This document shows positions 1-35,171 of a DNA stretch of 35,171 bases, piece by piece; positions within the stretch are counted from its first letter, which is position 1, and each line of letters begins with the position of its first letter. Below the pieces are notes generated by a model that ran no database searches, was not told the DNA's origin, and saw nothing but the letters and a program-made list of their open reading frames with translations. Position numbers and translations under genes: made by a program. The DNA is from a virus. The stretch lies in IMG/VR virus record IMGVR_UViG_3300023118_000021, positions 1 to 35,171 of that record; one strand, 5' to 3'.

Positions 1-134
1 CTACGCGAGCCGTTGCGCCGTACCTCTTCGGGTCGGCAGCCTCGGCGTCGAAGGTGTACTTGAATTGCTGGTGAATCGTCCACGGGAACTTGATCGACTT
101 GACGGCGATCTGGCGACTGGTCGCTCGAAGGTCG
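1..134. repeat. Direct terminal repeat, left copy
   Basis: Bases 1-134 are repeated at 35011-35144 with a single difference (T at 14, G at 35024). In the leftward gene that crosses here the difference is synonymous (GCA versus GCC, alanine). Joining the copies makes one uninterrupted 285-codon reading frame. This is the signature of a circular or circularly permuted genome assembled with overlapping ends, unit length about 35,010 bp, rather than a biological duplication. Confidence 0.93.
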
Positions 135-442
135 TCGGTCACGGTCATCGTGATCGGCTCCCCGTCGTTGTAGGCGGCGGTCAAGTTCTCACGGGCTTGC
201 AGCGCCTCGGTGCGACTGTTCGCAAACATCTGCCCCTCGATGCTGATGACCTTGCCGTCGGGGTAGGTGCGGTTCGGCCCGAACGAGCCGGGCGCGTTCG
301 GGCGCTTCTGAAAACCGAGGTCGACGCCGTCGATGTCCTGCCATCCGATGAGCTTGTCATAGACGAGACCGTCGTGCACGCCGTCGCCGGTAATGACGAT
401 AGAGCCGAACGACGGGGCGCTGAGAGTGATTGTCGTACCCAT
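1..442 (-). CDS. Distal tail (Dit-like) protein, N-terminal part
   Basis: Leftward gene starting at ATG 442, three bases after the tape-measure stop, running off the left edge. Through the terminal overlap it continues at 35010 down to a TGA at 34595, giving 285 aa in one frame. The visible 147 residues are beta-rich, with a 'GVDLGFQKRPNAPGSFGPNR' stretch and a segment 'IEGQMFANSRTEALQARENL' resembling the N-terminal ring domain of siphovirus distal tail proteins. In the order tape measure, Dit, tail hub this protein would form the ring joining the tube tip to the baseplate. The assignment rests on gene order and residue style; a generic minor tail protein is the alternative. Confidence 0.7.
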   Translation of the reverse strand, partial: MGTTITLSAPSFGSIVITGDGVHDGLVYDKLIGWQDIDGVDLGFQKRPNAPGSFGPNRTYPDGKVISIEGQMFANSRTEALQARENLTAAYNDGEPITMTVTDDLRATSRQIAVKSIKFPWTIHQQFKYTFDAEAADPKRYGATARV

Positions 443-445
443 GTG

Positions 446-2725
446 CTAGACCCCCAGGTATTCGGCGATTTCGCGGGCGGTCTGCCGCGCTCGAAGGATG
501 CCGCCTTCGCTGTCGGGGAAGTTCTGCTCAAGGTTGATCTGTGCGCCGGGAATGTTCTTCACGGCCTCGAGCAGTGCGGCGAGCAGCGACATAACCGCGT
601 TCCATGCGTCGCTACCCCCGGCTGTGGAGTTGGCCAGCGATGACGCGGTCGGGCTGCTCGAGGCGGAGATGCCGGCCGAGTTAGTGGCGACGCGACCGTT
701 GACGTCGATACCGATTCCCCCGAGCTCGCCCATCGCCGCATCGCCGAGCCCGGACGCCGCGGCGGCCACGAGACCGGCGGAGCCCATGATTCCCGCCGCC
801 ATACCGGCGCCGAGCTGCGCACCAATCTCGTCGCGGAAGAGCCTCGACGGGGACTTGATACCGAAGAAGGCTTTGATACCCCCGACGAATCCGTCCATAA
901 ACCCTCGGACCTTATCCATGAGCCATCCGCCGAGGTCTTTGATTCCGTTCCACAATCCGCGGATGAGGTCGCCGCCGGCGCTGGCCATCTTGCCGACCAT
1001 GCCCGAGCTTGTGATGGCAGTGATGAGGCCCATCACGATCTGCGGCATCATCGTCGACAGGGAGTAGATGATCGTCGGGAGATTGGTCACGAGCGCCATG
1101 ATGAGTTTTATTCCGGCCATCATCATCTGCGGCTGAGCGCCGATGATCGCCGAGATGAGCCCGACGATGATCTGCGGGATGGCGGCGACGATTGCCGTGA
1201 CGATCTGGGGCAGCGCACCGACGAGCGAGAGGAATAGCTGCAATCCGGCGTCTATCAGTGTCGGGATGGCGCCGACCAGGAACCCGACGATACCGACGAT
1301 GATGCCCGGCAACGCCGCTATGAGGGTCGGGAGCGCGGCGAGGATGCCGGTCACCAGTCCCATGAGTAGCTGCAATCCGGCGTCGAGCAGGGCGGTCAGG
1401 TTGCCAGGGGCGAACAGGGTCGTAATTGCGCCGATGACCGACTCGACCACGCTCGGGATGAGAGTCGGAAGCGACTCGGTGATGCCCGACATGAGGGCAA
1501 TGAGCACGTCAACGCCGGTCTGAATCAGCATCGGCAGCATGCCGACGAGTCCGGTGACGAACCCGAGGATGACCGGCACGGCAGTCTCGACAAGCTGCGG
1601 CGCGTTCCCGGCGATGGCGGTCACGAGTCCGGTGATGAGGCCGCCGGCGAGCGTGATGAGGGACGGCAGGACCGTGACAAGCGAGTCGACGATGGCTGTG
1701 AGCGCGGCGCCTATCGCCGGGGCAAGTGCGGTGAACACCGTTCCGAGGTTGCCCGCGAGGGAAACGAGCGGGGTGGAGAGGTTCTGAATACTGCCGATGA
1801 TGGTGCCGGCGGCATCGTCGACCACGGCACCCGCGCCGTCGACCCCGTTGACTAGGTCGACCAGTCCGCCGAGCAGGGGGTTGATGCCGCCCGAGAGCAG
1901 GTCGGTGAGTGACGGCGTCAGATCGCCGACGATAGCGCCGGAGAGGATATTGGCACCGTCCTGGGTTGACGACCATGCCCCGGTGAGGGTCTGGCTACCG
2001 AGCTCCATGGCATTGAAGAACATGCCACCCTCGGCCGTCGCGTGCGCCATCGCGCCCTTGACTTCCTCGAAGCTAATGGCGCCGTCCTCCATGCGCGCCT
2101 TGAGGTCGACCATCGACTCGCCGGTCATCTTCGATATTTCGACCAGGGGGTTGAATCCCTGGTTGATCATCTGATTAACGTCCTCGCCCATGAGTCGTCC
2201 GGTCGACTGCACTTGACCGAAGACGAGCGAGAGGCCGGCGAACTTTTCGGCGTTGCCCTGAGAGATGTCGCCGAGCATCTTGAGGTCCGGCATGAGGTTG
2301 TTGGCGTCTTCGCCGAACGACAGCAGGGTCTGGGATGCGCTTGCGAGGTCGGTGAGCTGGAAGGGTGTCGATGCTCCCATGGCTGACAGCTCTTCGAGCT
2401 TGGCCTTGGCCTTATCGGCGCCACCGAGTAGCGGGGTAAACGACGCAGTGTAGTTCTGCATCTCGGACTGGAAGGCGACGCCATTGGTGACGAGCGCACC
2501 AACGCCGATTCCGACGGCTGCCGTTGCGGCGATGAGCGCGCCGGCGACAACCTTGCCGGCCATGCCGAGTCCGGTCTTGATGCCGTTGGAGAGGCCGCCG
2601 CCCATCGTGGCGCCGGCGGCCTCTACCTGACTCGCGTTCCCTTCGATGTCGCGTCGGAGCTGACCGGGCACTCCCTTGCCGTCGGCCGTGACTTCGACGA
2701 CACCCTCGGCTACTACAACGCTCAT
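446..2725 (-). CDS. Tail tape measure protein
   Basis: A 759-aa protein, the longest of the late region after the head genes and placed right behind the tail assembly chaperones. It has a soluble N-terminus (~1-45), a Gly/Ala-rich hydrophobic segment (~55-85), then a long central run of repeated hydrophobic helices (Leu/Ile/Val/Ala with 'GLVTGI', 'ALPTLI', 'ALPQIV' units). Near the C-terminus 'FFGIKSPSRLFRDEIGAQLG' matches the conserved 'GI.SPS..f...G..lg.G...Gi' signature of tape measure proteins. It sets tail length; at roughly 0.15 nm per residue the tail would be on the order of 110 nm. ATG 2725 is chosen over an upstream in-frame start at 2758 because it overlaps the stop of the frameshifted chaperone (ATGA). 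Confidence 0.93.
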   Translation of the reverse strand: MSVVVAEGVVEVTADGKGVPGQLRRDIEGNASQVEAAGATMGGGLSNGIKTGLGMAGKVVAGALIAATAAVGIGVGALVTNGVAFQSEMQNYTASFTPLLGGADKAKAKLEELSAMGASTPFQLTDLASASQTLLSFGEDANNLMPDLKMLGDISQGNAEKFAGLSLVFGQVQSTGRLMGEDVNQMINQGFNPLVEISKMTGESMVDLKARMEDGAISFEEVKGAMAHATAEGGMFFNAMELGSQTLTGAWSSTQDGANILSGAIVGDLTPSLTDLLSGGINPLLGGLVDLVNGVDGAGAVVDDAAGTIIGSIQNLSTPLVSLAGNLGTVFTALAPAIGAALTAIVDSLVTVLPSLITLAGGLITGLVTAIAGNAPQLVETAVPVILGFVTGLVGMLPMLIQTGVDVLIALMSGITESLPTLIPSVVESVIGAITTLFAPGNLTALLDAGLQLLMGLVTGILAALPTLIAALPGIIVGIVGFLVGAIPTLIDAGLQLFLSLVGALPQIVTAIVAAIPQIIVGLISAIIGAQPQMMMAGIKLIMALVTNLPTIIYSLSTMMPQIVMGLITAITSSGMVGKMASAGGDLIRGLWNGIKDLGGWLMDKVRGFMDGFVGGIKAFFGIKSPSRLFRDEIGAQLGAGMAAGIMGSAGLVAAAASGLGDAAMGELGGIGIDVNGRVATNSAGISASSSPTASSLANSTAGGSDAWNAVMSLLAALLEAVKNIPGAQINLEQNFPDSEGGILRARQTAREIAEYLGV

Positions 2726-3455
2726 TCGGTCCCCGCTTCGACGTTGTGCTCGAGCCAACCCTCGGTCTCGAGTCGCTGGATGCTGGTCGTGTCGTCGACC
2801 TGCACACGGCCCGGTGTGACCGATACTCCCCCGTTACGATCAGCTTCGGCCTGAGCGCGGCGACGCATAACCCCCTCGTAGGCTGGCAGCCGCTCGGCGC
2901 GCGCGAAGTAGGAAGGGCCGGATAGGGTCATCGGGTCGTCGACACGATGGAACACCGAGAGGTCGCTCTCGATGTCCTCTTCGTAGTCCAATACCCACGC
3001 CACCTGTTCGGCCCTTTCTGTTAGTCCTACTTGCGCGCTTAGGCTTTTCCCGGGAGTCCGCCGAGCGCGCGCGCTGCGACGAACTGGATGACGTTCCGCA
3101 TCGTCGCCAGGGCGACGGCGGGGTCTTCTTCGGCTGCCAGCTCGTCGACGAGCGCGTCGTACCCGTCGGAACCGATGGCGGTCTCGAGCAGCCACGAAGC
3201 GGCGTTGTCCGCATTCTCGCGGGCGAGCTTGAGGTACTTGAGCGCGAGGCCGGCGTTCGGCCTGGCGGGCATGTCGTAGGTCGTGGTGAGCTTGGCGACC
3301 GGGGGCTCGGCGCCCTCTTCGAGTGGCCAGGGCTCGGCGTCGTACTTGACCCGCTCGGGATTGTCGCGCACGACCGAGAAGACCGGGACGCGGTCGGCGG
3401 TGGCCGCCCACTCGACAGACTTGTCGTTATGCGAAAGTTCGATGACGTTGCTCAT
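2722..3455 (-). CDS. Tail assembly chaperone, -1 frameshift product (gpGT-like)
   Basis: The frame overlapping the end of the short chaperone is open from before the slippery site to TGA 2722-2724 and has no good start of its own, as expected for the T part of a G/GT pair. Slippage on G_GGA_AAA (bases 3051-3045) joins residue ~135 of the short form to a tail reading 'SLSAQVGLTERAEQVAWVLD' and onwards, giving about 244 aa. The T part contains 'DYEEDIESDLSVFHRVDD', acidic as in other chaperone extensions. Its stop overlaps the tape measure ATG. The coordinates span both frames; the shift repeats one base near 3048. Confidence 0.85.
3039..3455 (-). CDS. Tail assembly chaperone (short, gpG-like)
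   Basis: A 138-aa protein in the slot between the major tail protein and the tape measure, the standard position of the lambda gpG-type chaperone. It is acidic and mostly helical towards the C-terminus ('LKYLKLARENADNAASWLLE'). The final codons CCG GGA AAA GCC TAA contain the heptamer GGGAAAA, so a share of ribosomes should slip back one base and continue into the overlapping frame. It would bind the tape measure and recruit tail-tube subunits during assembly. Function is inferred from synteny plus the slippery site, as sequences in this family diverge strongly. Confidence 0.85.
   Translation of the reverse strand: MSNVIELSHNDKSVEWAATADRVPVFSVVRDNPERVKYDAEPWPLEEGAEPPVAKLTTTYDMPARPNAGLALKYLKLARENADNAASWLLETAIGSDGYDALVDELAAEEDPAVALATMRNVIQFVAARALGGLPGKA
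3045..3051 (-). other. -1 ribosomal frameshift heptamer GGGAAAA
   Basis: On the minus strand the sequence reads GGGAAAA in the register G GGA AAA relative to the chaperone frame, a canonical X XXY YYZ slippery site. The zero-frame stop TAA follows two codons later. It occurs exactly where tailed phages shift from G to GT, so it can be called with good confidence without a pseudoknot prediction. Confidence 0.88.
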
Positions 3456-3484
3456 GGTTTCGTTTCTTTCTCTTCGGGGGTAGT

Positions 3485-3511
3485 GCGGGGCGGCCGTGGT
3501 GACCGCCCCGC
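3485..3511 (-). terminator. GC hairpin after major tail protein
   Basis: Perfect 9-bp arms GCGGGGCGG and CCGCCCCGC with a 9-base loop lie between the major tail protein stop and the chaperone start. No U-run follows in either direction, so it may act as a partial terminator or as a 3' RNA-stabilising structure that lets tail-tube mRNA accumulate above downstream genes. Confidence 0.5.
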
Positions 3512-3522
3512 GATGGCGCGAC

Positions 3523-4062
3523 CTAGGAAGTCGCGTCGGTGATGGCGAACGGCTTGATGCTCGCGCTGACCCAGTGACCCGTGAACGTCACCGGGATGAG
3601 GGTCTGCCCATCCTTCTTGTACGACGTTTCCATCGAGTCGGTCGACAGCACCTTGCGCACGATGGCGCGGCGGCGGAATCCACCGGGAGCGAGTCCGTCG
3701 AGCAGCACCGCGCCGTAGGACGGCGCGAACGCCGTCAGTCCGTCGTCGGCGGTGAGCACGCCGGCCGTCGGCGCGGTGTTATTAATGGCGATGGCGAGGT
3801 TCGCGAGCGTGGCCTCGGCGAGGTTCGTCTTGACTGAAACGACGCGACCAGTGCGGCGGCGGTCAATTTCGTACAGGACCTGATCGACACTGAGAACCGA
3901 ATACTCGTCGGCGATGGTGAGCGCGACGCCATCCTGCGTACCGCCGAGGTCGACCCAGGGGGCGATGGGGGCAGTGGCGATGGTGGCCGGCTCGGTCGAG
4001 CCGAACGGCGCCCAGTAGAGCGTGGCCGGGCCCTGGATGAGGTTGGTGCTGGTGACGGTCAC
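3523..4062 (-). CDS. Major tail (tube) protein
   Basis: A 179-aa protein starting at GTG 4062, which overlaps the preceding TGA. Residues 'NLIQGPATLYWAPFGSTEPA' then 'WVDLGGTQDGVALTIADEYS' match the opening of actinophage tail-tube subunits, which polymerise as hexameric rings around the tape measure. A Val/Thr-rich beta pattern continues to 'TLIPVTFTGHWVSASIKPF'. The position before the chaperones and the hairpin behind it, as behind the capsid gene, fit a highly expressed structural protein. The frame is open far upstream, but the GTG at the stop/start overlap marks the real N-terminus. Confidence 0.85.
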   Translation of the reverse strand: MTVTSTNLIQGPATLYWAPFGSTEPATIATAPIAPWVDLGGTQDGVALTIADEYSVLSVDQVLYEIDRRRTGRVVSVKTNLAEATLANLAIAINNTAPTAGVLTADDGLTAFAPSYGAVLLDGLAPGGFRRRAIVRKVLSTDSMETSYKKDGQTLIPVTFTGHWVSASIKPFAITDATS

Positions 4063-4301
4063 TTGTCGACCCCTTCGGTTTCGTCGGAGTCGGCGGCGGC
4101 GTCGGTGATGACCCCGCTGTCGACTTCCTCGGGCTTGCCCGACTTCCACGGCTTCGGCGACTTGCCGAGGCCCTGCTCGTCGGTGTGGTCGCTGCGCTCG
4201 AACGAGTGCAGTAGAGACTGGCGGGAGAGGTCGACGAGCTCGGCATCGCCGACCTCGAGCACCTTGCCAGGCTCGAATGTGGTGCGTACCAGTGTTCCCA
4301 C
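4059..4301 (-). CDS. Small protein between tail terminator and tail tube
   Basis: An 80-aa protein from GTG 4301, which has a strong purine-rich ribosome site (GAAAGGGGG) at the usual distance. An alternative ATG at 4373 overlaps the tail terminator stop and would add 24 low-complexity residues. The sequence begins 'VRTTFEPGKVLEVGDAELVD', a compact beta-hairpin style seen in small actinophage proteins at this site, and ends in an acidic, probably disordered tail. Function is not recognised; its place in the head-tail joining cluster suggests a minor structural or assembly role. Confidence 0.6.
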   Translation of the reverse strand: MGTLVRTTFEPGKVLEVGDAELVDLSRQSLLHSFERSDHTDEQGLGKSPKPWKSGKPEEVDSGVITDAAADSDETEGVDK

Positions 4302-4369
4302 GGTGCGCCCCCTTTCTTTCGAGGTTGACGGCGCCCGGTTGGTCGTCGTCTTCGCCGCCGACTGCGCGC

Positions 4370-4855
4370 TCATGCGGGCGTCCAATCGATAGCGAGGTCT
4401 GCGGAGAAGCGGGCATACCCGCTCGGGTCGTTGTCAATGCGCATCGGCTCGGTGACCAGATATGCCGCTTGAACGCGGGCCGCCAAGTATCCCGCCTTGA
4501 CGGCGAGTGTCTGCCCGTAGTGGCCGGTCTGCGCGTCTTCGGTCGCGGCGCGAAGGCATTCGGCGAGCTGGGCGACGAGATTCCATGGGGGCTTCACGCT
4601 CGACGCCGTGTCGCTGGTGTTCGCCGTGCCCCAGAGGTCGATCTGAATGATCGGCTTGCGCACCGGGATATCGACGTTCGGCGACCCACTCAGTACGGGG
4701 GACGCCTGGACGAATCCCGTCGCCGCCCACTTCGACGTTTCCTTCGGCAGGGCACCGCCGACCATGGCAGCGGTGAACTCCGGCACGCGAGCGACGAGCC
4801 AGGCGACGGCAACGAGCTGGGTCGTCGGGCGGTAGGGCTGGGTCAGTGGTGCCAT
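4370..4855 (-). CDS. Tail terminator protein
   Basis: A 161-aa protein. ATG 4855 overlaps the upstream stop (TGATG). It follows the HK97 gp10-like gene and precedes the tail tube gene, the usual slot for the gpU-like protein that caps the tube and docks to the head. The segments 'RKPIIQIDLWGTANTSDTAS' and 'AYLVTEPMRIDNDPSGYARF' resemble this family: a central strand, then a conserved strand with acidic residues near the end. The call rests on order plus style, since the family is weakly conserved. Confidence 0.65.
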   Translation of the reverse strand: MAPLTQPYRPTTQLVAVAWLVARVPEFTAAMVGGALPKETSKWAATGFVQASPVLSGSPNVDIPVRKPIIQIDLWGTANTSDTASSVKPPWNLVAQLAECLRAATEDAQTGHYGQTLAVKAGYLAARVQAAYLVTEPMRIDNDPSGYARFSADLAIDWTPA

Positions 4856-5208
4856 CACTCGCCCGCCCGTCGCACGAGGTCGGCAGACCGAGACTGATAG
4901 AGCGCAGGGCGGGCGTACGGCTGCGCGCGCATCCGGCTCGTGCCGCGCTCCACCATGAGGTGATAGTCGACCATCTTGCCGCGAACAACCTGGCCACCGA
5001 ATGTCACCGACCCGGTAACCATGGCGCCCTTCCGCTTGGCGGGCTGCGCTTTGATGGTGTCGTTCAATCGAAACGATGCCTTCGGCACGAGGCGACGCAT
5101 GCGGGCGGCGACGTTACTGGTGAGGTTGTTGACAGGGCGCTCGAGCTGCGCACCGAGCTCGTTGACGCCGATGATCTTGGTGATACGAAGGCGGGCAGAC
5201 CCGGCCAT
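4855..5208 (-). CDS. HK97 gp10-like head-tail joining protein
   Basis: A 117-aa basic protein. The segment 'YHLMVERGTSRMRAQPYARP' is the hallmark of the HK97 gp10 family ('..hvE.GT.km.aqPflrPA'), found between head-closure and tail-terminator genes. It probably takes part in the neck or tail-completion complex. A good purine-rich site (GGAGAGGGGG) precedes ATG 5208. The 77 bases upstream hold a perfect 7-bp hairpin at 5242-5260. Confidence 0.8.
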   Translation of the reverse strand: MAGSARLRITKIIGVNELGAQLERPVNNLTSNVAARMRRLVPKASFRLNDTIKAQPAKRKGAMVTGSVTFGGQVVRGKMVDYHLMVERGTSRMRAQPYARPALYQSRSADLVRRAGE

Positions 5209-5241
5209 GGCGCCCCCTCTCCGAGTGCGTCGGTGTTGTTG

Positions 5242-5260
5242 CCGCGAGTCTCCCTCGCGG
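5242..5260 (-). other. Intergenic hairpin before gp10-like gene
   Basis: Perfect arms CCGCGAG and CTCGCGG enclose a 5-base loop between two neck genes, with no U-run. It may stabilise or process the late mRNA. Confidence 0.4.
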
Positions 5261-5285
5261 TGGTGGTGCTATTCGGTTGTGACCG

Positions 5286-5681
5286 CTAGACGCTGATCGC
5301 GCTGGCGGTGGCTCTTAGGTCGAGGGTAAGTGACGACTGCCCACTCAGGGCTCTCGGCACTCCGGTCGCCTCGTTCAATGCGTAGATGTTGCCGGTGGTC
5401 TTGTCCTTGATACGGTCGCCATCGAGCACGACGACCGCGGTCCGTGCCCCCGTGACGGGATGCGGGACCGCCGCCGGCAATCGGCAGATAATGACGCGTA
5501 CGGTGCGACGCGTACCGCTTGCCGGGTCGTAGACGTTCTTCGACCGCTCGACGAGCGAGGCCGGCACGTCAGTGAGGACGGGGACGATGCTCGCGTCATC
5601 GTTGCTCTCGACCGTGTCGCCGAGTGTATTCTCGGTCGAGCCACGCAGGATGGCGACACGAGTGGTCGCGAGGAAGGTCAT
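5286..5681 (-). CDS. Head-tail stopper/head closure protein
   Basis: A 131-aa protein starting at ATG 5681 in an ATGA overlap with the connector gene. It has the length and beta-rich style of stopper proteins that close the portal channel after packaging ('MTFLATTRVAILRGSTENTL', later 'VIICRLPAAVPHPVTGARTA'). It lies second after the capsid-proximal connector and before the gp10-like gene, the standard neck order. Primary sequence alone would not prove the function. Confidence 0.6.
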   Translation of the reverse strand: MTFLATTRVAILRGSTENTLGDTVESNDDASIVPVLTDVPASLVERSKNVYDPASGTRRTVRVIICRLPAAVPHPVTGARTAVVVLDGDRIKDKTTGNIYALNEATGVPRALSGQSSLTLDLRATASAISV

Positions 5682-6112
5682 GACACGACCGGCTTGTAGG
5701 GCAGAGAGTCGTCGTACTCTTCGCTGTTCACGTTGATCACAGAGCGGCCGGGTTGCGTGCTCACGGTGCGGACTCCGCGCCACGAGAGCCGTCGGATGCA
5801 CTTCCGCGCCATCGGGGATAGGGTGAGCCAGTCGGGGTTGCCCATGGCGGCGCTCTGCCCGTCCTGGGATGCTGAACCGACGGCAAGTCGCTCGAGGTAG
5901 TCGGGCTGCGCGGAGAGCCATACGGCCTGGTAGCAGACCGCGAGCTTGAGCCAGTAGCGGTCACGGTCGGTGATGTCGACGCGTTCGACCTCTTCGATGA
6001 GGCCGGTGTGCATCTCGATGGACTGCGCAGAGAGGGAGCGCGTGACGTCGTCGACGACTCGGCCGGTAGCGGTCTGAATGTCGGCGACGGTTGCCCACGG
6101 TGCGGCGCTCAT
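5678..6112 (-). CDS. Head-tail connector (adaptor) protein
   Basis: A 144-aa, mostly helical protein ('WATVADIQTATGRVVDDVTR', 'DRYWLKLAVCYQAVWLSAQP') with a short C-terminal extension. Helical adaptors of the HK97 gp6 / SPP1 gp15 class occupy this position just after the capsid cluster, forming the ring that binds the portal. A hairpin lies 24-57 bases upstream of its start. The next gene overlaps its stop by four bases, suggesting coupled translation. Confidence 0.68.
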   Translation of the reverse strand: MSAAPWATVADIQTATGRVVDDVTRSLSAQSIEMHTGLIEEVERVDITDRDRYWLKLAVCYQAVWLSAQPDYLERLAVGSASQDGQSAAMGNPDWLTLSPMARKCIRRLSWRGVRTVSTQPGRSVINVNSEEYDDSLPYKPVVS

Positions 6113-6135
6113 GCTGTCCTCTCGAAAGTAAGGTG

Positions 6136-6169
6136 GGGCGGGTCGACCCCCCGAAGAATCGACCCGCCC
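6136..6169 (-). terminator. GC hairpin before connector gene
   Basis: Perfect 11-bp arms GGGCGGGTCGA and TCGACCCGCCC with a 12-base loop fill the gap between the repeat-tailed protein and the connector gene. No U-run follows. Likely an attenuator or RNA-stability element. Confidence 0.5.
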
Positions 6170-6182
6170 GCTAGGTGACCGA

Positions 6183-6713
6183 TTACTCGGTCGGCTTGGT
6201 AACGGCCTTGACCGGGACGCTCTTGGTCTCGGTCTTCGGCGCGGGCTCGGGCTTGACTTCGGGCGCCTTCTTGGCGGGCGCCTTCTTGGCGGGCGCCTTC
6301 TTGGCGGGCGCCTTCTTGGCGGGCGCCTTCTTGTTCGCCGGGGCGGGCTTGCCCTGGGTCACGAAGTTCGGGCCGCTCGGCTCGCCGACGCGCTCAGTGA
6401 GCTCGACCGGCACGGTGTACGTGACGTCCCACGCGAGCCCGTCCATGTTGTGCTCAATCGACTTGAGCTCGACATCGCCGGTCGGACGCAGTCCGTTCTG
6501 GATGGCGAACTCACGGGTTGCCGCCTTGTTCGCCGAGTGGTCGATGCCGTTCTCTTCGGTCGGCTTGACGCCGGCCATGACGAACACTTTGGTGTAGTGG
6601 TTCGCGGAGTCGGCGTCGGTGTCGGTGGTGCGCTGCGCGATGATCTGCGCGTCGGTCATCCCGGCGCCGACGTAGGCCGCGGGCGCCTTGTCGTCTTTGG
6701 TGCTCTTGCTCAT
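6183..6713 (-). CDS. Post-capsid protein with Lys/Ala/Pro repeat tail
   Basis: A 176-aa protein directly downstream of the major capsid gene. Residues ~1-130 look folded ('ANHYTKVFVMAGVKPTEENG', 'GLAWDVTYTVPVELTERVGE'); the rest is a basic disordered tail with four KKAPA units and a KKAPE, then Pro/Glu/Lys-rich sequence. The tail recalls histone H1-like C-termini and could contact packaged DNA or other head proteins. The slot after the capsid gene often holds decoration or head-fibre proteins, but no family was recognised. Confidence 0.7.
   Translation of the reverse strand: MSKSTKDDKAPAAYVGAGMTDAQIIAQRTTDTDADSANHYTKVFVMAGVKPTEENGIDHSANKAATREFAIQNGLRPTGDVELKSIEHNMDGLAWDVTYTVPVELTERVGEPSGPNFVTQGKPAPANKKAPAKKAPAKKAPAKKAPAKKAPEVKPEPAPKTETKSVPVKAVTKPTE
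6261..6335 (-). repeat. 15-bp tandem repeat encoding KKAPA
   Basis: Four exact head-to-tail copies of a 15-base unit (6261-6320) and a fifth degenerate copy (to 6335) encode Lys-Lys-Ala-Pro-Ala. Because the unit is five codons, copy-number change by slippage would lengthen or shorten the basic tail without shifting frame. Confidence 0.95.
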
Positions 6714-6747
6714 GCTCTCTCTCGCTCTCTTGTCGATGCGGCCGGTA

Positions 6748-6776
6748 GGCGGGCGGGGCTCGTGACCCCGCCCGCC
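6748..6776 (-). terminator. GC hairpin after major capsid gene
   Basis: Perfect 11-bp arms GGCGGGCGGGG and CCCCGCCCGCC with a 7-base loop immediately follow the capsid stop. There is no U-run, so complete termination is unlikely; reduced read-through or protection of the capsid mRNA 3' end fits. Confidence 0.55.
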
Positions 6777-6786
6777 GGTCGGACTG

Positions 6787-7746
6787 CTAGGCGATCAGCT
6801 CGAAGATGGCGTGAGCCTGGGGGGTGGTGACGCCGGCCGCCTTGCGGGTGCGCACCTTGAGGATGTCCTCATCGGTGAGACCGGCGAGTCCGTCGCGGCC
6901 GGGGATGACGACCGACTCGAACGGGGTGCGGTCGCCGGTCACGGCGTACGGCTTCACGACCGCGGCGAGCAACGGGTTGCCCGTGGTGCCCTTGACGCCC
7001 GCGCCGACGCCAGCGCCGACACCCTGGGTCGTGGCGACGGCCGTGACCTTCGCGCCGTTCGAGTAGAGCAGCGGGATGCCGAGCACGGTGTCGATGCGGC
7101 GACCGTTGATGACGTCGGGCAGGAAGATGGGGCGACCCTGGCCGTCCTTGATGCCGCGCAGAATCTGGCGGAATCGCGGGTGCGCAATCAGCGTGAGCTG
7201 GCTGTCGTCGTAGTAGTCGCTCGACTCGACGATGCCCAGCAACTGGCTGATGATGTCGTACGTCGGCGCGTTGCTCGTCAACACGTTCGCGTTGGCGGTG
7301 TAGCCGGTCGAGGCGTCGGCCGTGGTCAGCGCCTTGTAGAGCGAAGTGAACGGGACGGTCGTGCCGTTCTGCACGGCGTTGACGCCGATGGCCGCGTTGT
7401 CGAACTTCTTCGCGAAGCTCGAGGCCGCGGACTGCTTCTTGGTCTCGAGGAAGTCGGCGAGCAGGTCGTCGCTGGTGTCCTCTTCCGCGATGCGGAGGGC
7501 CTTGCCGAACTTGGCGGCGGTCAGTGCGACGGTGTCGGCGCTCGACGTGTCCTCGCCGTAGGCTGCGCCCTTGGCAATGACATCGACGTCCATGTCGTCG
7601 ATGCGCGGGATGCGCACCGAGTTGGCGGTCATGGGGATGTGCCGCGATGCGGCATCCCATGCGGAGACTGCGGCGAATCGCTTGACGACTTCGGAGTTGC
7701 GCTGTTCGACCAACCAGCCGGTTGCGTCGATGCTATTGCGAGCCAC
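6787..7746 (-). CDS. Major capsid protein (HK97 fold)
   Basis: A 319-aa protein, start GTG 7746 behind a strong ribosome site (GAAAGGA). It has typical features of actinophage HK97-fold capsids: N-terminal 'SRHIPMTANSVRIPRIDDMD', a central 'GKALRIAEEDTSDDLLADFL', and a late 'RPIFLPDVINGRRIDTVLGI' of the P-domain. It follows the scaffold gene and has its own structured leader and putative promoter. No separate protease gene is visible and the protein seems to lack a long delta domain, consistent with use of the separate scaffold. Confidence 0.93.
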   Translation of the reverse strand: MARNSIDATGWLVEQRNSEVVKRFAAVSAWDAASRHIPMTANSVRIPRIDDMDVDVIAKGAAYGEDTSSADTVALTAAKFGKALRIAEEDTSDDLLADFLETKKQSAASSFAKKFDNAAIGVNAVQNGTTVPFTSLYKALTTADASTGYTANANVLTSNAPTYDIISQLLGIVESSDYYDDSQLTLIAHPRFRQILRGIKDGQGRPIFLPDVINGRRIDTVLGIPLLYSNGAKVTAVATTQGVGAGVGAGVKGTTGNPLLAAVVKPYAVTGDRTPFESVVIPGRDGLAGLTDEDILKVRTRKAAGVTTPQAHAIFELIA

Positions 7747-7897
7747 TGGGGCGTCCTTTCGTGAGGTGAAGCGAGCAACGGTCGTTGCCTCGCTACGCTC
7801 TCACGAGCCCCACGCCTAGGCGCTGGTGGCATCGTAGCATGACGAAGCGCCCCGGTCCTGGCGGATTCGGGGCGCTCGCGTGTCGTGCGGGGAGTGG
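7747..7897 (-). promoter_or_regulatory. Structured capsid leader with extended -10 promoter
   Basis: The 151 bases between scaffold and capsid genes contain, in transcription order, a 9-bp hairpin (7846-7854 with 7868-7876), an extended -10 box TGCTACGAT (TACGAT at 7836-7831) and a second hairpin (7770-7794, two stacked stems of 6 and 5 bp), then the ribosome site of the capsid gene. The first hairpin may reduce read-through; the promoter would start near 7824 and give a ~78-base leader. No -35 is evident. This would uncouple capsid level from upstream genes. Confidence 0.45.
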
Positions 7898-8623
7898 TTA
7901 CCGCGAGCGGCCGGTCAGCTTCGCGGCCTGGGCCTGGCTCGGGGTCAGGGCTCGCTTGCTTTTGCGGTCCTCGCCGTTGCGGTCCCCGTCGCCGGCGACG
8001 GACTTCCGACGAACGGTCTTCTTGGCGAAGAATGACGGGTACTTCTTGCGGATGCGGTCGACTTCCTGGTCAAGCCCCTCGACGTTCCCGTCGTCGTCGA
8101 GGTCGAGGTCGTCGAGCTTGACGAAGGCCGCCAGGTCGGCGGCCTGGTCTTTCGGGACGCCAGCGTCAATGAACGCGGCCCGGGCCTCGACGCGCTTGAT
8201 ACGGTCGTTGGCCTTGGCGGTGACTTCGCGCTCGACCTCGCCACGGATGGCGTCGGCGTCGGGTGCGTCACTATCGTCGCCCTTCGCCTTGGTCTTCGGC
8301 TTCGGGGTGGCGCCGCGCTTGGCGAGCTCAGCCTCGGCGGCGCGGCGCGCCTTGCGGTGGCGACTTGCCGAGCCGTTCGCGCCTTCGAGCTGCGCACGCG
8401 TCTTGCGTAGTTCGGCCTTGAGCTCGTCGTCGGTCAGGTCGGCAAGGTCGTCCTCGTCGTCATCTTCCTCGTCGTCGTCCTCGCCCTCGTCATCTTCCTC
8501 GTCGTCGTCATCCTCATCGCCACCGCCCTGGGATTCGACCTTCTTGGCGAACGTCGCGATGCCGGGCCGGGCCCAGTAGGGGAGCGCGAACTTGTATCGG
8601 TTGTCGAGGCTCATGTCGTACAT
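7898..8623 (-). CDS. Capsid scaffolding protein
   Basis: A 241-aa protein upstream of the major capsid gene. After a short N-terminus it has a very acidic Asp/Glu run (~37-60), a helical coiled-coil-like region and then 'AAFIDAGVPKDQAADLAAFV', 'DDLDLDDDGNVEGLDQEVD' and 'KYPSFFA', a pattern typical of Gp20-like phage scaffolds. The C-terminus is basic, as expected for the part that binds capsid subunits. ATG 8623 is preferred over an ATG three codons downstream because of the GAAAGGAA site upstream. Confidence 0.85.
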   Translation of the reverse strand: MYDMSLDNRYKFALPYWARPGIATFAKKVESQGGGDEDDDDEEDDEGEDDDEEDDDEDDLADLTDDELKAELRKTRAQLEGANGSASRHRKARRAAEAELAKRGATPKPKTKAKGDDSDAPDADAIRGEVEREVTAKANDRIKRVEARAAFIDAGVPKDQAADLAAFVKLDDLDLDDDGNVEGLDQEVDRIRKKYPSFFAKKTVRRKSVAGDGDRNGEDRKSKRALTPSQAQAAKLTGRSR

Positions 8624-8647
8624 AGTGCGGGTGTTTCCTTTCGGGGG

Positions 8648-9475
8648 TTAGAGGGTCGGACGAGTCGAATAGACAGTGTCGGTACCCTTTGCCATCCTGA
8701 GTGCCGTGGCGATGCCAGTGGCGTCAAGTTTCTGCGCGTTGTCCGGCGAGTCGGCGAGCATAAGATAGTTGGCACTCAGCGATTCCGCCTGTCGCTTGTT
8801 AAGGTAGATGACCTGTCGAGGGTCGTCGATGTCGAGCCCGTAGTTGATAGCGACGAACACGTCGGGCGCGTCGTCCGCCTTGCTCGTGTTGCGGAAGAGT
8901 CGCCACTGGCGAGACTCACGGCGCACCGCGTCCCTCGTCGTCGTCGAGTCGGCGTTAACGACCTGTTTGACGATGGTGCGAAGTTCGTCGAGGGTTGCCA
9001 TGTCGAAACCATCCTTATCTGGTGCGGGGGTAATCGGGGTGGAGTTGCCGCCCGATGGGGCGGTGTAGCTGGTGATGATCGGGTAGCTGGCGAAGTTGGC
9101 AGGTTGAATGTGCCACGGTTCGCCGGCAACGCCGTTGACCTGGATGCCGGCACGCTCGAGCGCGGAAAGGGTGGCGCTTCCCCACTCGAGCAGGTCGTCG
9201 CCGACGCCCCGCTGATGCGAGCGCGGGCCCGAGTCGGGGTTGCTCGCCGACGAGAATCCGGGAAGGTGGTTACGGTACCCGTTCCACAGATAGACCCCGT
9301 CGGCGTACGAGCGCCAAGCGGCGAGGTAGCGACCGTTCGGCGCCCGTGTCGAGCCCATGAGAATCGGGCGGCCCCGATACGTGTTCGCGAGCGTGAGCTT
9401 CGCCAGCATGTCGGGGTGCGTGAGCAGATGAGGCTGCCACGGAATCGGCACGAGGACGGGGGTCATGCGCGTCAT
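8648..9475 (-). CDS. Endolysin, M15-family peptidase (VanY-like)
   Basis: A 275-aa protein. The N-terminal domain carries the M15 zinc-peptidase signature: His87 and Asp94 in 'SHQRGVGDDLLEWG', then Glu119 and His122 in 'GEPWHIQP', preceded by 'AWRSYADGVYLWNGYR'. Such enzymes cut peptide stems or cross-bridges of peptidoglycan. After a Pro/Thr linker (~130-150) comes a ~125-residue domain of the type attached to actinophage lysins, perhaps for wall binding. The place, between the MuF-like head gene and the scaffold, is far from the membrane genes at the end of the late region. A GTG at 9502 is an alternative start; ATG 9475 was chosen as the first with a plausible site (GGTGG). Confidence 0.85.
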   Translation of the reverse strand: MTRMTPVLVPIPWQPHLLTHPDMLAKLTLANTYRGRPILMGSTRAPNGRYLAAWRSYADGVYLWNGYRNHLPGFSSASNPDSGPRSHQRGVGDDLLEWGSATLSALERAGIQVNGVAGEPWHIQPANFASYPIITSYTAPSGGNSTPITPAPDKDGFDMATLDELRTIVKQVVNADSTTTRDAVRRESRQWRLFRNTSKADDAPDVFVAINYGLDIDDPRQVIYLNKRQAESLSANYLMLADSPDNAQKLDATGIATALRMAKGTDTVYSTRPTL

Positions 9476-9505
9476 GCTACCACCCGCGTATTGACTGACC
9501 ACTAG

Positions 9506-10378
9506 CTACGGCCGACCGCGCGTCGCGAACTTGCCGCGCTTGATCGATTTCCGCGCGAGAGCGATGACCGACTTCGGTGCGTCGACCCCGCTGGCGACGA
9601 GCCGTTGCGCCGCGTCGATACGCACGCCCATCGACTCCGACTCGAGAGAGAACCCACGAAGGACCGACCGGTCAGCTTCGCGGCGTAGCGCGTCCGCGTA
9701 GCTCTGATCGTTCAACGGCTCGACGGTGCATCGGCAATTCGGGTGCAGGGGCGGATGCGGCAACGGGTCGGGATGGTAGCTCTTCGCGCCGTAGGTCAGC
9801 CCGCCGGGGAACGACTTGCCGGGCTTGGCCACGCGGCCCGAGTATGCGAGACAGTGCACGCATGCGTTGGTCTCGGCGACCCACACCGTCGGCAGTCCGG
9901 CCGCATCCGCAACGGCGGTCGACCCTTCGTTGCCGGCCATGTTCACGGCCCGGGTAACGCGGCCCTGTATCGAGTTGGCGTGAGCGATGAGCGGGGCGGT
10001 GATCGCCTGGGCATCGGCGCCGGCGCGGGCGAGTTTCTGCGCGGTGGCCAGCGCTTCGCGGCCCGCCTTGTCGAGACCGCCGACGATGGCTTTCGCCCGA
10101 TTGCCCGGTCGCCCGATGCGGGCAATGTCGTCGATGCCCGCCGCTTCGACGATGTCGAGCGCATCGTGCGCACCAGCACCGAAGGCGTCGAGCACCGCGG
10201 CAAGGGCCTGGGCTTGCACCCTCGGTGCCCGCATGGCCAGCACGAGTCCGCGGATGGTGTCGGCGTCCTGGGCGGCGAGAAGTGTCCGCAGGGTTTCAAC
10301 GCGCTTGAGGTAGTCGCGGATGCCGGCCGCGGCGAGCACCTTCGCCTCGAGCTGCGCGAGCTGCTGCTCGGCGCTCAT
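9506..10378 (-). CDS. MuF-like minor head protein
   Basis: A 290-aa protein right behind the portal gene. Residues 'WVAETNACVHCLAYSGRVA', then a gap and 'HPPLHPNCRCTVEPL', are the Cys/His pattern of the phage Mu gpF head-morphogenesis family, which sits inside the head or at the portal and can be ejected with DNA. The N-terminal half is helical. The start at ATG 10378 lies just after the portal stop, so the two are probably translated together. Confidence 0.88.
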   Translation of the reverse strand: MSAEQQLAQLEAKVLAAAGIRDYLKRVETLRTLLAAQDADTIRGLVLAMRAPRVQAQALAAVLDAFGAGAHDALDIVEAAGIDDIARIGRPGNRAKAIVGGLDKAGREALATAQKLARAGADAQAITAPLIAHANSIQGRVTRAVNMAGNEGSTAVADAAGLPTVWVAETNACVHCLAYSGRVAKPGKSFPGGLTYGAKSYHPDPLPHPPLHPNCRCTVEPLNDQSYADALRREADRSVLRGFSLESESMGVRIDAAQRLVASGVDAPKSVIALARKSIKRGKFATRGRP

Positions 10379-10381
10379 CGG

Positions 10382-12154
10382 TTACTCTCCGGGCGCGCCG
10401 GGCGCGGGCGCTCCCGAGCCTTCAAGTCCGCTCGCGTCGGCTTCGGGGATGCGCACCGTAACCGGCACGTTCGGGAAGGTGAGCCCCTCGAGCCCGGCCG
10501 CCGTGGCGGCCTTGAGCGGGTCGGCGCCGGCGCGGACCAGGACCGCGAGGGCGTCGGCCTTGGCCTTGAGCTCTTCGGCGGGGTTGGTGACGACACCGGG
10601 GATAGGGTCGGCGGTCTCGTCGACGACCGGACCTTCACCGCGGGCTGCGGTCAGGATGGTCGGGAGCATGGCGCCGAGCTCGCGGTCGTCGATGACGCCG
10701 AGGGTCTTCGCGGTACCGAGCTGCGCGAGTGCGGTGCCGAGGGTAGTGAGCATGTCGATGGTGACCGCCGGTCCCTCGGGCCACCACTCCTCGACCTTGT
10801 CGGCGGTGTACCCCGCCTCGAGCAACGCGACGCGGACGGGCACACCGTTGCTGATCTTGATGCCGACGAGCTCGATGCCTTCCTTGTCGGTGCTGGTCTC
10901 GATAGGGTAGAACGTTGCCGCGACGGTCTGGTCTTCGCGCCCGAGGATGGCGAGCGTGGTCGCGCCGAGGGACTCGAGGAAGTTGCCGGCAGCGCGACGC
11001 ACTCGCTTGGCCTTCTTGAGCGCGCGGAACATGGCCCGGCGACGGGCCTCGCCGCTCGGCTGCTCGCCGCTCAGGTCGAACTCGAAGAGCGGGATGCCGG
11101 TCGCGACGGCCATGACTTTCACATACCAGTCCTGATTGGCGAGGAAGACGTTGCCGTCCCCATTCTCGAAGGTGCCGACCTCCTTGATGCCGCGCAGGTA
11201 GGCGATGCCGCCGGGGACGCTGCGCACTTTCGAGCCGTTGCTCGCGGTCGTCTGGCCGTCGGCGGTGCTCGAGCCGGGAACCGTGCCCGGGCCGTTGTCA
11301 CCGAAGTCGTCGTCGATGTCGTCGTCAACCTCGGCCATCGGGTCGAGCAGCGCCCAGCGCGCGGGGAGTGCGAGACCTTCGATGTTGGCGAGGTTGCCGG
11401 CGCTGATCTTGGTGATGGCGTCTTGCGGGCCCCATGCCTTGCGGTGCAGTGGCACGCCGTACGGGTGCCCGTCGATGGCCAGGTGCTCGATGAGCATGCG
11501 CCCGCCGGGGTGGAAGACGAAGGCGTCCTCGATGGCCTCTTCGTAATCAAAGTCGAATGTTTTCGAGTCGGGGGCGTTCTCCCCCTTGAGGGCGACGAGC
11601 TTGACGGTGCAGTCGTCGTAGTAGAGGCGGCCGCGCCACGTCTTGCCGTCGAGCCAGACCTTCGCCCCGAACAGCGGGGTACGCTCGTCCGCCTTGTCGT
11701 AGACCCGCACCGTTGTCAACGGCGACGAGCCAATCCACCGAATCGATTCGGGCGTGATATTGCCGGCACGGTCCTCTTCGGTCGGGTCAATGATTGCGTA
11801 GTAGTCACCGAAGTATGCCGCCTTGCGTAGCCAGTCCTCGGCACCGTCCTCGAGGTCGTTCGCGTCGACGACGGTGCCGAGCAGTTTGGAGCTGTTCGCG
11901 TCGTCGCTGTCAAGGTCGGTCAGTTCGACCATGTCGACGATGACGTCAACGGGGATGTGAGCGAGCGAAATGGGGAAGGCGTCGGCGTTCGCGTTGATGA
12001 TCTTGGTGACGTACTTCGACGCGCTGACCTCGACCCGCTCTCCGGTGTAGAAGTCGCGGCCGAGGATGTAGTCGGGGCGTCGTTCGTCGATGATGCCGAG
12101 CGCCCGCTTGAGGTCTTTGCGGATATCCGCCAGGTTGTCGGGTGCGTCGGTCAT
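10382..12154 (-). CDS. Portal protein (SPP1 gp6-like)
   Basis: A 590-aa protein of the size usual for portals. Features include N-terminal 'RRPDYILGRDFYTGERVEV', the central 'WGPQDAITKISAGNLANIEG', and the diagnostic helix segment 'LSGEQPSGEARRRAMFRAL' of SPP1-gp6-type portals. It forms the dodecameric channel for DNA packaging and tail attachment. The C-terminal ~25 residues are Gly/Pro/Ala-rich and probably flexible. Upstream, TGTTAGGAT followed by six bases and ATG could be an extended -10 giving a leaderless start, or AGGA may serve as ribosome site. Confidence 0.93.
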   Translation of the reverse strand: MTDAPDNLADIRKDLKRALGIIDERRPDYILGRDFYTGERVEVSASKYVTKIINANADAFPISLAHIPVDVIVDMVELTDLDSDDANSSKLLGTVVDANDLEDGAEDWLRKAAYFGDYYAIIDPTEEDRAGNITPESIRWIGSSPLTTVRVYDKADERTPLFGAKVWLDGKTWRGRLYYDDCTVKLVALKGENAPDSKTFDFDYEEAIEDAFVFHPGGRMLIEHLAIDGHPYGVPLHRKAWGPQDAITKISAGNLANIEGLALPARWALLDPMAEVDDDIDDDFGDNGPGTVPGSSTADGQTTASNGSKVRSVPGGIAYLRGIKEVGTFENGDGNVFLANQDWYVKVMAVATGIPLFEFDLSGEQPSGEARRRAMFRALKKAKRVRRAAGNFLESLGATTLAILGREDQTVAATFYPIETSTDKEGIELVGIKISNGVPVRVALLEAGYTADKVEEWWPEGPAVTIDMLTTLGTALAQLGTAKTLGVIDDRELGAMLPTILTAARGEGPVVDETADPIPGVVTNPAEELKAKADALAVLVRAGADPLKAATAAGLEGLTFPNVPVTVRIPEADASGLEGSGAPAPGAPGE

Positions 12155-12160
12155 GGCCGC

Positions 12161-12168
12161 ATCCTAAC
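12161..12168 (-). promoter_or_regulatory. Possible portal promoter or ribosome site
   Basis: The minus strand reads TGTTAGGAT, six bases, ATG 12154. TAGGAT fits a TANNNT -10 with the extended TGn motif and the spacing seen for leaderless starts in this genome, and the segment resembles that before the gene at 13248 (TATGAT, GCGGCC, ATG). AGGA seven bases before the ATG could equally be a Shine-Dalgarno site, so the two readings cannot be separated by eye. Confidence 0.4.
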
Positions 12169-12178
12169 AGGCGCGCGC

Positions 12179-12445
12179 TCAGAGCGGCAGGAAGGGCAGC
12201 GGTATCGCGTGCCGACGATGGCAGCTATCACAATTGGGTCGAAGCGTGCCGGCGTTGACGTGATACTCCGCGAATCGCTTGTGCAAGTCGCAGAACAGCT
12301 CGACGAAACCACACGCCCCGCACCGAATCGACCAGGCCGCCGGCGCCTCGCATACCTCTACTGCGCACGGCAGTTCCTGGTCGATGGACGCGAACAGCTT
12401 GCGCAGTTGCTCGCTTCGGCTCGGCGTTTCCGTCGTGGTGCTCAT
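12179..12445 (-). CDS. Small Cys/His zinc-binding-type protein
   Basis: An 88-aa protein starting at ATG 12445 in an ATGA overlap with the preceding gene. It has paired Cys/His motifs: 'CAVEVCEAPAAWSIRCGACG', 'CDLHKRFAEYH' and 'CDSCHRRH', enough ligands for two zinc sites. Small proteins like this are common between the terminase and portal genes of actinophages, but no function is known to me. It could be a DNA-binding accessory factor. Confidence 0.7.
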   Translation of the reverse strand: MSTTTETPSRSEQLRKLFASIDQELPCAVEVCEAPAAWSIRCGACGFVELFCDLHKRFAEYHVNAGTLRPNCDSCHRRHAIPLPFLPL

Positions 12446-13026
12446 GGCCGGAACGGGGTGAGGCACTGGGGGGTTGCTTCGCTGACCGGCATCGAGAAGC
12501 ACTCGGCGGGGAGGCATGCCGTGTCCCCGCTCTCGTCATGGCCGGTCGCCTGACTGCCCGCGGGGCACGTCGTCTGACCGCCACCGGACGGAGCGACGGT
12601 ACTGCCGCCAGTCGCGGTGCGCTTCGTCGGCGCCTTGGCGGCGTTCGCGGCCTGTTCCGCGGCAACGCGGGCAGCCTCGGCAGCGGCAGCCTGTTCGGCA
12701 GCGATGCGCGCGGCCTCGGCCTGGCGGTCGGCTTCGGCCTTCGCCACGGCGGCCTGGTAGTCGACCTCGTGCTGCGCGGCGATGCGGGCATCCTCGGCAG
12801 CCTCGGCCTCGGCGAGCTCGTCGGCGGCGGTCTCGAAACGCACCTGATAGGCGCGCTCTTCGGCGCGCTGTTCGGCGGCAACGCGCTCGTTGTTCGCGTG
12901 AATCGCGGCACTGGTCCCGGCCGCGGCAGCCACCCCGAGCGAGAGGGCGAGCACGATGGCGATGCGGCGGCGGTAGTCGTGGGGGCCGTGCTGGCGGCCG
13001 GCGAGGATTTCGGCTGGTGTTCTCAT
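12442..13026 (-). CDS. Membrane-anchored Ala-rich coiled-coil protein
   Basis: A 194-aa protein. A positively charged start (~1-23, ending 'DYRRR') precedes one membrane helix 'IAIVLALSLGVAAAAGTSAA', so the rest should lie outside the membrane. Then comes a long Ala/Glu/Arg coiled coil (~45-130), a Thr/Gly/Ser linker and a C-terminus with four cysteines ('CPAGSQATGHDESGDTACLP', 'ECFSMPVSEATPQCL') that may form disulfides. ATG 13026 begins seven bases after a strong operator-bearing promoter, implying a leaderless mRNA. Its own promoter inside the late region and its envelope location suggest a host-interaction gene, for example exclusion or envelope modification; this is inference. Confidence 0.75.
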   Translation of the reverse strand: MRTPAEILAGRQHGPHDYRRRIAIVLALSLGVAAAAGTSAAIHANNERVAAEQRAEERAYQVRFETAADELAEAEAAEDARIAAQHEVDYQAAVAKAEADRQAEAARIAAEQAAAAEAARVAAEQAANAAKAPTKRTATGGSTVAPSGGGQTTCPAGSQATGHDESGDTACLPAECFSMPVSEATPQCLTPFRP

Positions 13027-13063
13027 GCGCCTAAACCTAGTGGCTGGCAACTAGGTTTGTCAA
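13026..13063 (-). promoter_or_regulatory. Operator promoter A (leftward, leaderless)
   Basis: Minus strand: -35 TTGACA (13063-13058), 18-base spacer, -10 TAGGTT (13039-13034), seven bases, ATG 13026. The spacer holds the dyad CTAGT-8-ACTAG (13037-13054), extended to 9-bp arms AAACCTAGT/ACTAGGTTT (13033-13058). No ribosome site precedes the ATG, so the transcript should be leaderless. Confidence 0.8.
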
Positions 13064-13248
13064 GACCATTCGATCAGGATGCGATGACGGGAACCGTAGA
13101 CCCGCATCTCGCCGGTCGCGTTGCCGTCAATGTCCCGCACCTCGGTCACGGCGTCGGTGTCGTGCCCGAGCGGCAAGATGCACCGCCCGGCGGGGATGCT
13201 GGCGGTGCACTGCTCGACGACTTCGGGGTCGGGGGTCTCGTCATCCAT
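13060..13248 (-). CDS. Small protein of unknown function
   Basis: A 62-aa acidic protein read from ATG 13248. It carries 'CTASIPAGRCILPLGHD', a Cys/Cys/His arrangement found in several small actinophage proteins and possibly metal-binding, followed by a beta-rich end. The ATG lies six bases after TATGAT without a ribosome site, the leaderless layout. Its stop overlaps promoter A of the next gene. Function unknown. Confidence 0.65.
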   Translation of the reverse strand: MDDETPDPEVVEQCTASIPAGRCILPLGHDTDAVTEVRDIDGNATGEMRVYGSRHRILIEWS

Positions 13249-13260
13249 GGCCGCATCATA
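13248..13260 (-). promoter_or_regulatory. Leaderless promoter, TATGAT -10
   Basis: Minus strand TATGAT (13260-13255), six bases GCGGCC, then ATG 13248. No convincing -35 is present and no Shine-Dalgarno fits, so transcription probably starts at or next to the A of ATG. It lies just downstream of the hairpin ending the terminase unit. Confidence 0.55.
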
Positions 13261-13268
13261 CAGGAAAC

Positions 13269-13301
13269 GGGCCGTCGTTGCGTGAAAGGCAACGACGGCC
13301 C
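13269..13301 (-). terminator. Hairpin terminator after large terminase
   Basis: Perfect 13-bp arms GGGCCGTCGTTGC and GCAACGACGGCCC with a 7-base loop, 37 bases past the terminase stop. On the minus strand GTTTCC follows, a weak U-tract. It separates the terminase unit from the next promoter. Confidence 0.7.
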
Positions 13302-13337
13302 GGCGCACCCGTGACAGGGGTGCGGGATGGCGACCCG

Positions 13338-14975
13338 TCAGGAAGCATACCCCTCGGTGCCGCCGCCCGCCCTGATGGATTTGGAACGCAGATTACGGTC
13401 AAGGAAGTAGAGCCCGCCGGCACCGGCCGCATCGACCATGTCGTCGTGCGGGGCGTTCGGAAAGGCGACGAGCTGACCCTCATAATCGGTCAGCGTGCCG
13501 AGGCGCGGGTTGGTGCGCGCCATCCCGAGCACGCCGAGCTCGTCGCCGGCGTTGTGCCCGACCCGGCCACGCTGGTAGTGATCGAGCCATCGCGCCGCGC
13601 GGACCTCTTTCGACTCGACCTCGTGCACGGTCTTCAGCGGCACGGGCAGCCCCCAGAGGACGGCCTTCCATAGGTCGCCGCCCTGATTGACCTCGATGCG
13701 CACGAGGCCCGCGTTCCATCTCGTGACCGTGTCGATGACGTCGAGGCGCAGACCCGCGCCGGTCTTCTTGACCTGGCGGACCTCGAGCACGACGACGCGG
13801 CCCGGCGCCTTCGGTCGCTCCCGGGGCGGCGGCTGCCAGGCGATGACCGCAATTCCGGTGTAGTCGCTCTTGGTCTTGGAGGTGACGGCGGGGTCGACTT
13901 CGACGAGGATGCGCGTGCAACTCGGGAGCCAGCTCGTGCCGATGGTGCGCGCCCTGTCGACGTCGTCTTTGACCCAGTAATCGCCGTCGGCGCCGAGCGG
14001 GTCGTTGGCGTAGTTCTTCGCATAGGTCGCCGTGTGTTCGATGGATTCGAGGAAGGCGAGCGACCACTTCCCGGGCCACACTGAGCGCCGCGTACCGTCG
14101 TCCGCCGTGATGATCGGCGGGGTCTGCCGGACCCCGATGCGCTGCTCTTCGACCCAGTCATTCTTGTCATCCTGCTCGCCGCGGCCGCGCTTGACGATCT
14201 GGTGGACGATGCTGTCGACCATCGTGACGGTACCGGCGATGATGACGTGCGCGTAAATGTTCAACGGGAGGATGGCGGAGACCAGGGTGTCGAGGCGCTT
14301 CTTCGCCAACCCCTCGCCGTAACGCCCCTCGTGCGGTTCGATGTCGTCGAGGATGATCAGGTCGGGTCGTTGGTTGCCGACCTTGAGACCGAGGTTAGAC
14401 GAGTCCATGCCGGCGGCCGCGAAGACGAACCCGCTGCGCGCATGGTAGAGCGAGACCCGGTCGGCCTCGACGGTTCCGCGGCCTCTCGTCTTCGGGGCGA
14501 CGAGGTCGGGGAAGTCGGCGCGAATGAGCGGGTTGTTGTCGAGCTCGCCCTTGAATGTGGCGAGGTGTGTCTGTGCCTGAGTGTCGGTGTCGGCGAACGC
14601 CGCGGCGAACTTGACATGGCCGTGCGCCGCCGCCCAGAGCGGGAGCAGCAGGAACCACCAGGTCGACTTGCCCATCTCGCGGGGCGCCACCTCGGCGTGC
14701 CGGTCGCTCATTGCCTCGAGGACGGGCTCGGCCCATCGCTTCGCGGTCTCGGCCCAGGCGACGTGTACGTCGGCAAGGGTGACAGTGTTGGTCTTCGGGT
14801 CGACGAGGTGTTTGCTCAGGTAGACCAGGGCGAAGAGCGCGGGGTCGTTGCGGGTCGCGGTGCGTCGATGCTCGGCCATGACTTCGGTCGATGCGCCGTC
14901 CTCGGCGAGCGCGGCGTGCAGGGTGGCGAACCGGCGCCACCTCTTGAGTGCCTTATCGGCGGGGGTCTTGCTCAA
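13338..14975 (-). CDS. Terminase large subunit
   Basis: About 545 aa from TTG 14975. The ATPase part has a Walker A-like 'VAPREMGKSTWWF' and Walker B 'DLIILDDIE'; the nuclease part has 'ILVEVDPAVTSKTKSDYTG' with the catalytic Asp and 'HDDMVDAAGAGGLYF' near the end. It powers DNA packaging and cuts the concatemer at the portal. The frame is open further upstream to GTG 15098, but that would overlap a well-coupled small gene; TTG 14975 overlaps that gene's stop as TTGA, so it is preferred. Confidence 0.93.
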   Translation of the reverse strand: MSKTPADKALKRWRRFATLHAALAEDGASTEVMAEHRRTATRNDPALFALVYLSKHLVDPKTNTVTLADVHVAWAETAKRWAEPVLEAMSDRHAEVAPREMGKSTWWFLLLPLWAAAHGHVKFAAAFADTDTQAQTHLATFKGELDNNPLIRADFPDLVAPKTRGRGTVEADRVSLYHARSGFVFAAAGMDSSNLGLKVGNQRPDLIILDDIEPHEGRYGEGLAKKRLDTLVSAILPLNIYAHVIIAGTVTMVDSIVHQIVKRGRGEQDDKNDWVEEQRIGVRQTPPIITADDGTRRSVWPGKWSLAFLESIEHTATYAKNYANDPLGADGDYWVKDDVDRARTIGTSWLPSCTRILVEVDPAVTSKTKSDYTGIAVIAWQPPPRERPKAPGRVVVLEVRQVKKTGAGLRLDVIDTVTRWNAGLVRIEVNQGGDLWKAVLWGLPVPLKTVHEVESKEVRAARWLDHYQRGRVGHNAGDELGVLGMARTNPRLGTLTDYEGQLVAFPNAPHDDMVDAAGAGGLYFLDRNLRSKSIRAGGGTEGYAS

Positions 14976-15115
14976 CTCGGCGGGTGGCACTCGGGCGCCG
15001 CGTGACCGTGGCACTCTTCGGCCGGGTAGCCATGCGCGCAAGTATCGAGCAACGGGTCGAGCTTGACCAGTAACGGTGGCTCGACCATCGGCGCCCACGG
15101 GGCCGGGCCGCTCAC
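14972..15115 (-). CDS. Tiny Cys/His protein between terminase subunits
   Basis: A 47-aa reading frame that exactly bridges the two terminase genes: its GTG overlaps the small-terminase stop (GTGA) and its TGA overlaps the TTG proposed for the large subunit. It contains three Cys-x-His pairs in 'CAHGYPAEECHGHAAPECH', suggesting a small metal-binding fold. It competes with an N-terminal extension of the large subunit in another frame; the double coupling favours a real gene. Function unknown, perhaps an HNH-like remnant or packaging accessory. Confidence 0.55.
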   Translation of the reverse strand: MSGPAPWAPMVEPPLLVKLDPLLDTCAHGYPAEECHGHAAPECHPPS

Positions 15116-15690
15116 GAGTCGACCTCGTGCCGCTTGACCGATGCGCGGGCCAGCATTTCGTTTAGCTCGTCGGTGACCGCGTCGCGCGTGGTGACTTCGA
15201 GCGTGGCGGCGACGGGTGCGTCGAGTCCGAAGAGCTTGGCCTCTCGGGCATGCACCGATTCGAGGCGACGGTCGGCGCTGTCGACGAGTCGGGCGTTCGC
15301 CTCGACGGTCTTCGACCAGACCCCGACCGCGGCCAGGTAGTCGGCATCCTCGACGAAGTCTTTGCGCTTCGGCTTCGGCTTGCGCAACTCGCGGCGCGCT
15401 GCGTCGTAGTCCTCTCGCGCTGCGCGACCTCGGGCGTCGACCTCGGCGGCCTGTCGCTCGATGCGCTCTTCGCGACTCATGGTCAGGTCGCCGCGGTCCT
15501 CGCGTGCCTTCCGCACGAGACCCTTGAGCGCCTCGGGGGAGAGGTCATAGCCGAGCCCGCCGTCACTCTCGGGACGGTTCGCGAGCTGGCGTATCTGCGT
15601 GAACGAGAGCCGGGCGAGCCACGCCTCGTACGCCCACTCGCGCTCGCGGGCAACGCGCTCGGTGATGAGGTGATCGGCCTTCGGGGTCAT
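15112..15690 (-). CDS. Terminase small subunit
   Basis: A 192-aa protein starting at ATG 15690 in an ATGA overlap. N-terminal ~60 residues resemble a helix-turn-helix DNA-recognition domain ('WLARLSFTQIRQLANRPE' to 'YDLSPEALKGLVRKAREDRG'), the middle is a charged coiled-coil oligomerisation region, and the C-terminus would contact the large subunit. It recognises the packaging site. Placement two genes before the large subunit supports the call. Confidence 0.82.
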   Translation of the reverse strand: MTPKADHLITERVAREREWAYEAWLARLSFTQIRQLANRPESDGGLGYDLSPEALKGLVRKAREDRGDLTMSREERIERQAAEVDARGRAAREDYDAARRELRKPKPKRKDFVEDADYLAAVGVWSKTVEANARLVDSADRRLESVHAREAKLFGLDAPVAATLEVTTRDAVTDELNEMLARASVKRHEVDS

Positions 15691-16100
15691 GGCGTGGATT
15701 CTAGCGCTTCGGGGAACATGATACGGGCAGCGGCGAGTGAGGCGAATTGGTGACCGGTGCACCCGTCGTGCTTCACGATGCAATGCACGCAGTAGACCGC
15801 ACCCTCGCAAGCGACGTGCGTGGCCTTGATTGCAATGCCCTTGCCGCACGAAGCGCACGACCAGCGCCGTTGACTGCCGTTACTCTCGACGTTGCACTCG
15901 GGCCGTTCGGCGCGAATGGCGTTCAACTCGGCGGCTCGCGCGTCCGCTCGAGTCGCGTATCGCTCGACGGCGTATCGGTCATGCCTCGACCACCACGCCG
16001 CATTCTTTCGATGGCTCGCACGCCGCGCTTCGGGGTGATCGGTAATACCAACGTAGAGCAAGTGGTCGCCCTGCCAGTAGCGGTAGAGGATGGTGGTCAA
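15687..16100 (-). CDS. GIY-YIG-type nuclease with C-terminal zinc finger
   Basis: A 137-aa protein from TTG 16100, which overlaps the previous stop (TTGA); there is no other usable start. 'ILYRYWQGDHLLYVGITDHP' with a following 'RRASHRKNAAWWSRHDRYAV' and 'AELNAIRAERPECNV' matches the compact GIY-YIG nuclease layout (Tyr pair, Arg, late Glu, Asn). After it come 'CASCGKGIAIKATHVACEG' and 'CVHC', a treble-clef-like zinc site. Nucleases beside terminase genes often assist packaging; a homing role is also possible but there is no interrupted gene nearby. Confidence 0.75.
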   Translation of the reverse strand: MTTILYRYWQGDHLLYVGITDHPEARRASHRKNAAWWSRHDRYAVERYATRADARAAELNAIRAERPECNVESNGSQRRWSCASCGKGIAIKATHVACEGAVYCVHCIVKHDGCTGHQFASLAAARIMFPEALESTP

Positions 16101-16675
16101 TCGACGAGCACCGCCTTCGCGGCGGTGATAGCCATGAGGTGCCACGACGCCCCATCGAAGACGCGGGCGGGGCGCGCGGTGAGCGACTTGAGGGTCTGCC
16201 CGGCGAGGCCGCGCGTCGTCCACTGGGCACGCAGTACGAGCACGCCGCTCCGCGCGATGCCGACCTCGAAGGTGTGCCCGCATCCGCGGCCCGCCACCTC
16301 GAACCCCTGGGCCTCGCCCCATCCCCACAAGAGGCCGGCGGCGTTCGGCAGCTCGTCCCGCTCGAGCCGGACCCAGGGCCAAGGGTGCTTGGTCACGAGG
16401 TCGTAGTCGGGGGGCGGGGGCGCCCAGCGTGCGGCGCCGGCGGCGGCCATCGCTTCGCGTGCGTACTCGGCCGCCTCGGTCTGGGCGTGGCGCGGGGTGG
16501 GCGGGTAGACGCCTATGGGTAGCTGATTGCCGCGCTCGTAGTGCGGCCCGTCTTTCTGCTCTTGCGCGTCGGCGGCCGTCCATACCGTGCGACGACCGGG
16601 CGCGGACAGCCGCTTGCGCCATCGCTTGAGGAAGGCGCGGTGTTCCTCGGGGGTGCGCGTGAACTTGGCAGCCAT
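16097..16675 (-). CDS. First gene of late region, unknown function
   Basis: A 192-aa protein. ATG 16675 is chosen because it lies seven bases after the -10 of operator promoter B, the same leaderless layout as at 13026; an in-frame upstream start at 16699 would fall inside the operator. The N-terminus is basic and helical ('RTPEEHRAFLKRWRKRL'), the middle Pro-rich ('RWAPPPPDYDLVTKHPWPWV'), and the C-terminus beta-rich. No family recognised. As the promoter-proximal gene with an operator it may be expressed earlier than the structural genes. Confidence 0.7.
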   Translation of the reverse strand: MAAKFTRTPEEHRAFLKRWRKRLSAPGRRTVWTAADAQEQKDGPHYERGNQLPIGVYPPTPRHAQTEAAEYAREAMAAAGAARWAPPPPDYDLVTKHPWPWVRLERDELPNAAGLLWGWGEAQGFEVAGRGCGHTFEVGIARSGVLVLRAQWTTRGLAGQTLKSLTARPARVFDGASWHLMAITAAKAVLVD

Positions 16676-16703
16676 GCCTTCTAGCTTAGTGGCTGACAAC
16701 TAA
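16675..16703 (-). promoter_or_regulatory. Operator promoter B (leftward, leaderless)
   Basis: Minus strand -10 TAAGCT (16688-16683), seven bases, ATG 16675. The dyad TTAGT-8-ACTAA (16686-16703) sits in the position where promoter A has its operator, with the same centre GGCTGACA. The -35 is poor, so activity may need an activator or be weak. Confidence 0.65.
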
Positions 16704-16949
16704 CCGCGCTACTCAGGAAGCTTTCAGGATAACGGCGGCGATTTCGCGTGGCTTGTGGAGGGCTACGTAATTAGCGCGGAGCGAATCGGCGCCGTTAGCG
16801 GGCAGGATATAAGAGTTCTAAAAGTTGCATGGATATGCAAGCATCTTCCGTAAACCCTGGTCATGTGCACACATGTTAAGAGCTGGAATGGAGAGGTATT
16901 GTTACCCTTGATACCTAGCAATTTTGCAACGGCACGCTATACTCGTCGT
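16704..16949. promoter_or_regulatory. AT-richer divergent control region
   Basis: These 246 bases separate leftward late and rightward early genes and hold no convincing gene. They are less GC-rich than the flanks and contain inverted repeats: TTGCAT-4-ATGCAA (16825-16840), overlapping ATGC-2-GCAT (16835-16844) and CATGTG-2-CACATG (16862-16875). The right end carries TATACT (16938-16943) for the first early gene. Regulator sites or a replication origin are both plausible. Confidence 0.5.
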
Positions 16950-16950
16950 A
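16938..16950 (+). promoter_or_regulatory. Early promoter, leaderless
   Basis: TATACT at 16938-16943 is followed by six bases and ATG 16950. No Shine-Dalgarno or good -35 is visible; the layout indicates a leaderless mRNA and possibly dependence on a factor binding the palindromes upstream. Confidence 0.6.
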
Positions 16951-17228
16951 TGTCTAAATCTAAGAAGATGAAACGCTCCCCGATGACCGAGCTCGTTGAC
17001 CTCCCCGGTCGTCGTCGGGGATTCGATTGGTTCGCACTTGCCGCCGAGGTTCGCCAGAACCCTGGAAAGTGGCATCGCGTTCCGACCGCTCCGACGAACG
17101 GAGCAGGCGCCCAGATAAACGGCGGGCTGCTCGTTGCCTTCCGCCCTGTCGGCGACTATCAGGCCGCGGTGCGCGACCACGTCCTCTATGTCAAGTACGA
17201 ACCGCAGACTGACGACACTGTCGAGTAA
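16950..17228 (+). CDS. First early gene, small protein of unknown function
   Basis: A 92-aa protein. ATG 16950 is chosen over the open frame upstream because it sits six bases after TATACT. The N-terminus is Lys-rich, followed by 'GFDWFALAAEVRQNPGKWHR' and a beta-rich 'GGLLVAFRPVGDYQAAVRDH'. Its first codons are less GC-rich than neighbouring genes. As the first gene transcribed rightward it is a candidate host-takeover or regulatory factor; no family recognised. Confidence 0.7.
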   Translation: MSKSKKMKRSPMTELVDLPGRRRGFDWFALAAEVRQNPGKWHRVPTAPTNGAGAQINGGLLVAFRPVGDYQAAVRDHVLYVKYEPQTDDTVE

Positions 17229-17235
17229 TCGCTAC

Positions 17236-17271
17236 TTGCGCTCCGCCGATTCGGCAACTAGGTTTATCCCG
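17236..17271 (+). promoter_or_regulatory. Operator half-site promoter C (leaderless)
   Basis: -35 TTGCGC (17236-17241), 17-base spacer, -10 TAGGTT (17259-17264), six bases, GTG 17271. The 14 bases up to the -10 equal the right half of operator E (TCGGCAACTAGGTT), but the left half is missing, so regulation may differ from the full-dyad promoters. Confidence 0.6.
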
Positions 17272-17429
17272 TGTCGTGGTGGCATCGTCCACCGCCGTCG
17301 AACATGGCGAACCGCTTGTATCCGCTCTTCACAGGTGAGCAGCAAGCGGGCATCGGACCTAACCCGGCGGCGGTGGCGCACCATCAGAAGCCGCGACGCG
17401 AACCACCACCACGAAAGGACACACCTTGA
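17271..17429 (+). CDS. Small leaderless protein, unknown
   Basis: A 52-aa reading frame from GTG 17271, placed six bases after a -10 box and ending in a TTGA overlap with the next gene. It is rich in Pro, His and Arg ('VSWWHRPPPSNMANRLYPLF', end 'PRREPPPRKDTP'). Support comes from promoter spacing and coupling rather than homology. It could alternatively be the untranslated leader of the next gene, which has its own ribosome site. Confidence 0.5.
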   Translation: MSWWHRPPPSNMANRLYPLFTGEQQAGIGPNPAAVAHHQKPRREPPPRKDTP

Positions 17430-17779
17430 ACCGCTCGACCCCCGACCGCGAATGGGCCACCCCCGAGAGTTGGCGTGAAGTAGCCCGAGGTATCGACCGC
17501 CGCAACACTGCCGAGATTGTTCGCCGTGCGACACTCGGCGAGAACCGCGGCCTCTCGTGGCACGCTCGCGATCTGAACGCCCTCGCGCTTGTCCGCGGTT
17601 TCGAGTACCCCGTCAGCGGCGACGACATCGTCCGCCGACAGCGGTACGTCGTGACGCCGACGTACAGCAGCTCCTCGTTCATCATCATCGACCATCGTTT
17701 CGCCGTGCAGGGTCACCTCTGGGGCAAGCCCGCACCGAAGACCATGCCCAGCACCGACTTCCCGAAGTATGATGCATGA
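17426..17779 (+). CDS. Early protein of unknown function
   Basis: A 117-aa protein read from TTG 17426, seven bases after AAAGGA. The N-terminal half is helical ('PESWREVARGIDRRNTAEIV'), the C-terminal half beta-rich ('RQRYVVTPTYSSSSFIIIDH'). It shares with the first early gene an overall plan of helical start and beta end, but clear homology was not seen. Its stop overlaps the next start (ATGA). Confidence 0.65.
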   Translation: MNRSTPDREWATPESWREVARGIDRRNTAEIVRRATLGENRGLSWHARDLNALALVRGFEYPVSGDDIVRRQRYVVTPTYSSSSFIIIDHRFAVQGHLWGKPAPKTMPSTDFPKYDA

Positions 17780-17952
17780 TGCCGAAGACCGCCCCTGACC
17801 CCGACTCCCTGCGGACCGAGTCAATCCTTCGCCGCGAAGACCTCGCCCCGCGGGCCTGGACCGGTTTCCGCGTCGGCCCCGAGTCCGGCCTCTCCCCGCT
17901 CGAGCTCGACGCCCTCCGCCGCACCGGCCAGCTCGAAGAGGTCCGCTCGTGA
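17776..17952 (+). CDS. Small early protein, unknown
   Basis: A 58-aa reading frame linking its neighbours by four-base overlaps at both ends: ATG 17776 over the previous TGA, and its TGA over the next GTG. The sequence is Pro/Arg/Leu-rich, with 'TESILRREDLAPRAWTGFRV' and a helical end 'ELDALRRTGQLEEVRS'. Short and without recognised family, it is supported by the tight coupling and by GC-rich third positions. Confidence 0.6.
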   Translation: MMPKTAPDPDSLRTESILRREDLAPRAWTGFRVGPESGLSPLELDALRRTGQLEEVRS

Positions 17953-18290
17953 CCGAGTTGCGCAGACCTGAATCCCTCGACGATGCGGAGGCCGAGCGCC
18001 GCGCCGCCATTGCCGCGCTCTTTCGTGCCAACGAGCACCTCGCAGAGGCGCGGGCGAACGCCATCGAAGCCCGCCGAGCAGCTGCCTATTACTCACACTG
18101 GTACCAGCAGCTAGTGCGAAAAACCTTCCCGATGCCGGACGATATGTGCGTGTGCGGTCACCCTCGCTCTGAGCACAACATGCCTGACCACCCCGACTAC
18201 GACCCATACCTCGTCACCTCGGCGTGTTTCGCCCAACTCGCGGGGCGCAACGATTTCGACGAGTGCCGCAAGTTCGAGCCGAAAGCATGA
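17949..18290 (+). CDS. Early Cys/His protein with N-terminal coiled coil
   Basis: A 113-aa protein from GTG 17949. Residues ~10-55 form a charged helix with an Ala/Glu/Arg heptad pattern; then 'CVCGHPRSEHNMPDHPDYD' and later 'CFAQLAGRNDFDECRKF' provide Cys and His for a zinc site. The 'CxCGHxxxxH...C..F' pattern recurs in small actinophage proteins of unknown role. Directly upstream of the replication protein and overlapping its start (ATGA), so probably co-expressed with it. Confidence 0.7.
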   Translation: MTELRRPESLDDAEAERRAAIAALFRANEHLAEARANAIEARRAAAYYSHWYQQLVRKTFPMPDDMCVCGHPRSEHNMPDHPDYDPYLVTSACFAQLAGRNDFDECRKFEPKA

Positions 18291-20806
18291 CCCCCGGCAA
18301 GGTCACCCGCGTCGAAGACAAGCCGGTCCCCTCCCCCGACAACACGATGACCGTGGCGCTCTCGCTCGCGAAGCAAGGGTGGCCGGTATTCCCGGTGGCG
18401 CTCGTGCCCGTGACGAAGACCGCCGAGGATGGCACCGTCACGAAGGCAATGGACAAGCGCCCCCTCGTGCAGTGGCTCGAAGGTGCGACGACCGACCTCG
18501 AGCAAGTGGCGACGTGGTGGGGCTCGAAGTATGCGAACGCCTGGGTCGGCGTCCATGCCGCCCGTGCCGGCATCGTGGTCGTCGACCTCGACCTCGACAA
18601 GGGTGACGGCGATGGCGCCGTGAACCTCAAGGCGGGCAAGTTCGAGCTGCCGAAGACGCTGCACTACGCCACCCGCTCCGGCGGCACGCATCACGTCTAC
18701 AAGGCGCCGAAGGATCGCACGCTCACCATCGGCCGCGACCACCCGGTCAAGGCCGTCGACATCCGCGCCGGCAACGGCCTCATGGTCTATTACGGCCCGG
18801 TGCTCACCGACTCCCCCGACCTCGCCAAGGCGCCCGACTGGGCGCTCATCGACGGCGTGGTCAAGCCTCGCGAGGCGGACGGCGACGCGGGCCGCTGGCT
18901 CGCCCGTGCCGGCGGTGGCAAGTACGACGGCGACCTCAAGCGTCTGGTGCGGAAGACCCCCTGGAAAGACCTCAAGCACGAGCCGATGCTCGAGGCGGTG
19001 TCGGAGATAATCAAGCGCGGCAGCGAACCGGGTGCCGCGCGTGCGTTCACCGAGGCGCGGGCCGCGTACGTGAAGGACCGGCCCGACCGGGAGCGCGACT
19101 GGGATAACGCCGCCGCCGGCTCAATCGGTCGCCATGGTCTCCCGCCGGTCACGCTCGATCTGCCGAAGGTCGAGCGCAAGGTGCTCGCCGAGCGCAACGC
19201 CCCCGAGGCGCGCGAGGCGAGGGAGCTCGAACGGAAGAAGGAGTTTCGGGTCTCGAAGCTCGAGCAGCGTCGAGCCCTCCCCGCGTCCGAGCCCGACGTC
19301 GGCAACCGTGACCTGACCGATGCGGCCCTCGCGGAAGAACTCGCCGCGGGGCTCGAGCGGAAGTGGGCGAACGTGCCCGGTGTCGGGTTGCTCAAGTACA
19401 ACGGCATCATCTGGGAACCTGTCGACGAGGCGCTACTCATCGAGGCCGTGCGCAAGCGCGTCCGCGTCATCCGCGCCGAAGAGACCAAGGCCGCCATCTT
19501 GCGCGGCGACAAGAAGCGGGAGGACGAGGCCCGCGGTATCGAGTCCCGCAACCGTGTCGTCGCCATCACCCGATTCGCCGCCGGCATGCTGCTCGAGCTG
19601 GCCCCGAAACTCGACGCCGACCCCGACCTGCTCAACTGCCCGAACGGCGTCGTCGACCTGCGCACCGGGAAGCTCCGCAAACGGCGCCACGACGACTACT
19701 TCACGAAGGTCACCGGCTGCGACTACATCCCAGGAGCCAAGTCGAGAGACTGGACCCTGGCCATGATGGCGCTGCCGAAGTCCGTCGGTCGGTGGCTACA
19801 AGTACGCTTCGGGCAGGGGGCGAGTGGTCGCATCCCCGCCGACAAGGCGGTCCCCTTCCTGACAGGTGGCGGTGACAACGGCAAGTCGGTCCTCGTGGGA
19901 GGCATCCGCAACGCCCTCGGCACGTACGCCGTGACCGTCCCTGAGCGCCTACTGCTCGGCAACGACAACGACCACCCGACCGACATCATGACCCTCGAGG
20001 GCGCCCGCCTGGCCCTGTTCGAGGAACTGCCGAAAGGCGGTCGGCTCAACGTCAACCGCCTCAAGCTGCTCAGCGGCACCAACCGACTGAGCGGCCGGCG
20101 GATGCGGCAGGACTTCCGCGAGTTCAACGCGACCCACATGCTCGCCGGGGCGACGAACAACCTGCCGCTCATCACCGATGTCGATGACGCGACCTGGGCC
20201 CGTGTTGCCCCGGTGCGGTTCCCGTATAAGTTCGTCCCCCCGCGCAATGACGAGACCGGGCACCCCGGCCCACGGAAGGGCACCAACGAGCGCGCCGGAG
20301 AGCCGGGTCTGCGCGACCGGCTCGGCGAGGTCTGGTCGCCGCCTGACCCCGCGGTCCTGGCCTGGCTCGTCGAGGGTGCCGTTGAGTCGTACCGTTCGGG
20401 GATGCCGCACCTTCCGAAGCGGATAACCGAGGCGCTCGAGGACTGGCGAGGCGAGGCCGACCCGGTGCTCGGCTTCGTGCGCGACCGCCTCGAGCTCGCC
20501 GACGACTACGCCATCGCGGCGACCGACCTCTACGCCGAGTTCGGCACCTACCTCGAAGGGCGCGGACAGCCGAAGTGGAGCGACCAGCTCATCGCCTCGG
20601 CGTTCGCCGGCCACTCGTCACTGCCCGGCGTCTCCAAACGACAGGTCATGTTCGGTAAGAAAATGAACCTGTCCCGGCCGGTCTTTACTCTCAAGGCGAT
20701 ACCGCCCCGCTCGATGTCTTGGGTCGGTGTGCGGTTCAAGAGCGGCGAGGATGTCGAGCCGATGGATGCCGAGTTTGAGGAACTAGCGAAGCGGGTGTCG
20801 AAGTGA
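18287..20806 (+). CDS. PrimPol - SF3 helicase replication protein
   Basis: An 839-aa protein, ATG 18287 overlapping the previous stop. The N-terminal primase-polymerase domain has catalytic acids in 'VVVDLDLDKG' (Asp100/102), the 'SGGTHHVYK' motif (His135) and 'VDIRAGNGLMVYYGP'. The C-terminal superfamily 3 helicase has Walker A 'TGGGDNGKSV' (Lys533), Walker B 'LALFEELPK' (Glu579/580) and sensor 'MLAGATNNLPL'. It combines priming and unwinding, as in phage P4-like and many actinophage replicons. No DNA polymerase gene is visible, so host polymerase is presumably recruited. Confidence 0.93.
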   Translation: MTPGKVTRVEDKPVPSPDNTMTVALSLAKQGWPVFPVALVPVTKTAEDGTVTKAMDKRPLVQWLEGATTDLEQVATWWGSKYANAWVGVHAARAGIVVVDLDLDKGDGDGAVNLKAGKFELPKTLHYATRSGGTHHVYKAPKDRTLTIGRDHPVKAVDIRAGNGLMVYYGPVLTDSPDLAKAPDWALIDGVVKPREADGDAGRWLARAGGGKYDGDLKRLVRKTPWKDLKHEPMLEAVSEIIKRGSEPGAARAFTEARAAYVKDRPDRERDWDNAAAGSIGRHGLPPVTLDLPKVERKVLAERNAPEAREARELERKKEFRVSKLEQRRALPASEPDVGNRDLTDAALAEELAAGLERKWANVPGVGLLKYNGIIWEPVDEALLIEAVRKRVRVIRAEETKAAILRGDKKREDEARGIESRNRVVAITRFAAGMLLELAPKLDADPDLLNCPNGVVDLRTGKLRKRRHDDYFTKVTGCDYIPGAKSRDWTLAMMALPKSVGRWLQVRFGQGASGRIPADKAVPFLTGGGDNGKSVLVGGIRNALGTYAVTVPERLLLGNDNDHPTDIMTLEGARLALFEELPKGGRLNVNRLKLLSGTNRLSGRRMRQDFREFNATHMLAGATNNLPLITDVDDATWARVAPVRFPYKFVPPRNDETGHPGPRKGTNERAGEPGLRDRLGEVWSPPDPAVLAWLVEGAVESYRSGMPHLPKRITEALEDWRGEADPVLGFVRDRLELADDYAIAATDLYAEFGTYLEGRGQPKWSDQLIASAFAGHSSLPGVSKRQVMFGKKMNLSRPVFTLKAIPPRSMSWVGVRFKSGEDVEPMDAEFEELAKRVSK

Positions 20807-21057
20807 CTGGCGAATCGTTCGAGCGTTCCCTCGTACAGCGCGCCGAGCTGGCGATGCGGGCTGAGGACACTGGCGAGGGTTTCGTTTCGTGGGACAAGCT
20901 GACCGAGATGTCCTCGCTCGACGTCCGCGCCACCCTCGAAACCCTCATCGAAGAGGGGGCACGCATGGGGCTCGTCGTGCAGTTCCTCGACCGCAAGAGT
21001 CCCGACCCAGCCCGTGACGGGTTGGTCGTCCGATGGAAGCCGAGGCGCCGGCCATGA
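20803..21057 (+). CDS. Small protein after replication gene
   Basis: An 84-aa protein from GTG 20803 overlapping the helicase stop (GTGA). Predicted helices 'FERSLVQRAELAMRAED' and 'LDVRATLETLIEEGARMGLV' followed by short strands recall a winged-helix arrangement, but this is only a shape argument. Coupling to the replication gene suggests a replication or regulatory accessory. No family recognised. Confidence 0.65.
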   Translation: MTGESFERSLVQRAELAMRAEDTGEGFVSWDKLTEMSSLDVRATLETLIEEGARMGLVVQFLDRKSPDPARDGLVVRWKPRRRP

Positions 21058-21272
21058 GTCGCCGACGCCAGAAAGCCCGGCCGTGCCCGACGCCGTCGAA
21101 GCATCGCCTCTCGTCGTTCGCCGAGGCGCAGTGGACGTACCAGCGCGACCTGCGGAACCCGGTCATGCGGGGCCGGGTCGTCGCCGACTGGGCCTATCAG
21201 TGCCAGTGCGGCATGTGGCACCGCACGCACCGGCACGACCGTCATCTCGGAGGGCGGCCCCTCGATGAGTAA
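21054..21272 (+). CDS. Small basic Cys/His protein
   Basis: A 72-aa basic protein, ATG 21054 over the previous TGA. It begins 'MSRRRQKARPCPTPSKHRLS' and ends with 'YQCQCGMWHRTHRHDRH'; the Cys and His residues suggest a single zinc-binding knuckle and the Arg/His content nucleic-acid binding. Such proteins are frequent in actinophage early regions. Function unknown. Confidence 0.65.
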   Translation: MSRRRQKARPCPTPSKHRLSSFAEAQWTYQRDLRNPVMRGRVVADWAYQCQCGMWHRTHRHDRHLGGRPLDE

Positions 21273-21528
21273 GCGTGACGACGAGGTCGAAGCGATCATC
21301 ACATTCGAGACCACGCGCGGCACCATCCACCTGTCCGCCGAGATGATCGACGAGGCCGAGTTCGATGACTACCCTCTCCGACGGCATATCGCCATGCACC
21401 TTCCCGAGCAGCGGGAGGGCGACGTGCTGAAGACTCAGCGCCGCGCGAACCGCGACGGGTCGGCAACGGTGACGTGGCACCGCATCCGCACGACGGTCAC
21501 GCCGACGCGGCAACCGTCAAGGCGATAA
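21265..21528 (+). CDS. Small early protein, unknown
   Basis: An 87-aa protein, ATG 21265 overlapping the preceding gene by eight bases. Acidic N-terminal half with strand-like 'AIITFETTRGTIHLSAEMID', basic C-terminus. Last rightward gene before the leftward regulator operon. No family recognised. Confidence 0.65.
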   Translation: MSKRDDEVEAIITFETTRGTIHLSAEMIDEAEFDDYPLRRHIAMHLPEQREGDVLKTQRRANRDGSATVTWHRIRTTVTPTRQPSRR

Positions 21529-21531
21529 CGC

Positions 21532-21565
21532 AAAAGGCCGCCGCCCCGACGAGCGGGACGACGAC
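21532..21565 (-). terminator. Intrinsic terminator of the RHH operon
   Basis: On the minus strand GTCGTCGTCCCG, loop CTCGT, CGGGGCGGCGGC form 12 pairs including G-U pairs, followed by C and TTTT (21535-21532). The G-U pairs become A-C mismatches in the plus-strand RNA, so the element is specific for leftward transcripts, as expected after the regulator operon. Confidence 0.7.
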
Positions 21566-21588
21566 CAAGAGCCAGAGCGGGGAGAACC

Positions 21589-21873
21589 TCACTCGGTGAC
21601 GCCCTGCTCAATGAGCTCATCACGCACGGCGGCGAGCAGTACGAGCAGCGCATCGCACGCGGCCAGGGTCTTCGGGAAGTAGACGCTCGAGTATGGCTCG
21701 AGGGTGAGTGAGACCTCGGTACGGTTGACCTTGGCGATGGCACGCTTGCGGCTAATGTGGGCCATGCCGTCGAGCGGAGCCTTGAGGGTGGTATTGCGCT
21801 TGGCCGGGGTGATCTTCGTGTCAACCTCGACAGACGGGGCATCGGGCACGATACCCCGAACACCGCCGGCCAT
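21589..21873 (-). CDS. Second gene of regulator operon, unknown
   Basis: A 94-aa protein whose ATG shares one base with the stop of the ribbon-helix-helix gene (TGATG). It contains 'VEVDTKITPAKRNTTLKAPL', 'HISRKRAIAKVNRTEVSLTL' and a helical C-terminus 'TLAACDALLVLLAAVRDELI'. No family recognised. Strict pairing with the DNA-binding gene suggests a cofactor, antagonist or second subunit; a toxin-antitoxin arrangement is possible, with the ribbon-helix-helix protein as antitoxin, but the sequence does not resemble known toxins. Confidence 0.65.
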   Translation of the reverse strand: MAGGVRGIVPDAPSVEVDTKITPAKRNTTLKAPLDGMAHISRKRAIAKVNRTEVSLTLEPYSSVYFPKTLAACDALLVLLAAVRDELIEQGVTE

Positions 21874-22097
21874 CACTTCACCTCGCGCGCGTCGGTCTCG
21901 AGGTTGAACACCTCGAGCTCGGTGATGCGGCCACCGTCAAGCGCGTCAGCGAGCAAGACGCCGAGCTGCAAGAGCCGGCGCGCGGCCGCGCTCTTCGAGG
22001 TGTCGTCGCGCGCGGCGGCGTCCGCCTCGATGCGGTCATTGAGCTCGTCGCCGATCTGGCATACGAGCTGATTCGGATAGAGGATGGGGCGGCCCAT
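21873..22097 (-). CDS. Ribbon-helix-helix DNA-binding regulator
   Basis: A 74-aa protein. ATG 22097 is chosen for its AAAGG site; an upstream in-frame start at 22145 lacks support. 'NQLVCQIGDELNDRIEADAA' then 'SKSAAARRLLQLGVLLADAL' is the ribbon-helix-helix pattern: a strand that inserts in the major groove and two dimerising helices. It lies between two operator copies (promoters D and E), so autoregulation and control of the other operator promoters is the natural hypothesis. No other transcription regulator was found in the genome. Confidence 0.75.
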   Translation of the reverse strand: MGRPILYPNQLVCQIGDELNDRIEADAAARDDTSKSAAARRLLQLGVLLADALDGGRITELEVFNLETDAREVK

Positions 22098-22192
22098 GAG
22101 GTGCCTTTCGTCGAGGGTCAGTAGGTGAGTGGCGCCGCAACCCATCAGGCTTGCGCTCCCTCGAAGGAATCACGCGGCGCCACTCGATCACT

Positions 22193-22221
22193 AGGTTAGT
22201 GGTCAGCAACTAGATAAGCAA
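22193..22221 (-). promoter_or_regulatory. Operator promoter D (leftward, for RHH operon)
   Basis: Minus strand -35 TTGCTT (22221-22216), 17-base spacer, -10 TAACCT (22198-22193). Operator dyad TTAGT-8-ACTAG at 22196-22213. The transcript would start near 22187 and carry a ~90-base leader before the regulator ATG. Confidence 0.65.
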
Positions 22222-22244
22222 TGCCGCCGCCCCTTTCGGGGGGA

Positions 22245-22274
22245 TTGACTCGGCTAGTGGTCGGCAACTAGGTT
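22245..22274 (+). promoter_or_regulatory. Operator promoter E (rightward, surface protein)
   Basis: -35 TTGACT (22245-22250), 18-base spacer, -10 TAGGTT (22269-22274). Operator CTAGT-8-ACTAG at 22254-22271. Start expected near 22281, with a GAAGGGA ribosome site before ATG 22314. Divergent from promoter D with 23 bases between the -35 boxes, including a CCCC-TTTC-GGGG mini hairpin. Confidence 0.78.
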
Positions 22275-22313
22275 AGACCCGAACGCATCACTCGAACCCC
22301 CGAAGGGAACATC

Positions 22314-23477
22314 ATGCGCACCACTATCAAGGCCGGCCTCGCCGCCGCGGCCGTCGTCGGGCTCATCGCCCTCGGCGCCCCGCTTACCGCGAGTGCCGAC
22401 GAAACCGCCACGACCGAAGAGGTGACATCATCGACAAGCACACCGACCACGGACGCCCCGTCGACTTCGCCAGCCGAAGCCCCCGGGTCAGATGGTTCGG
22501 CGGGACTCACTACCCCGGCCACCGAGCCAAGCTCGTCACCGGAAGCGACCCCGACACCTTCGACGATCACCCCCTCGACCGATACCTCGACCTCGTCGAC
22601 GACGCCGCCCGTGACGCCGCCGACGCGTACTGTAGAAATCGTCTGGGGGATGCCGAACGGCGGGACGCCTGACCACGTCACGTGGCCGCAGACGTACAGC
22701 CCCGACGGCACCACCGCACCGGGCACCTGTTCCCAGATCGACACCTACCTCGCGACCGAGGCGCCGCGCTTCTACGCCGACGGCAAGCTCGAGCAGGGCG
22801 AGGACTACGAGTCGAAGACCCAGCGCGGCGCCATCTCGTGGCGATTCGTCTGCGTCCCGCCCGTTGTCGTCACCCCGACCGGACCGGTGACCATCACGGC
22901 GCCGACCCTGGTGCCGACCTCGCCGACGTGCGACGCCGACGGTTCGCTGCCCTTCCTGGGCAACCCCGCCGCGCAGAACCCGAACGGGTACGAGTTCCCC
23001 GGTCAGGGCTTCCGCGTCTACATCGCGCCGGCGTTCACCGGCCCCGGCACTTACGTCGCGACCATTCAGAAGGTCGGCCCCGGTTTCGACCCGGCCTTCC
23101 CGAAGGGCACCAAGGTCGTCGGCGCGACGAGCCAGACGTTGACCGTGCTGCCGAAGACCGGCACGCAGTCGACGGATGCCAGCGCCCCGTGCTACGTCAC
23201 ACCCCCGGTCGAGCCCCCCGTCGTCGTGCCGCCCGTGACGGTCCCCGAGGCGCCCGTCACACCGGCCGTCACGCCGGTCGTCGAGACCGCTCCCGTGATC
23301 GCCGAGAAAGTTGCAACGGTCACGCCTGACGCGCTCGCCTACACGGGGACCGGGCAGCTTCGCGTACTGCTCTTCGTGATGATCGGTCTGCTGCTCGTTG
23401 GGTCGGGCGTCGTCGCGGTCGTCGCGCCGATCATGCGGAAGCCGAACCCGCGCTACCGCCGCACGATGGTCGACTAG
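22314..23477 (+). CDS. Secreted, sortase-anchored surface protein
   Basis: A 387-aa protein. Residues 1-29 are a clear signal peptide with Ala-x-Ala end ('LIALGAPLTASADE'). A Ser/Thr/Pro stalk (~30-105) is followed by a folded region with four cysteines (~107-290), a Pro/Val-rich stretch, and a C-terminal sorting signal: LAYTG (341-345), hydrophobic helix (~349-371), then 'MRKPNPRYRR'. LAxTG is the motif used by class E sortases of high-GC Gram-positives. A second motif LPKTG (279-283) lies internally without an adjacent membrane helix. The product should be fixed to the host wall, perhaps blocking receptors or superinfecting phage. It has its own operator promoter and terminator. Confidence 0.85.
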   Translation: MRTTIKAGLAAAAVVGLIALGAPLTASADETATTEEVTSSTSTPTTDAPSTSPAEAPGSDGSAGLTTPATEPSSSPEATPTPSTITPSTDTSTSSTTPPVTPPTRTVEIVWGMPNGGTPDHVTWPQTYSPDGTTAPGTCSQIDTYLATEAPRFYADGKLEQGEDYESKTQRGAISWRFVCVPPVVVTPTGPVTITAPTLVPTSPTCDADGSLPFLGNPAAQNPNGYEFPGQGFRVYIAPAFTGPGTYVATIQKVGPGFDPAFPKGTKVVGATSQTLTVLPKTGTQSTDASAPCYVTPPVEPPVVVPPVTVPEAPVTPAVTPVVETAPVIAEKVATVTPDALAYTGTGQLRVLLFVMIGLLLVGSGVVAVVAPIMRKPNPRYRRTMVD

Positions 23478-23492
23478 CTAGACCCCCACAAC

Positions 23493-23541
23493 GGAACCGC
23501 CGACCGGCTGGCATTGCGCCCCGGTCGGCGGTTTCTTTGTG
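23493..23541 (+). terminator. Intrinsic terminator after surface protein gene
   Basis: Arms 23493-23507 and 23521-23535 pair over 15 bp (core AACCGCCGACCGG / CCGGTCGGCGGTT) with a 13-base loop, followed by TTTCTTTG. A textbook Rho-independent terminator that isolates the surface gene from promoter F a few bases on. Confidence 0.9.
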
Positions 23542-23545
23542 CGCC

Positions 23546-23613
23546 TTGACTTACCTAGTTGTCAGCCACTAAGTTTGATATGTCAGCCACCGCAACCCCG
23601 AAAGGTCAGCCAC
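23546..23613 (+). promoter_or_regulatory. Operator promoter F with phased 9-mer repeats
   Basis: -35 TTGACT (23546-23551), 18-base spacer, -10 TAAGTT (23570-23575), operator CTAGT-8-ACTAA (23555-23572). The 9-mer GTCAGCCAC occurs three times at 23561, 23582 and 23605, about two helical turns apart; the last copy abuts ATG 23615. The segment is a near-duplicate of promoter G. Confidence 0.8.
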
Positions 23614-23614
23614 C

Positions 23615-23860
23615 ATGTCGAACATTATTCCGAACCGCAATTACCGTATCGCCGTAGACACGTTGGCCGATGGCCGCGTGAAGGCCAAGGGTCACGGTCG
23701 CAAGGTGAATCAGCAGACGTTTCCCGTCGGCACGACGCACGAAGAGGCGGCCCGTACCGTCGCCCTCAAGATCGAGGGCGAGAGATTCGCCGAGGTCCGC
23801 AATTACGTCACGTTCGCCAACAAGTCCGATTGGGACGTGTTTGTGACGGTCGGCGCATGA
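23615..23860 (+). CDS. Small early protein, unknown
   Basis: An 81-aa protein, ATG 23615 behind GAAAGG. Beta-rich with Lys/His-rich turn: 'NYRIAVDTLADGRVKAKGHG', then 'TTHEEAARTVALKIEGERFA'. The alternation of strand, helix and strand suggests a compact single domain. First gene of the operon from promoter F; its stop overlaps the next start. No family recognised. Confidence 0.68.
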   Translation: MSNIIPNRNYRIAVDTLADGRVKAKGHGRKVNQQTFPVGTTHEEAARTVALKIEGERFAEVRNYVTFANKSDWDVFVTVGA

Positions 23861-24264
23861 CCGCCACCGATGACGGGCTCGACCCGTTCCGCTCGAAGAT
23901 GCGCGAATCCATCGCCGCCGAGTATCGCGCGCTCGGGCTCGACTCTCCGAGTCAGTCGCTTCGCTGTACTTGCACCGATCGACGACTAGGAGAGAGGCAC
24001 GCTCGACGGTGCCCCTATGTGAAAGCGCGTCGCAAGGCATGGCTTATCGATAACCCGCGCCGGTTCGCCGTTCGCCGACTTCCCGCCACGAGCTGGCCGG
24101 GGCTCGGCGAATACTGGCTAGACCGTAACCCGTTCATCATTCAGGACCGCGAGCGCCAAGGGTGGCTCGGTCGAGCGCCGTCACTCGACGCGGCCTTCGC
24201 TGCCATCGACGAGATACTTCGCGCCGAGGCGCACCCGAGGGGAGTTGATCTGCCGTGGGATTGA
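23857..24264 (+). CDS. Early protein with Cys cluster, unknown
   Basis: A 135-aa protein, ATG 23857 over the preceding TGA. A helical N-terminus is followed by 'CTCTDRRLGERHARRCPYVK', a Cys/Cys/His/Cys group that could bind zinc, and a C-terminal part with 'GLGEYWLDRNPFIIQDRERQ' and an Ala-rich helix. Basic and probably nucleic-acid-associated. No family recognised. Overlaps the next small gene by ten bases. Confidence 0.65.
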   Translation: MTATDDGLDPFRSKMRESIAAEYRALGLDSPSQSLRCTCTDRRLGERHARRCPYVKARRKAWLIDNPRRFAVRRLPATSWPGLGEYWLDRNPFIIQDRERQGWLGRAPSLDAAFAAIDEILRAEAHPRGVDLPWD

Positions 24265-24413
24265 CCCCCGAAGAGACCATCGAGAGCGCAGCTCGCGCAC
24301 TCTGGTATCGAGACATGACCGAGTACGGCATTGACGTGACCAGCGACCCCTGGGAAGAAGCGTCAGAGACCGCCAAAGACGTCTACCGAAAGGCGGTAAC
24401 CGCCCGTGGCTAA
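24255..24413 (+). CDS. Small acidic early protein, unknown
   Basis: A 52-aa reading frame from GTG 24255, overlapping the previous gene by ten bases and the next by eight. 'GLTPEETIESAARALWYRDM' and 'DPWEEASETAKDVYRKAV' predict two amphipathic helices. Tight packing in the operon and the coherent helical pattern support it as a gene. Function unknown. Confidence 0.58.
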   Translation: MGLTPEETIESAARALWYRDMTEYGIDVTSDPWEEASETAKDVYRKAVTARG

Positions 24414-24990
24414 GTGGTCGAAGGTCGTCAAGGGTGACCGCATCGAGCTGCGCGGCAAGACGTTCGACGTCGTCAAGATCAAGGCCAAGGGCAAGAGTGC
24501 GAAGGTAACCGTTCGCGGCAATGGCTCGGTCTTCGAGTCGAAGGTCGCGCTCGCCGACAAGGTCAAGATCGTCACGGCGCCGTTGCGAGATAAGGCCGGC
24601 ACGCAGACCCGTTGGGCGAAGCCGAGCGAGGTCACCGTCAAGGCGCCGAAAGAACCGAAGGGACTCGGCAAGGGAAACCCGAAGGCGACGAAGCCACCGG
24701 CCGACCCGAGCGGCGACCCCTGGGAAACGAAGCGGGACAAGGTCGAGAGGAAGCTCGACGACCTGCTCAGCGCGCGACTGGTGGGCGAGACCAAGAACGA
24801 GGCCGAGGGCTACTACGTACCGCCGGCCGACGAGCAGACCGTCGCCGCGCACCTCGCACTTTTCCACGGCATCGACCCGAGCGAGTACGCCGCCTCGACG
24901 TGGCTCGCGCTGCACGACGCCGAGCACGCCGGCGCGCTCAAGGGCCAGGCGCTCACGGTCAATCACTGGCACACGGAGACCCGGCCATGA
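24406..24990 (+). CDS. Early protein with Lys-rich linker, unknown
   Basis: A 194-aa protein, GTG 24406. N-terminal ~70 residues are strand-rich ('KGDRIELRGKTFDVVKIKAK', 'KVTVRGNGSVFESKVA'), reminiscent of a small SH3-like or KOW-type barrel; a Lys/Pro linker (~75-105) leads to a helical C-terminal domain with several His residues ('LALHDAEHAGALKGQ', 'NHWHTET'). DNA or RNA binding is plausible for the first domain. No family recognised. Confidence 0.68.
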   Translation: MAKWSKVVKGDRIELRGKTFDVVKIKAKGKSAKVTVRGNGSVFESKVALADKVKIVTAPLRDKAGTQTRWAKPSEVTVKAPKEPKGLGKGNPKATKPPADPSGDPWETKRDKVERKLDDLLSARLVGETKNEAEGYYVPPADEQTVAAHLALFHGIDPSEYAASTWLALHDAEHAGALKGQALTVNHWHTETRP

Positions 24991-25283
24991 CCGACGAAAC
25001 CAGCGCGGCATTCGCCGCGGCGGCATCGTGGCGACGAGAGGTACGGGCCGAGTTCGAGGCGGTGCGCGAGGCGGCGTATGAGATGGCCGAGACCGAGACC
25101 AACGGGCGCATGCTCAACCGTCGCGGCCTCGACGCCGGCGTCGACCCGTGGTCGCTGTTCACTCACAACCGCGCCTACGCCCACGCCTACGCGAGCGAGG
25201 AACTGCTCGACCATTGGCAGACCTACCGGCGCCCGACGTTCCTCGATTACGAGGCCCAGACTTTTCCCGGTCTCGCCTCTTGA
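24987..25283 (+). CDS. Early helical protein, unknown
   Basis: A 98-aa protein, ATG 24987 in an ATGA overlap. Helical first half ('SWRREVRAEFEAVREAAYEM'), then 'NRRGLDAGVDPWSLFTHNRA'. The stop TGA lies inside the -35 box TTGACT of promoter G, so the operon ends exactly where the next begins. No terminator separates them. Function unknown. Confidence 0.65.
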   Translation: MTDETSAAFAAAASWRREVRAEFEAVREAAYEMAETETNGRMLNRRGLDAGVDPWSLFTHNRAYAHAYASEELLDHWQTYRRPTFLDYEAQTFPGLAS

Positions 25284-25334
25284 CTTACCTAGTTGTCAGC
25301 CACTAGGTTTAGATGAGTCAGCCACCGCAACCCC
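25280..25334 (+). promoter_or_regulatory. Operator promoter G (duplicate of F)
   Basis: -35 TTGACT (25280-25285), 18-base spacer, -10 TAGGTT (25304-25309), operator CTAGT-8-ACTAG (25289-25306). The 26 bases from the -35 to mid -10 are identical to promoter F, and an 18-base stretch of the leader (25317-25334) equals 23582-23599. Two copies of GTCAGCCAC lie 22 bases apart. Confidence 0.82.
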
Positions 25335-25352
25335 TGAAGGGAACCCCGAACC

Positions 25353-25673
25353 ATGACGCACCGCATAACCATCGAAGTCGACGACCCGATTGACCTGGGC
25401 CTCGCCATCATCGCCCTGCAAGACAGCGCGGCCACGTTCCGCATCCAGATCGAGTGCAACGTCGACCGCACGGTCGGCCCGCGCACCGCCCTCGCCGCCG
25501 AGCTTGGCGACGTGCGTCCCGCTCTCTATCGCGCGGTCAAAGACCTGGTCAACGCCTGGATGGTCGCCGGCCCCGTGCCCGACTTCCACGAGCGGACCAA
25601 GCGAGCGATCACGGGACGCTGGCCCTACCTGGCGAGATGCCTCGATGCCCTTGTCGCGGAGACTCGGCGATGA
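25353..25673 (+). CDS. Early protein, unknown
   Basis: A 106-aa protein, ATG 25353. 'THRITIEVDDPIDLGLAIIA' and 'TFRIQIECNVDRTVGPRTAL' give two strand-helix units, followed by a helical C-terminus. First gene of the operon from promoter G; ATGA overlap with the membrane protein gene behind it. No family recognised. Confidence 0.65.
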   Translation: MTHRITIEVDDPIDLGLAIIALQDSAATFRIQIECNVDRTVGPRTALAAELGDVRPALYRAVKDLVNAWMVAGPVPDFHERTKRAITGRWPYLARCLDALVAETRR

Positions 25674-25906
25674 CCCGCCACAAGCCGACCGACACCGACC
25701 GGCTCGTCTGGTCGCTAGTCTTCGGCGCCCCGCTGACCCCCGCCCAGCGCGAGGCGTACGCTCACCGTCGGGCCGCGATGCGTCTTCGCATCGTCGGTGC
25801 CGCCGCGGCGCTCGTCACGGCGGGCATCCTCTGGGTTCTCATCGTCTGGGGGCTCATCGTCCTCGGCGCCGCCATCTTCGACGGCACGACCGTCGTACCC
25901 CGCTAG
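25670..25906 (+). CDS. Small membrane protein
   Basis: A 78-aa protein with a charged N-terminal ~40 residues and one long hydrophobic segment, 'AAALVTAGILWVLIVWGLIV', long enough for one or two membrane passes, then a short polar end. Early expression under an operator promoter suggests an envelope function such as exclusion rather than lysis. Inference only. Confidence 0.65.
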   Translation: MTRHKPTDTDRLVWSLVFGAPLTPAQREAYAHRRAAMRLRIVGAAAALVTAGILWVLIVWGLIVLGAAIFDGTTVVPR

Positions 25907-25952
25907 TACAGTCAGCACCCCGCACCACTAACCCCCGAAGGGACACTGCATC

Positions 25953-27950
25953 ATGGGAAAGAAAGACGCCGCACTCCACGGCCTGAGTAAGAAAGAGCGC
26001 AAGGCGCTCGAAGAGAAAGAGGCCGCCATCGCCGCCGAGCTGGACGCCCGTGCGGCGAAGCCTGTCAAGCCGAAGAAGGGCAAGGGGAAGAACAAGTCCC
26101 CCGACCTGACCACGCTGAAGCGCAAGGCGCTCAAGCAGCTCATCGCCGACAAGACCAACGGCGAGTTGAGGGACCGGGCCAAGGCCGAGCTCAAGCGGCG
26201 CGACGCCGAGGGCGACGCATCCGAGGCCCGCTCACTCGCGATCATGCGAGAACACGAAGACGCGAAGGCAGCCAAGGCCATCGCCAAGAAAGAGGCGGCC
26301 GTCAAGGTCAAGCCCGCGAAGAAGGGCAGGTCGACCGAGGCCGACAAGGCCGCGGACATCGTCACCGATGCGGCCGAGGTCAAGGGCGAAACCCACTCCC
26401 CCGCCGCGATCATCGAGGCGGCCGACAAGGTGCTCGCCGACCCGAACGCCAGCGAGGGCGCGCTCAAGTCCGCGCGCACCGCACGGAATAAGGCGCTCGC
26501 GTCGATGACCGACGACGAGCTCAAGGCCCGCGTGCAGAGCAAGAACGCCAACCGCGCCGAGCTCGAGGCCACCGCCAATAGCGTCGACCGTGACGACGAG
26601 AGTGCCGTCGCCGCATACAACGCCGCGCTCGCGGCCATCGGTGGCGGCAAGTTCCTCACGAGCAATGCCGAGAAAGCGGCCCGCGATGCGGAGATTCGCG
26701 GGGGCACCGACCATGCCGCAATCGCGGATGCGAACATGGACGCGAACCCGACTTACGCCAAGCCGAAGAAGGACAAGGCTGCCAAGGTGGCTGAGGCCGT
26801 CGTCGCCGACATGCTGGCGGTCGAGGCCCCTGCCCAGGCGGTCGAGGAAGTCGAGACCGAGACCGGCCGCATCTTCGCTGCCGGCGAGTCGGTCGACGAG
26901 GCCACGGGCGAAATCATTGAGGCCCGGGTCGACCCCGCCGACGAGCGCGGTTTCGCGCTACCGAGCGAGGGCGGCCGCCCCGACTTCGAGCAGAACGGGA
27001 ACGGGCAGTACAAGATTAAGCGGCTGAGCGACGGCAAGATCGTCGGCTACACCCGCGCCACCACGTTCATTTCGACCAACGAGGACCGCACGCAACTCGA
27101 GAAGTGGAAGCTGCGCGTACTGCTCGAGGGCATCGCGATCAACGACAGCCCCGACGAGCACGGCCGCATCTCCGACCCGGTCATGGCCAAGGTCTCCGAC
27201 CTCATCCACCGCCGCGACGTGGCCATCGCCAAGGCGCGGAAGGCTGACCGCAAGGGCAAGCTCGTCCCCGGTCAGTTCGGCACTATCACCGAGGCGGCAT
27301 GGTCCGAGTTCAAGAAGGCGCTCAACACCCTCGCCGAAGACCTGCTCGAGCTCGGCGGCGCACACGTCAAGGCCGCCAAGGGTACCGAGCTGCACGAGCT
27401 CACCGAGCTCTACGACCGCGACGGCATCGACGCCGTGGGCGACCTCGTGACCGCGGGGAAGATCACACACGCCGACCTCGCCGACGTCGAGGCGTACGCC
27501 CGTGCCATCGAGGCGGCGGGTATCAAGATCATCCCCGAGTTCATTGAGCAGCCCATCGTTGTCGAAGACCTCAAGGTTGCCGGTCGCCTCGACCGCGTCG
27601 TCATGGTCAGGCTCCCCGGTTCGGCTCGGGCCATCCGGTGCATCTTCGACGTGAAGTCCGGTCGCATCGACCTCGGCGCCGGGAAGATTGCCCAGCAGCT
27701 CAGCATGTACGCCCGCGGCGAGACCTACAATCTCGAGACCCACGAGCGCGGCAAGCACGGGGCCAGCCTCACCAAGGGCCTCGTTCTCCACCTCGTGCCC
27801 GGTTCCGCCGAAGCACACATCTACGTCGTTGACCTCGGAACCGGACGTATCGGTAACGACCTCTCGACCAAGGTGCGCGCCTTCCGCAACGACGGCAAGC
27901 GGGCAATCGACATGACCGTCGACCTCGCGGCGCCGAAGGCGGCCGACTAG
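25953..27950 (+). CDS. RecB/Cas4-like PD-(D/E)XK nuclease with long Lys-rich N-terminus
   Basis: A 665-aa protein. The first ~330 residues are Ala/Lys/Glu-rich, largely helical and probably extended. The C-terminal half carries a RecB/Cas4-type nuclease: His481 in 'KGTELHELTELYD', Asp547 in 'GRLDRVVMV', Asp566 and Lys568 in 'IFDVKSGRID', then 'IAQQLSMYAR'. Such enzymes degrade or process DNA ends during recombination. The long charged N-terminus is far larger than the nuclease needs and may bind DNA or partners. A structured RNA region and a possible ssDNA-binding gene follow, making a recombination module. Confidence 0.82.
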   Translation: MGKKDAALHGLSKKERKALEEKEAAIAAELDARAAKPVKPKKGKGKNKSPDLTTLKRKALKQLIADKTNGELRDRAKAELKRRDAEGDASEARSLAIMREHEDAKAAKAIAKKEAAVKVKPAKKGRSTEADKAADIVTDAAEVKGETHSPAAIIEAADKVLADPNASEGALKSARTARNKALASMTDDELKARVQSKNANRAELEATANSVDRDDESAVAAYNAALAAIGGGKFLTSNAEKAARDAEIRGGTDHAAIADANMDANPTYAKPKKDKAAKVAEAVVADMLAVEAPAQAVEEVETETGRIFAAGESVDEATGEIIEARVDPADERGFALPSEGGRPDFEQNGNGQYKIKRLSDGKIVGYTRATTFISTNEDRTQLEKWKLRVLLEGIAINDSPDEHGRISDPVMAKVSDLIHRRDVAIAKARKADRKGKLVPGQFGTITEAAWSEFKKALNTLAEDLLELGGAHVKAAKGTELHELTELYDRDGIDAVGDLVTAGKITHADLADVEAYARAIEAAGIKIIPEFIEQPIVVEDLKVAGRLDRVVMVRLPGSARAIRCIFDVKSGRIDLGAGKIAQQLSMYARGETYNLETHERGKHGASLTKGLVLHLVPGSAEAHIYVVDLGTGRIGNDLSTKVRAFRNDGKRAIDMTVDLAAPKAAD

Positions 27951-28105
27951 ACCCCTGGTCGGCGTATCCCCCCATGCGTCGACCAGGCCCAGACCGGGCC
28001 GCCGCTGCGCGGTGCTGACCCTTCGGGACAGCGGCGGCCCTCACAACTCGGCAGCACCGAGGGCGATGCAATCGCATCGTCTGACCCACACAGGAAGGCC
28101 AGATA
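27951..28105 (+). ncRNA. Structured intergenic RNA candidate
   Basis: No gene fits these 155 bases, but the plus-strand RNA can form four hairpins: (1) 27954-27967 with 27974-27987, 14 pairs and a C6 loop; (2) perfect 12-bp arms 27996-28007 and 28029-28040; (3) CTCGG/CCGAG at 28047-28061 with loop CAGCA; (4) CGATGC/GCATCG at 28064-28079. Loop CAGCA (28052-28056) is complementary to TGCTG (28013-28017) in the loop of hairpin 2, a possible kissing interaction. An alternative GGCCC/GGGCC pairing (27986-28000) excludes hairpins 1 and 2. There is no U-run. It may be a structured leader of the next gene, a processed RNA or a separate ncRNA. Confidence 0.6.
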
Positions 28106-28627
28106 ATGGCGAAGGACAAGGCAGTGAAGAACAAGGGCAAGTCGAAGACCGACGAGCCGATCAAGAGCAAGAAGTCGAAGGGTGGCAGCGACGACTTCGC
28201 GAAGCCGAGCGACGCACCCGCCGGCGATAGCTGGAAGCTCGAAGATGAAGACAACGTCGGAAAGCTCTTCCTCATCACGCCGCTGCGTGAGCAGGACTTC
28301 AAGAGCGAGGACTACGGCGACTCGCGTGTCGTGGTCTGCGACGTCGTGGAAATCAACGAGAAGAAGGTCGCCAAGTCCGAGACCCATGAAGAGGTATTCG
28401 CGTTCGGCGGCTGGGTCAAGGGCGCGCTGCGCGGCTACATCGGTGAGCGCAAGGTGCTCGCGCGGCTCGGGCAGGATGCGAGCAAAACGAAGTCGAAGCG
28501 AAAGGATGCGTTCGCCTGGGTCCTCGAAGACGCCGACGATGACGACATCGAAATCGCCAAGGAATACCTCGCCACCGTCGACCCGTTCAAGACCGGCGGC
28601 AAGGCCAAGGGCAAGGGCAAGAAGTAA
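28106..28627 (+). CDS. Possible ssDNA-binding (OB-fold-like) protein
   Basis: A 173-aa protein with AGGAAGG before ATG 28106. Lys-rich disordered start (~1-40), then 'EDEDNVGKLFLITPLREQDF' and 'SRVVVCDVVEINEKK', a pattern recurring in actinophage proteins next to nucleases and proposed to be OB-fold-like, then an acidic part and a Lys/Gly tail. Placement behind the RecB/Cas4-like nuclease supports a role in binding ssDNA in replication or recombination. The acidic stretch before the C-terminal tail is also typical of such proteins. Homology is not proven here. Confidence 0.5.
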   Translation: MAKDKAVKNKGKSKTDEPIKSKKSKGGSDDFAKPSDAPAGDSWKLEDEDNVGKLFLITPLREQDFKSEDYGDSRVVVCDVVEINEKKVAKSETHEEVFAFGGWVKGALRGYIGERKVLARLGQDASKTKSKRKDAFAWVLEDADDDDIEIAKEYLATVDPFKTGGKAKGKGKK

Positions 28628-28634
28628 CATCCTC

Positions 28635-28674
28635 GGGCGGGGTGCTGGCAACGGCGCCCCGCCCTTTCCGCTTT
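28635..28674 (+). terminator. Terminator after putative ssDNA-binding gene
   Basis: Arms 28635-28645 and 28654-28664 pair over 11 bp (GGGCGGGGTGC / GCGCCCCGCCC) with an 8-base loop, followed by TTTCCGCTTT. Strong stem with a short interrupted U-tract, so likely partial termination before the next gene. Confidence 0.75.
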
Positions 28675-28696
28675 ACCATCGAAGGGAACTAGAACC

Positions 28697-29410
28697 ATGG
28701 CAAGCATCTACAACGACGACGGGGTCCTCGATTACATGGCCGCCGCCGCCGAGCTCCGCGGACTGCGAGAGCTGGGCAACCCCGCCGCCCAGGCAACGGC
28801 AGCGTCGCGCATCGCCGCGGCCGCGGCGGTCGACGTGGCCGCCTCTCTCAATGCGCTCGTCGGCATCCTGAGCGTCGCCCTCGAGGATGGCCAGCGCGTC
28901 ACCCCTGGCGACGACATCGACGCGGAGGGCGATGAGCAGGTCGACGACGTGACGATCAACGAACCCGACGCCGACGACCCGCTCGACGTCGGCGACTGGG
29001 TACGACCGCTGCCCGTCGCGGACGGAAGCGGCGAGCAAGTTGGACACCCGTCGCTCGTCATCGCGGTCGGGCAGAGCGAGGGCGCCGACTGGCTCACGCT
29101 GCGCCACTACGACGACGACGGCAACGAGTTCGTCAGCGTCGGCGGTGACGGTGCGCGGGTCTGGGCAGATAACTACCGCCGCGCAGAGGAATGGCAGCGC
29201 GTCGGGCCCGTCGGCGTCAGCCTCGCGACCGGGCAAGCTGTCGAGGTTGACGCCGACGAGGTCAACCCGTCGGACTTGATCGACGACATCGACAGCGACT
29301 TCGGCGAGTCGACTGCCGATGACAGCCGTCACGTCTTCACGACGCCCGACGAAGAGCCGACCGCGCCGAAGAAGAGCAAGGGCAAGAGCAAGTCGAAGGG
29401 GGCAAAGTAA
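28697..29410 (+). CDS. Acidic early protein, unknown
   Basis: A 237-aa strongly acidic protein. Ala-rich helical N-terminus (~10-60), an Asp/Glu-rich linker, a central strand-rich domain ('GDWVRPLPVADGSGEQVGHP', 'GADWLTLRHYDDDGNEFVSV'), another acidic stretch and a Lys-rich end 'KKSKGKSKSKGAK'. The acidic surface could mimic DNA and titrate host DNA-binding proteins, but that is speculation. The basic tail resembles that of the preceding gene. No family recognised. Confidence 0.68.
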   Translation: MASIYNDDGVLDYMAAAAELRGLRELGNPAAQATAASRIAAAAAVDVAASLNALVGILSVALEDGQRVTPGDDIDAEGDEQVDDVTINEPDADDPLDVGDWVRPLPVADGSGEQVGHPSLVIAVGQSEGADWLTLRHYDDDGNEFVSVGGDGARVWADNYRRAEEWQRVGPVGVSLATGQAVEVDADEVNPSDLIDDIDSDFGESTADDSRHVFTTPDEEPTAPKKSKGKSKSKGAK

Positions 29411-29628
29411 TGGCGTTCAACGGGCCGGGCGGCATCGGCGTCAACGGTCTCCCCGAGGGAGAGGCGGCGCTCACCGCGGCAACCATCGACGGCGTGGCGT
29501 TCGCTCTCGACGCAGTGGCCGAGGACCTACAGCGCGCCGGCATCGTGGCATACGCGACGCTCCGCAAGTCGCAAGGGCTGCACGAGTTCGCTCGGGCCCT
29601 CCGCGATGACGTGAAGGTGCCGGAGTAA
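29410..29628 (+). CDS. Small early protein, unknown
   Basis: A 72-aa protein, ATG 29410 overlapping the previous TAA (TAATG). Gly-rich start followed by helices 'DGVAFALDAVAEDLQRAGIV' and 'GLHEFARALRDDVKVPE'. Function unknown. Its TAA overlaps the next ATG in the same way, so the three genes are read as one unit. Confidence 0.62.
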   Translation: MAFNGPGGIGVNGLPEGEAALTAATIDGVAFALDAVAEDLQRAGIVAYATLRKSQGLHEFARALRDDVKVPE

Positions 29629-29768
29629 TGGAAGCCCTCTACGACGGCTGGTGCGCTGGATGCGGTGAACGCATCTACGAGGGCGACGACATCACTATGA
29701 CCGATGCCGGCGCCCAGCACGAAGACTGCGCACCCCTGCCCGACGAACCTGTCACCTTCCCCCTCTAA
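29628..29768 (+). CDS. Tiny zinc-ribbon-like protein
   Basis: A 46-aa reading frame from ATG 29628 (TAATG overlap). 'WCAGCGERIYEGDDITMTDA' followed by 'QHEDCA' gives a Cys-x2-Cys ... His-x2-Cys arrangement, a compact treble-clef or LIM-like zinc knuckle. Real-gene support comes from the conserved-looking metal ligands and the start/stop coupling. Directly upstream of the endonuclease VII gene. Confidence 0.62.
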   Translation: MEALYDGWCAGCGERIYEGDDITMTDAGAQHEDCAPLPDEPVTFPL

Positions 29769-29771
29769 GTC

Positions 29772-30608
29772 ATGCCATCCGTCAAGCCGTGCATCGAGTG
29801 CGGGAAGCGTCCGAAGGCGCTCCCCCGTCAGCGCTGCACGGTTTGCCAGTTACGCCATGAACCGATAGGCGACCAAGTAGCCGCCGCCCGTCGTCGCCTC
29901 GCAATGGTCCCGCCCGAGCTGCGCGTCAAGCGGTCCAAGTCCATCCTCAAGCTCGCGCCCGAGGGCACCTCGTGGTGCGCCGCGTGTCAGACGTTCCGCG
30001 ATGACGAAGACTTCCGCGCGAACGGAACGATGTGCCGGGCGTGCAGCTCGGCCAAGTCGCACGCCGCGATGATCGAGAAAACGTACGGCCTGACGTCATC
30101 GCAGTACGACCAGCTACTCAAGCTGCAAGGTGGCAAGTGCGCCATCTGCCGGGCACGTCCGAAGTCGAAGCGCCTAGCCGTCGACCATGACCACCAGACC
30201 GGCGCCGTCCTTGGGTTGCTCTGCTCGAATTGCAACCATGACCTCAAGGGGTCGGCATGGGATTCGCTCGCGATGGCCACGGCACTCTGGCACTACATGA
30301 ACACGCCGCCGGCAACCGGGGCGTGGATACCTCCCGAGAATGCGCCACAACTCGAAGCCGTGGGAAGCTCTCAGCGCCCGTCTAAGCCATCGAACCCCGC
30401 GCCCGAGGGATTGGTCGTAAACGCGACGAGCGCAAGCGCACGGGGCGGGAAGGCCGGAAAGAAGGGCAAGTCTGTCGAAGCGGTGTTCACTCCCGCCGAT
30501 ACGGCGGCCGGCATCCTGGCGGGACTCGCACTAGAGCCCCCCGTCGCTCATGCGCTCTGGGGGGCTCTAGACCGTCACCTACGCCGGGTCGACCCGGCGC
30601 CGTTCTAG
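29772..30608 (+). CDS. Recombination endonuclease VII
   Basis: A 278-aa protein. N-terminal zinc ligands 'CIECGKRPKALPRQRCTVC' and 'CAACQTFRDDEDF' precede the endonuclease VII core: 'YGLTSSQYDQLLKLQGGKCA', 'KRLAVDHDHQTGAVLGLLCS' and 'NCNHDLKGSAWDS', with the catalytic His/Asp and Cys pairs present. It cleaves branched DNA, resolving replication or recombination intermediates before packaging. The last ~80 residues are outside the family core and are encoded by sequence containing two strong palindromes. The stop TAG shares CTAG with the stop of the convergent late gene. Confidence 0.88.
   Translation: MPSVKPCIECGKRPKALPRQRCTVCQLRHEPIGDQVAAARRRLAMVPPELRVKRSKSILKLAPEGTSWCAACQTFRDDEDFRANGTMCRACSSAKSHAAMIEKTYGLTSSQYDQLLKLQGGKCAICRARPKSKRLAVDHDHQTGAVLGLLCSNCNHDLKGSAWDSLAMATALWHYMNTPPATGAWIPPENAPQLEAVGSSQRPSKPSNPAPEGLVVNATSASARGGKAGKKGKSVEAVFTPADTAAGILAGLALEPPVAHALWGALDRHLRRVDPAPF
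30531..30570. terminator. Bidirectional hairpin in 3' end of endonuclease VII gene
   Basis: Perfect 12-bp arms CTAGAGCCCCCC and GGGGGGCTCTAG with a 16-base loop, inside the coding sequence 38-77 bases before its stop. It lies at the convergence of early and late transcription, symmetrical on both strands, and probably blocks read-through into the opposing genes. Confidence 0.65.
30582..30599. repeat. 18-bp perfect palindrome
   Basis: CGCCGGGTCGACCCGGCG reads the same on both strands and lies 12 bases beyond the hairpin at the operon convergence, still inside the endonuclease gene. It could add to termination as an RNA stem or be a protein site. Confidence 0.6.
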
Positions 30609-30922
30609 TACGGCTCGACGTCAGACGGGCGACCGAGCACGCCGGGCGCCTGGCCCTCAACCTGGCCGAGCTGCGCGGCGGGGATGGCGTTGCTCACCCG
30701 GTATACCGCGGCGAACGCGGCGATGCCGAGGCCGACGACGATGCCGGCCGACGCCCAGACCTCGCCCTGGTCGACCTTGCCGTCGGCGAGCACCAGGGGA
30801 ACCTGACCGGCGAGACCGGTAAGGATGGCCGCGCCGCCGGCGACGAACGCCTTGCGCGCGGTGGCAAAGAACGAGGTGCGCTCGGGCACCTCGGCGTCAT
30901 GCTTTGCGGGGGTGTTGCTCAT
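30605..30922 (-). CDS. Short holin-like product from internal start
   Basis: ATG 30922 in the frame of the longer gene, seven bases after AGAAAGGA, would give 105 aa ('MSNTPAKHDAEVPERTSFFA' onward) with two hydrophobic segments. Many actinophages encode a stand-alone protein of this style at the end of the lysis block. Dual-start holins regulate each other by such long and short forms; here the difference is an entire three-helix domain. Confidence 0.55.
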   Translation of the reverse strand: MSNTPAKHDAEVPERTSFFATARKAFVAGGAAILTGLAGQVPLVLADGKVDQGEVWASAGIVVGLGIAAFAAVYRVSNAIPAAQLGQVEGQAPGVLGRPSDVEPY

Positions 30923-31249
30923 GGTTGCGTCCTTTCTGGCAAGAGCGCGGGCGGGTGCCCGTCGCTCGATGATGACAATGGCGGCCATGGCGGTAAAGGC
31001 CAGGAAGAGTAGCGAGTAGAGACAGACCGCCCACCACTCGAAACCAGGGTACTCGCCCCAGAATCGACGGGTGAGGATGTAGACGAAGATGGCGATAAGG
31101 CTGGCCCACTGGGCAAAGATCGTGCGGCCGAGCCACGAGTCGTACCAGGGCGAGCCGAATCCGTAAACCGCGGTGGCGACGAGCAGGGGCAGGACCGCGG
31201 CGAGCGCGATGTATCCTGCGATTTCGTTGATGGCCTCGGCTGCACTCAT
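30605..31249 (-). CDS. Holin-like membrane protein, in-frame fusion with internal start
   Basis: A 214-aa protein. Residues ~1-95 hold three membrane helices ('YIALAAVLPLLVATAVYGFG', 'WASLIAIFVYILT', 'LYSLLFLAFTAMAAIVIIER'). Residues ~110-214 are a second unit with hydrophobic helices 'AFVAGGAAILTGLAGQVPLV' and 'AGIVVGLGIAAFAAVYR', typical of small actinophage holin-like proteins that are usually separate genes. At residue 110 an ATG (30922) has an excellent ribosome site, AGAAAGGA. So both a long and a 105-aa short product are likely. Last gene of the late region, expected to control lysis timing. Confidence 0.72.
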   Translation of the reverse strand: MSAAEAINEIAGYIALAAVLPLLVATAVYGFGSPWYDSWLGRTIFAQWASLIAIFVYILTRRFWGEYPGFEWWAVCLYSLLFLAFTAMAAIVIIERRAPARALARKDATMSNTPAKHDAEVPERTSFFATARKAFVAGGAAILTGLAGQVPLVLADGKVDQGEVWASAGIVVGLGIAAFAAVYRVSNAIPAAQLGQVEGQAPGVLGRPSDVEPY

Positions 31250-31452
31250 GGCGTGTATCCCCCTTGGATGATGGCGCGGAACTTGTCGGCGAAGTGGTTG
31301 ACCTCGCGAGTCTCTTTCACCTGAGCTAACGAGCGTTGCGTTCGCGAGATGAGACTATCGGCTCGTTGGCTCGAGGACCGGGCGCGGGCGACGGCCTTGC
31401 GCGCTTCGTCGAGTCCGCTGGTGTTCTCGTCGGGGAGTGAGTTCGGGGTCAT
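31246..31452 (-). CDS. Small coiled-coil protein of lysis block
   Basis: A 68-aa helical protein, ATG 31452 and TGA 31246 both in four-base overlaps with neighbours. 'LDEARKAVARARSSSQRADS' and 'VNHFADKFRAIIQGGY' fit a small actinophage family of unknown function found between membrane genes (DUF7620-like, by recollection of the 'NHFA..' end). It has no membrane segment. Perhaps a partner of the adjacent membrane proteins. Confidence 0.65.
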   Translation of the reverse strand: MTPNSLPDENTSGLDEARKAVARARSSSQRADSLISRTQRSLAQVKETREVNHFADKFRAIIQGGYTP

Positions 31453-31913
31453 GGCGTAACGCCTTTCGCTGCCTCATTGAATGAGCCGAGCAGATGGTTG
31501 GTCAGTTCCGCCAGCTCGACCACCTGGGCAAGCTGGTCGGTGACCTTGTCGGCGCGGGCGCGCTCGGTCTGGGTCGCCTCTTTGTAACCGTTCCGTGATT
31601 CTTTCAGCTCAGCGTACGCGCGATCTTTCTCGGCGGCGAGGTCTTCGTAGTGCCTGGTCAGCTCGATGCGGGCCTGGTCGTTCGCCCGGGTGAGCTCGGC
31701 GATGGCGAGTTTGTGGGCATCGGTGATGTCGGTGACGCGGCGAAGGTGCTGGCCCTTGGTCATTAGTCGGTCGCTCAGGATGGCGACGACAAACGCGCCG
31801 ACGCCAACGGCATTGAGGACTGCGCCGGCGGGGAGCGAGTCGCCGAGGTAAGTCCACACGTCGAACGGCGCGGCGGCCGCGAGGATGGAATCGGCGATGG
31901 CTGGGAGTGACAT
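31449..31913 (-). CDS. Membrane protein with C-terminal coiled coil
   Basis: A 154-aa protein. One N-terminal membrane helix ('LNAVGVGAFVVAILSDRLMT') is followed by a long charged coiled coil (~50-150). Proteins of this plan sit between tail-fibre and lysis genes in many actinophages and are considered lysis accessories. ATG 31913 shares a base with the previous TAA. Could assist holin action or span the wall; not determined. Confidence 0.65.
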   Translation of the reverse strand: MSLPAIADSILAAAAPFDVWTYLGDSLPAGAVLNAVGVGAFVVAILSDRLMTKGQHLRRVTDITDAHKLAIAELTRANDQARIELTRHYEDLAAEKDRAYAELKESRNGYKEATQTERARADKVTDQLAQVVELAELTNHLLGSFNEAAKGVTP

Positions 31914-32329
31914 TAGGTGCGTCCTATTCGGCCAAGGTTGTCGACCCAGAGGGCTTGGCGGGTGGCGCCGATGACCGTCGAGAATGCGGCCGGCGAGACG
32001 AAGAGGGCGTTGGTCGTAATATTCCCGTCGACACCGAGCGTGCCGTCGACGTGCTCGTTGCCGTTCACCTCGAGCGCGCCGTTGACCGTGAACGCACCGG
32101 GGGACGATGCGCGCATCGCGTCGATCTGCGCTTTGTTGTAGGTGCCGTTGGCGATGTAGTCGTCGAGCTGCGTTTGGATGTTGTCGATCAGGGCTTGCAG
32201 CTTCGAGACCGACTGGTAGGCGGCGGTGCCGCTCGGGGCGGTGAGCCGGTCGATCTGGTCTTGGAGATGCCGAATCTCACGGGCGATCTTTGCCAGGTCG
32301 TCGACGGGCGTGCGCGGGTCGTTTCTCAT
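31913..32329 (-). CDS. Short fibre-like tail protein
   Basis: A 138-aa protein with an N-terminal coiled coil ('LAKIAREIRHLQDQIDRLTA') and a C-terminal array of Gly/Asn/Val short strands, 'VNGALEVNGNEHVDGTLGVD', the kind of trimeric beta-helix stalk found in tail fibres. It lacks a large receptor domain. Overlaps the hub gene (ATGA). Probably trimerises at the tail tip or serves as fibre stalk. Confidence 0.65.
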   Translation of the reverse strand: MRNDPRTPVDDLAKIAREIRHLQDQIDRLTAPSGTAAYQSVSKLQALIDNIQTQLDDYIANGTYNKAQIDAMRASSPGAFTVNGALEVNGNEHVDGTLGVDGNITTNALFVSPAAFSTVIGATRQALWVDNLGRIGRT

Positions 32330-33480
32330 GCGAGCGCCGCCGCGAAGGTCAGGTCGTACGCGTTGTCCTGCAAGTCACCCTGAATGGATGCGATACGGCG
32401 CACGAAGTCGCCGGGGGGTAGCACGCCCTCGCGCTTGTCGACGGTGATTGTCACGAGGTCGCCGAGCCAGTAGTCGCCGAGTTGCGGCGCCTTCTTCTCG
32501 TGCGCGCGAACGCTCATCGACCAGAACGAGGCGGCGTTGCTCGCGAGCTTCACGTCGCCGTTCGCGTACGACTGCGCGGTCGTTTGCGTCGTCACGTCCG
32601 AATGGCCGCCATCGACCATGCCGAGCAACGGGAAGCCGTCGGCGAGTAGCGCGGCGGACTCTGCCCGCGCAATGACGACCTTGTCGCCCGAGGCGCCACC
32701 CGATAGCCACGCTTCAGTTGCGACGTCGGTTGCATCCTCGCCGACCTTGAGGTCGAACGCCGCCCCCCCCAGTGGCGCGCCGTACGTCCACTTCGTGTTC
32801 GTGGCATCCGTCGAGCCGAGTCGAGGAACCGTCGCCGAGCCGTGCTGAAACTCCCAGTAGATGCCAAGGCCGTCGAGCGAGCGACGTGGGCGGAAGGCGA
32901 AGTCGGGCCCGTTTTCGAGGTTCGACAAGTCCTCGATCATCTTGCCAACCATCTTGAGGTCAATCGCGGCGACGGGCTTAACGCGCGTGCCGACCTCATC
33001 GGCGGGGAATTGCATCGGCACGGCGCCGTTCGGCCAGAGCTGCGCGAGCTGTATCCACTTCTTCGCCATCGTGCCGTAACTGAACCCAGTGACGTTCACG
33101 TCGAGCGAAGCGTCAGGGTCGCCCGTGGTGAGGTTGACGAGCGGTGCCGTGCGCGCGGTGACCGGAAGCAAGAGGCGGCGATTCCAATACGACCACAGCC
33201 CCCCCGCGGTCAAGCTGATCGCCCCCGCCTTCGTGTCATACTTCCGTTTCCATATCGGCCCCGCCGCGACCGGCATGCCGTCGATCTCGGCGAGCAGACC
33301 ACTACGCGCGAGAGGGGTGTTCGCCCATACCTGCAAGCGACGAACGTTCGGGTCTCGTGCCGGAATCGTGCAAGTGATCGACTCGTCGGCGTTCGTGGTG
33401 ACCGTCCATGAGCCCTCAGTTGCGGGCAGCGGGACGATGTTGCGACCGCTGAGCATATCGAACGACGAGAGTGCGAGCAT
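32326..33480 (-). CDS. Tail hub protein, gp37-like (ReqiPepy6 family)
   Basis: A 384-aa protein three bases after the previous tail gene. 'LPATEGSWTVTTNADESITC' then 'GLLAEIDGMPVAAGPIWKRK' and 'GGLWSYWNRRLLLP' match the N-terminal domain of siphovirus ReqiPepy6 gp37-like proteins, related in role to the tail-associated hub of lactococcal phages. The end 'LGDLVTITVDKREGVLPPGD' is also typical of this family. It would close the tail tube and may organise the receptor-binding proteins. Confidence 0.8.
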   Translation of the reverse strand: MLALSSFDMLSGRNIVPLPATEGSWTVTTNADESITCTIPARDPNVRRLQVWANTPLARSGLLAEIDGMPVAAGPIWKRKYDTKAGAISLTAGGLWSYWNRRLLLPVTARTAPLVNLTTGDPDASLDVNVTGFSYGTMAKKWIQLAQLWPNGAVPMQFPADEVGTRVKPVAAIDLKMVGKMIEDLSNLENGPDFAFRPRRSLDGLGIYWEFQHGSATVPRLGSTDATNTKWTYGAPLGGAAFDLKVGEDATDVATEAWLSGGASGDKVVIARAESAALLADGFPLLGMVDGGHSDVTTQTTAQSYANGDVKLASNAASFWSMSVRAHEKKAPQLGDYWLGDLVTITVDKREGVLPPGDFVRRIASIQGDLQDNAYDLTFAAALA

Positions 33481-33482
33481 GA

Positions 33483-34577
33483 CTAGACCGGGTACTCGGC
33501 GCTGATATGGACTTCGTCGCTAGAGGCGGCAGTGAACGGCGAGCCACCCGAAACGAGCCCCATCGGCCCCATGCCATAGTTGCACCGAAGGCCCGACGAC
33601 GTGTTGTAGACCGGCCCCATGAACCGGCCATTAGCCCCTGCGCTCGAGTCGATGTAGGTGGCGAAGCCGACGGGGGTGACGCTCGAGGAAAGCCAGGTCG
33701 CGACAGCGAACGGCGGCACGAGCTGCAAGTCAGGGAGCACAACGGTGCCGGTGCCGAACCGGAGTCCAACACGAACCTGCTGATTGCCGTTGACGAAACG
33801 ACATTTGGCGTAGAGGATGACGCCGCCCGTGCCGAGTGTCGGCGCCGTTACCCATGCCGGCGTGAAGTCGACCCATCCCGACGACTCGGGAACGAGAGTC
33901 GCCGTCGGAGGGAAGGCCATGCGATACATGGTTTTCGTGTCCATCTGGTAGAGCGTTTCACCGCCCGCGAGGGTTGCACCGACCGCCGTGCGCTCGGTGT
34001 CGTTGCGGCAGAAGACGGGACCGCCGAGCACGTTGGCGTAGGGGAATGTCTGCGTAATCGTCGACTGGGCTATTGACGTCGCTGTCGAAGGGGTCGACAC
34101 TTGAGCGATCTCTACGGCGCCGGCGGGCAGCGGCTGAATAGCGGGCGTGCCGTCGGTCTTGCCGTAAACGGGGACCGCTCGAGCGACGCCACCCGGCCCG
34201 TCTGACCCGCTGGTCGCCTCGCCCTGACCGGGGTCGGTGGCGCGAATCCATAGACGGTCGACGCGCGTGCCGGATGCTGGGGCGGGCGTGATCGTCCATG
34301 CCGTGCCGGCGGCGTCGTTGCTGATGTGCGCCGACCCGTATGCCTGGGTAAACGGTGCGGCGCCGCGCTTGATGTTGGCGACGAAGGGGTTGGCACCGAC
34401 GTTCCATCCGCCGTTCGGGTAGGCGATACCGGCAACGCCAGCGGCGGCGGCGGCGGGGTTAACGTTGATCGGGTCGGGGAAGATGCCCTCTCGAGGGAAG
34501 ACCGCCGACTCTTGCTTGCGAAGGTCGACGGCATTCGGGTATGCCTGGTCGATAGGGAACGGACGAGTGAGAGCCAT
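33483..34577 (-). CDS. Minor tail / receptor-binding-type protein
   Basis: A 364-aa protein. The N-terminal half is loose and Gly/Pro/Ala-rich; the C-terminal half contains 'GWVDFTPAWVTAPTLGTGGV' and 'YAKCRFVNGNQQVRVGLRFG', a beta-sandwich head module common in actinophage receptor-binding proteins, ending in 'SSDEVHISAEYPV'. It lies between the distal tail protein and the hub, an unusual but known order. ATG 34577 is preceded by AGGA at good distance (also readable as -10 TAGGAT with six bases). Likely contacts the host surface. Confidence 0.72.
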   Translation of the reverse strand: MALTRPFPIDQAYPNAVDLRKQESAVFPREGIFPDPINVNPAAAAAGVAGIAYPNGGWNVGANPFVANIKRGAAPFTQAYGSAHISNDAAGTAWTITPAPASGTRVDRLWIRATDPGQGEATSGSDGPGGVARAVPVYGKTDGTPAIQPLPAGAVEIAQVSTPSTATSIAQSTITQTFPYANVLGGPVFCRNDTERTAVGATLAGGETLYQMDTKTMYRMAFPPTATLVPESSGWVDFTPAWVTAPTLGTGGVILYAKCRFVNGNQQVRVGLRFGTGTVVLPDLQLVPPFAVATWLSSSVTPVGFATYIDSSAGANGRFMGPVYNTSSGLRCNYGMGPMGLVSGGSPFTAASSDEVHISAEYPV

Positions 34578-34594
34578 GAGCGAATCCTAGCCTT

Positions 34595-35144
34595 TCAGTA
34601 GAAGGCGGGCGCGGTGTCGATGTCGACGCGCGGCGTGCCAGTGACGGGCCCGAGGGCAATGAATTGAATGGTTCGCACGCCCTTGGCGGGCACCGTCCAC
34701 CATTCGGGGGAGGGAAGGAATCGACCCGCCGGTGCGGTCCCGTTGATAAAGGCGGTCATGCTGGCGGTGTCGAGCACGATGGTCGTACCCGAGGTGACCG
34801 GACCGAGGTAGGTGAGCCGTTCGCCCGTGTCGACATTGACAAGCGCGAAACCGTCAAGCATCTGCCCGCCGCTCACGGTGTAGATGGACACGGTTTCAGT
34901 GTTGCCTGAGTTGGTCACCAGGACGCGACCGTCGACCGGCAGCGCGCCGAAGTCGAGCGGATAGACGAGAGGGAAAGGCAGCCCTCCACCGGGCACGGCG
35001 AGGGTCGTCCCTACGCGAGCCGTGGCGCCGTACCTCTTCGGGTCGGCAGCCTCGGCGTCGAAGGTGTACTTGAATTGCTGGTGAATCGTCCACGGGAACT
35101 TGATCGACTTGACGGCGATCTGGCGACTGGTCGCTCGAAGGTCG
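34595..35144 (-). CDS. Distal tail (Dit-like) protein, C-terminal part
   Basis: Continuation of the gene entering from base 442. In this frame the codons run without a stop through 35144-35010 and end at TGA 34595-34597. The C-terminal ~140 residues contain short beta-strand-like segments ('VLVTNSGNTETVSIYTVSGG') and a conserved-looking 'SPEWWTVPAKGVRTIQF', typical of the C-terminal jelly-roll domain of distal tail proteins. A GTG at 34996 could be mistaken for a start, but the upstream frame is open and matches the other end of the window. Seventeen bases separate it from the next tail gene. Confidence 0.7.
35011..35144. repeat. Direct terminal repeat, right copy
   Basis: Second copy of bases 1-134. 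Identity stops at 35144, where the sequence switches to an inverted copy of upstream bases. It should be collapsed with the left copy when the genome is closed. Confidence 0.93.
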
Positions 35145-35171
35145 CCAGATCGCCGTCAAGTCGATCAAGTT
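35097..35171. repeat. Fold-back inverted repeat at window end
   Basis: Bases 35097-35127 are followed after a 13-base spacer (35128-35140) by their perfect 31-base reverse complement at 35141-35171, where the window ends. The left copy of the terminal repeat shows normal sequence after base 134, so the inverted part is not in the internal version. A template-switch or amplification chimera at a contig end is the simplest explanation; a true hairpin end is less likely because the coding frame continues smoothly in the other copy. Confidence 0.9.

Follow-up and report, generated by a model that had tools for sequence, protein, structure and literature searches.

Small ribbon-helix-helix (RHH) proteins such as Arc and Mnt of phage P22 and CopG of plasmids are autorepressors whose operators overlap one or two promoters. 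Lambda Cro has a helix-turn-helix fold and belongs to a temperate phage. The stoperators of mycobacteriophage L5 are asymmetric sites, located mostly outside promoters and sharing a single orientation with respect to transcription, that stop elongation. Promoter-proximal repeats are also common in lytic actinophages: repeated intergenic motifs occur in Microbacterium phage clusters EC, EF, EG, and EI, and 17-bp dyads occur in Cluster O mycobacteriophages, the repeats being short and many of them lying near gene starts (PMC7302621, PMC4351075). No cognate protein has been established for the repeats of these clusters, and the surveys leave their binder and role open (PMC7302621, PMC4351075). 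The repeats of the Cluster EG phage Hyperion are perfect dyads, and those that we viewed lie near start codons. We considered Hyperion as a second case of the system described below and rejected it, as its layout is different and a scan of 37 kb with the RHH profile returned no match.

The sequence analyzed here (the window, 35,171 nucleotides from an IMG/VR virus record) is an essentially closed siphovirus genome of about 35 kb. It is related to the Microbacterium phages OscarSo, Wyvern, and Isperia and to IMG/VR contigs (relatives are designated below by name or by G or L numbers). On the host side, it is a small virus of soil bacteria. No integrase was found in the annotations of Wyvern, Isperia, and OscarSo, and a terL scan of bacterial genomes returned no close integrated prophage and one closely related phage-size MAG contig. 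We propose that six 18-bp dyads in this genome are probably the operators of a phage-encoded, autoregulated RHH repressor, overlapping most of the major host-sigma-A-type promoters and with a specificity that diverges fast.

The dyad YTAGT-N8-ACTAR is present in six exact copies, compared with an expectation of 0.0033 per dinucleotide-shuffled window (300 shuffles; maximum in any shuffle, 1). Allowing one mismatch revealed no further dyads in the window, where 0.34 would be expected. All six copies, found at the coordinates given in the initial annotation, fall within the approximately 2.7 kb of non-coding DNA (Table 1). The sites are asymmetric (YTAGTTG-N4-CCACTAR), with an arm carrying TTG on one side and an arm carrying CCA (=TGG) on the other. 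A further candidate, site H (9488..9505, minus strand), lies between the minor-capsid gene and the gene in the endolysin position; its matrix score of 13.9 is within the chance range (the highest score among 25 simulated genomes was 14.6), and it is not claimed as a site.

Table 1. Candidate operators, their promoters, and associated genes in the window
Feature	Sequence	Position	Strand	Description
Site A	CTAGTTGCCAGCCACTAG	13037..13054	-	Promoter TTGACA-18-TAGGTT (13034-13063), just after terL
Site B	TTAGTTGTCAGCCACTAA	16686..16703	-	Overlaps -10 TAAGCT (16683-16688) of the first late gene (16097-16675)
Promoter C		17236..17264	+	TTGCGC-17-TAGGTT, half-site only; early rightward primase/polymerase operon
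DNA primase/polymerase-helicase		18287..20806	+	phrog_1156, E = 2e-80; early operon downstream of C, adjoins RHH gene
RHH regulator gene		21873..22097	-	74 aa; start at 22097, GAAAGG ribosome-binding site
Site D	CTAGTTGCTGACCACTAA	22196..22213	-	RHH gene promoter TTGCTT-17-TAACCT (22193-22221)
Site E	CTAGTGGTCGGCAACTAG	22254..22271	+	Promoter TTGACT-18-TAGGTT (22245-22274) of surface-protein gene
Surface/secreted-protein gene		22314..23477	+	Driven by E; signal peptide, Pro/Thr-rich region, C-terminal membrane segment
Site F	CTAGTTGTCAGCCACTAA	23555..23572	+	Promoter TTGACT-18-TAAGTT (23546-23575)
Site G	CTAGTTGTCAGCCACTAG	25289..25306	+	Promoter TTGACT-18-TAGGTT (25280-25309), upstream of exonuclease operon
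Exonuclease		25953..27950	+	phrog_466, E = 2e-54; downstream of G

The register of the dyad on the promoter is identical at all six sites: its final 3 bp double as the opening 3 bp of a TAnnnT -10 box. The dyad had been placed between the -35 and -10 boxes; it does overlap the spacer, although it is not wholly inside it, with the last 3 bp falling within the -10 box. A TTGACN or TTGCTT -35 box is present at five of the six dyad promoters, the exception being B, which has no recognizable -35, and the spacers of A, D, E, F, and G measure 17-18 bp. Dyads sit on five of the seven consensus promoters of the intergenic space. As first described, C carries the right half-site only. Site E alone is oriented against its own promoter. 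The promoter at site A drives a membrane-protein gene (12442-13026) that is probably leaderless. Pfam and PHROG searches with the surface protein downstream of E returned no match, and one segment is common to other Microbacterium phages.

Sites F and G also share a transcribed leader (GTCAGCCACCGCAACCCC), suggesting that one was copied. The dyads might then be copies of a promoter cassette that is mobile or was duplicated, or replication or packaging repeats of the kind considered for other actinophages. The dyads of Cluster O mycobacteriophages, which number more than 30, are mostly outside promoters (PMC4351075). However, apart from the dyad and the promoter boxes, sites A, B, D, and E have little in common with F and G, every site is on a promoter in a fixed register, and relatives hold the positions of the sites while their sequence changes. 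We therefore consider this explanation very improbable.

With a good -35 box, a spacer of 17-18 bp, and a dyad overlapping the -10 box, direct repression would be the natural reading. A MerR-type activator would be expected to act on an over-long spacer of 19-20 bp, and no MerR domain was found among the proteins scanned. Simple repression is least certain at B because that promoter lacks a -35 box. Its combination of operator and -10 box raises the possibility of a dual regulator, in which the RHH protein would repress promoters with a strong -35 and activate those of weak consensus, such as B, producing an early-to-late switch. The RHH protein AvtR of an archaeal virus provides a precedent, as it both activates and represses (PMC5569661). 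Against this, the register at B is the same as at the other promoters, an activator overlapping the -10 box would be unusual, and the late genes might equally start elsewhere; we regard dual regulation as rather unlikely.

The regulator was said to be flanked by D and E. Instead, both sites are on the upstream side of the RHH gene, in the one interval that separates it from the divergent gene at 22314. The window protein alone gave no significant match in Pfam, PHROG, or PDB sequences, and as the sole query against viral contigs and phage records it returned no match, the family diverging too fast for a single-sequence search; a profile of three sequences was required to find its homologues. 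With this profile search, a homologue was found to be encoded in all 12 near-complete relatives, including Wyvern and Isperia, two of the three annotated relatives, where it is unannotated. The RHH_1 profile matches 4 of 13 family members, with a best E-value of 0.0017; matches to RHH_1 were found independently in G004 (E = 6e-5), G016, and G010. The family's matches fall below Pfam's curated cut-off. The Arc-like repressor profile phrog_3431 matches the family with an E-value of 4e-4. The predicted monomer of the window protein has helices at residues 17-29 and 35-53 after an extended N-terminus, with no strand assigned (mean pLDDT, 75.5). A fold search with this model gave no significant match (best E-value, 3.4 in PDB and 0.37 among viral structures), the weak matches including the RHH proteins FitA, TraM, and CopG. 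The profile matches place the family in the RHH (MetJ/Arc/CopG) superfamily, whose members have a short beta strand followed by two helices and bind DNA as dimers through the strand pair; DNA binding by the window protein is predicted. The RHH gene's own promoter carries a candidate operator, D in the window and similar upstream sites in relatives, those of OscarSo and Wyvern being individually weak.

RHH antitoxins often autoregulate, and the RHH gene overlaps the downstream gene (21589-21873) by one base in the window. The pair could accordingly be a toxin-antitoxin module with D and E as ordinary antitoxin operators. However, the RHH gene stands alone in G001, OscarSo, and Wyvern, with the next gene on the opposite strand, and no conserved toxin partner was found beside it in relatives such as these. 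The 21589-21873 protein has no Pfam match, and four further promoters carry sites. An antitoxin role for the RHH protein is thus scarcely probable.

As the initial annotation had suggested, we ran a matrix built from the six window sites on relatives, and the best matches in G001, G004, OscarSo, Wyvern, and Isperia were at syntenic promoters. For most near-complete relatives, the site at the RHH promoter is repeated, as a genome-specific sequence, at other TTGAC-TAnnnT promoters in equivalent positions: behind terL, ahead of the exonuclease operon, and often where the early and late genes diverge. The operator variants are CCATTGGYCRRCCAC in G001/G004, GAGTA-N6-TACT in Wyvern/Isperia, GGCTACtatGTAGCC in OscarSo, GCTGTTAGtcgGCTGTTAG in G010, GTGRCGCGYCAC in G011/G013, and CCTAACGAGT in G016. 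The position of site A is matched in Isperia, G004, G010, G011, G013, G017, OscarSo (3500), and Wyvern (3950). In the region where early and late genes diverge, candidate counterparts of B occur in G001 (18337), G006, G010, G011, G013, and G016. Promoter C has counterparts without a dyad in G001 (18519) and with one in G004 (35020). A promoter with a site at 25913 of G001 is placed similarly to F. The place of G, the g30/exonuclease interval, also has sites in G001, G004, OscarSo, Wyvern, Isperia, G010, G011, and G016, and G013 and G017 have matching sites on the g30 side. An automatic seed-and-refine matrix performed well in the window; in Wyvern, G013, and G015 it strayed into coding sequence, and sites in these three genomes are therefore assigned from their promoters and from synteny. 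Among the relatives, G015 makes the weakest case. A DNA-pattern scan of IMG/VR with CTAGTTGNCNNCCACTAG returned 11 contigs, in which no protein matched the window genes, and these were set aside as chance hits.

The site at the RHH promoter resembles that at the exonuclease-side promoter more within genomes than in cross-genome pairings (P about 5e-6, 11 genomes; P = 1.5e-5 to 1e-4 once near-duplicates were dropped). Taken singly, the RHH-promoter sites of OscarSo and Wyvern resemble the exonuclease-side promoter no more closely than does random DNA from the same genome. L140 and L141, which are outside the discovery set, show the same within-genome pattern. The reported test uses promoter spacers only; a first version on whole upstream regions was discarded, as it was confounded by the shared ribosome-binding sites of neighboring genes. 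This co-variation bears on whether the dyads are instead bound by a host regulator or another phage protein, with the RHH gene a regulated bystander. The assignment of the RHH protein to the dyads is indirect, and the phage has many small genes without an assigned function. However, a site sequence that differs between related phages and is shared within each is expected of a co-evolving phage protein. The RHH gene is the sole gene with an indication of a DNA-binding fold that always adjoins a site, and a scan of small ORFs found no other regulator domain. Another binder is therefore improbable.

For the proposed RHH repressor, two dimers, or one dimer pair, would occupy the CTAGTKG arms. Because each operator reaches across spacer DNA into the first half of the -10 box, the bound protein would keep host sigma-A RNA polymerase off the promoter. 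It would act on its own gene through D and on the surface-protein gene through E. Its other predicted targets are the exonuclease/recombination side of the early region, through F and G, a membrane-protein gene located within the late region, through A, and the first late gene, through B. Transcription starts are predicted from the promoter boxes. The early primase promoter C would be free of control and able to fire at once. The protein may build up early, turn itself off, and damp or time the other promoters, as in a Cro-type switch.

This analysis ties a specific small protein to a repeated motif through conserved position and co-variation. The relatives form a natural series of regulator-operator pairs in which several specificities serve one network, the regulator and all sites changing together. 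OscarSo, Wyvern, and Isperia are isolated phages, and the regulon claim is therefore directly testable. A speculative extension, which we consider doubtful, is that in this clade without a recognizable lysogeny module, repressor-operator specificity diversifies on a fixed network to create immunity groups without lysogeny. If so, a resident or earlier phage could silence incoming phages that share its operator class and not those of other classes.

The window protein resembles Arc, Mnt, and CopG in its predicted RHH fold, small size, proposed autorepression, and operator overlapping a promoter. Unlike these, it would serve five to six promoters spread across 12 kb, and its phage has no recognizable integrase. 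The archaeal-virus RHH proteins SvtR (SIRV1) and AvtR (AFV6) bind archaeal promoters, often upstream of core elements, and can polymerize along DNA, whereas the window has single dyads on the spacer and -10 box of bacterial-type promoters. The likeness to the L5 repressor lies in one phage protein having many short sites across the genome; the window sites differ from stoperators in being dyads, all on promoters. With lambda Cro, the likeness would be in the proposed role only, that of a small autorepressor damping early promoters in lytic growth.

The pattern YTAGT-N8-ACTAR, which the initial annotation had described at six places in one phage and interpreted as an operator for a ribbon-helix-helix (RHH) protein, is present at all six. 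Each copy is non-coding, and 0.0033 copies are expected per dinucleotide-shuffled copy of the window. Alignment of the sites yields arms of 7 bp each, CTAGTTG and CCACTAG, with a dyad symmetry broken by one mismatch. The sites follow the direction of their promoters at A, B, D, F, and G and are oppositely oriented at E. The further claim that all six dyads lie at promoters stands for the TAnnnT box, whose first three bases are the final three of the dyad at 6/6 sites. A -35 element, TTGACA/T, is positioned 18 bp upstream at A, E, F, and G, and TTGCTT 17 bp upstream at D, but none was found at B, which has the -10 TAAGCT. Because the -10 sits ~7 nt before the ATG at A and B, their transcripts are likely leaderless. 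The primase/polymerase operon is served by promoter C. F and G have the same transcribed leader, which begins approximately at the predicted transcription start, and GTCAGC also follows the exonuclease-side promoter in Wyvern, Isperia, OscarSo, and contig G010. The gene under E encodes a surface-anchored Pro/Thr-rich protein.

RHH proteins bind inverted or direct repeats of this type as dimer pairs. Repeat binding by dimer pairs is described for viral RHH proteins (PMC5569661). Where an operator covers the spacer and -10 of a promoter that is otherwise good, RNA polymerase is predicted to be excluded. The dyads are best read as RHH operators mediating direct repression and autoregulation: the bound protein would keep polymerase off each promoter, including its own. 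At B, activation rather than repression is possible.

Queried alone, the window RHH protein had no database match (including Pfam, PHROG, PDB-sequence, viral contigs, and phage records), and a fold search with its predicted model, in which two helices are correctly placed, gave no significant matches. A profile built from the window, G001, and OscarSo gp47 proteins, the last named RHH by its depositors, detected a homologue in 12/12 near-complete relatives. RHH_1 independently selects the same gene in G004, G016, and G010; three family members are also matched by a profile of Arc-like repressors. The gene is antiparallel to the primase/polymerase in relatives where the latter is also located nearby. 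It was overlooked in the annotation of Wyvern and Isperia, where it lies opposite an annotated gene. The OscarSo, Wyvern, and Isperia proteins are extended at the C terminus, perhaps by a second RHH-like unit. The window RHH leader contains a 12-bp perfect inverted repeat whose computed fold, at -37 kcal/mol and z -2.1, is a strong hairpin; unlike the window, most relatives seem to have a leaderless RHH gene.

Each relative has few TTGAC-(16-19)-TAnnnT promoters, with a genome-specific spacer repeat in most of them. These repeats recur at the RHH promoter, in the gap between the exonuclease gene and g30, and directly after the terminase gene terL; the early/late divergence is a further, frequent place. 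The scan of relatives with a six-site window matrix, proposed as a check, placed its best matches at recurring promoter places in five relatives.

To quantify co-variation, we compared the exonuclease-side and RHH promoters by their best 14-bp match. The mean was 11.6 within genomes versus 9.3 between genomes (permutation P ~5e-6, 11 genomes; 1.5e-5 with two near-duplicates dropped), in a set of related genomes for which several sites had been picked by eye beforehand. OscarSo and Wyvern are weak when taken individually. Two genomes found later, L140 and L141, follow the same pattern. This co-variation argues for a phage-encoded binder and against a host factor. L141, a more distant phage contig, has a weak RHH match (E 0.027), and its direct-repeat sites, CCTAAC-N3-CGACCTAATAG, occur at the promoter of that gene and at one other promoter.

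Features of the window, its relatives (G, IMG/VR contigs; Wyvern, L005; Isperia, L018; OscarSo, L019), and two further contigs (L140, L141); dyad sites in common orientation
Feature	Genome	Position	Sequence or remark
Site A	window		CTAGTTGCCAGCCACTAG
Site B	window		TTAGTTGTCAGCCACTAA
Site D	window		CTAGTTGCTGACCACTAA
Site E	window		CTAGTTGCCGACCACTAG
Site F	window		CTAGTTGTCAGCCACTAA
Site G	window		CTAGTTGTCAGCCACTAG
Promoter C	window	17236-17264	TTGCGC-17-TAGGTT; right half of dyad only
RHH leader	window	22126-22185 (-)	GAGTGGCGCCGC...GCGGCGCCACTC
Leader, F and G	window	23582-23599; 25317-25334	GTCAGCCACCGCAACCCC
Gene under E	window	22314-23477	~75-81% DNA identity to genes in ~100 other Microbacterium phages
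End repeat (~134 bp) and right-end fold-back	window	1-134; 35011-35171	
Spacer repeat	G001, G004		CCATTGGYCRRCCAC
Spacer repeat	Wyvern, Isperia		GAGTA-N6-TACT
Spacer repeat	OscarSo		GGCTACtatGTAGCC
Spacer repeat	G010		GCTGTTAGtcgGCTGTTAG, direct repeat
Spacer repeat	G011, G013		GTGRCGCGYCAC
Spacer repeat	G016		CCTAACGAGT
Site pair	L140		CTACTAGCGCGCCA/CTAGTAGCGCGCTA
Site pair	L141		CCTAACACCCGACC/CCTAACATACGACC
Matrix best match	G001	27535	
Matrix best matches	G004	27322, 29583	
Matrix best matches	OscarSo	29402, 3500, 27991	
Matrix best matches	Wyvern	3950, 26898	
Matrix best matches	Isperia	26315, 27823	
Unannotated RHH gene	Wyvern	L005:29003-29419 (+)	opposite annotated gene 43
Unannotated RHH gene	Isperia	L018:27854-28282 (+)	opposite annotated gene 42
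RHH protein with extra C-terminal region	OscarSo	L019:29432-29821	
Weak RHH match	L141	L141:8597-8869	

The first 134 bases of the record, classed as linear by IMG/VR, are repeated near-exactly at the opposite end, where one mismatch was seen and a short fold-back artefact comes after the repeat; the minor tail gene is intact once this overlap is counted a single time. On this basis it is an essentially closed genome of ~35.0 kb with an assembly artefact, and the site count covers the whole genome. It contains structural genes, a primase/polymerase, an exonuclease, and an endonuclease VII; its nearest named relatives are the Microbacterium phages Wyvern, Isperia, and OscarSo (terminase identity 57-59%).

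Published surveys describe repeats for which no binder was established, and most clusters in them have no repressor genes (PMC7302621, PMC4351075). In the open-licence literature, we found no report of an RHH regulon shared across a clade of lytic-looking actinophages. RHH autorepressors are established in phage P22, plasmids, and archaeal viruses.

Follow-up and report, generated by a model that had tools for sequence, protein, structure and literature searches.

A mosaic family of surface proteins in Microbacterium phages and their kin, predicted to be anchored by the host sortase

The window, that is the whole stretch of DNA analysed here, corresponds to a virus record 35,171 bases long; the virus is one of soil bacteria and apparently lytic. 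The terminase shares 57-59% identity with those of OscarSo, Isperia and Wyvern, three Microbacterium phages of 32-34 kb that have the same gene order and possess counterparts of the window's terminase, portal, capsid, tail, endonuclease VII, exonuclease and primase genes. Between the primase gene and a homologue of OscarSo gp44, in the early region and among the replication genes, lies an ORF that reads from an ATG at 22314 to a stop at 23477 and is preceded by the ribosome-binding-like stretch GAAGGGAA. The gene, the parts of its product and the regulatory elements connected with it are the following, the grounds for each being given in brackets:

13036-13063, minus strand: promoter/operator of the same kind as that of the surface gene, before a putative secreted or membrane-anchored protein encoded within 12442-13050 (pattern search)
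21873-22097, minus strand: divergent gene of a ribbon-helix-helix-like regulator (likeness to OscarSo gp47)
22197-22212, minus strand: a further copy of the operator palindrome, facing the divergent regulator gene (palindrome search)
22245-22274, plus strand: promoter of the surface gene, with an operator palindrome between -35 TTGACT and -10 TAGGTT (sequence, pattern search)
22314-23477, plus strand: gene of a surface protein of 387 aa, of sortase-anchored type (ORF reading)
22314-22397, plus strand: signal peptide, residues 1-28, ending in ASA before D (hydropathy 2.3, AxA at 26)
22398-22631, plus strand: Ser/Thr/Pro-rich stalk, residues 29-106 (sequence)
22632-22868, plus strand: proximal module, residues 107-185, with Cys139 and Cys180 (sequence comparison)
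22896-23198, plus strand: distal module, residues 195-295, with Cys206 and Cys293, predicted to be beta-rich (comparison and structure prediction)
23199-23333, plus strand: Pro/Val-rich stalk, residues 296-340 (sequence)
23334-23348, plus strand: LAYTG sorting motif, residues 341-345 (motif rule)
23364-23474, plus strand: membrane helix, about residues 351-374, and basic tail RKPNPRYRRTMVD (helix hydropathy 2.8)
23487-23541, plus strand: terminator hairpin (folding energy)
23546-23573, plus strand: the same promoter/operator, before the next early genes, from 23615 on (pattern search)
25280-25307, plus strand: the same promoter/operator, before 25353 on (pattern search)

As a preliminary description of this locus had stated, a signal peptide, a Ser/Thr/Pro stalk and a LAYTG motif followed by a helix and a basic tail are all present in the protein, as read from sequence, hydropathy and a motif rule; the signal peptide and the sorting signal were judged by hydropathy and motif rules of our own. 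The basic tail includes RKPNPRYRR, and one Arg stands between LAYTG and the membrane helix. When the rule for a sorting signal (motif, helix and basic tail) was applied to the 340 stop-to-stop frames of at least 60 aa in the window, it selected that of the surface protein only, while it selected none of the corresponding frames of OscarSo (0/303), Isperia (0/319) and Wyvern (0/295); shuffled versions of the surface protein satisfied it in 1 of 20,000 cases. The same description had spoken of a four-Cys domain. The four cysteines are there, but they belong to two modules, C139/C180 and C206/C293, rather than to a single domain.

The promoter of the surface gene reads TTGACT-CGG-CTAGTGGTCGGCAACTAGG at 22245-22272, with the operator placed between -35 and -10 as would be expected of a repressor site. 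Its palindrome, TAGTKGNCRGCMACTA, has 16 matches in the window, on both strands, when up to 3 mismatches are allowed, compared with a mean of 1.86 and a maximum of 6 in shuffled sequences. The composite pattern TTGACW-NNN-C-operator-RG, which was derived from the same four sites that it scores, is matched without mismatch at 13036 on the minus strand and at 22245, 23546 and 25280 on the plus strand, and had no match in 100 shuffles even at 3 mismatches. The hairpin at 23487-23541 has a predicted energy of -40.8 kcal/mol (z -5.2), and none of 200 shuffles was equally stable; it was not among the results of the simple terminator scan, and the sigma-70-type rule of the promoter scan likewise did not pick up the surface-gene promoter. 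The divergent ORF, whose start was picked by eye as an ATG with GAAAGG upstream, aligns with OscarSo gp47, annotated as a ribbon-helix-helix protein, with a local score of 77 against 55 for the best of 500 shuffles, and Pfam recognises neither of the two. The earlier claims that the gene has an operator promoter of its own and a strong terminator, and that it lies beside a regulator, are thus borne out by the sequence. We infer that the ribbon-helix-helix-like protein binds the operator and represses the promoter.

OscarSo has one operator site (2 mismatches) beside its ribbon-helix-helix gene, and no operator beyond chance was found in Isperia and Wyvern. The IMG/VR contig L006, which encodes a relative of the surface protein, contains no operator within its 11,786 bases, so that this relative would be regulated otherwise. 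In the window, further operator copies at 9489-9504 (2 mismatches) and 16687-16702 (no mismatch) coincide with or precede the starts of genes on the minus strand, a position that suggests that the regulator may control both early and late promoters. The minus-strand ORF at 12442-13050, headed by the same operator promoter, encodes a small, putatively signal-anchored protein that has Cys at one end; in OscarSo, Isperia and Wyvern the corresponding place, between terminase and portal, is taken by a small gene of membrane or hypothetical type, and the product of the window ORF may be another envelope protein under the same regulon. Neither RNA families near the surface gene nor tRNAs in the window were found.

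No relative of the surface protein was detected in OscarSo, Isperia or Wyvern (0/3), and since these are the three nearest sister phages, the gene is accessory. Two ORF calls in these sisters, Isperia gp42 (L020 26951-28198) and Wyvern gp43 (L021 28652-29335), look overlong by eye, with their true starts inside.

The surface protein matched no family beyond chance in Pfam, PHROGs, PADLOC or NCBIfam, and a sequence search of the PDB gave no match. Among its relatives, in contrast, models of sortase-dependent anchors gave signals. The NCBI model NF058582, of a LAVTG sortase-dependent anchor, scored above its cut-off in 3 of the 23 phage records covered by a six-frame search in which 3 of 14 control genomes gave below-cut-off signals; it had sub-cut-off matches at E<=0.05 in 5 further records, two more sub-threshold places in Pumpernickel that were off target, and no match to the window protein. 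With hmmscan, the three top proteins scored 26.2, 25.7 and 24.8 bits, just short of the cut-off of 27. The NCBIfam model SCO1860_LAETG matched 3 of 9 relatives weakly (best 7e-6, 25 bits against a cut-off of 200 bits). PADLOC defence models matched none of nine family members; exclusion proteins are seldom similar to one another in sequence. The structure prediction proposed in the preliminary description reached a mean pLDDT of 83 for the distal module alone, but a two-module model was not confident in its proximal part, where pLDDT stayed below 50 across model residues 1-88. Comparison with solved structures gave best Z values of 3.7 (383 chains) and 3.1 (294 chains), with no match standing out, and the only viral structure model at E <0.001 was a Microbacterium phage protein. 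The predicted fold of the modules is not claimed as new.

The distal module is widespread among phages of one host genus. Of 50,697 phage records, 88 contain it, every one from a Microbacterium phage and at one place each, with an identity of 80-90% in 32 records, 60-80% in 53 and below 60% in 3; likewise, among 23 whole records, 12 have a single copy and none has two. Its carriers belong to the genera Krampusvirus, Quhwahvirus, Mementomorivirus, Neferthenavirus and Rogerhendrixvirus, and the neighbourhood of the gene differs among them: it follows a DNA polymerase gene in Krampus, precedes a helicase in Mercedes and a sigma factor gene in Terij, Quhwah and Ariadne, and in Nicole72 and Megan shares with other genes the interval from lysin A to RusA. 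In a megablast search of phages with positions 12000-35171 of the window, 38 records matched, and all 20 matches listed start at the DNA of the distal module, which points to exchange at the level of the module.

Other pieces of the ectodomain led to further relatives in Gina, Teamocil and Magritte (133 kb), in Big4, A3Wally, Zooman and Pumpernickel (186-195 kb), in FuzzBuster, SM23 and the Micrococcus phage Kurnik, and in the IMG/VR contigs L006, L007, L015 and L027. The proximal module was found outside the window only in L006 and, cut by the contig end, in L007; used alone against phage records, it had no match at E up to 10. The L006 carrier, whose protein shares both modules with that of the window, lacks a terminase like that of the window. 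FuzzBuster gp74, compared with viral contigs, had no confirmed match, and a search of plasmids gave none for the window protein or Big4 gp260. The family alignment had 50 pattern matches in 84,980 bacterial and archaeal genomes, none of them confirmed, under strict patterns by which distant relatives could be missed; the phage primase had 12 pattern matches in the same genomes, again with none confirmed. A bacterial origin of the modules was considered and set aside, no relative having been confirmed among the 84,980 genomes with these strict patterns.

Twenty proteins were compared in full, to the exclusion of the L007 protein, truncated by its contig end, of L008-L010, IMG/VR copies of the Krampus/Quhwah kind that also end in LAQTG, and of the remaining records. 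At the C-terminus of 19 of the 20, LA-[YQEAT]-TG, helix and basic tail are intact. In the twentieth, from SM23 (L024 1960-3897), the frame breaks right behind LATTGG, and the helix and an RRRQA tail follow in a neighbouring frame, either through a sequencing error or as a recently broken anchor. A signal peptide stands at the start of 18 of the 20 when an ATG downstream of the annotated start is used for Terij, Leaf and Megan, and in the remaining two, Pumpernickel and SM23, one appears when translation is begun upstream or internally. The annotated start of Pumpernickel gp243 (L025 2152-3978) appears too late, and the open frame upstream of it holds a clear signal peptide. Given that the relatives were reached through matches of the ectodomain, the recurrence of the sorting signal among them counts as independent evidence.

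Between these ends, all-against-all BLASTP of the 20 proteins revealed a patchwork. The window protein has both modules in common with L006 (75% identity over 187 aa) and only the distal module with Krampus (83% over 88 aa). In Magritte the distal module is joined to modules of the Zooman/Big4 kind, whereas Gina has the N-terminal part of Nicole72 (80% over 230 aa) and lacks the distal module. Kurnik (L022 2536-3912), also without it, is 62% identical over about 200 aa (202 aa with Big4) to Big4, Zooman and L027, and 63% identical over 99 aa to FuzzBuster; its identity to Big4 suggests exchange between phages of different host genera. Several of the longer members contain repeated modules. In Big4 gp260 (L017 1459-3714), an Excalibur calcium-binding domain (above the Pfam cut-off) lies between the ectodomain and a LAATG anchor. 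By eye, the proximal module resembles in its register the modules with WPQ found in Magritte, Zooman, Big4 and L027, but the likeness did not reach significance in profile comparisons (probabilities of 0.5% and 0.2%), and BLASTP gave nothing. Judged from these sequences, the parts that would serve display (signal peptide, stalk, LA-x-TG, helix and basic tail) are constant, and ectodomain modules are shuffled between phages that are otherwise unrelated.

Sortase domains were detected in none of 22 phage records (the window and 21 others, of which two are IMG/VR records that may be fragments), and neither were those of tyrosine integrases (PF00589) or resolvases (PF00239); the control searches gave a signal in 3, 14 and 10 of 14 genomes, respectively. 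With no sortase of the phage's own, anchoring would be performed by the host. Likewise, with no integrase or resolvase, integrative lysogeny is unlikely, and carrier phages that integrate, as in lysogenic conversion, were not found among the 22 records. Quhwah has an annotated ParB-like partition gene, and the Quhwah group may have a plasmid-like, extrachromosomal lysogeny.

Taken together, the anatomy of the window protein, the LA-x-TG ends of 19 of the 20 relatives and the records recognised by NF058582 (with the hmmscan scores just below its cut-off) strongly support the secretion and class-E-type sorting that the preliminary description had predicted. The functions that it suggested, namely superinfection exclusion, receptor masking or altered adhesion, are plausible. 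Display at the surface, diversification of what is displayed, one copy per genome and the lack of a detected integrase make competition at the cell surface the best explanation of the family. Accordingly, our leading interpretation is that these are mosaic, phage-encoded and host-sortase-anchored surface proteins, made in lytic growth, that occlude or alter the adsorption site, and we find ourselves evenly poised between accepting and doubting it as a whole. The anchoring itself is well supported by the sequences; the biological effect is one that we infer, and an effect on adsorption in particular is conjectured from ecology and diversity.

A protein anchored in this way might instead serve the adhesion or aggregation of infected cells, or their attachment to surfaces, and so raise the local spread of the phage. 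The layout of stalk, beta-rich module and anchor resembles that of a fibrillar adhesin, the repeated modules of several longer members would fit such a role, and the solved structures weakly matched by the two-module model include the fimbrial adhesin PsaA (73 aligned at rmsd 3.4, Z 2.8) as well as a Rib domain (65 aligned at rmsd 4.2, Z 3.7). That no structural match reached Z 5 means little, but a lytic phage would gain little from the adhesion of a cell that is soon to lyse, and no known adhesive domain was recognised in the window protein, so we regard this role as unlikely.

The anchored protein could also stabilise or modify the envelope, by delaying premature lysis, by resisting lysis from without, or by loading the host sortase and thereby displacing host surface proteins. 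Such a function would agree with the retention of the anchor in all 20 compared proteins (out of frame in SM23) and with the fact that the phage protein would share its sortase with the substrates of the host. Diverse and exchanged ectodomains would, however, be unneeded in a mere sortase decoy or brace, and we consider a role of this kind decidedly improbable.

As regards the mode of attachment, the exported protein might be held by its C-terminal helix alone, without a cut by sortase. Many relatives are annotated as membrane proteins, and the Arg between LAYTG and the helix of the window protein could be taken in the same sense. Against this stand the 19 of 20 members in which LA-x-TG occurs at the expected spacing from helix and basic tail, and the three records of 23 that passed the sortase-anchor model in the six-frame search (hmmscan just below), which leave us strongly inclined to disbelieve attachment by the helix alone. 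Finally, we judge it very improbable that the product is a decoration or tail-associated protein of the virion whose N-terminal helix and LAYTG-helix-basic tail serve neither export nor sorting. What speaks for it are weak matches of relatives to the PhiKZ capsid decoration model gp35 (2 of 9 relatives, best 1.1e-4; Kurnik 0.019) and to a PHROG 'virion structural protein' (1 of 9, 4.5e-4), which probably reflect Pro/Glu-rich low-complexity stretches. Against it, the gene lies outside the structural block, both signals persist across the family as the middle changes, and the distal module never occurs twice in one genome, for example in a tail gene, all in keeping with the earlier statement that this is not a virion gene.

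Returning to display by the host sortase as the favoured reading, the course of events may be pictured as follows. The infected host would export the surface protein by the Sec pathway, and its class-E-type sortase would cut LAYTG between T and G and link the protein to peptidoglycan before lysis. Two small two-Cys modules would then project on Pro/Ser/Thr stalks from the wall of the phage-producing cell, where, by occluding or altering the site of adsorption, they would keep rival phages, or progeny of the phage itself, from attaching to cells already infected or to wall debris. Going one step further, we tentatively propose, while leaning somewhat towards doubt, that lytic phages of Microbacterium and its kin share and exchange a modular display kit, with an unchanging anchor that depends on the host sortase and carries another set of small modules in each phage. 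The infected cell would thereby receive a new, covalently attached coat in the course of a single lytic cycle, to which rival phages or own progeny would no longer adsorb; this would be superinfection exclusion that depends on sortase, with an arms race over the ectodomains as its driver. If this holds true, phages without a detected integrase hijack the host sortase to rebuild the cell surface during infection, and the swapped modules amount to natural domain-exchange experiments, in a group in which the hosts and many phages are named isolates of the laboratory. It would also provide a likely role for genes that dozens of Microbacterium phages carry under labels such as hypothetical, membrane protein or glycosyltransferase. 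Public annotation of family members indeed ranges from hypothetical to membrane protein and even glycosyltransferase; labels of glycosyltransferase or DnaE-like polymerase are attached to Quhwah gp85, Paschalis gp81 and Potty gp57 in public records, and the first of these (L005 4259-5584) is, by its sequence, a sortase-anchored surface protein.

Among the matches listed in literature searches on phages, sortase or LPXTG, and superinfection exclusion, titles and abstracts mentioned no such phage proteins, and a term search of the main text of a survey of Microbacterium phages (PMC7302621) found neither 'sortase' nor 'superinfection'. While wall-anchored proteins and exclusion proteins are each known, a mosaic, host-sortase-anchored family in apparently lytic phages was not met with in the titles, abstracts and text searched.

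The closest parallel in anchoring is found in Actinobacteria. In those of soil, class E sortases act on LAXTG signals (PMC5148588), and their substrates, namely the chaplins ChpA-C described there (PMC5148588) and the SCO1860-type LAETG proteins of NCBIfam, have, like the window protein, a signal peptide, LAXTG, a helix and a basic tail. In contrast to these substrates, the present proteins are encoded by phages that have no sortase of their own, and the window protein is scored by neither SCO1860_LAETG nor NF058582. In function, the nearest counterparts would be superinfection-exclusion surface proteins from phages of Gram-positive bacteria, such as the lipoprotein Ltp of TP-J34 and Sie2009, which are lipid- or membrane-anchored and mostly encoded by prophages. 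They resemble the window protein, as judged from its sequence signals, in being made by a phage, exported and displayed on the infected cell, where the protein would act on later phages; they differ from it in that the window protein has a sortase signal, stalks and a mosaic ectodomain, and its family is carried by phages without a detected integrase.

The fibrillar adhesins of bacteria combine an anchor, a stalk and an adhesive tip. This layout (PMC9210967) recurs in the window protein together with the C-terminal anchor, whereas the window protein is phage-borne, has a short ectodomain and shows no recognised adhesive domain. GamR, an LPXTG protein of the host that serves Bacillus phage Gamma as receptor (PMC4113786), offers a further likeness as a wall-anchored protein that governs phage adsorption. 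Yet GamR is a receptor encoded by the host, while the window protein is a product of the phage, and the effects to be expected of the two on adsorption are opposite.

Follow-up and report, generated by a model that had tools for sequence, protein, structure and literature searches.

A kissing-loop leader RNA conserved in Microbacterium phages upstream of a gene for a predicted single-stranded-DNA-binding protein

The window, that is, the whole stretch of DNA analysed, is a 35-kb viral contig (35,171 nucleotides), in which region 27951-28105 lies between the gene of a 665-aa exonuclease (phrog_466) and that of a 173-aa phrog_870 protein that resembles single-stranded-DNA-binding (SSB) proteins. 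The original prediction had placed four hairpins in this region, and all of the parts described were found in the sequence, including the first hairpin (H1) with its C6 loop and 14 pairs, of which two are G-U, the perfect 12-bp arms of the second, the complementarity of loop CAGCA (28052-28056) to TGCTG (28013-28017) and the lack of a U-run after the hairpins. The last three hairpins, at 27992-28081 (~90 nt), form a conserved RNA leader. The features are as follows.

27954-27987, plus strand: H1, hairpin of 14 pairs and a C6 loop, close behind the exonuclease stop and outside the conserved leader
27996-28007 with 28029-28040, plus strand: P1, 12-bp GC helix with perfect arms, closing a 21-nt loop
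28010-28017, plus strand: kissing strand, CGGTGCTG, within the P1 loop, pairing with 28052-28059; conserved core TGCTG at 28013-28017
28018-28020, plus strand: unpaired ACC that immediately follows the kissing strand, identical in 11 of 11 aligned homologues
28047-28061, plus strand: P2, hairpin CTCGG-CAGCA-CCGAG, whose loop is the kissing partner
28062-28081, plus strand: P3, 8-bp hairpin with an AATC loop (RNYC tetraloop class), stem diverged and pairing kept
28094-28108, plus strand: ribosome-binding site AGGAAGG and ATG (28106) of the SSB-like gene, read from the sequence, outside the conserved helices
28106-28627, plus strand: gene of the 173-aa phrog_870 protein (E = 3.8e-12)

The P1 loop holds both the kissing strand and the invariant ACC, and in the window its match to the P2 loop extends from the TGCTG/CAGCA core to 8 bp (CGGTGCTG, 28010-28017, with CAGCACCG, 28052-28059). 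The conserved plus-strand order begins with the upstream-gene stop, then P1 and its loop (kissing strand, then ACC); a short G-free linker leads to P2, whose loop is the kissing partner, and to P3, and an A-rich stretch, the ribosome site and ATG complete it. P1 measures 12-13 bp across homologues (12 in the window), and a GAAAGG-type ribosome site is conserved in the relatives. Between P3 and ATG, UUAAA/UAAA repeats are absent from all complete homologues, this region being A/C/G-rich. No promoter-like site was found near the window element and no terminator-like site on the plus strand of 25800-28750.

DNA and protein searches gave 11 complete leaders: that of the window, those of five sequenced Microbacterium phages that carry both leader and gene (Isperia, Wyvern, OscarSo, SM23 and FuzzBuster), and those of five viral contigs (L001, L248, L249 (also numbered L103), L252 and L253). 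Two further copies are incomplete, one lacking the 5′ side (L250) and one reduced (L251). In every copy the gene directly downstream is of phrog_870, and the leader is always flanked by the stop codon of a gene upstream and by the ATG of the phrog_870 gene, while the upstream gene differs; in Isperia, Wyvern and OscarSo the upstream stop falls within a few bases of P1. In these three phages and SM23, at least one small gene separates the nuclease from the leader, and therefore the element belongs to the downstream SSB-like gene. The P1-to-ATG distance is near-fixed, and its length varies among homologues without keeping frame, thus the leader is non-coding. In FuzzBuster, gp60 (L006 2726-3433) is annotated from a start within the RNA leader, which makes it 29 residues longer than from the start shared by its relatives (MAKD), located at L006 2813.

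Orthologues of the exonuclease-SSB gene pair occur in Nocardia phage NBR1 and Rhodococcus phage ReqiPine5, where phrog_870 follows the exonuclease gene after a gap of just 35-44 nt, and no leader was seen before phrog_870 in phages of either host genus; the leader has therefore been added to the gene pair and does not simply come with it. In the Streptomyces phages YDN12 and Mischief19, the gaps before phrog_870 are longer and a promoter-like TTGACA is visible by eye. A search of 366 Microbacterium genomes with the SSB alignment (run with no positive control) returned 0 matches and no sign of a prophage form, and a search of viral contigs with the exonuclease gave no new members. A loose DNA pattern yielded mostly chance matches without the P1 helix in viral and genome contigs, and tighter ones no further members.

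Covariation in homologous intergenic regions had been named beforehand as a point on which the original prediction would stand or fall. Because MAFFT misaligned parts of the leader, pairs were counted on helix blocks aligned by hand across the 11 complete homologues, and the window P2 was also set by hand; since a hand alignment leans towards structure, swapped-partner controls were added. In these hand-aligned blocks, 98.3% of the cells of 23 pairs are paired and 9 pairs changed on both sides. Compensatory changes are present in P1, P2, the P1-P2 kissing pairing and P3. The covariation score was 0.289, compared with 0.137 in shuffles (0 of 500 as good; relatedness not fully corrected), and sliding the partners by 1-3 columns lowered the paired cells to 30-69%. 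Six pairs of P1 carry compensatory changes (97.7% of cells paired over the 11 homologues), and P2 (98% of cells paired) shows CG/UA compensation at its outer pair. Two neighbouring pairs have exchanged sides between Isperia and Wyvern, one from G-C to C-G and the other from C-G to G-C.

Three versions of the kissing 5-mers were seen, UGCUG/CAGCA, CGCUG/CAGCG and UGAUG/CAUCA, and the partners are matched within every genome: the 5-bp helix is 100% paired in all 11, with two compensated positions. When kissing partners were swapped between genomes, pairing in 11 of 11 arose in just 0.8% of trials, a control in which relatedness is not fully corrected. In FuzzBuster and L252, the flanking part of this helix has likewise changed on both strands together (GGAUGCUG/CAGCAUCC). 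In SM23, a U-A kissing pair has become C-G; nested as it is within the SM23-FuzzBuster-L252 group (support 89/100; remaining tree poorly resolved), the other members of which keep U-A, this change argues for an independent event. The stem of P3 differs in sequence in nearly every homologue, yet 61 of its 65 inner pairs are formed, versus a mean of 39 and a maximum of 54 when arms were swapped, and 12 of the 13 copies have an RNYC loop. Having passed this covariation test, the predicted kissing-loop regulatory leader is supported.

Other parts of the prediction fared differently. H1 has no counterpart at the homologous position in relatives and was rejected as part of the leader. C-rich-loop hairpins follow the SSB gene in four relatives (L006, L103, L120 and L005), and H1 is best read as a 3′-end hairpin of this type without a U-run, following the exonuclease gene. 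Such GC hairpins with C-rich loops (for example ATCCCCCC) are located at 27954-27987 of the window and at L006 3451-3494, L103 975-1019, L120 4243-4282 and L005 3315-3356; they have at most short T tracts behind them and possibly represent a terminator or 3′-end type of their own. The GGCCC/GGGCC pair proposed as an alternative fold is present in the window and absent from relatives, so that it was rejected as a conserved alternative. An 8-bp strand-exchange switch, in which loop 1 would displace the 5′ arm of P2, is feasible in about 7 of the 11 homologues; it is not claimed as a conserved mechanism, because the Isperia group cannot form it.

The predicted fold was also compared with shuffled sequence. 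The plus strand of 27951-28105 folds at −80.4 kcal/mol, whereas its shuffles average −60.2 (z = −5.3; 0 of 200 dinucleotide shuffles as good), as the prediction anticipated, and the minus strand has z = −1.05. The plus-strand z is below the minus-strand z in all 11 leaders, the difference being small in some; taken alone, L001, FuzzBuster and, most weakly, SM23 and L252 fold just moderately better than shuffles. The plus strand also keeps U-G pairs (5 cells in P1 and more in P3). Together, the strand difference and the U-G pairs favour plus-strand RNA as the probable acting form, without being decisive. They bear likewise on a very unlikely explanation, by which the element would act as ssDNA, as a lagging-strand or primosome assembly site beside the SSB gene. 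The element does sit among replication genes, and pair covariation alone cannot tell RNA from ssDNA; however, the kept U-G pairs would turn into A-C mismatches on the opposite strand, the z values lean, in some leaders slightly, towards the plus strand throughout, and the orientation is fixed at a near-fixed distance from the start codon of one gene.

The 173-aa protein has no meaningful match in Pfam or NCBIfam, and phrog_870 is annotated as of unknown function. An AlphaFold2 model (pLDDT 64, pTM 0.58) is beta-rich with an OB-like layout. Its top structural match in PDB, the SSB P12 of PRD1, is weak (Z 5.1, rmsd 4.4 over 93 residues), as is the Foldseek match to the same protein (9i86; E 0.19); several SSB/RPA domains and OB-fold ssDNA binders follow, all of them weak matches. 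Fold relatives among viral proteins are found in Arthrobacter, Corynebacterium and Mycobacterium phages. The product is thus predicted from its modelled fold to be, likely, an ssDNA-binding protein; a sequence relation to T4 gp32 was not detected.

We propose, with a probability of about 0.6, that the element is a cis-acting leader inside a replication operon that acts at the level of translation and controls that of the downstream SSB-like protein. Control by a bound protein appears the most likely mode, because the element is fixed before one gene, in mid-operon, with the ribosome site exposed. Sequestration of this site is not clear in the predicted folds, therefore repression would need a ligand. 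P1 and P2 would lie side by side with their loops kissing in a compact pseudoknotted body, followed by P3 with its RNYC tetraloop and then by the A-rich stretch that bears the ribosome site. A protein may recognize the kissing body and the exposed ACC and RNYC loops and, once bound, would block the downstream ribosome site or spread over it. Among candidate binders the SSB-like product itself would be the first choice, binding once free ssDNA is saturated; by analogy with T4 gp32 (PMC535899) we offer such binding to its own leader as a tentative proposal, below even odds. The reduced copy (L251 2310-2413) keeps P1, with a UUGACC loop that retains ACC, and P3, with an AGCC loop, and lacks P2 and the kissing partner. 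As the gene is kept there, at least one lineage can do without the contact.

The main rival to translational control is a role in mRNA processing or stability, in which host RNases would cut or protect the hairpins, leaving a stable and highly translated 3′ fragment that encodes the SSB. SSBs are required in large quantity, which would suit such a role, as would the high stability of the hairpins stacked in a gap within the operon, with no promoter-like site found nearby. A mere barrier, however, needs no covarying loop-loop contact, invariant ACC or conserved P3 loop, and we regard this role as rather doubtful. The compact stable fold and the conserved exposed loops might also suit a small RNA, released by processing, with host or phage messages as its targets in trans. 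Such an RNA would hardly be expected always directly before one gene, and no promoter or terminator of its own was found; we consider it most improbable, and nothing points to a replication-linked or trans-acting RNA.

Translational control by a protein was further weighed against a metabolite riboswitch, or another small-ligand sensor, controlling the SSB-like gene. In kissing-loop riboswitch aptamers, paired helices are joined by loop-loop pairing, and the kissing-loop body with its invariant unpaired nucleotides resembles that architecture in a general way. Unlike those aptamers, the element has no three-way junction or known binding core that could be seen, and neither a terminator nor a helix sequestering the ribosome site was seen. 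The window has no match in Rfam 15 at the gathering threshold, and at a relaxed threshold the best scores were 12-17 bits against cutoffs of 52-99, riboswitches being unmatched at either. With just 11 complete examples, before one gene and in phages only, a riboswitch is scarcely probable.

Phage SSB genes have one well-known precedent for such control. The gp32 proteins of T4 and RB69 repress their own mRNA via a leader pseudoknot (PMC535899), and according to the same paper it is unknown whether any SSB proteins other than T4 gp32 and M13 gp5 regulate the translation of specific messages through RNA binding. The leader described here lies directly before a phage gene predicted to encode an SSB; as in that operator, it places a folded pseudoknot upstream of the ribosome site and keeps its fold while the sequence diverges between phages. 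In T4, however, a pseudoknot of ~28 nt stands at the mRNA 5′ end and is followed by UUAAA/UAAA repeats (PMC535899), whereas here the leader stands in mid-operon, lacks UUAAA repeats and consists of three GC-rich hairpins, two of them joined by a kissing contact between loops; the pseudoknot expected of a gp32-type operator is present as the compensated kissing pairing, in a topology unlike that of T4. Autoregulatory leaders of ribosomal proteins (for example PMC7247131) are similar in placing a structured leader upstream of a gene for a nucleic-acid-binding protein, and differ in the gene; neither ribosomal mimicry nor an Rfam match was identified here.

No earlier report of this leader was found in open-licence papers. 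The RNA family, a structured one without an Rfam 15 match, is new, and its architecture differs from that of the phage precedent. The leader is a covariation-backed candidate for SSB-linked translational control beyond gp32 and gp5, with the exact bases to mutate defined, and it occurs in phages whose hosts are laboratory strains of Microbacterium. In an SSB family for which no sequence relation to T4 gp32 was detected, the leader could possibly be an independently evolved autogenous kissing-loop operator with a conserved RNYC tetraloop, a reading to which we give less than even chances; if true, free SSB feeding back on its own translation would be a recurrent solution in phage replication.

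Two further inverted repeats were seen in the window. A GC hairpin at 28635-28664, immediately downstream of the SSB-like gene and with TTTCC behind it, is likely a terminator. The contig ends in a perfect inverted repeat of 31 nt (35097-35171), possibly an assembly snap-back.
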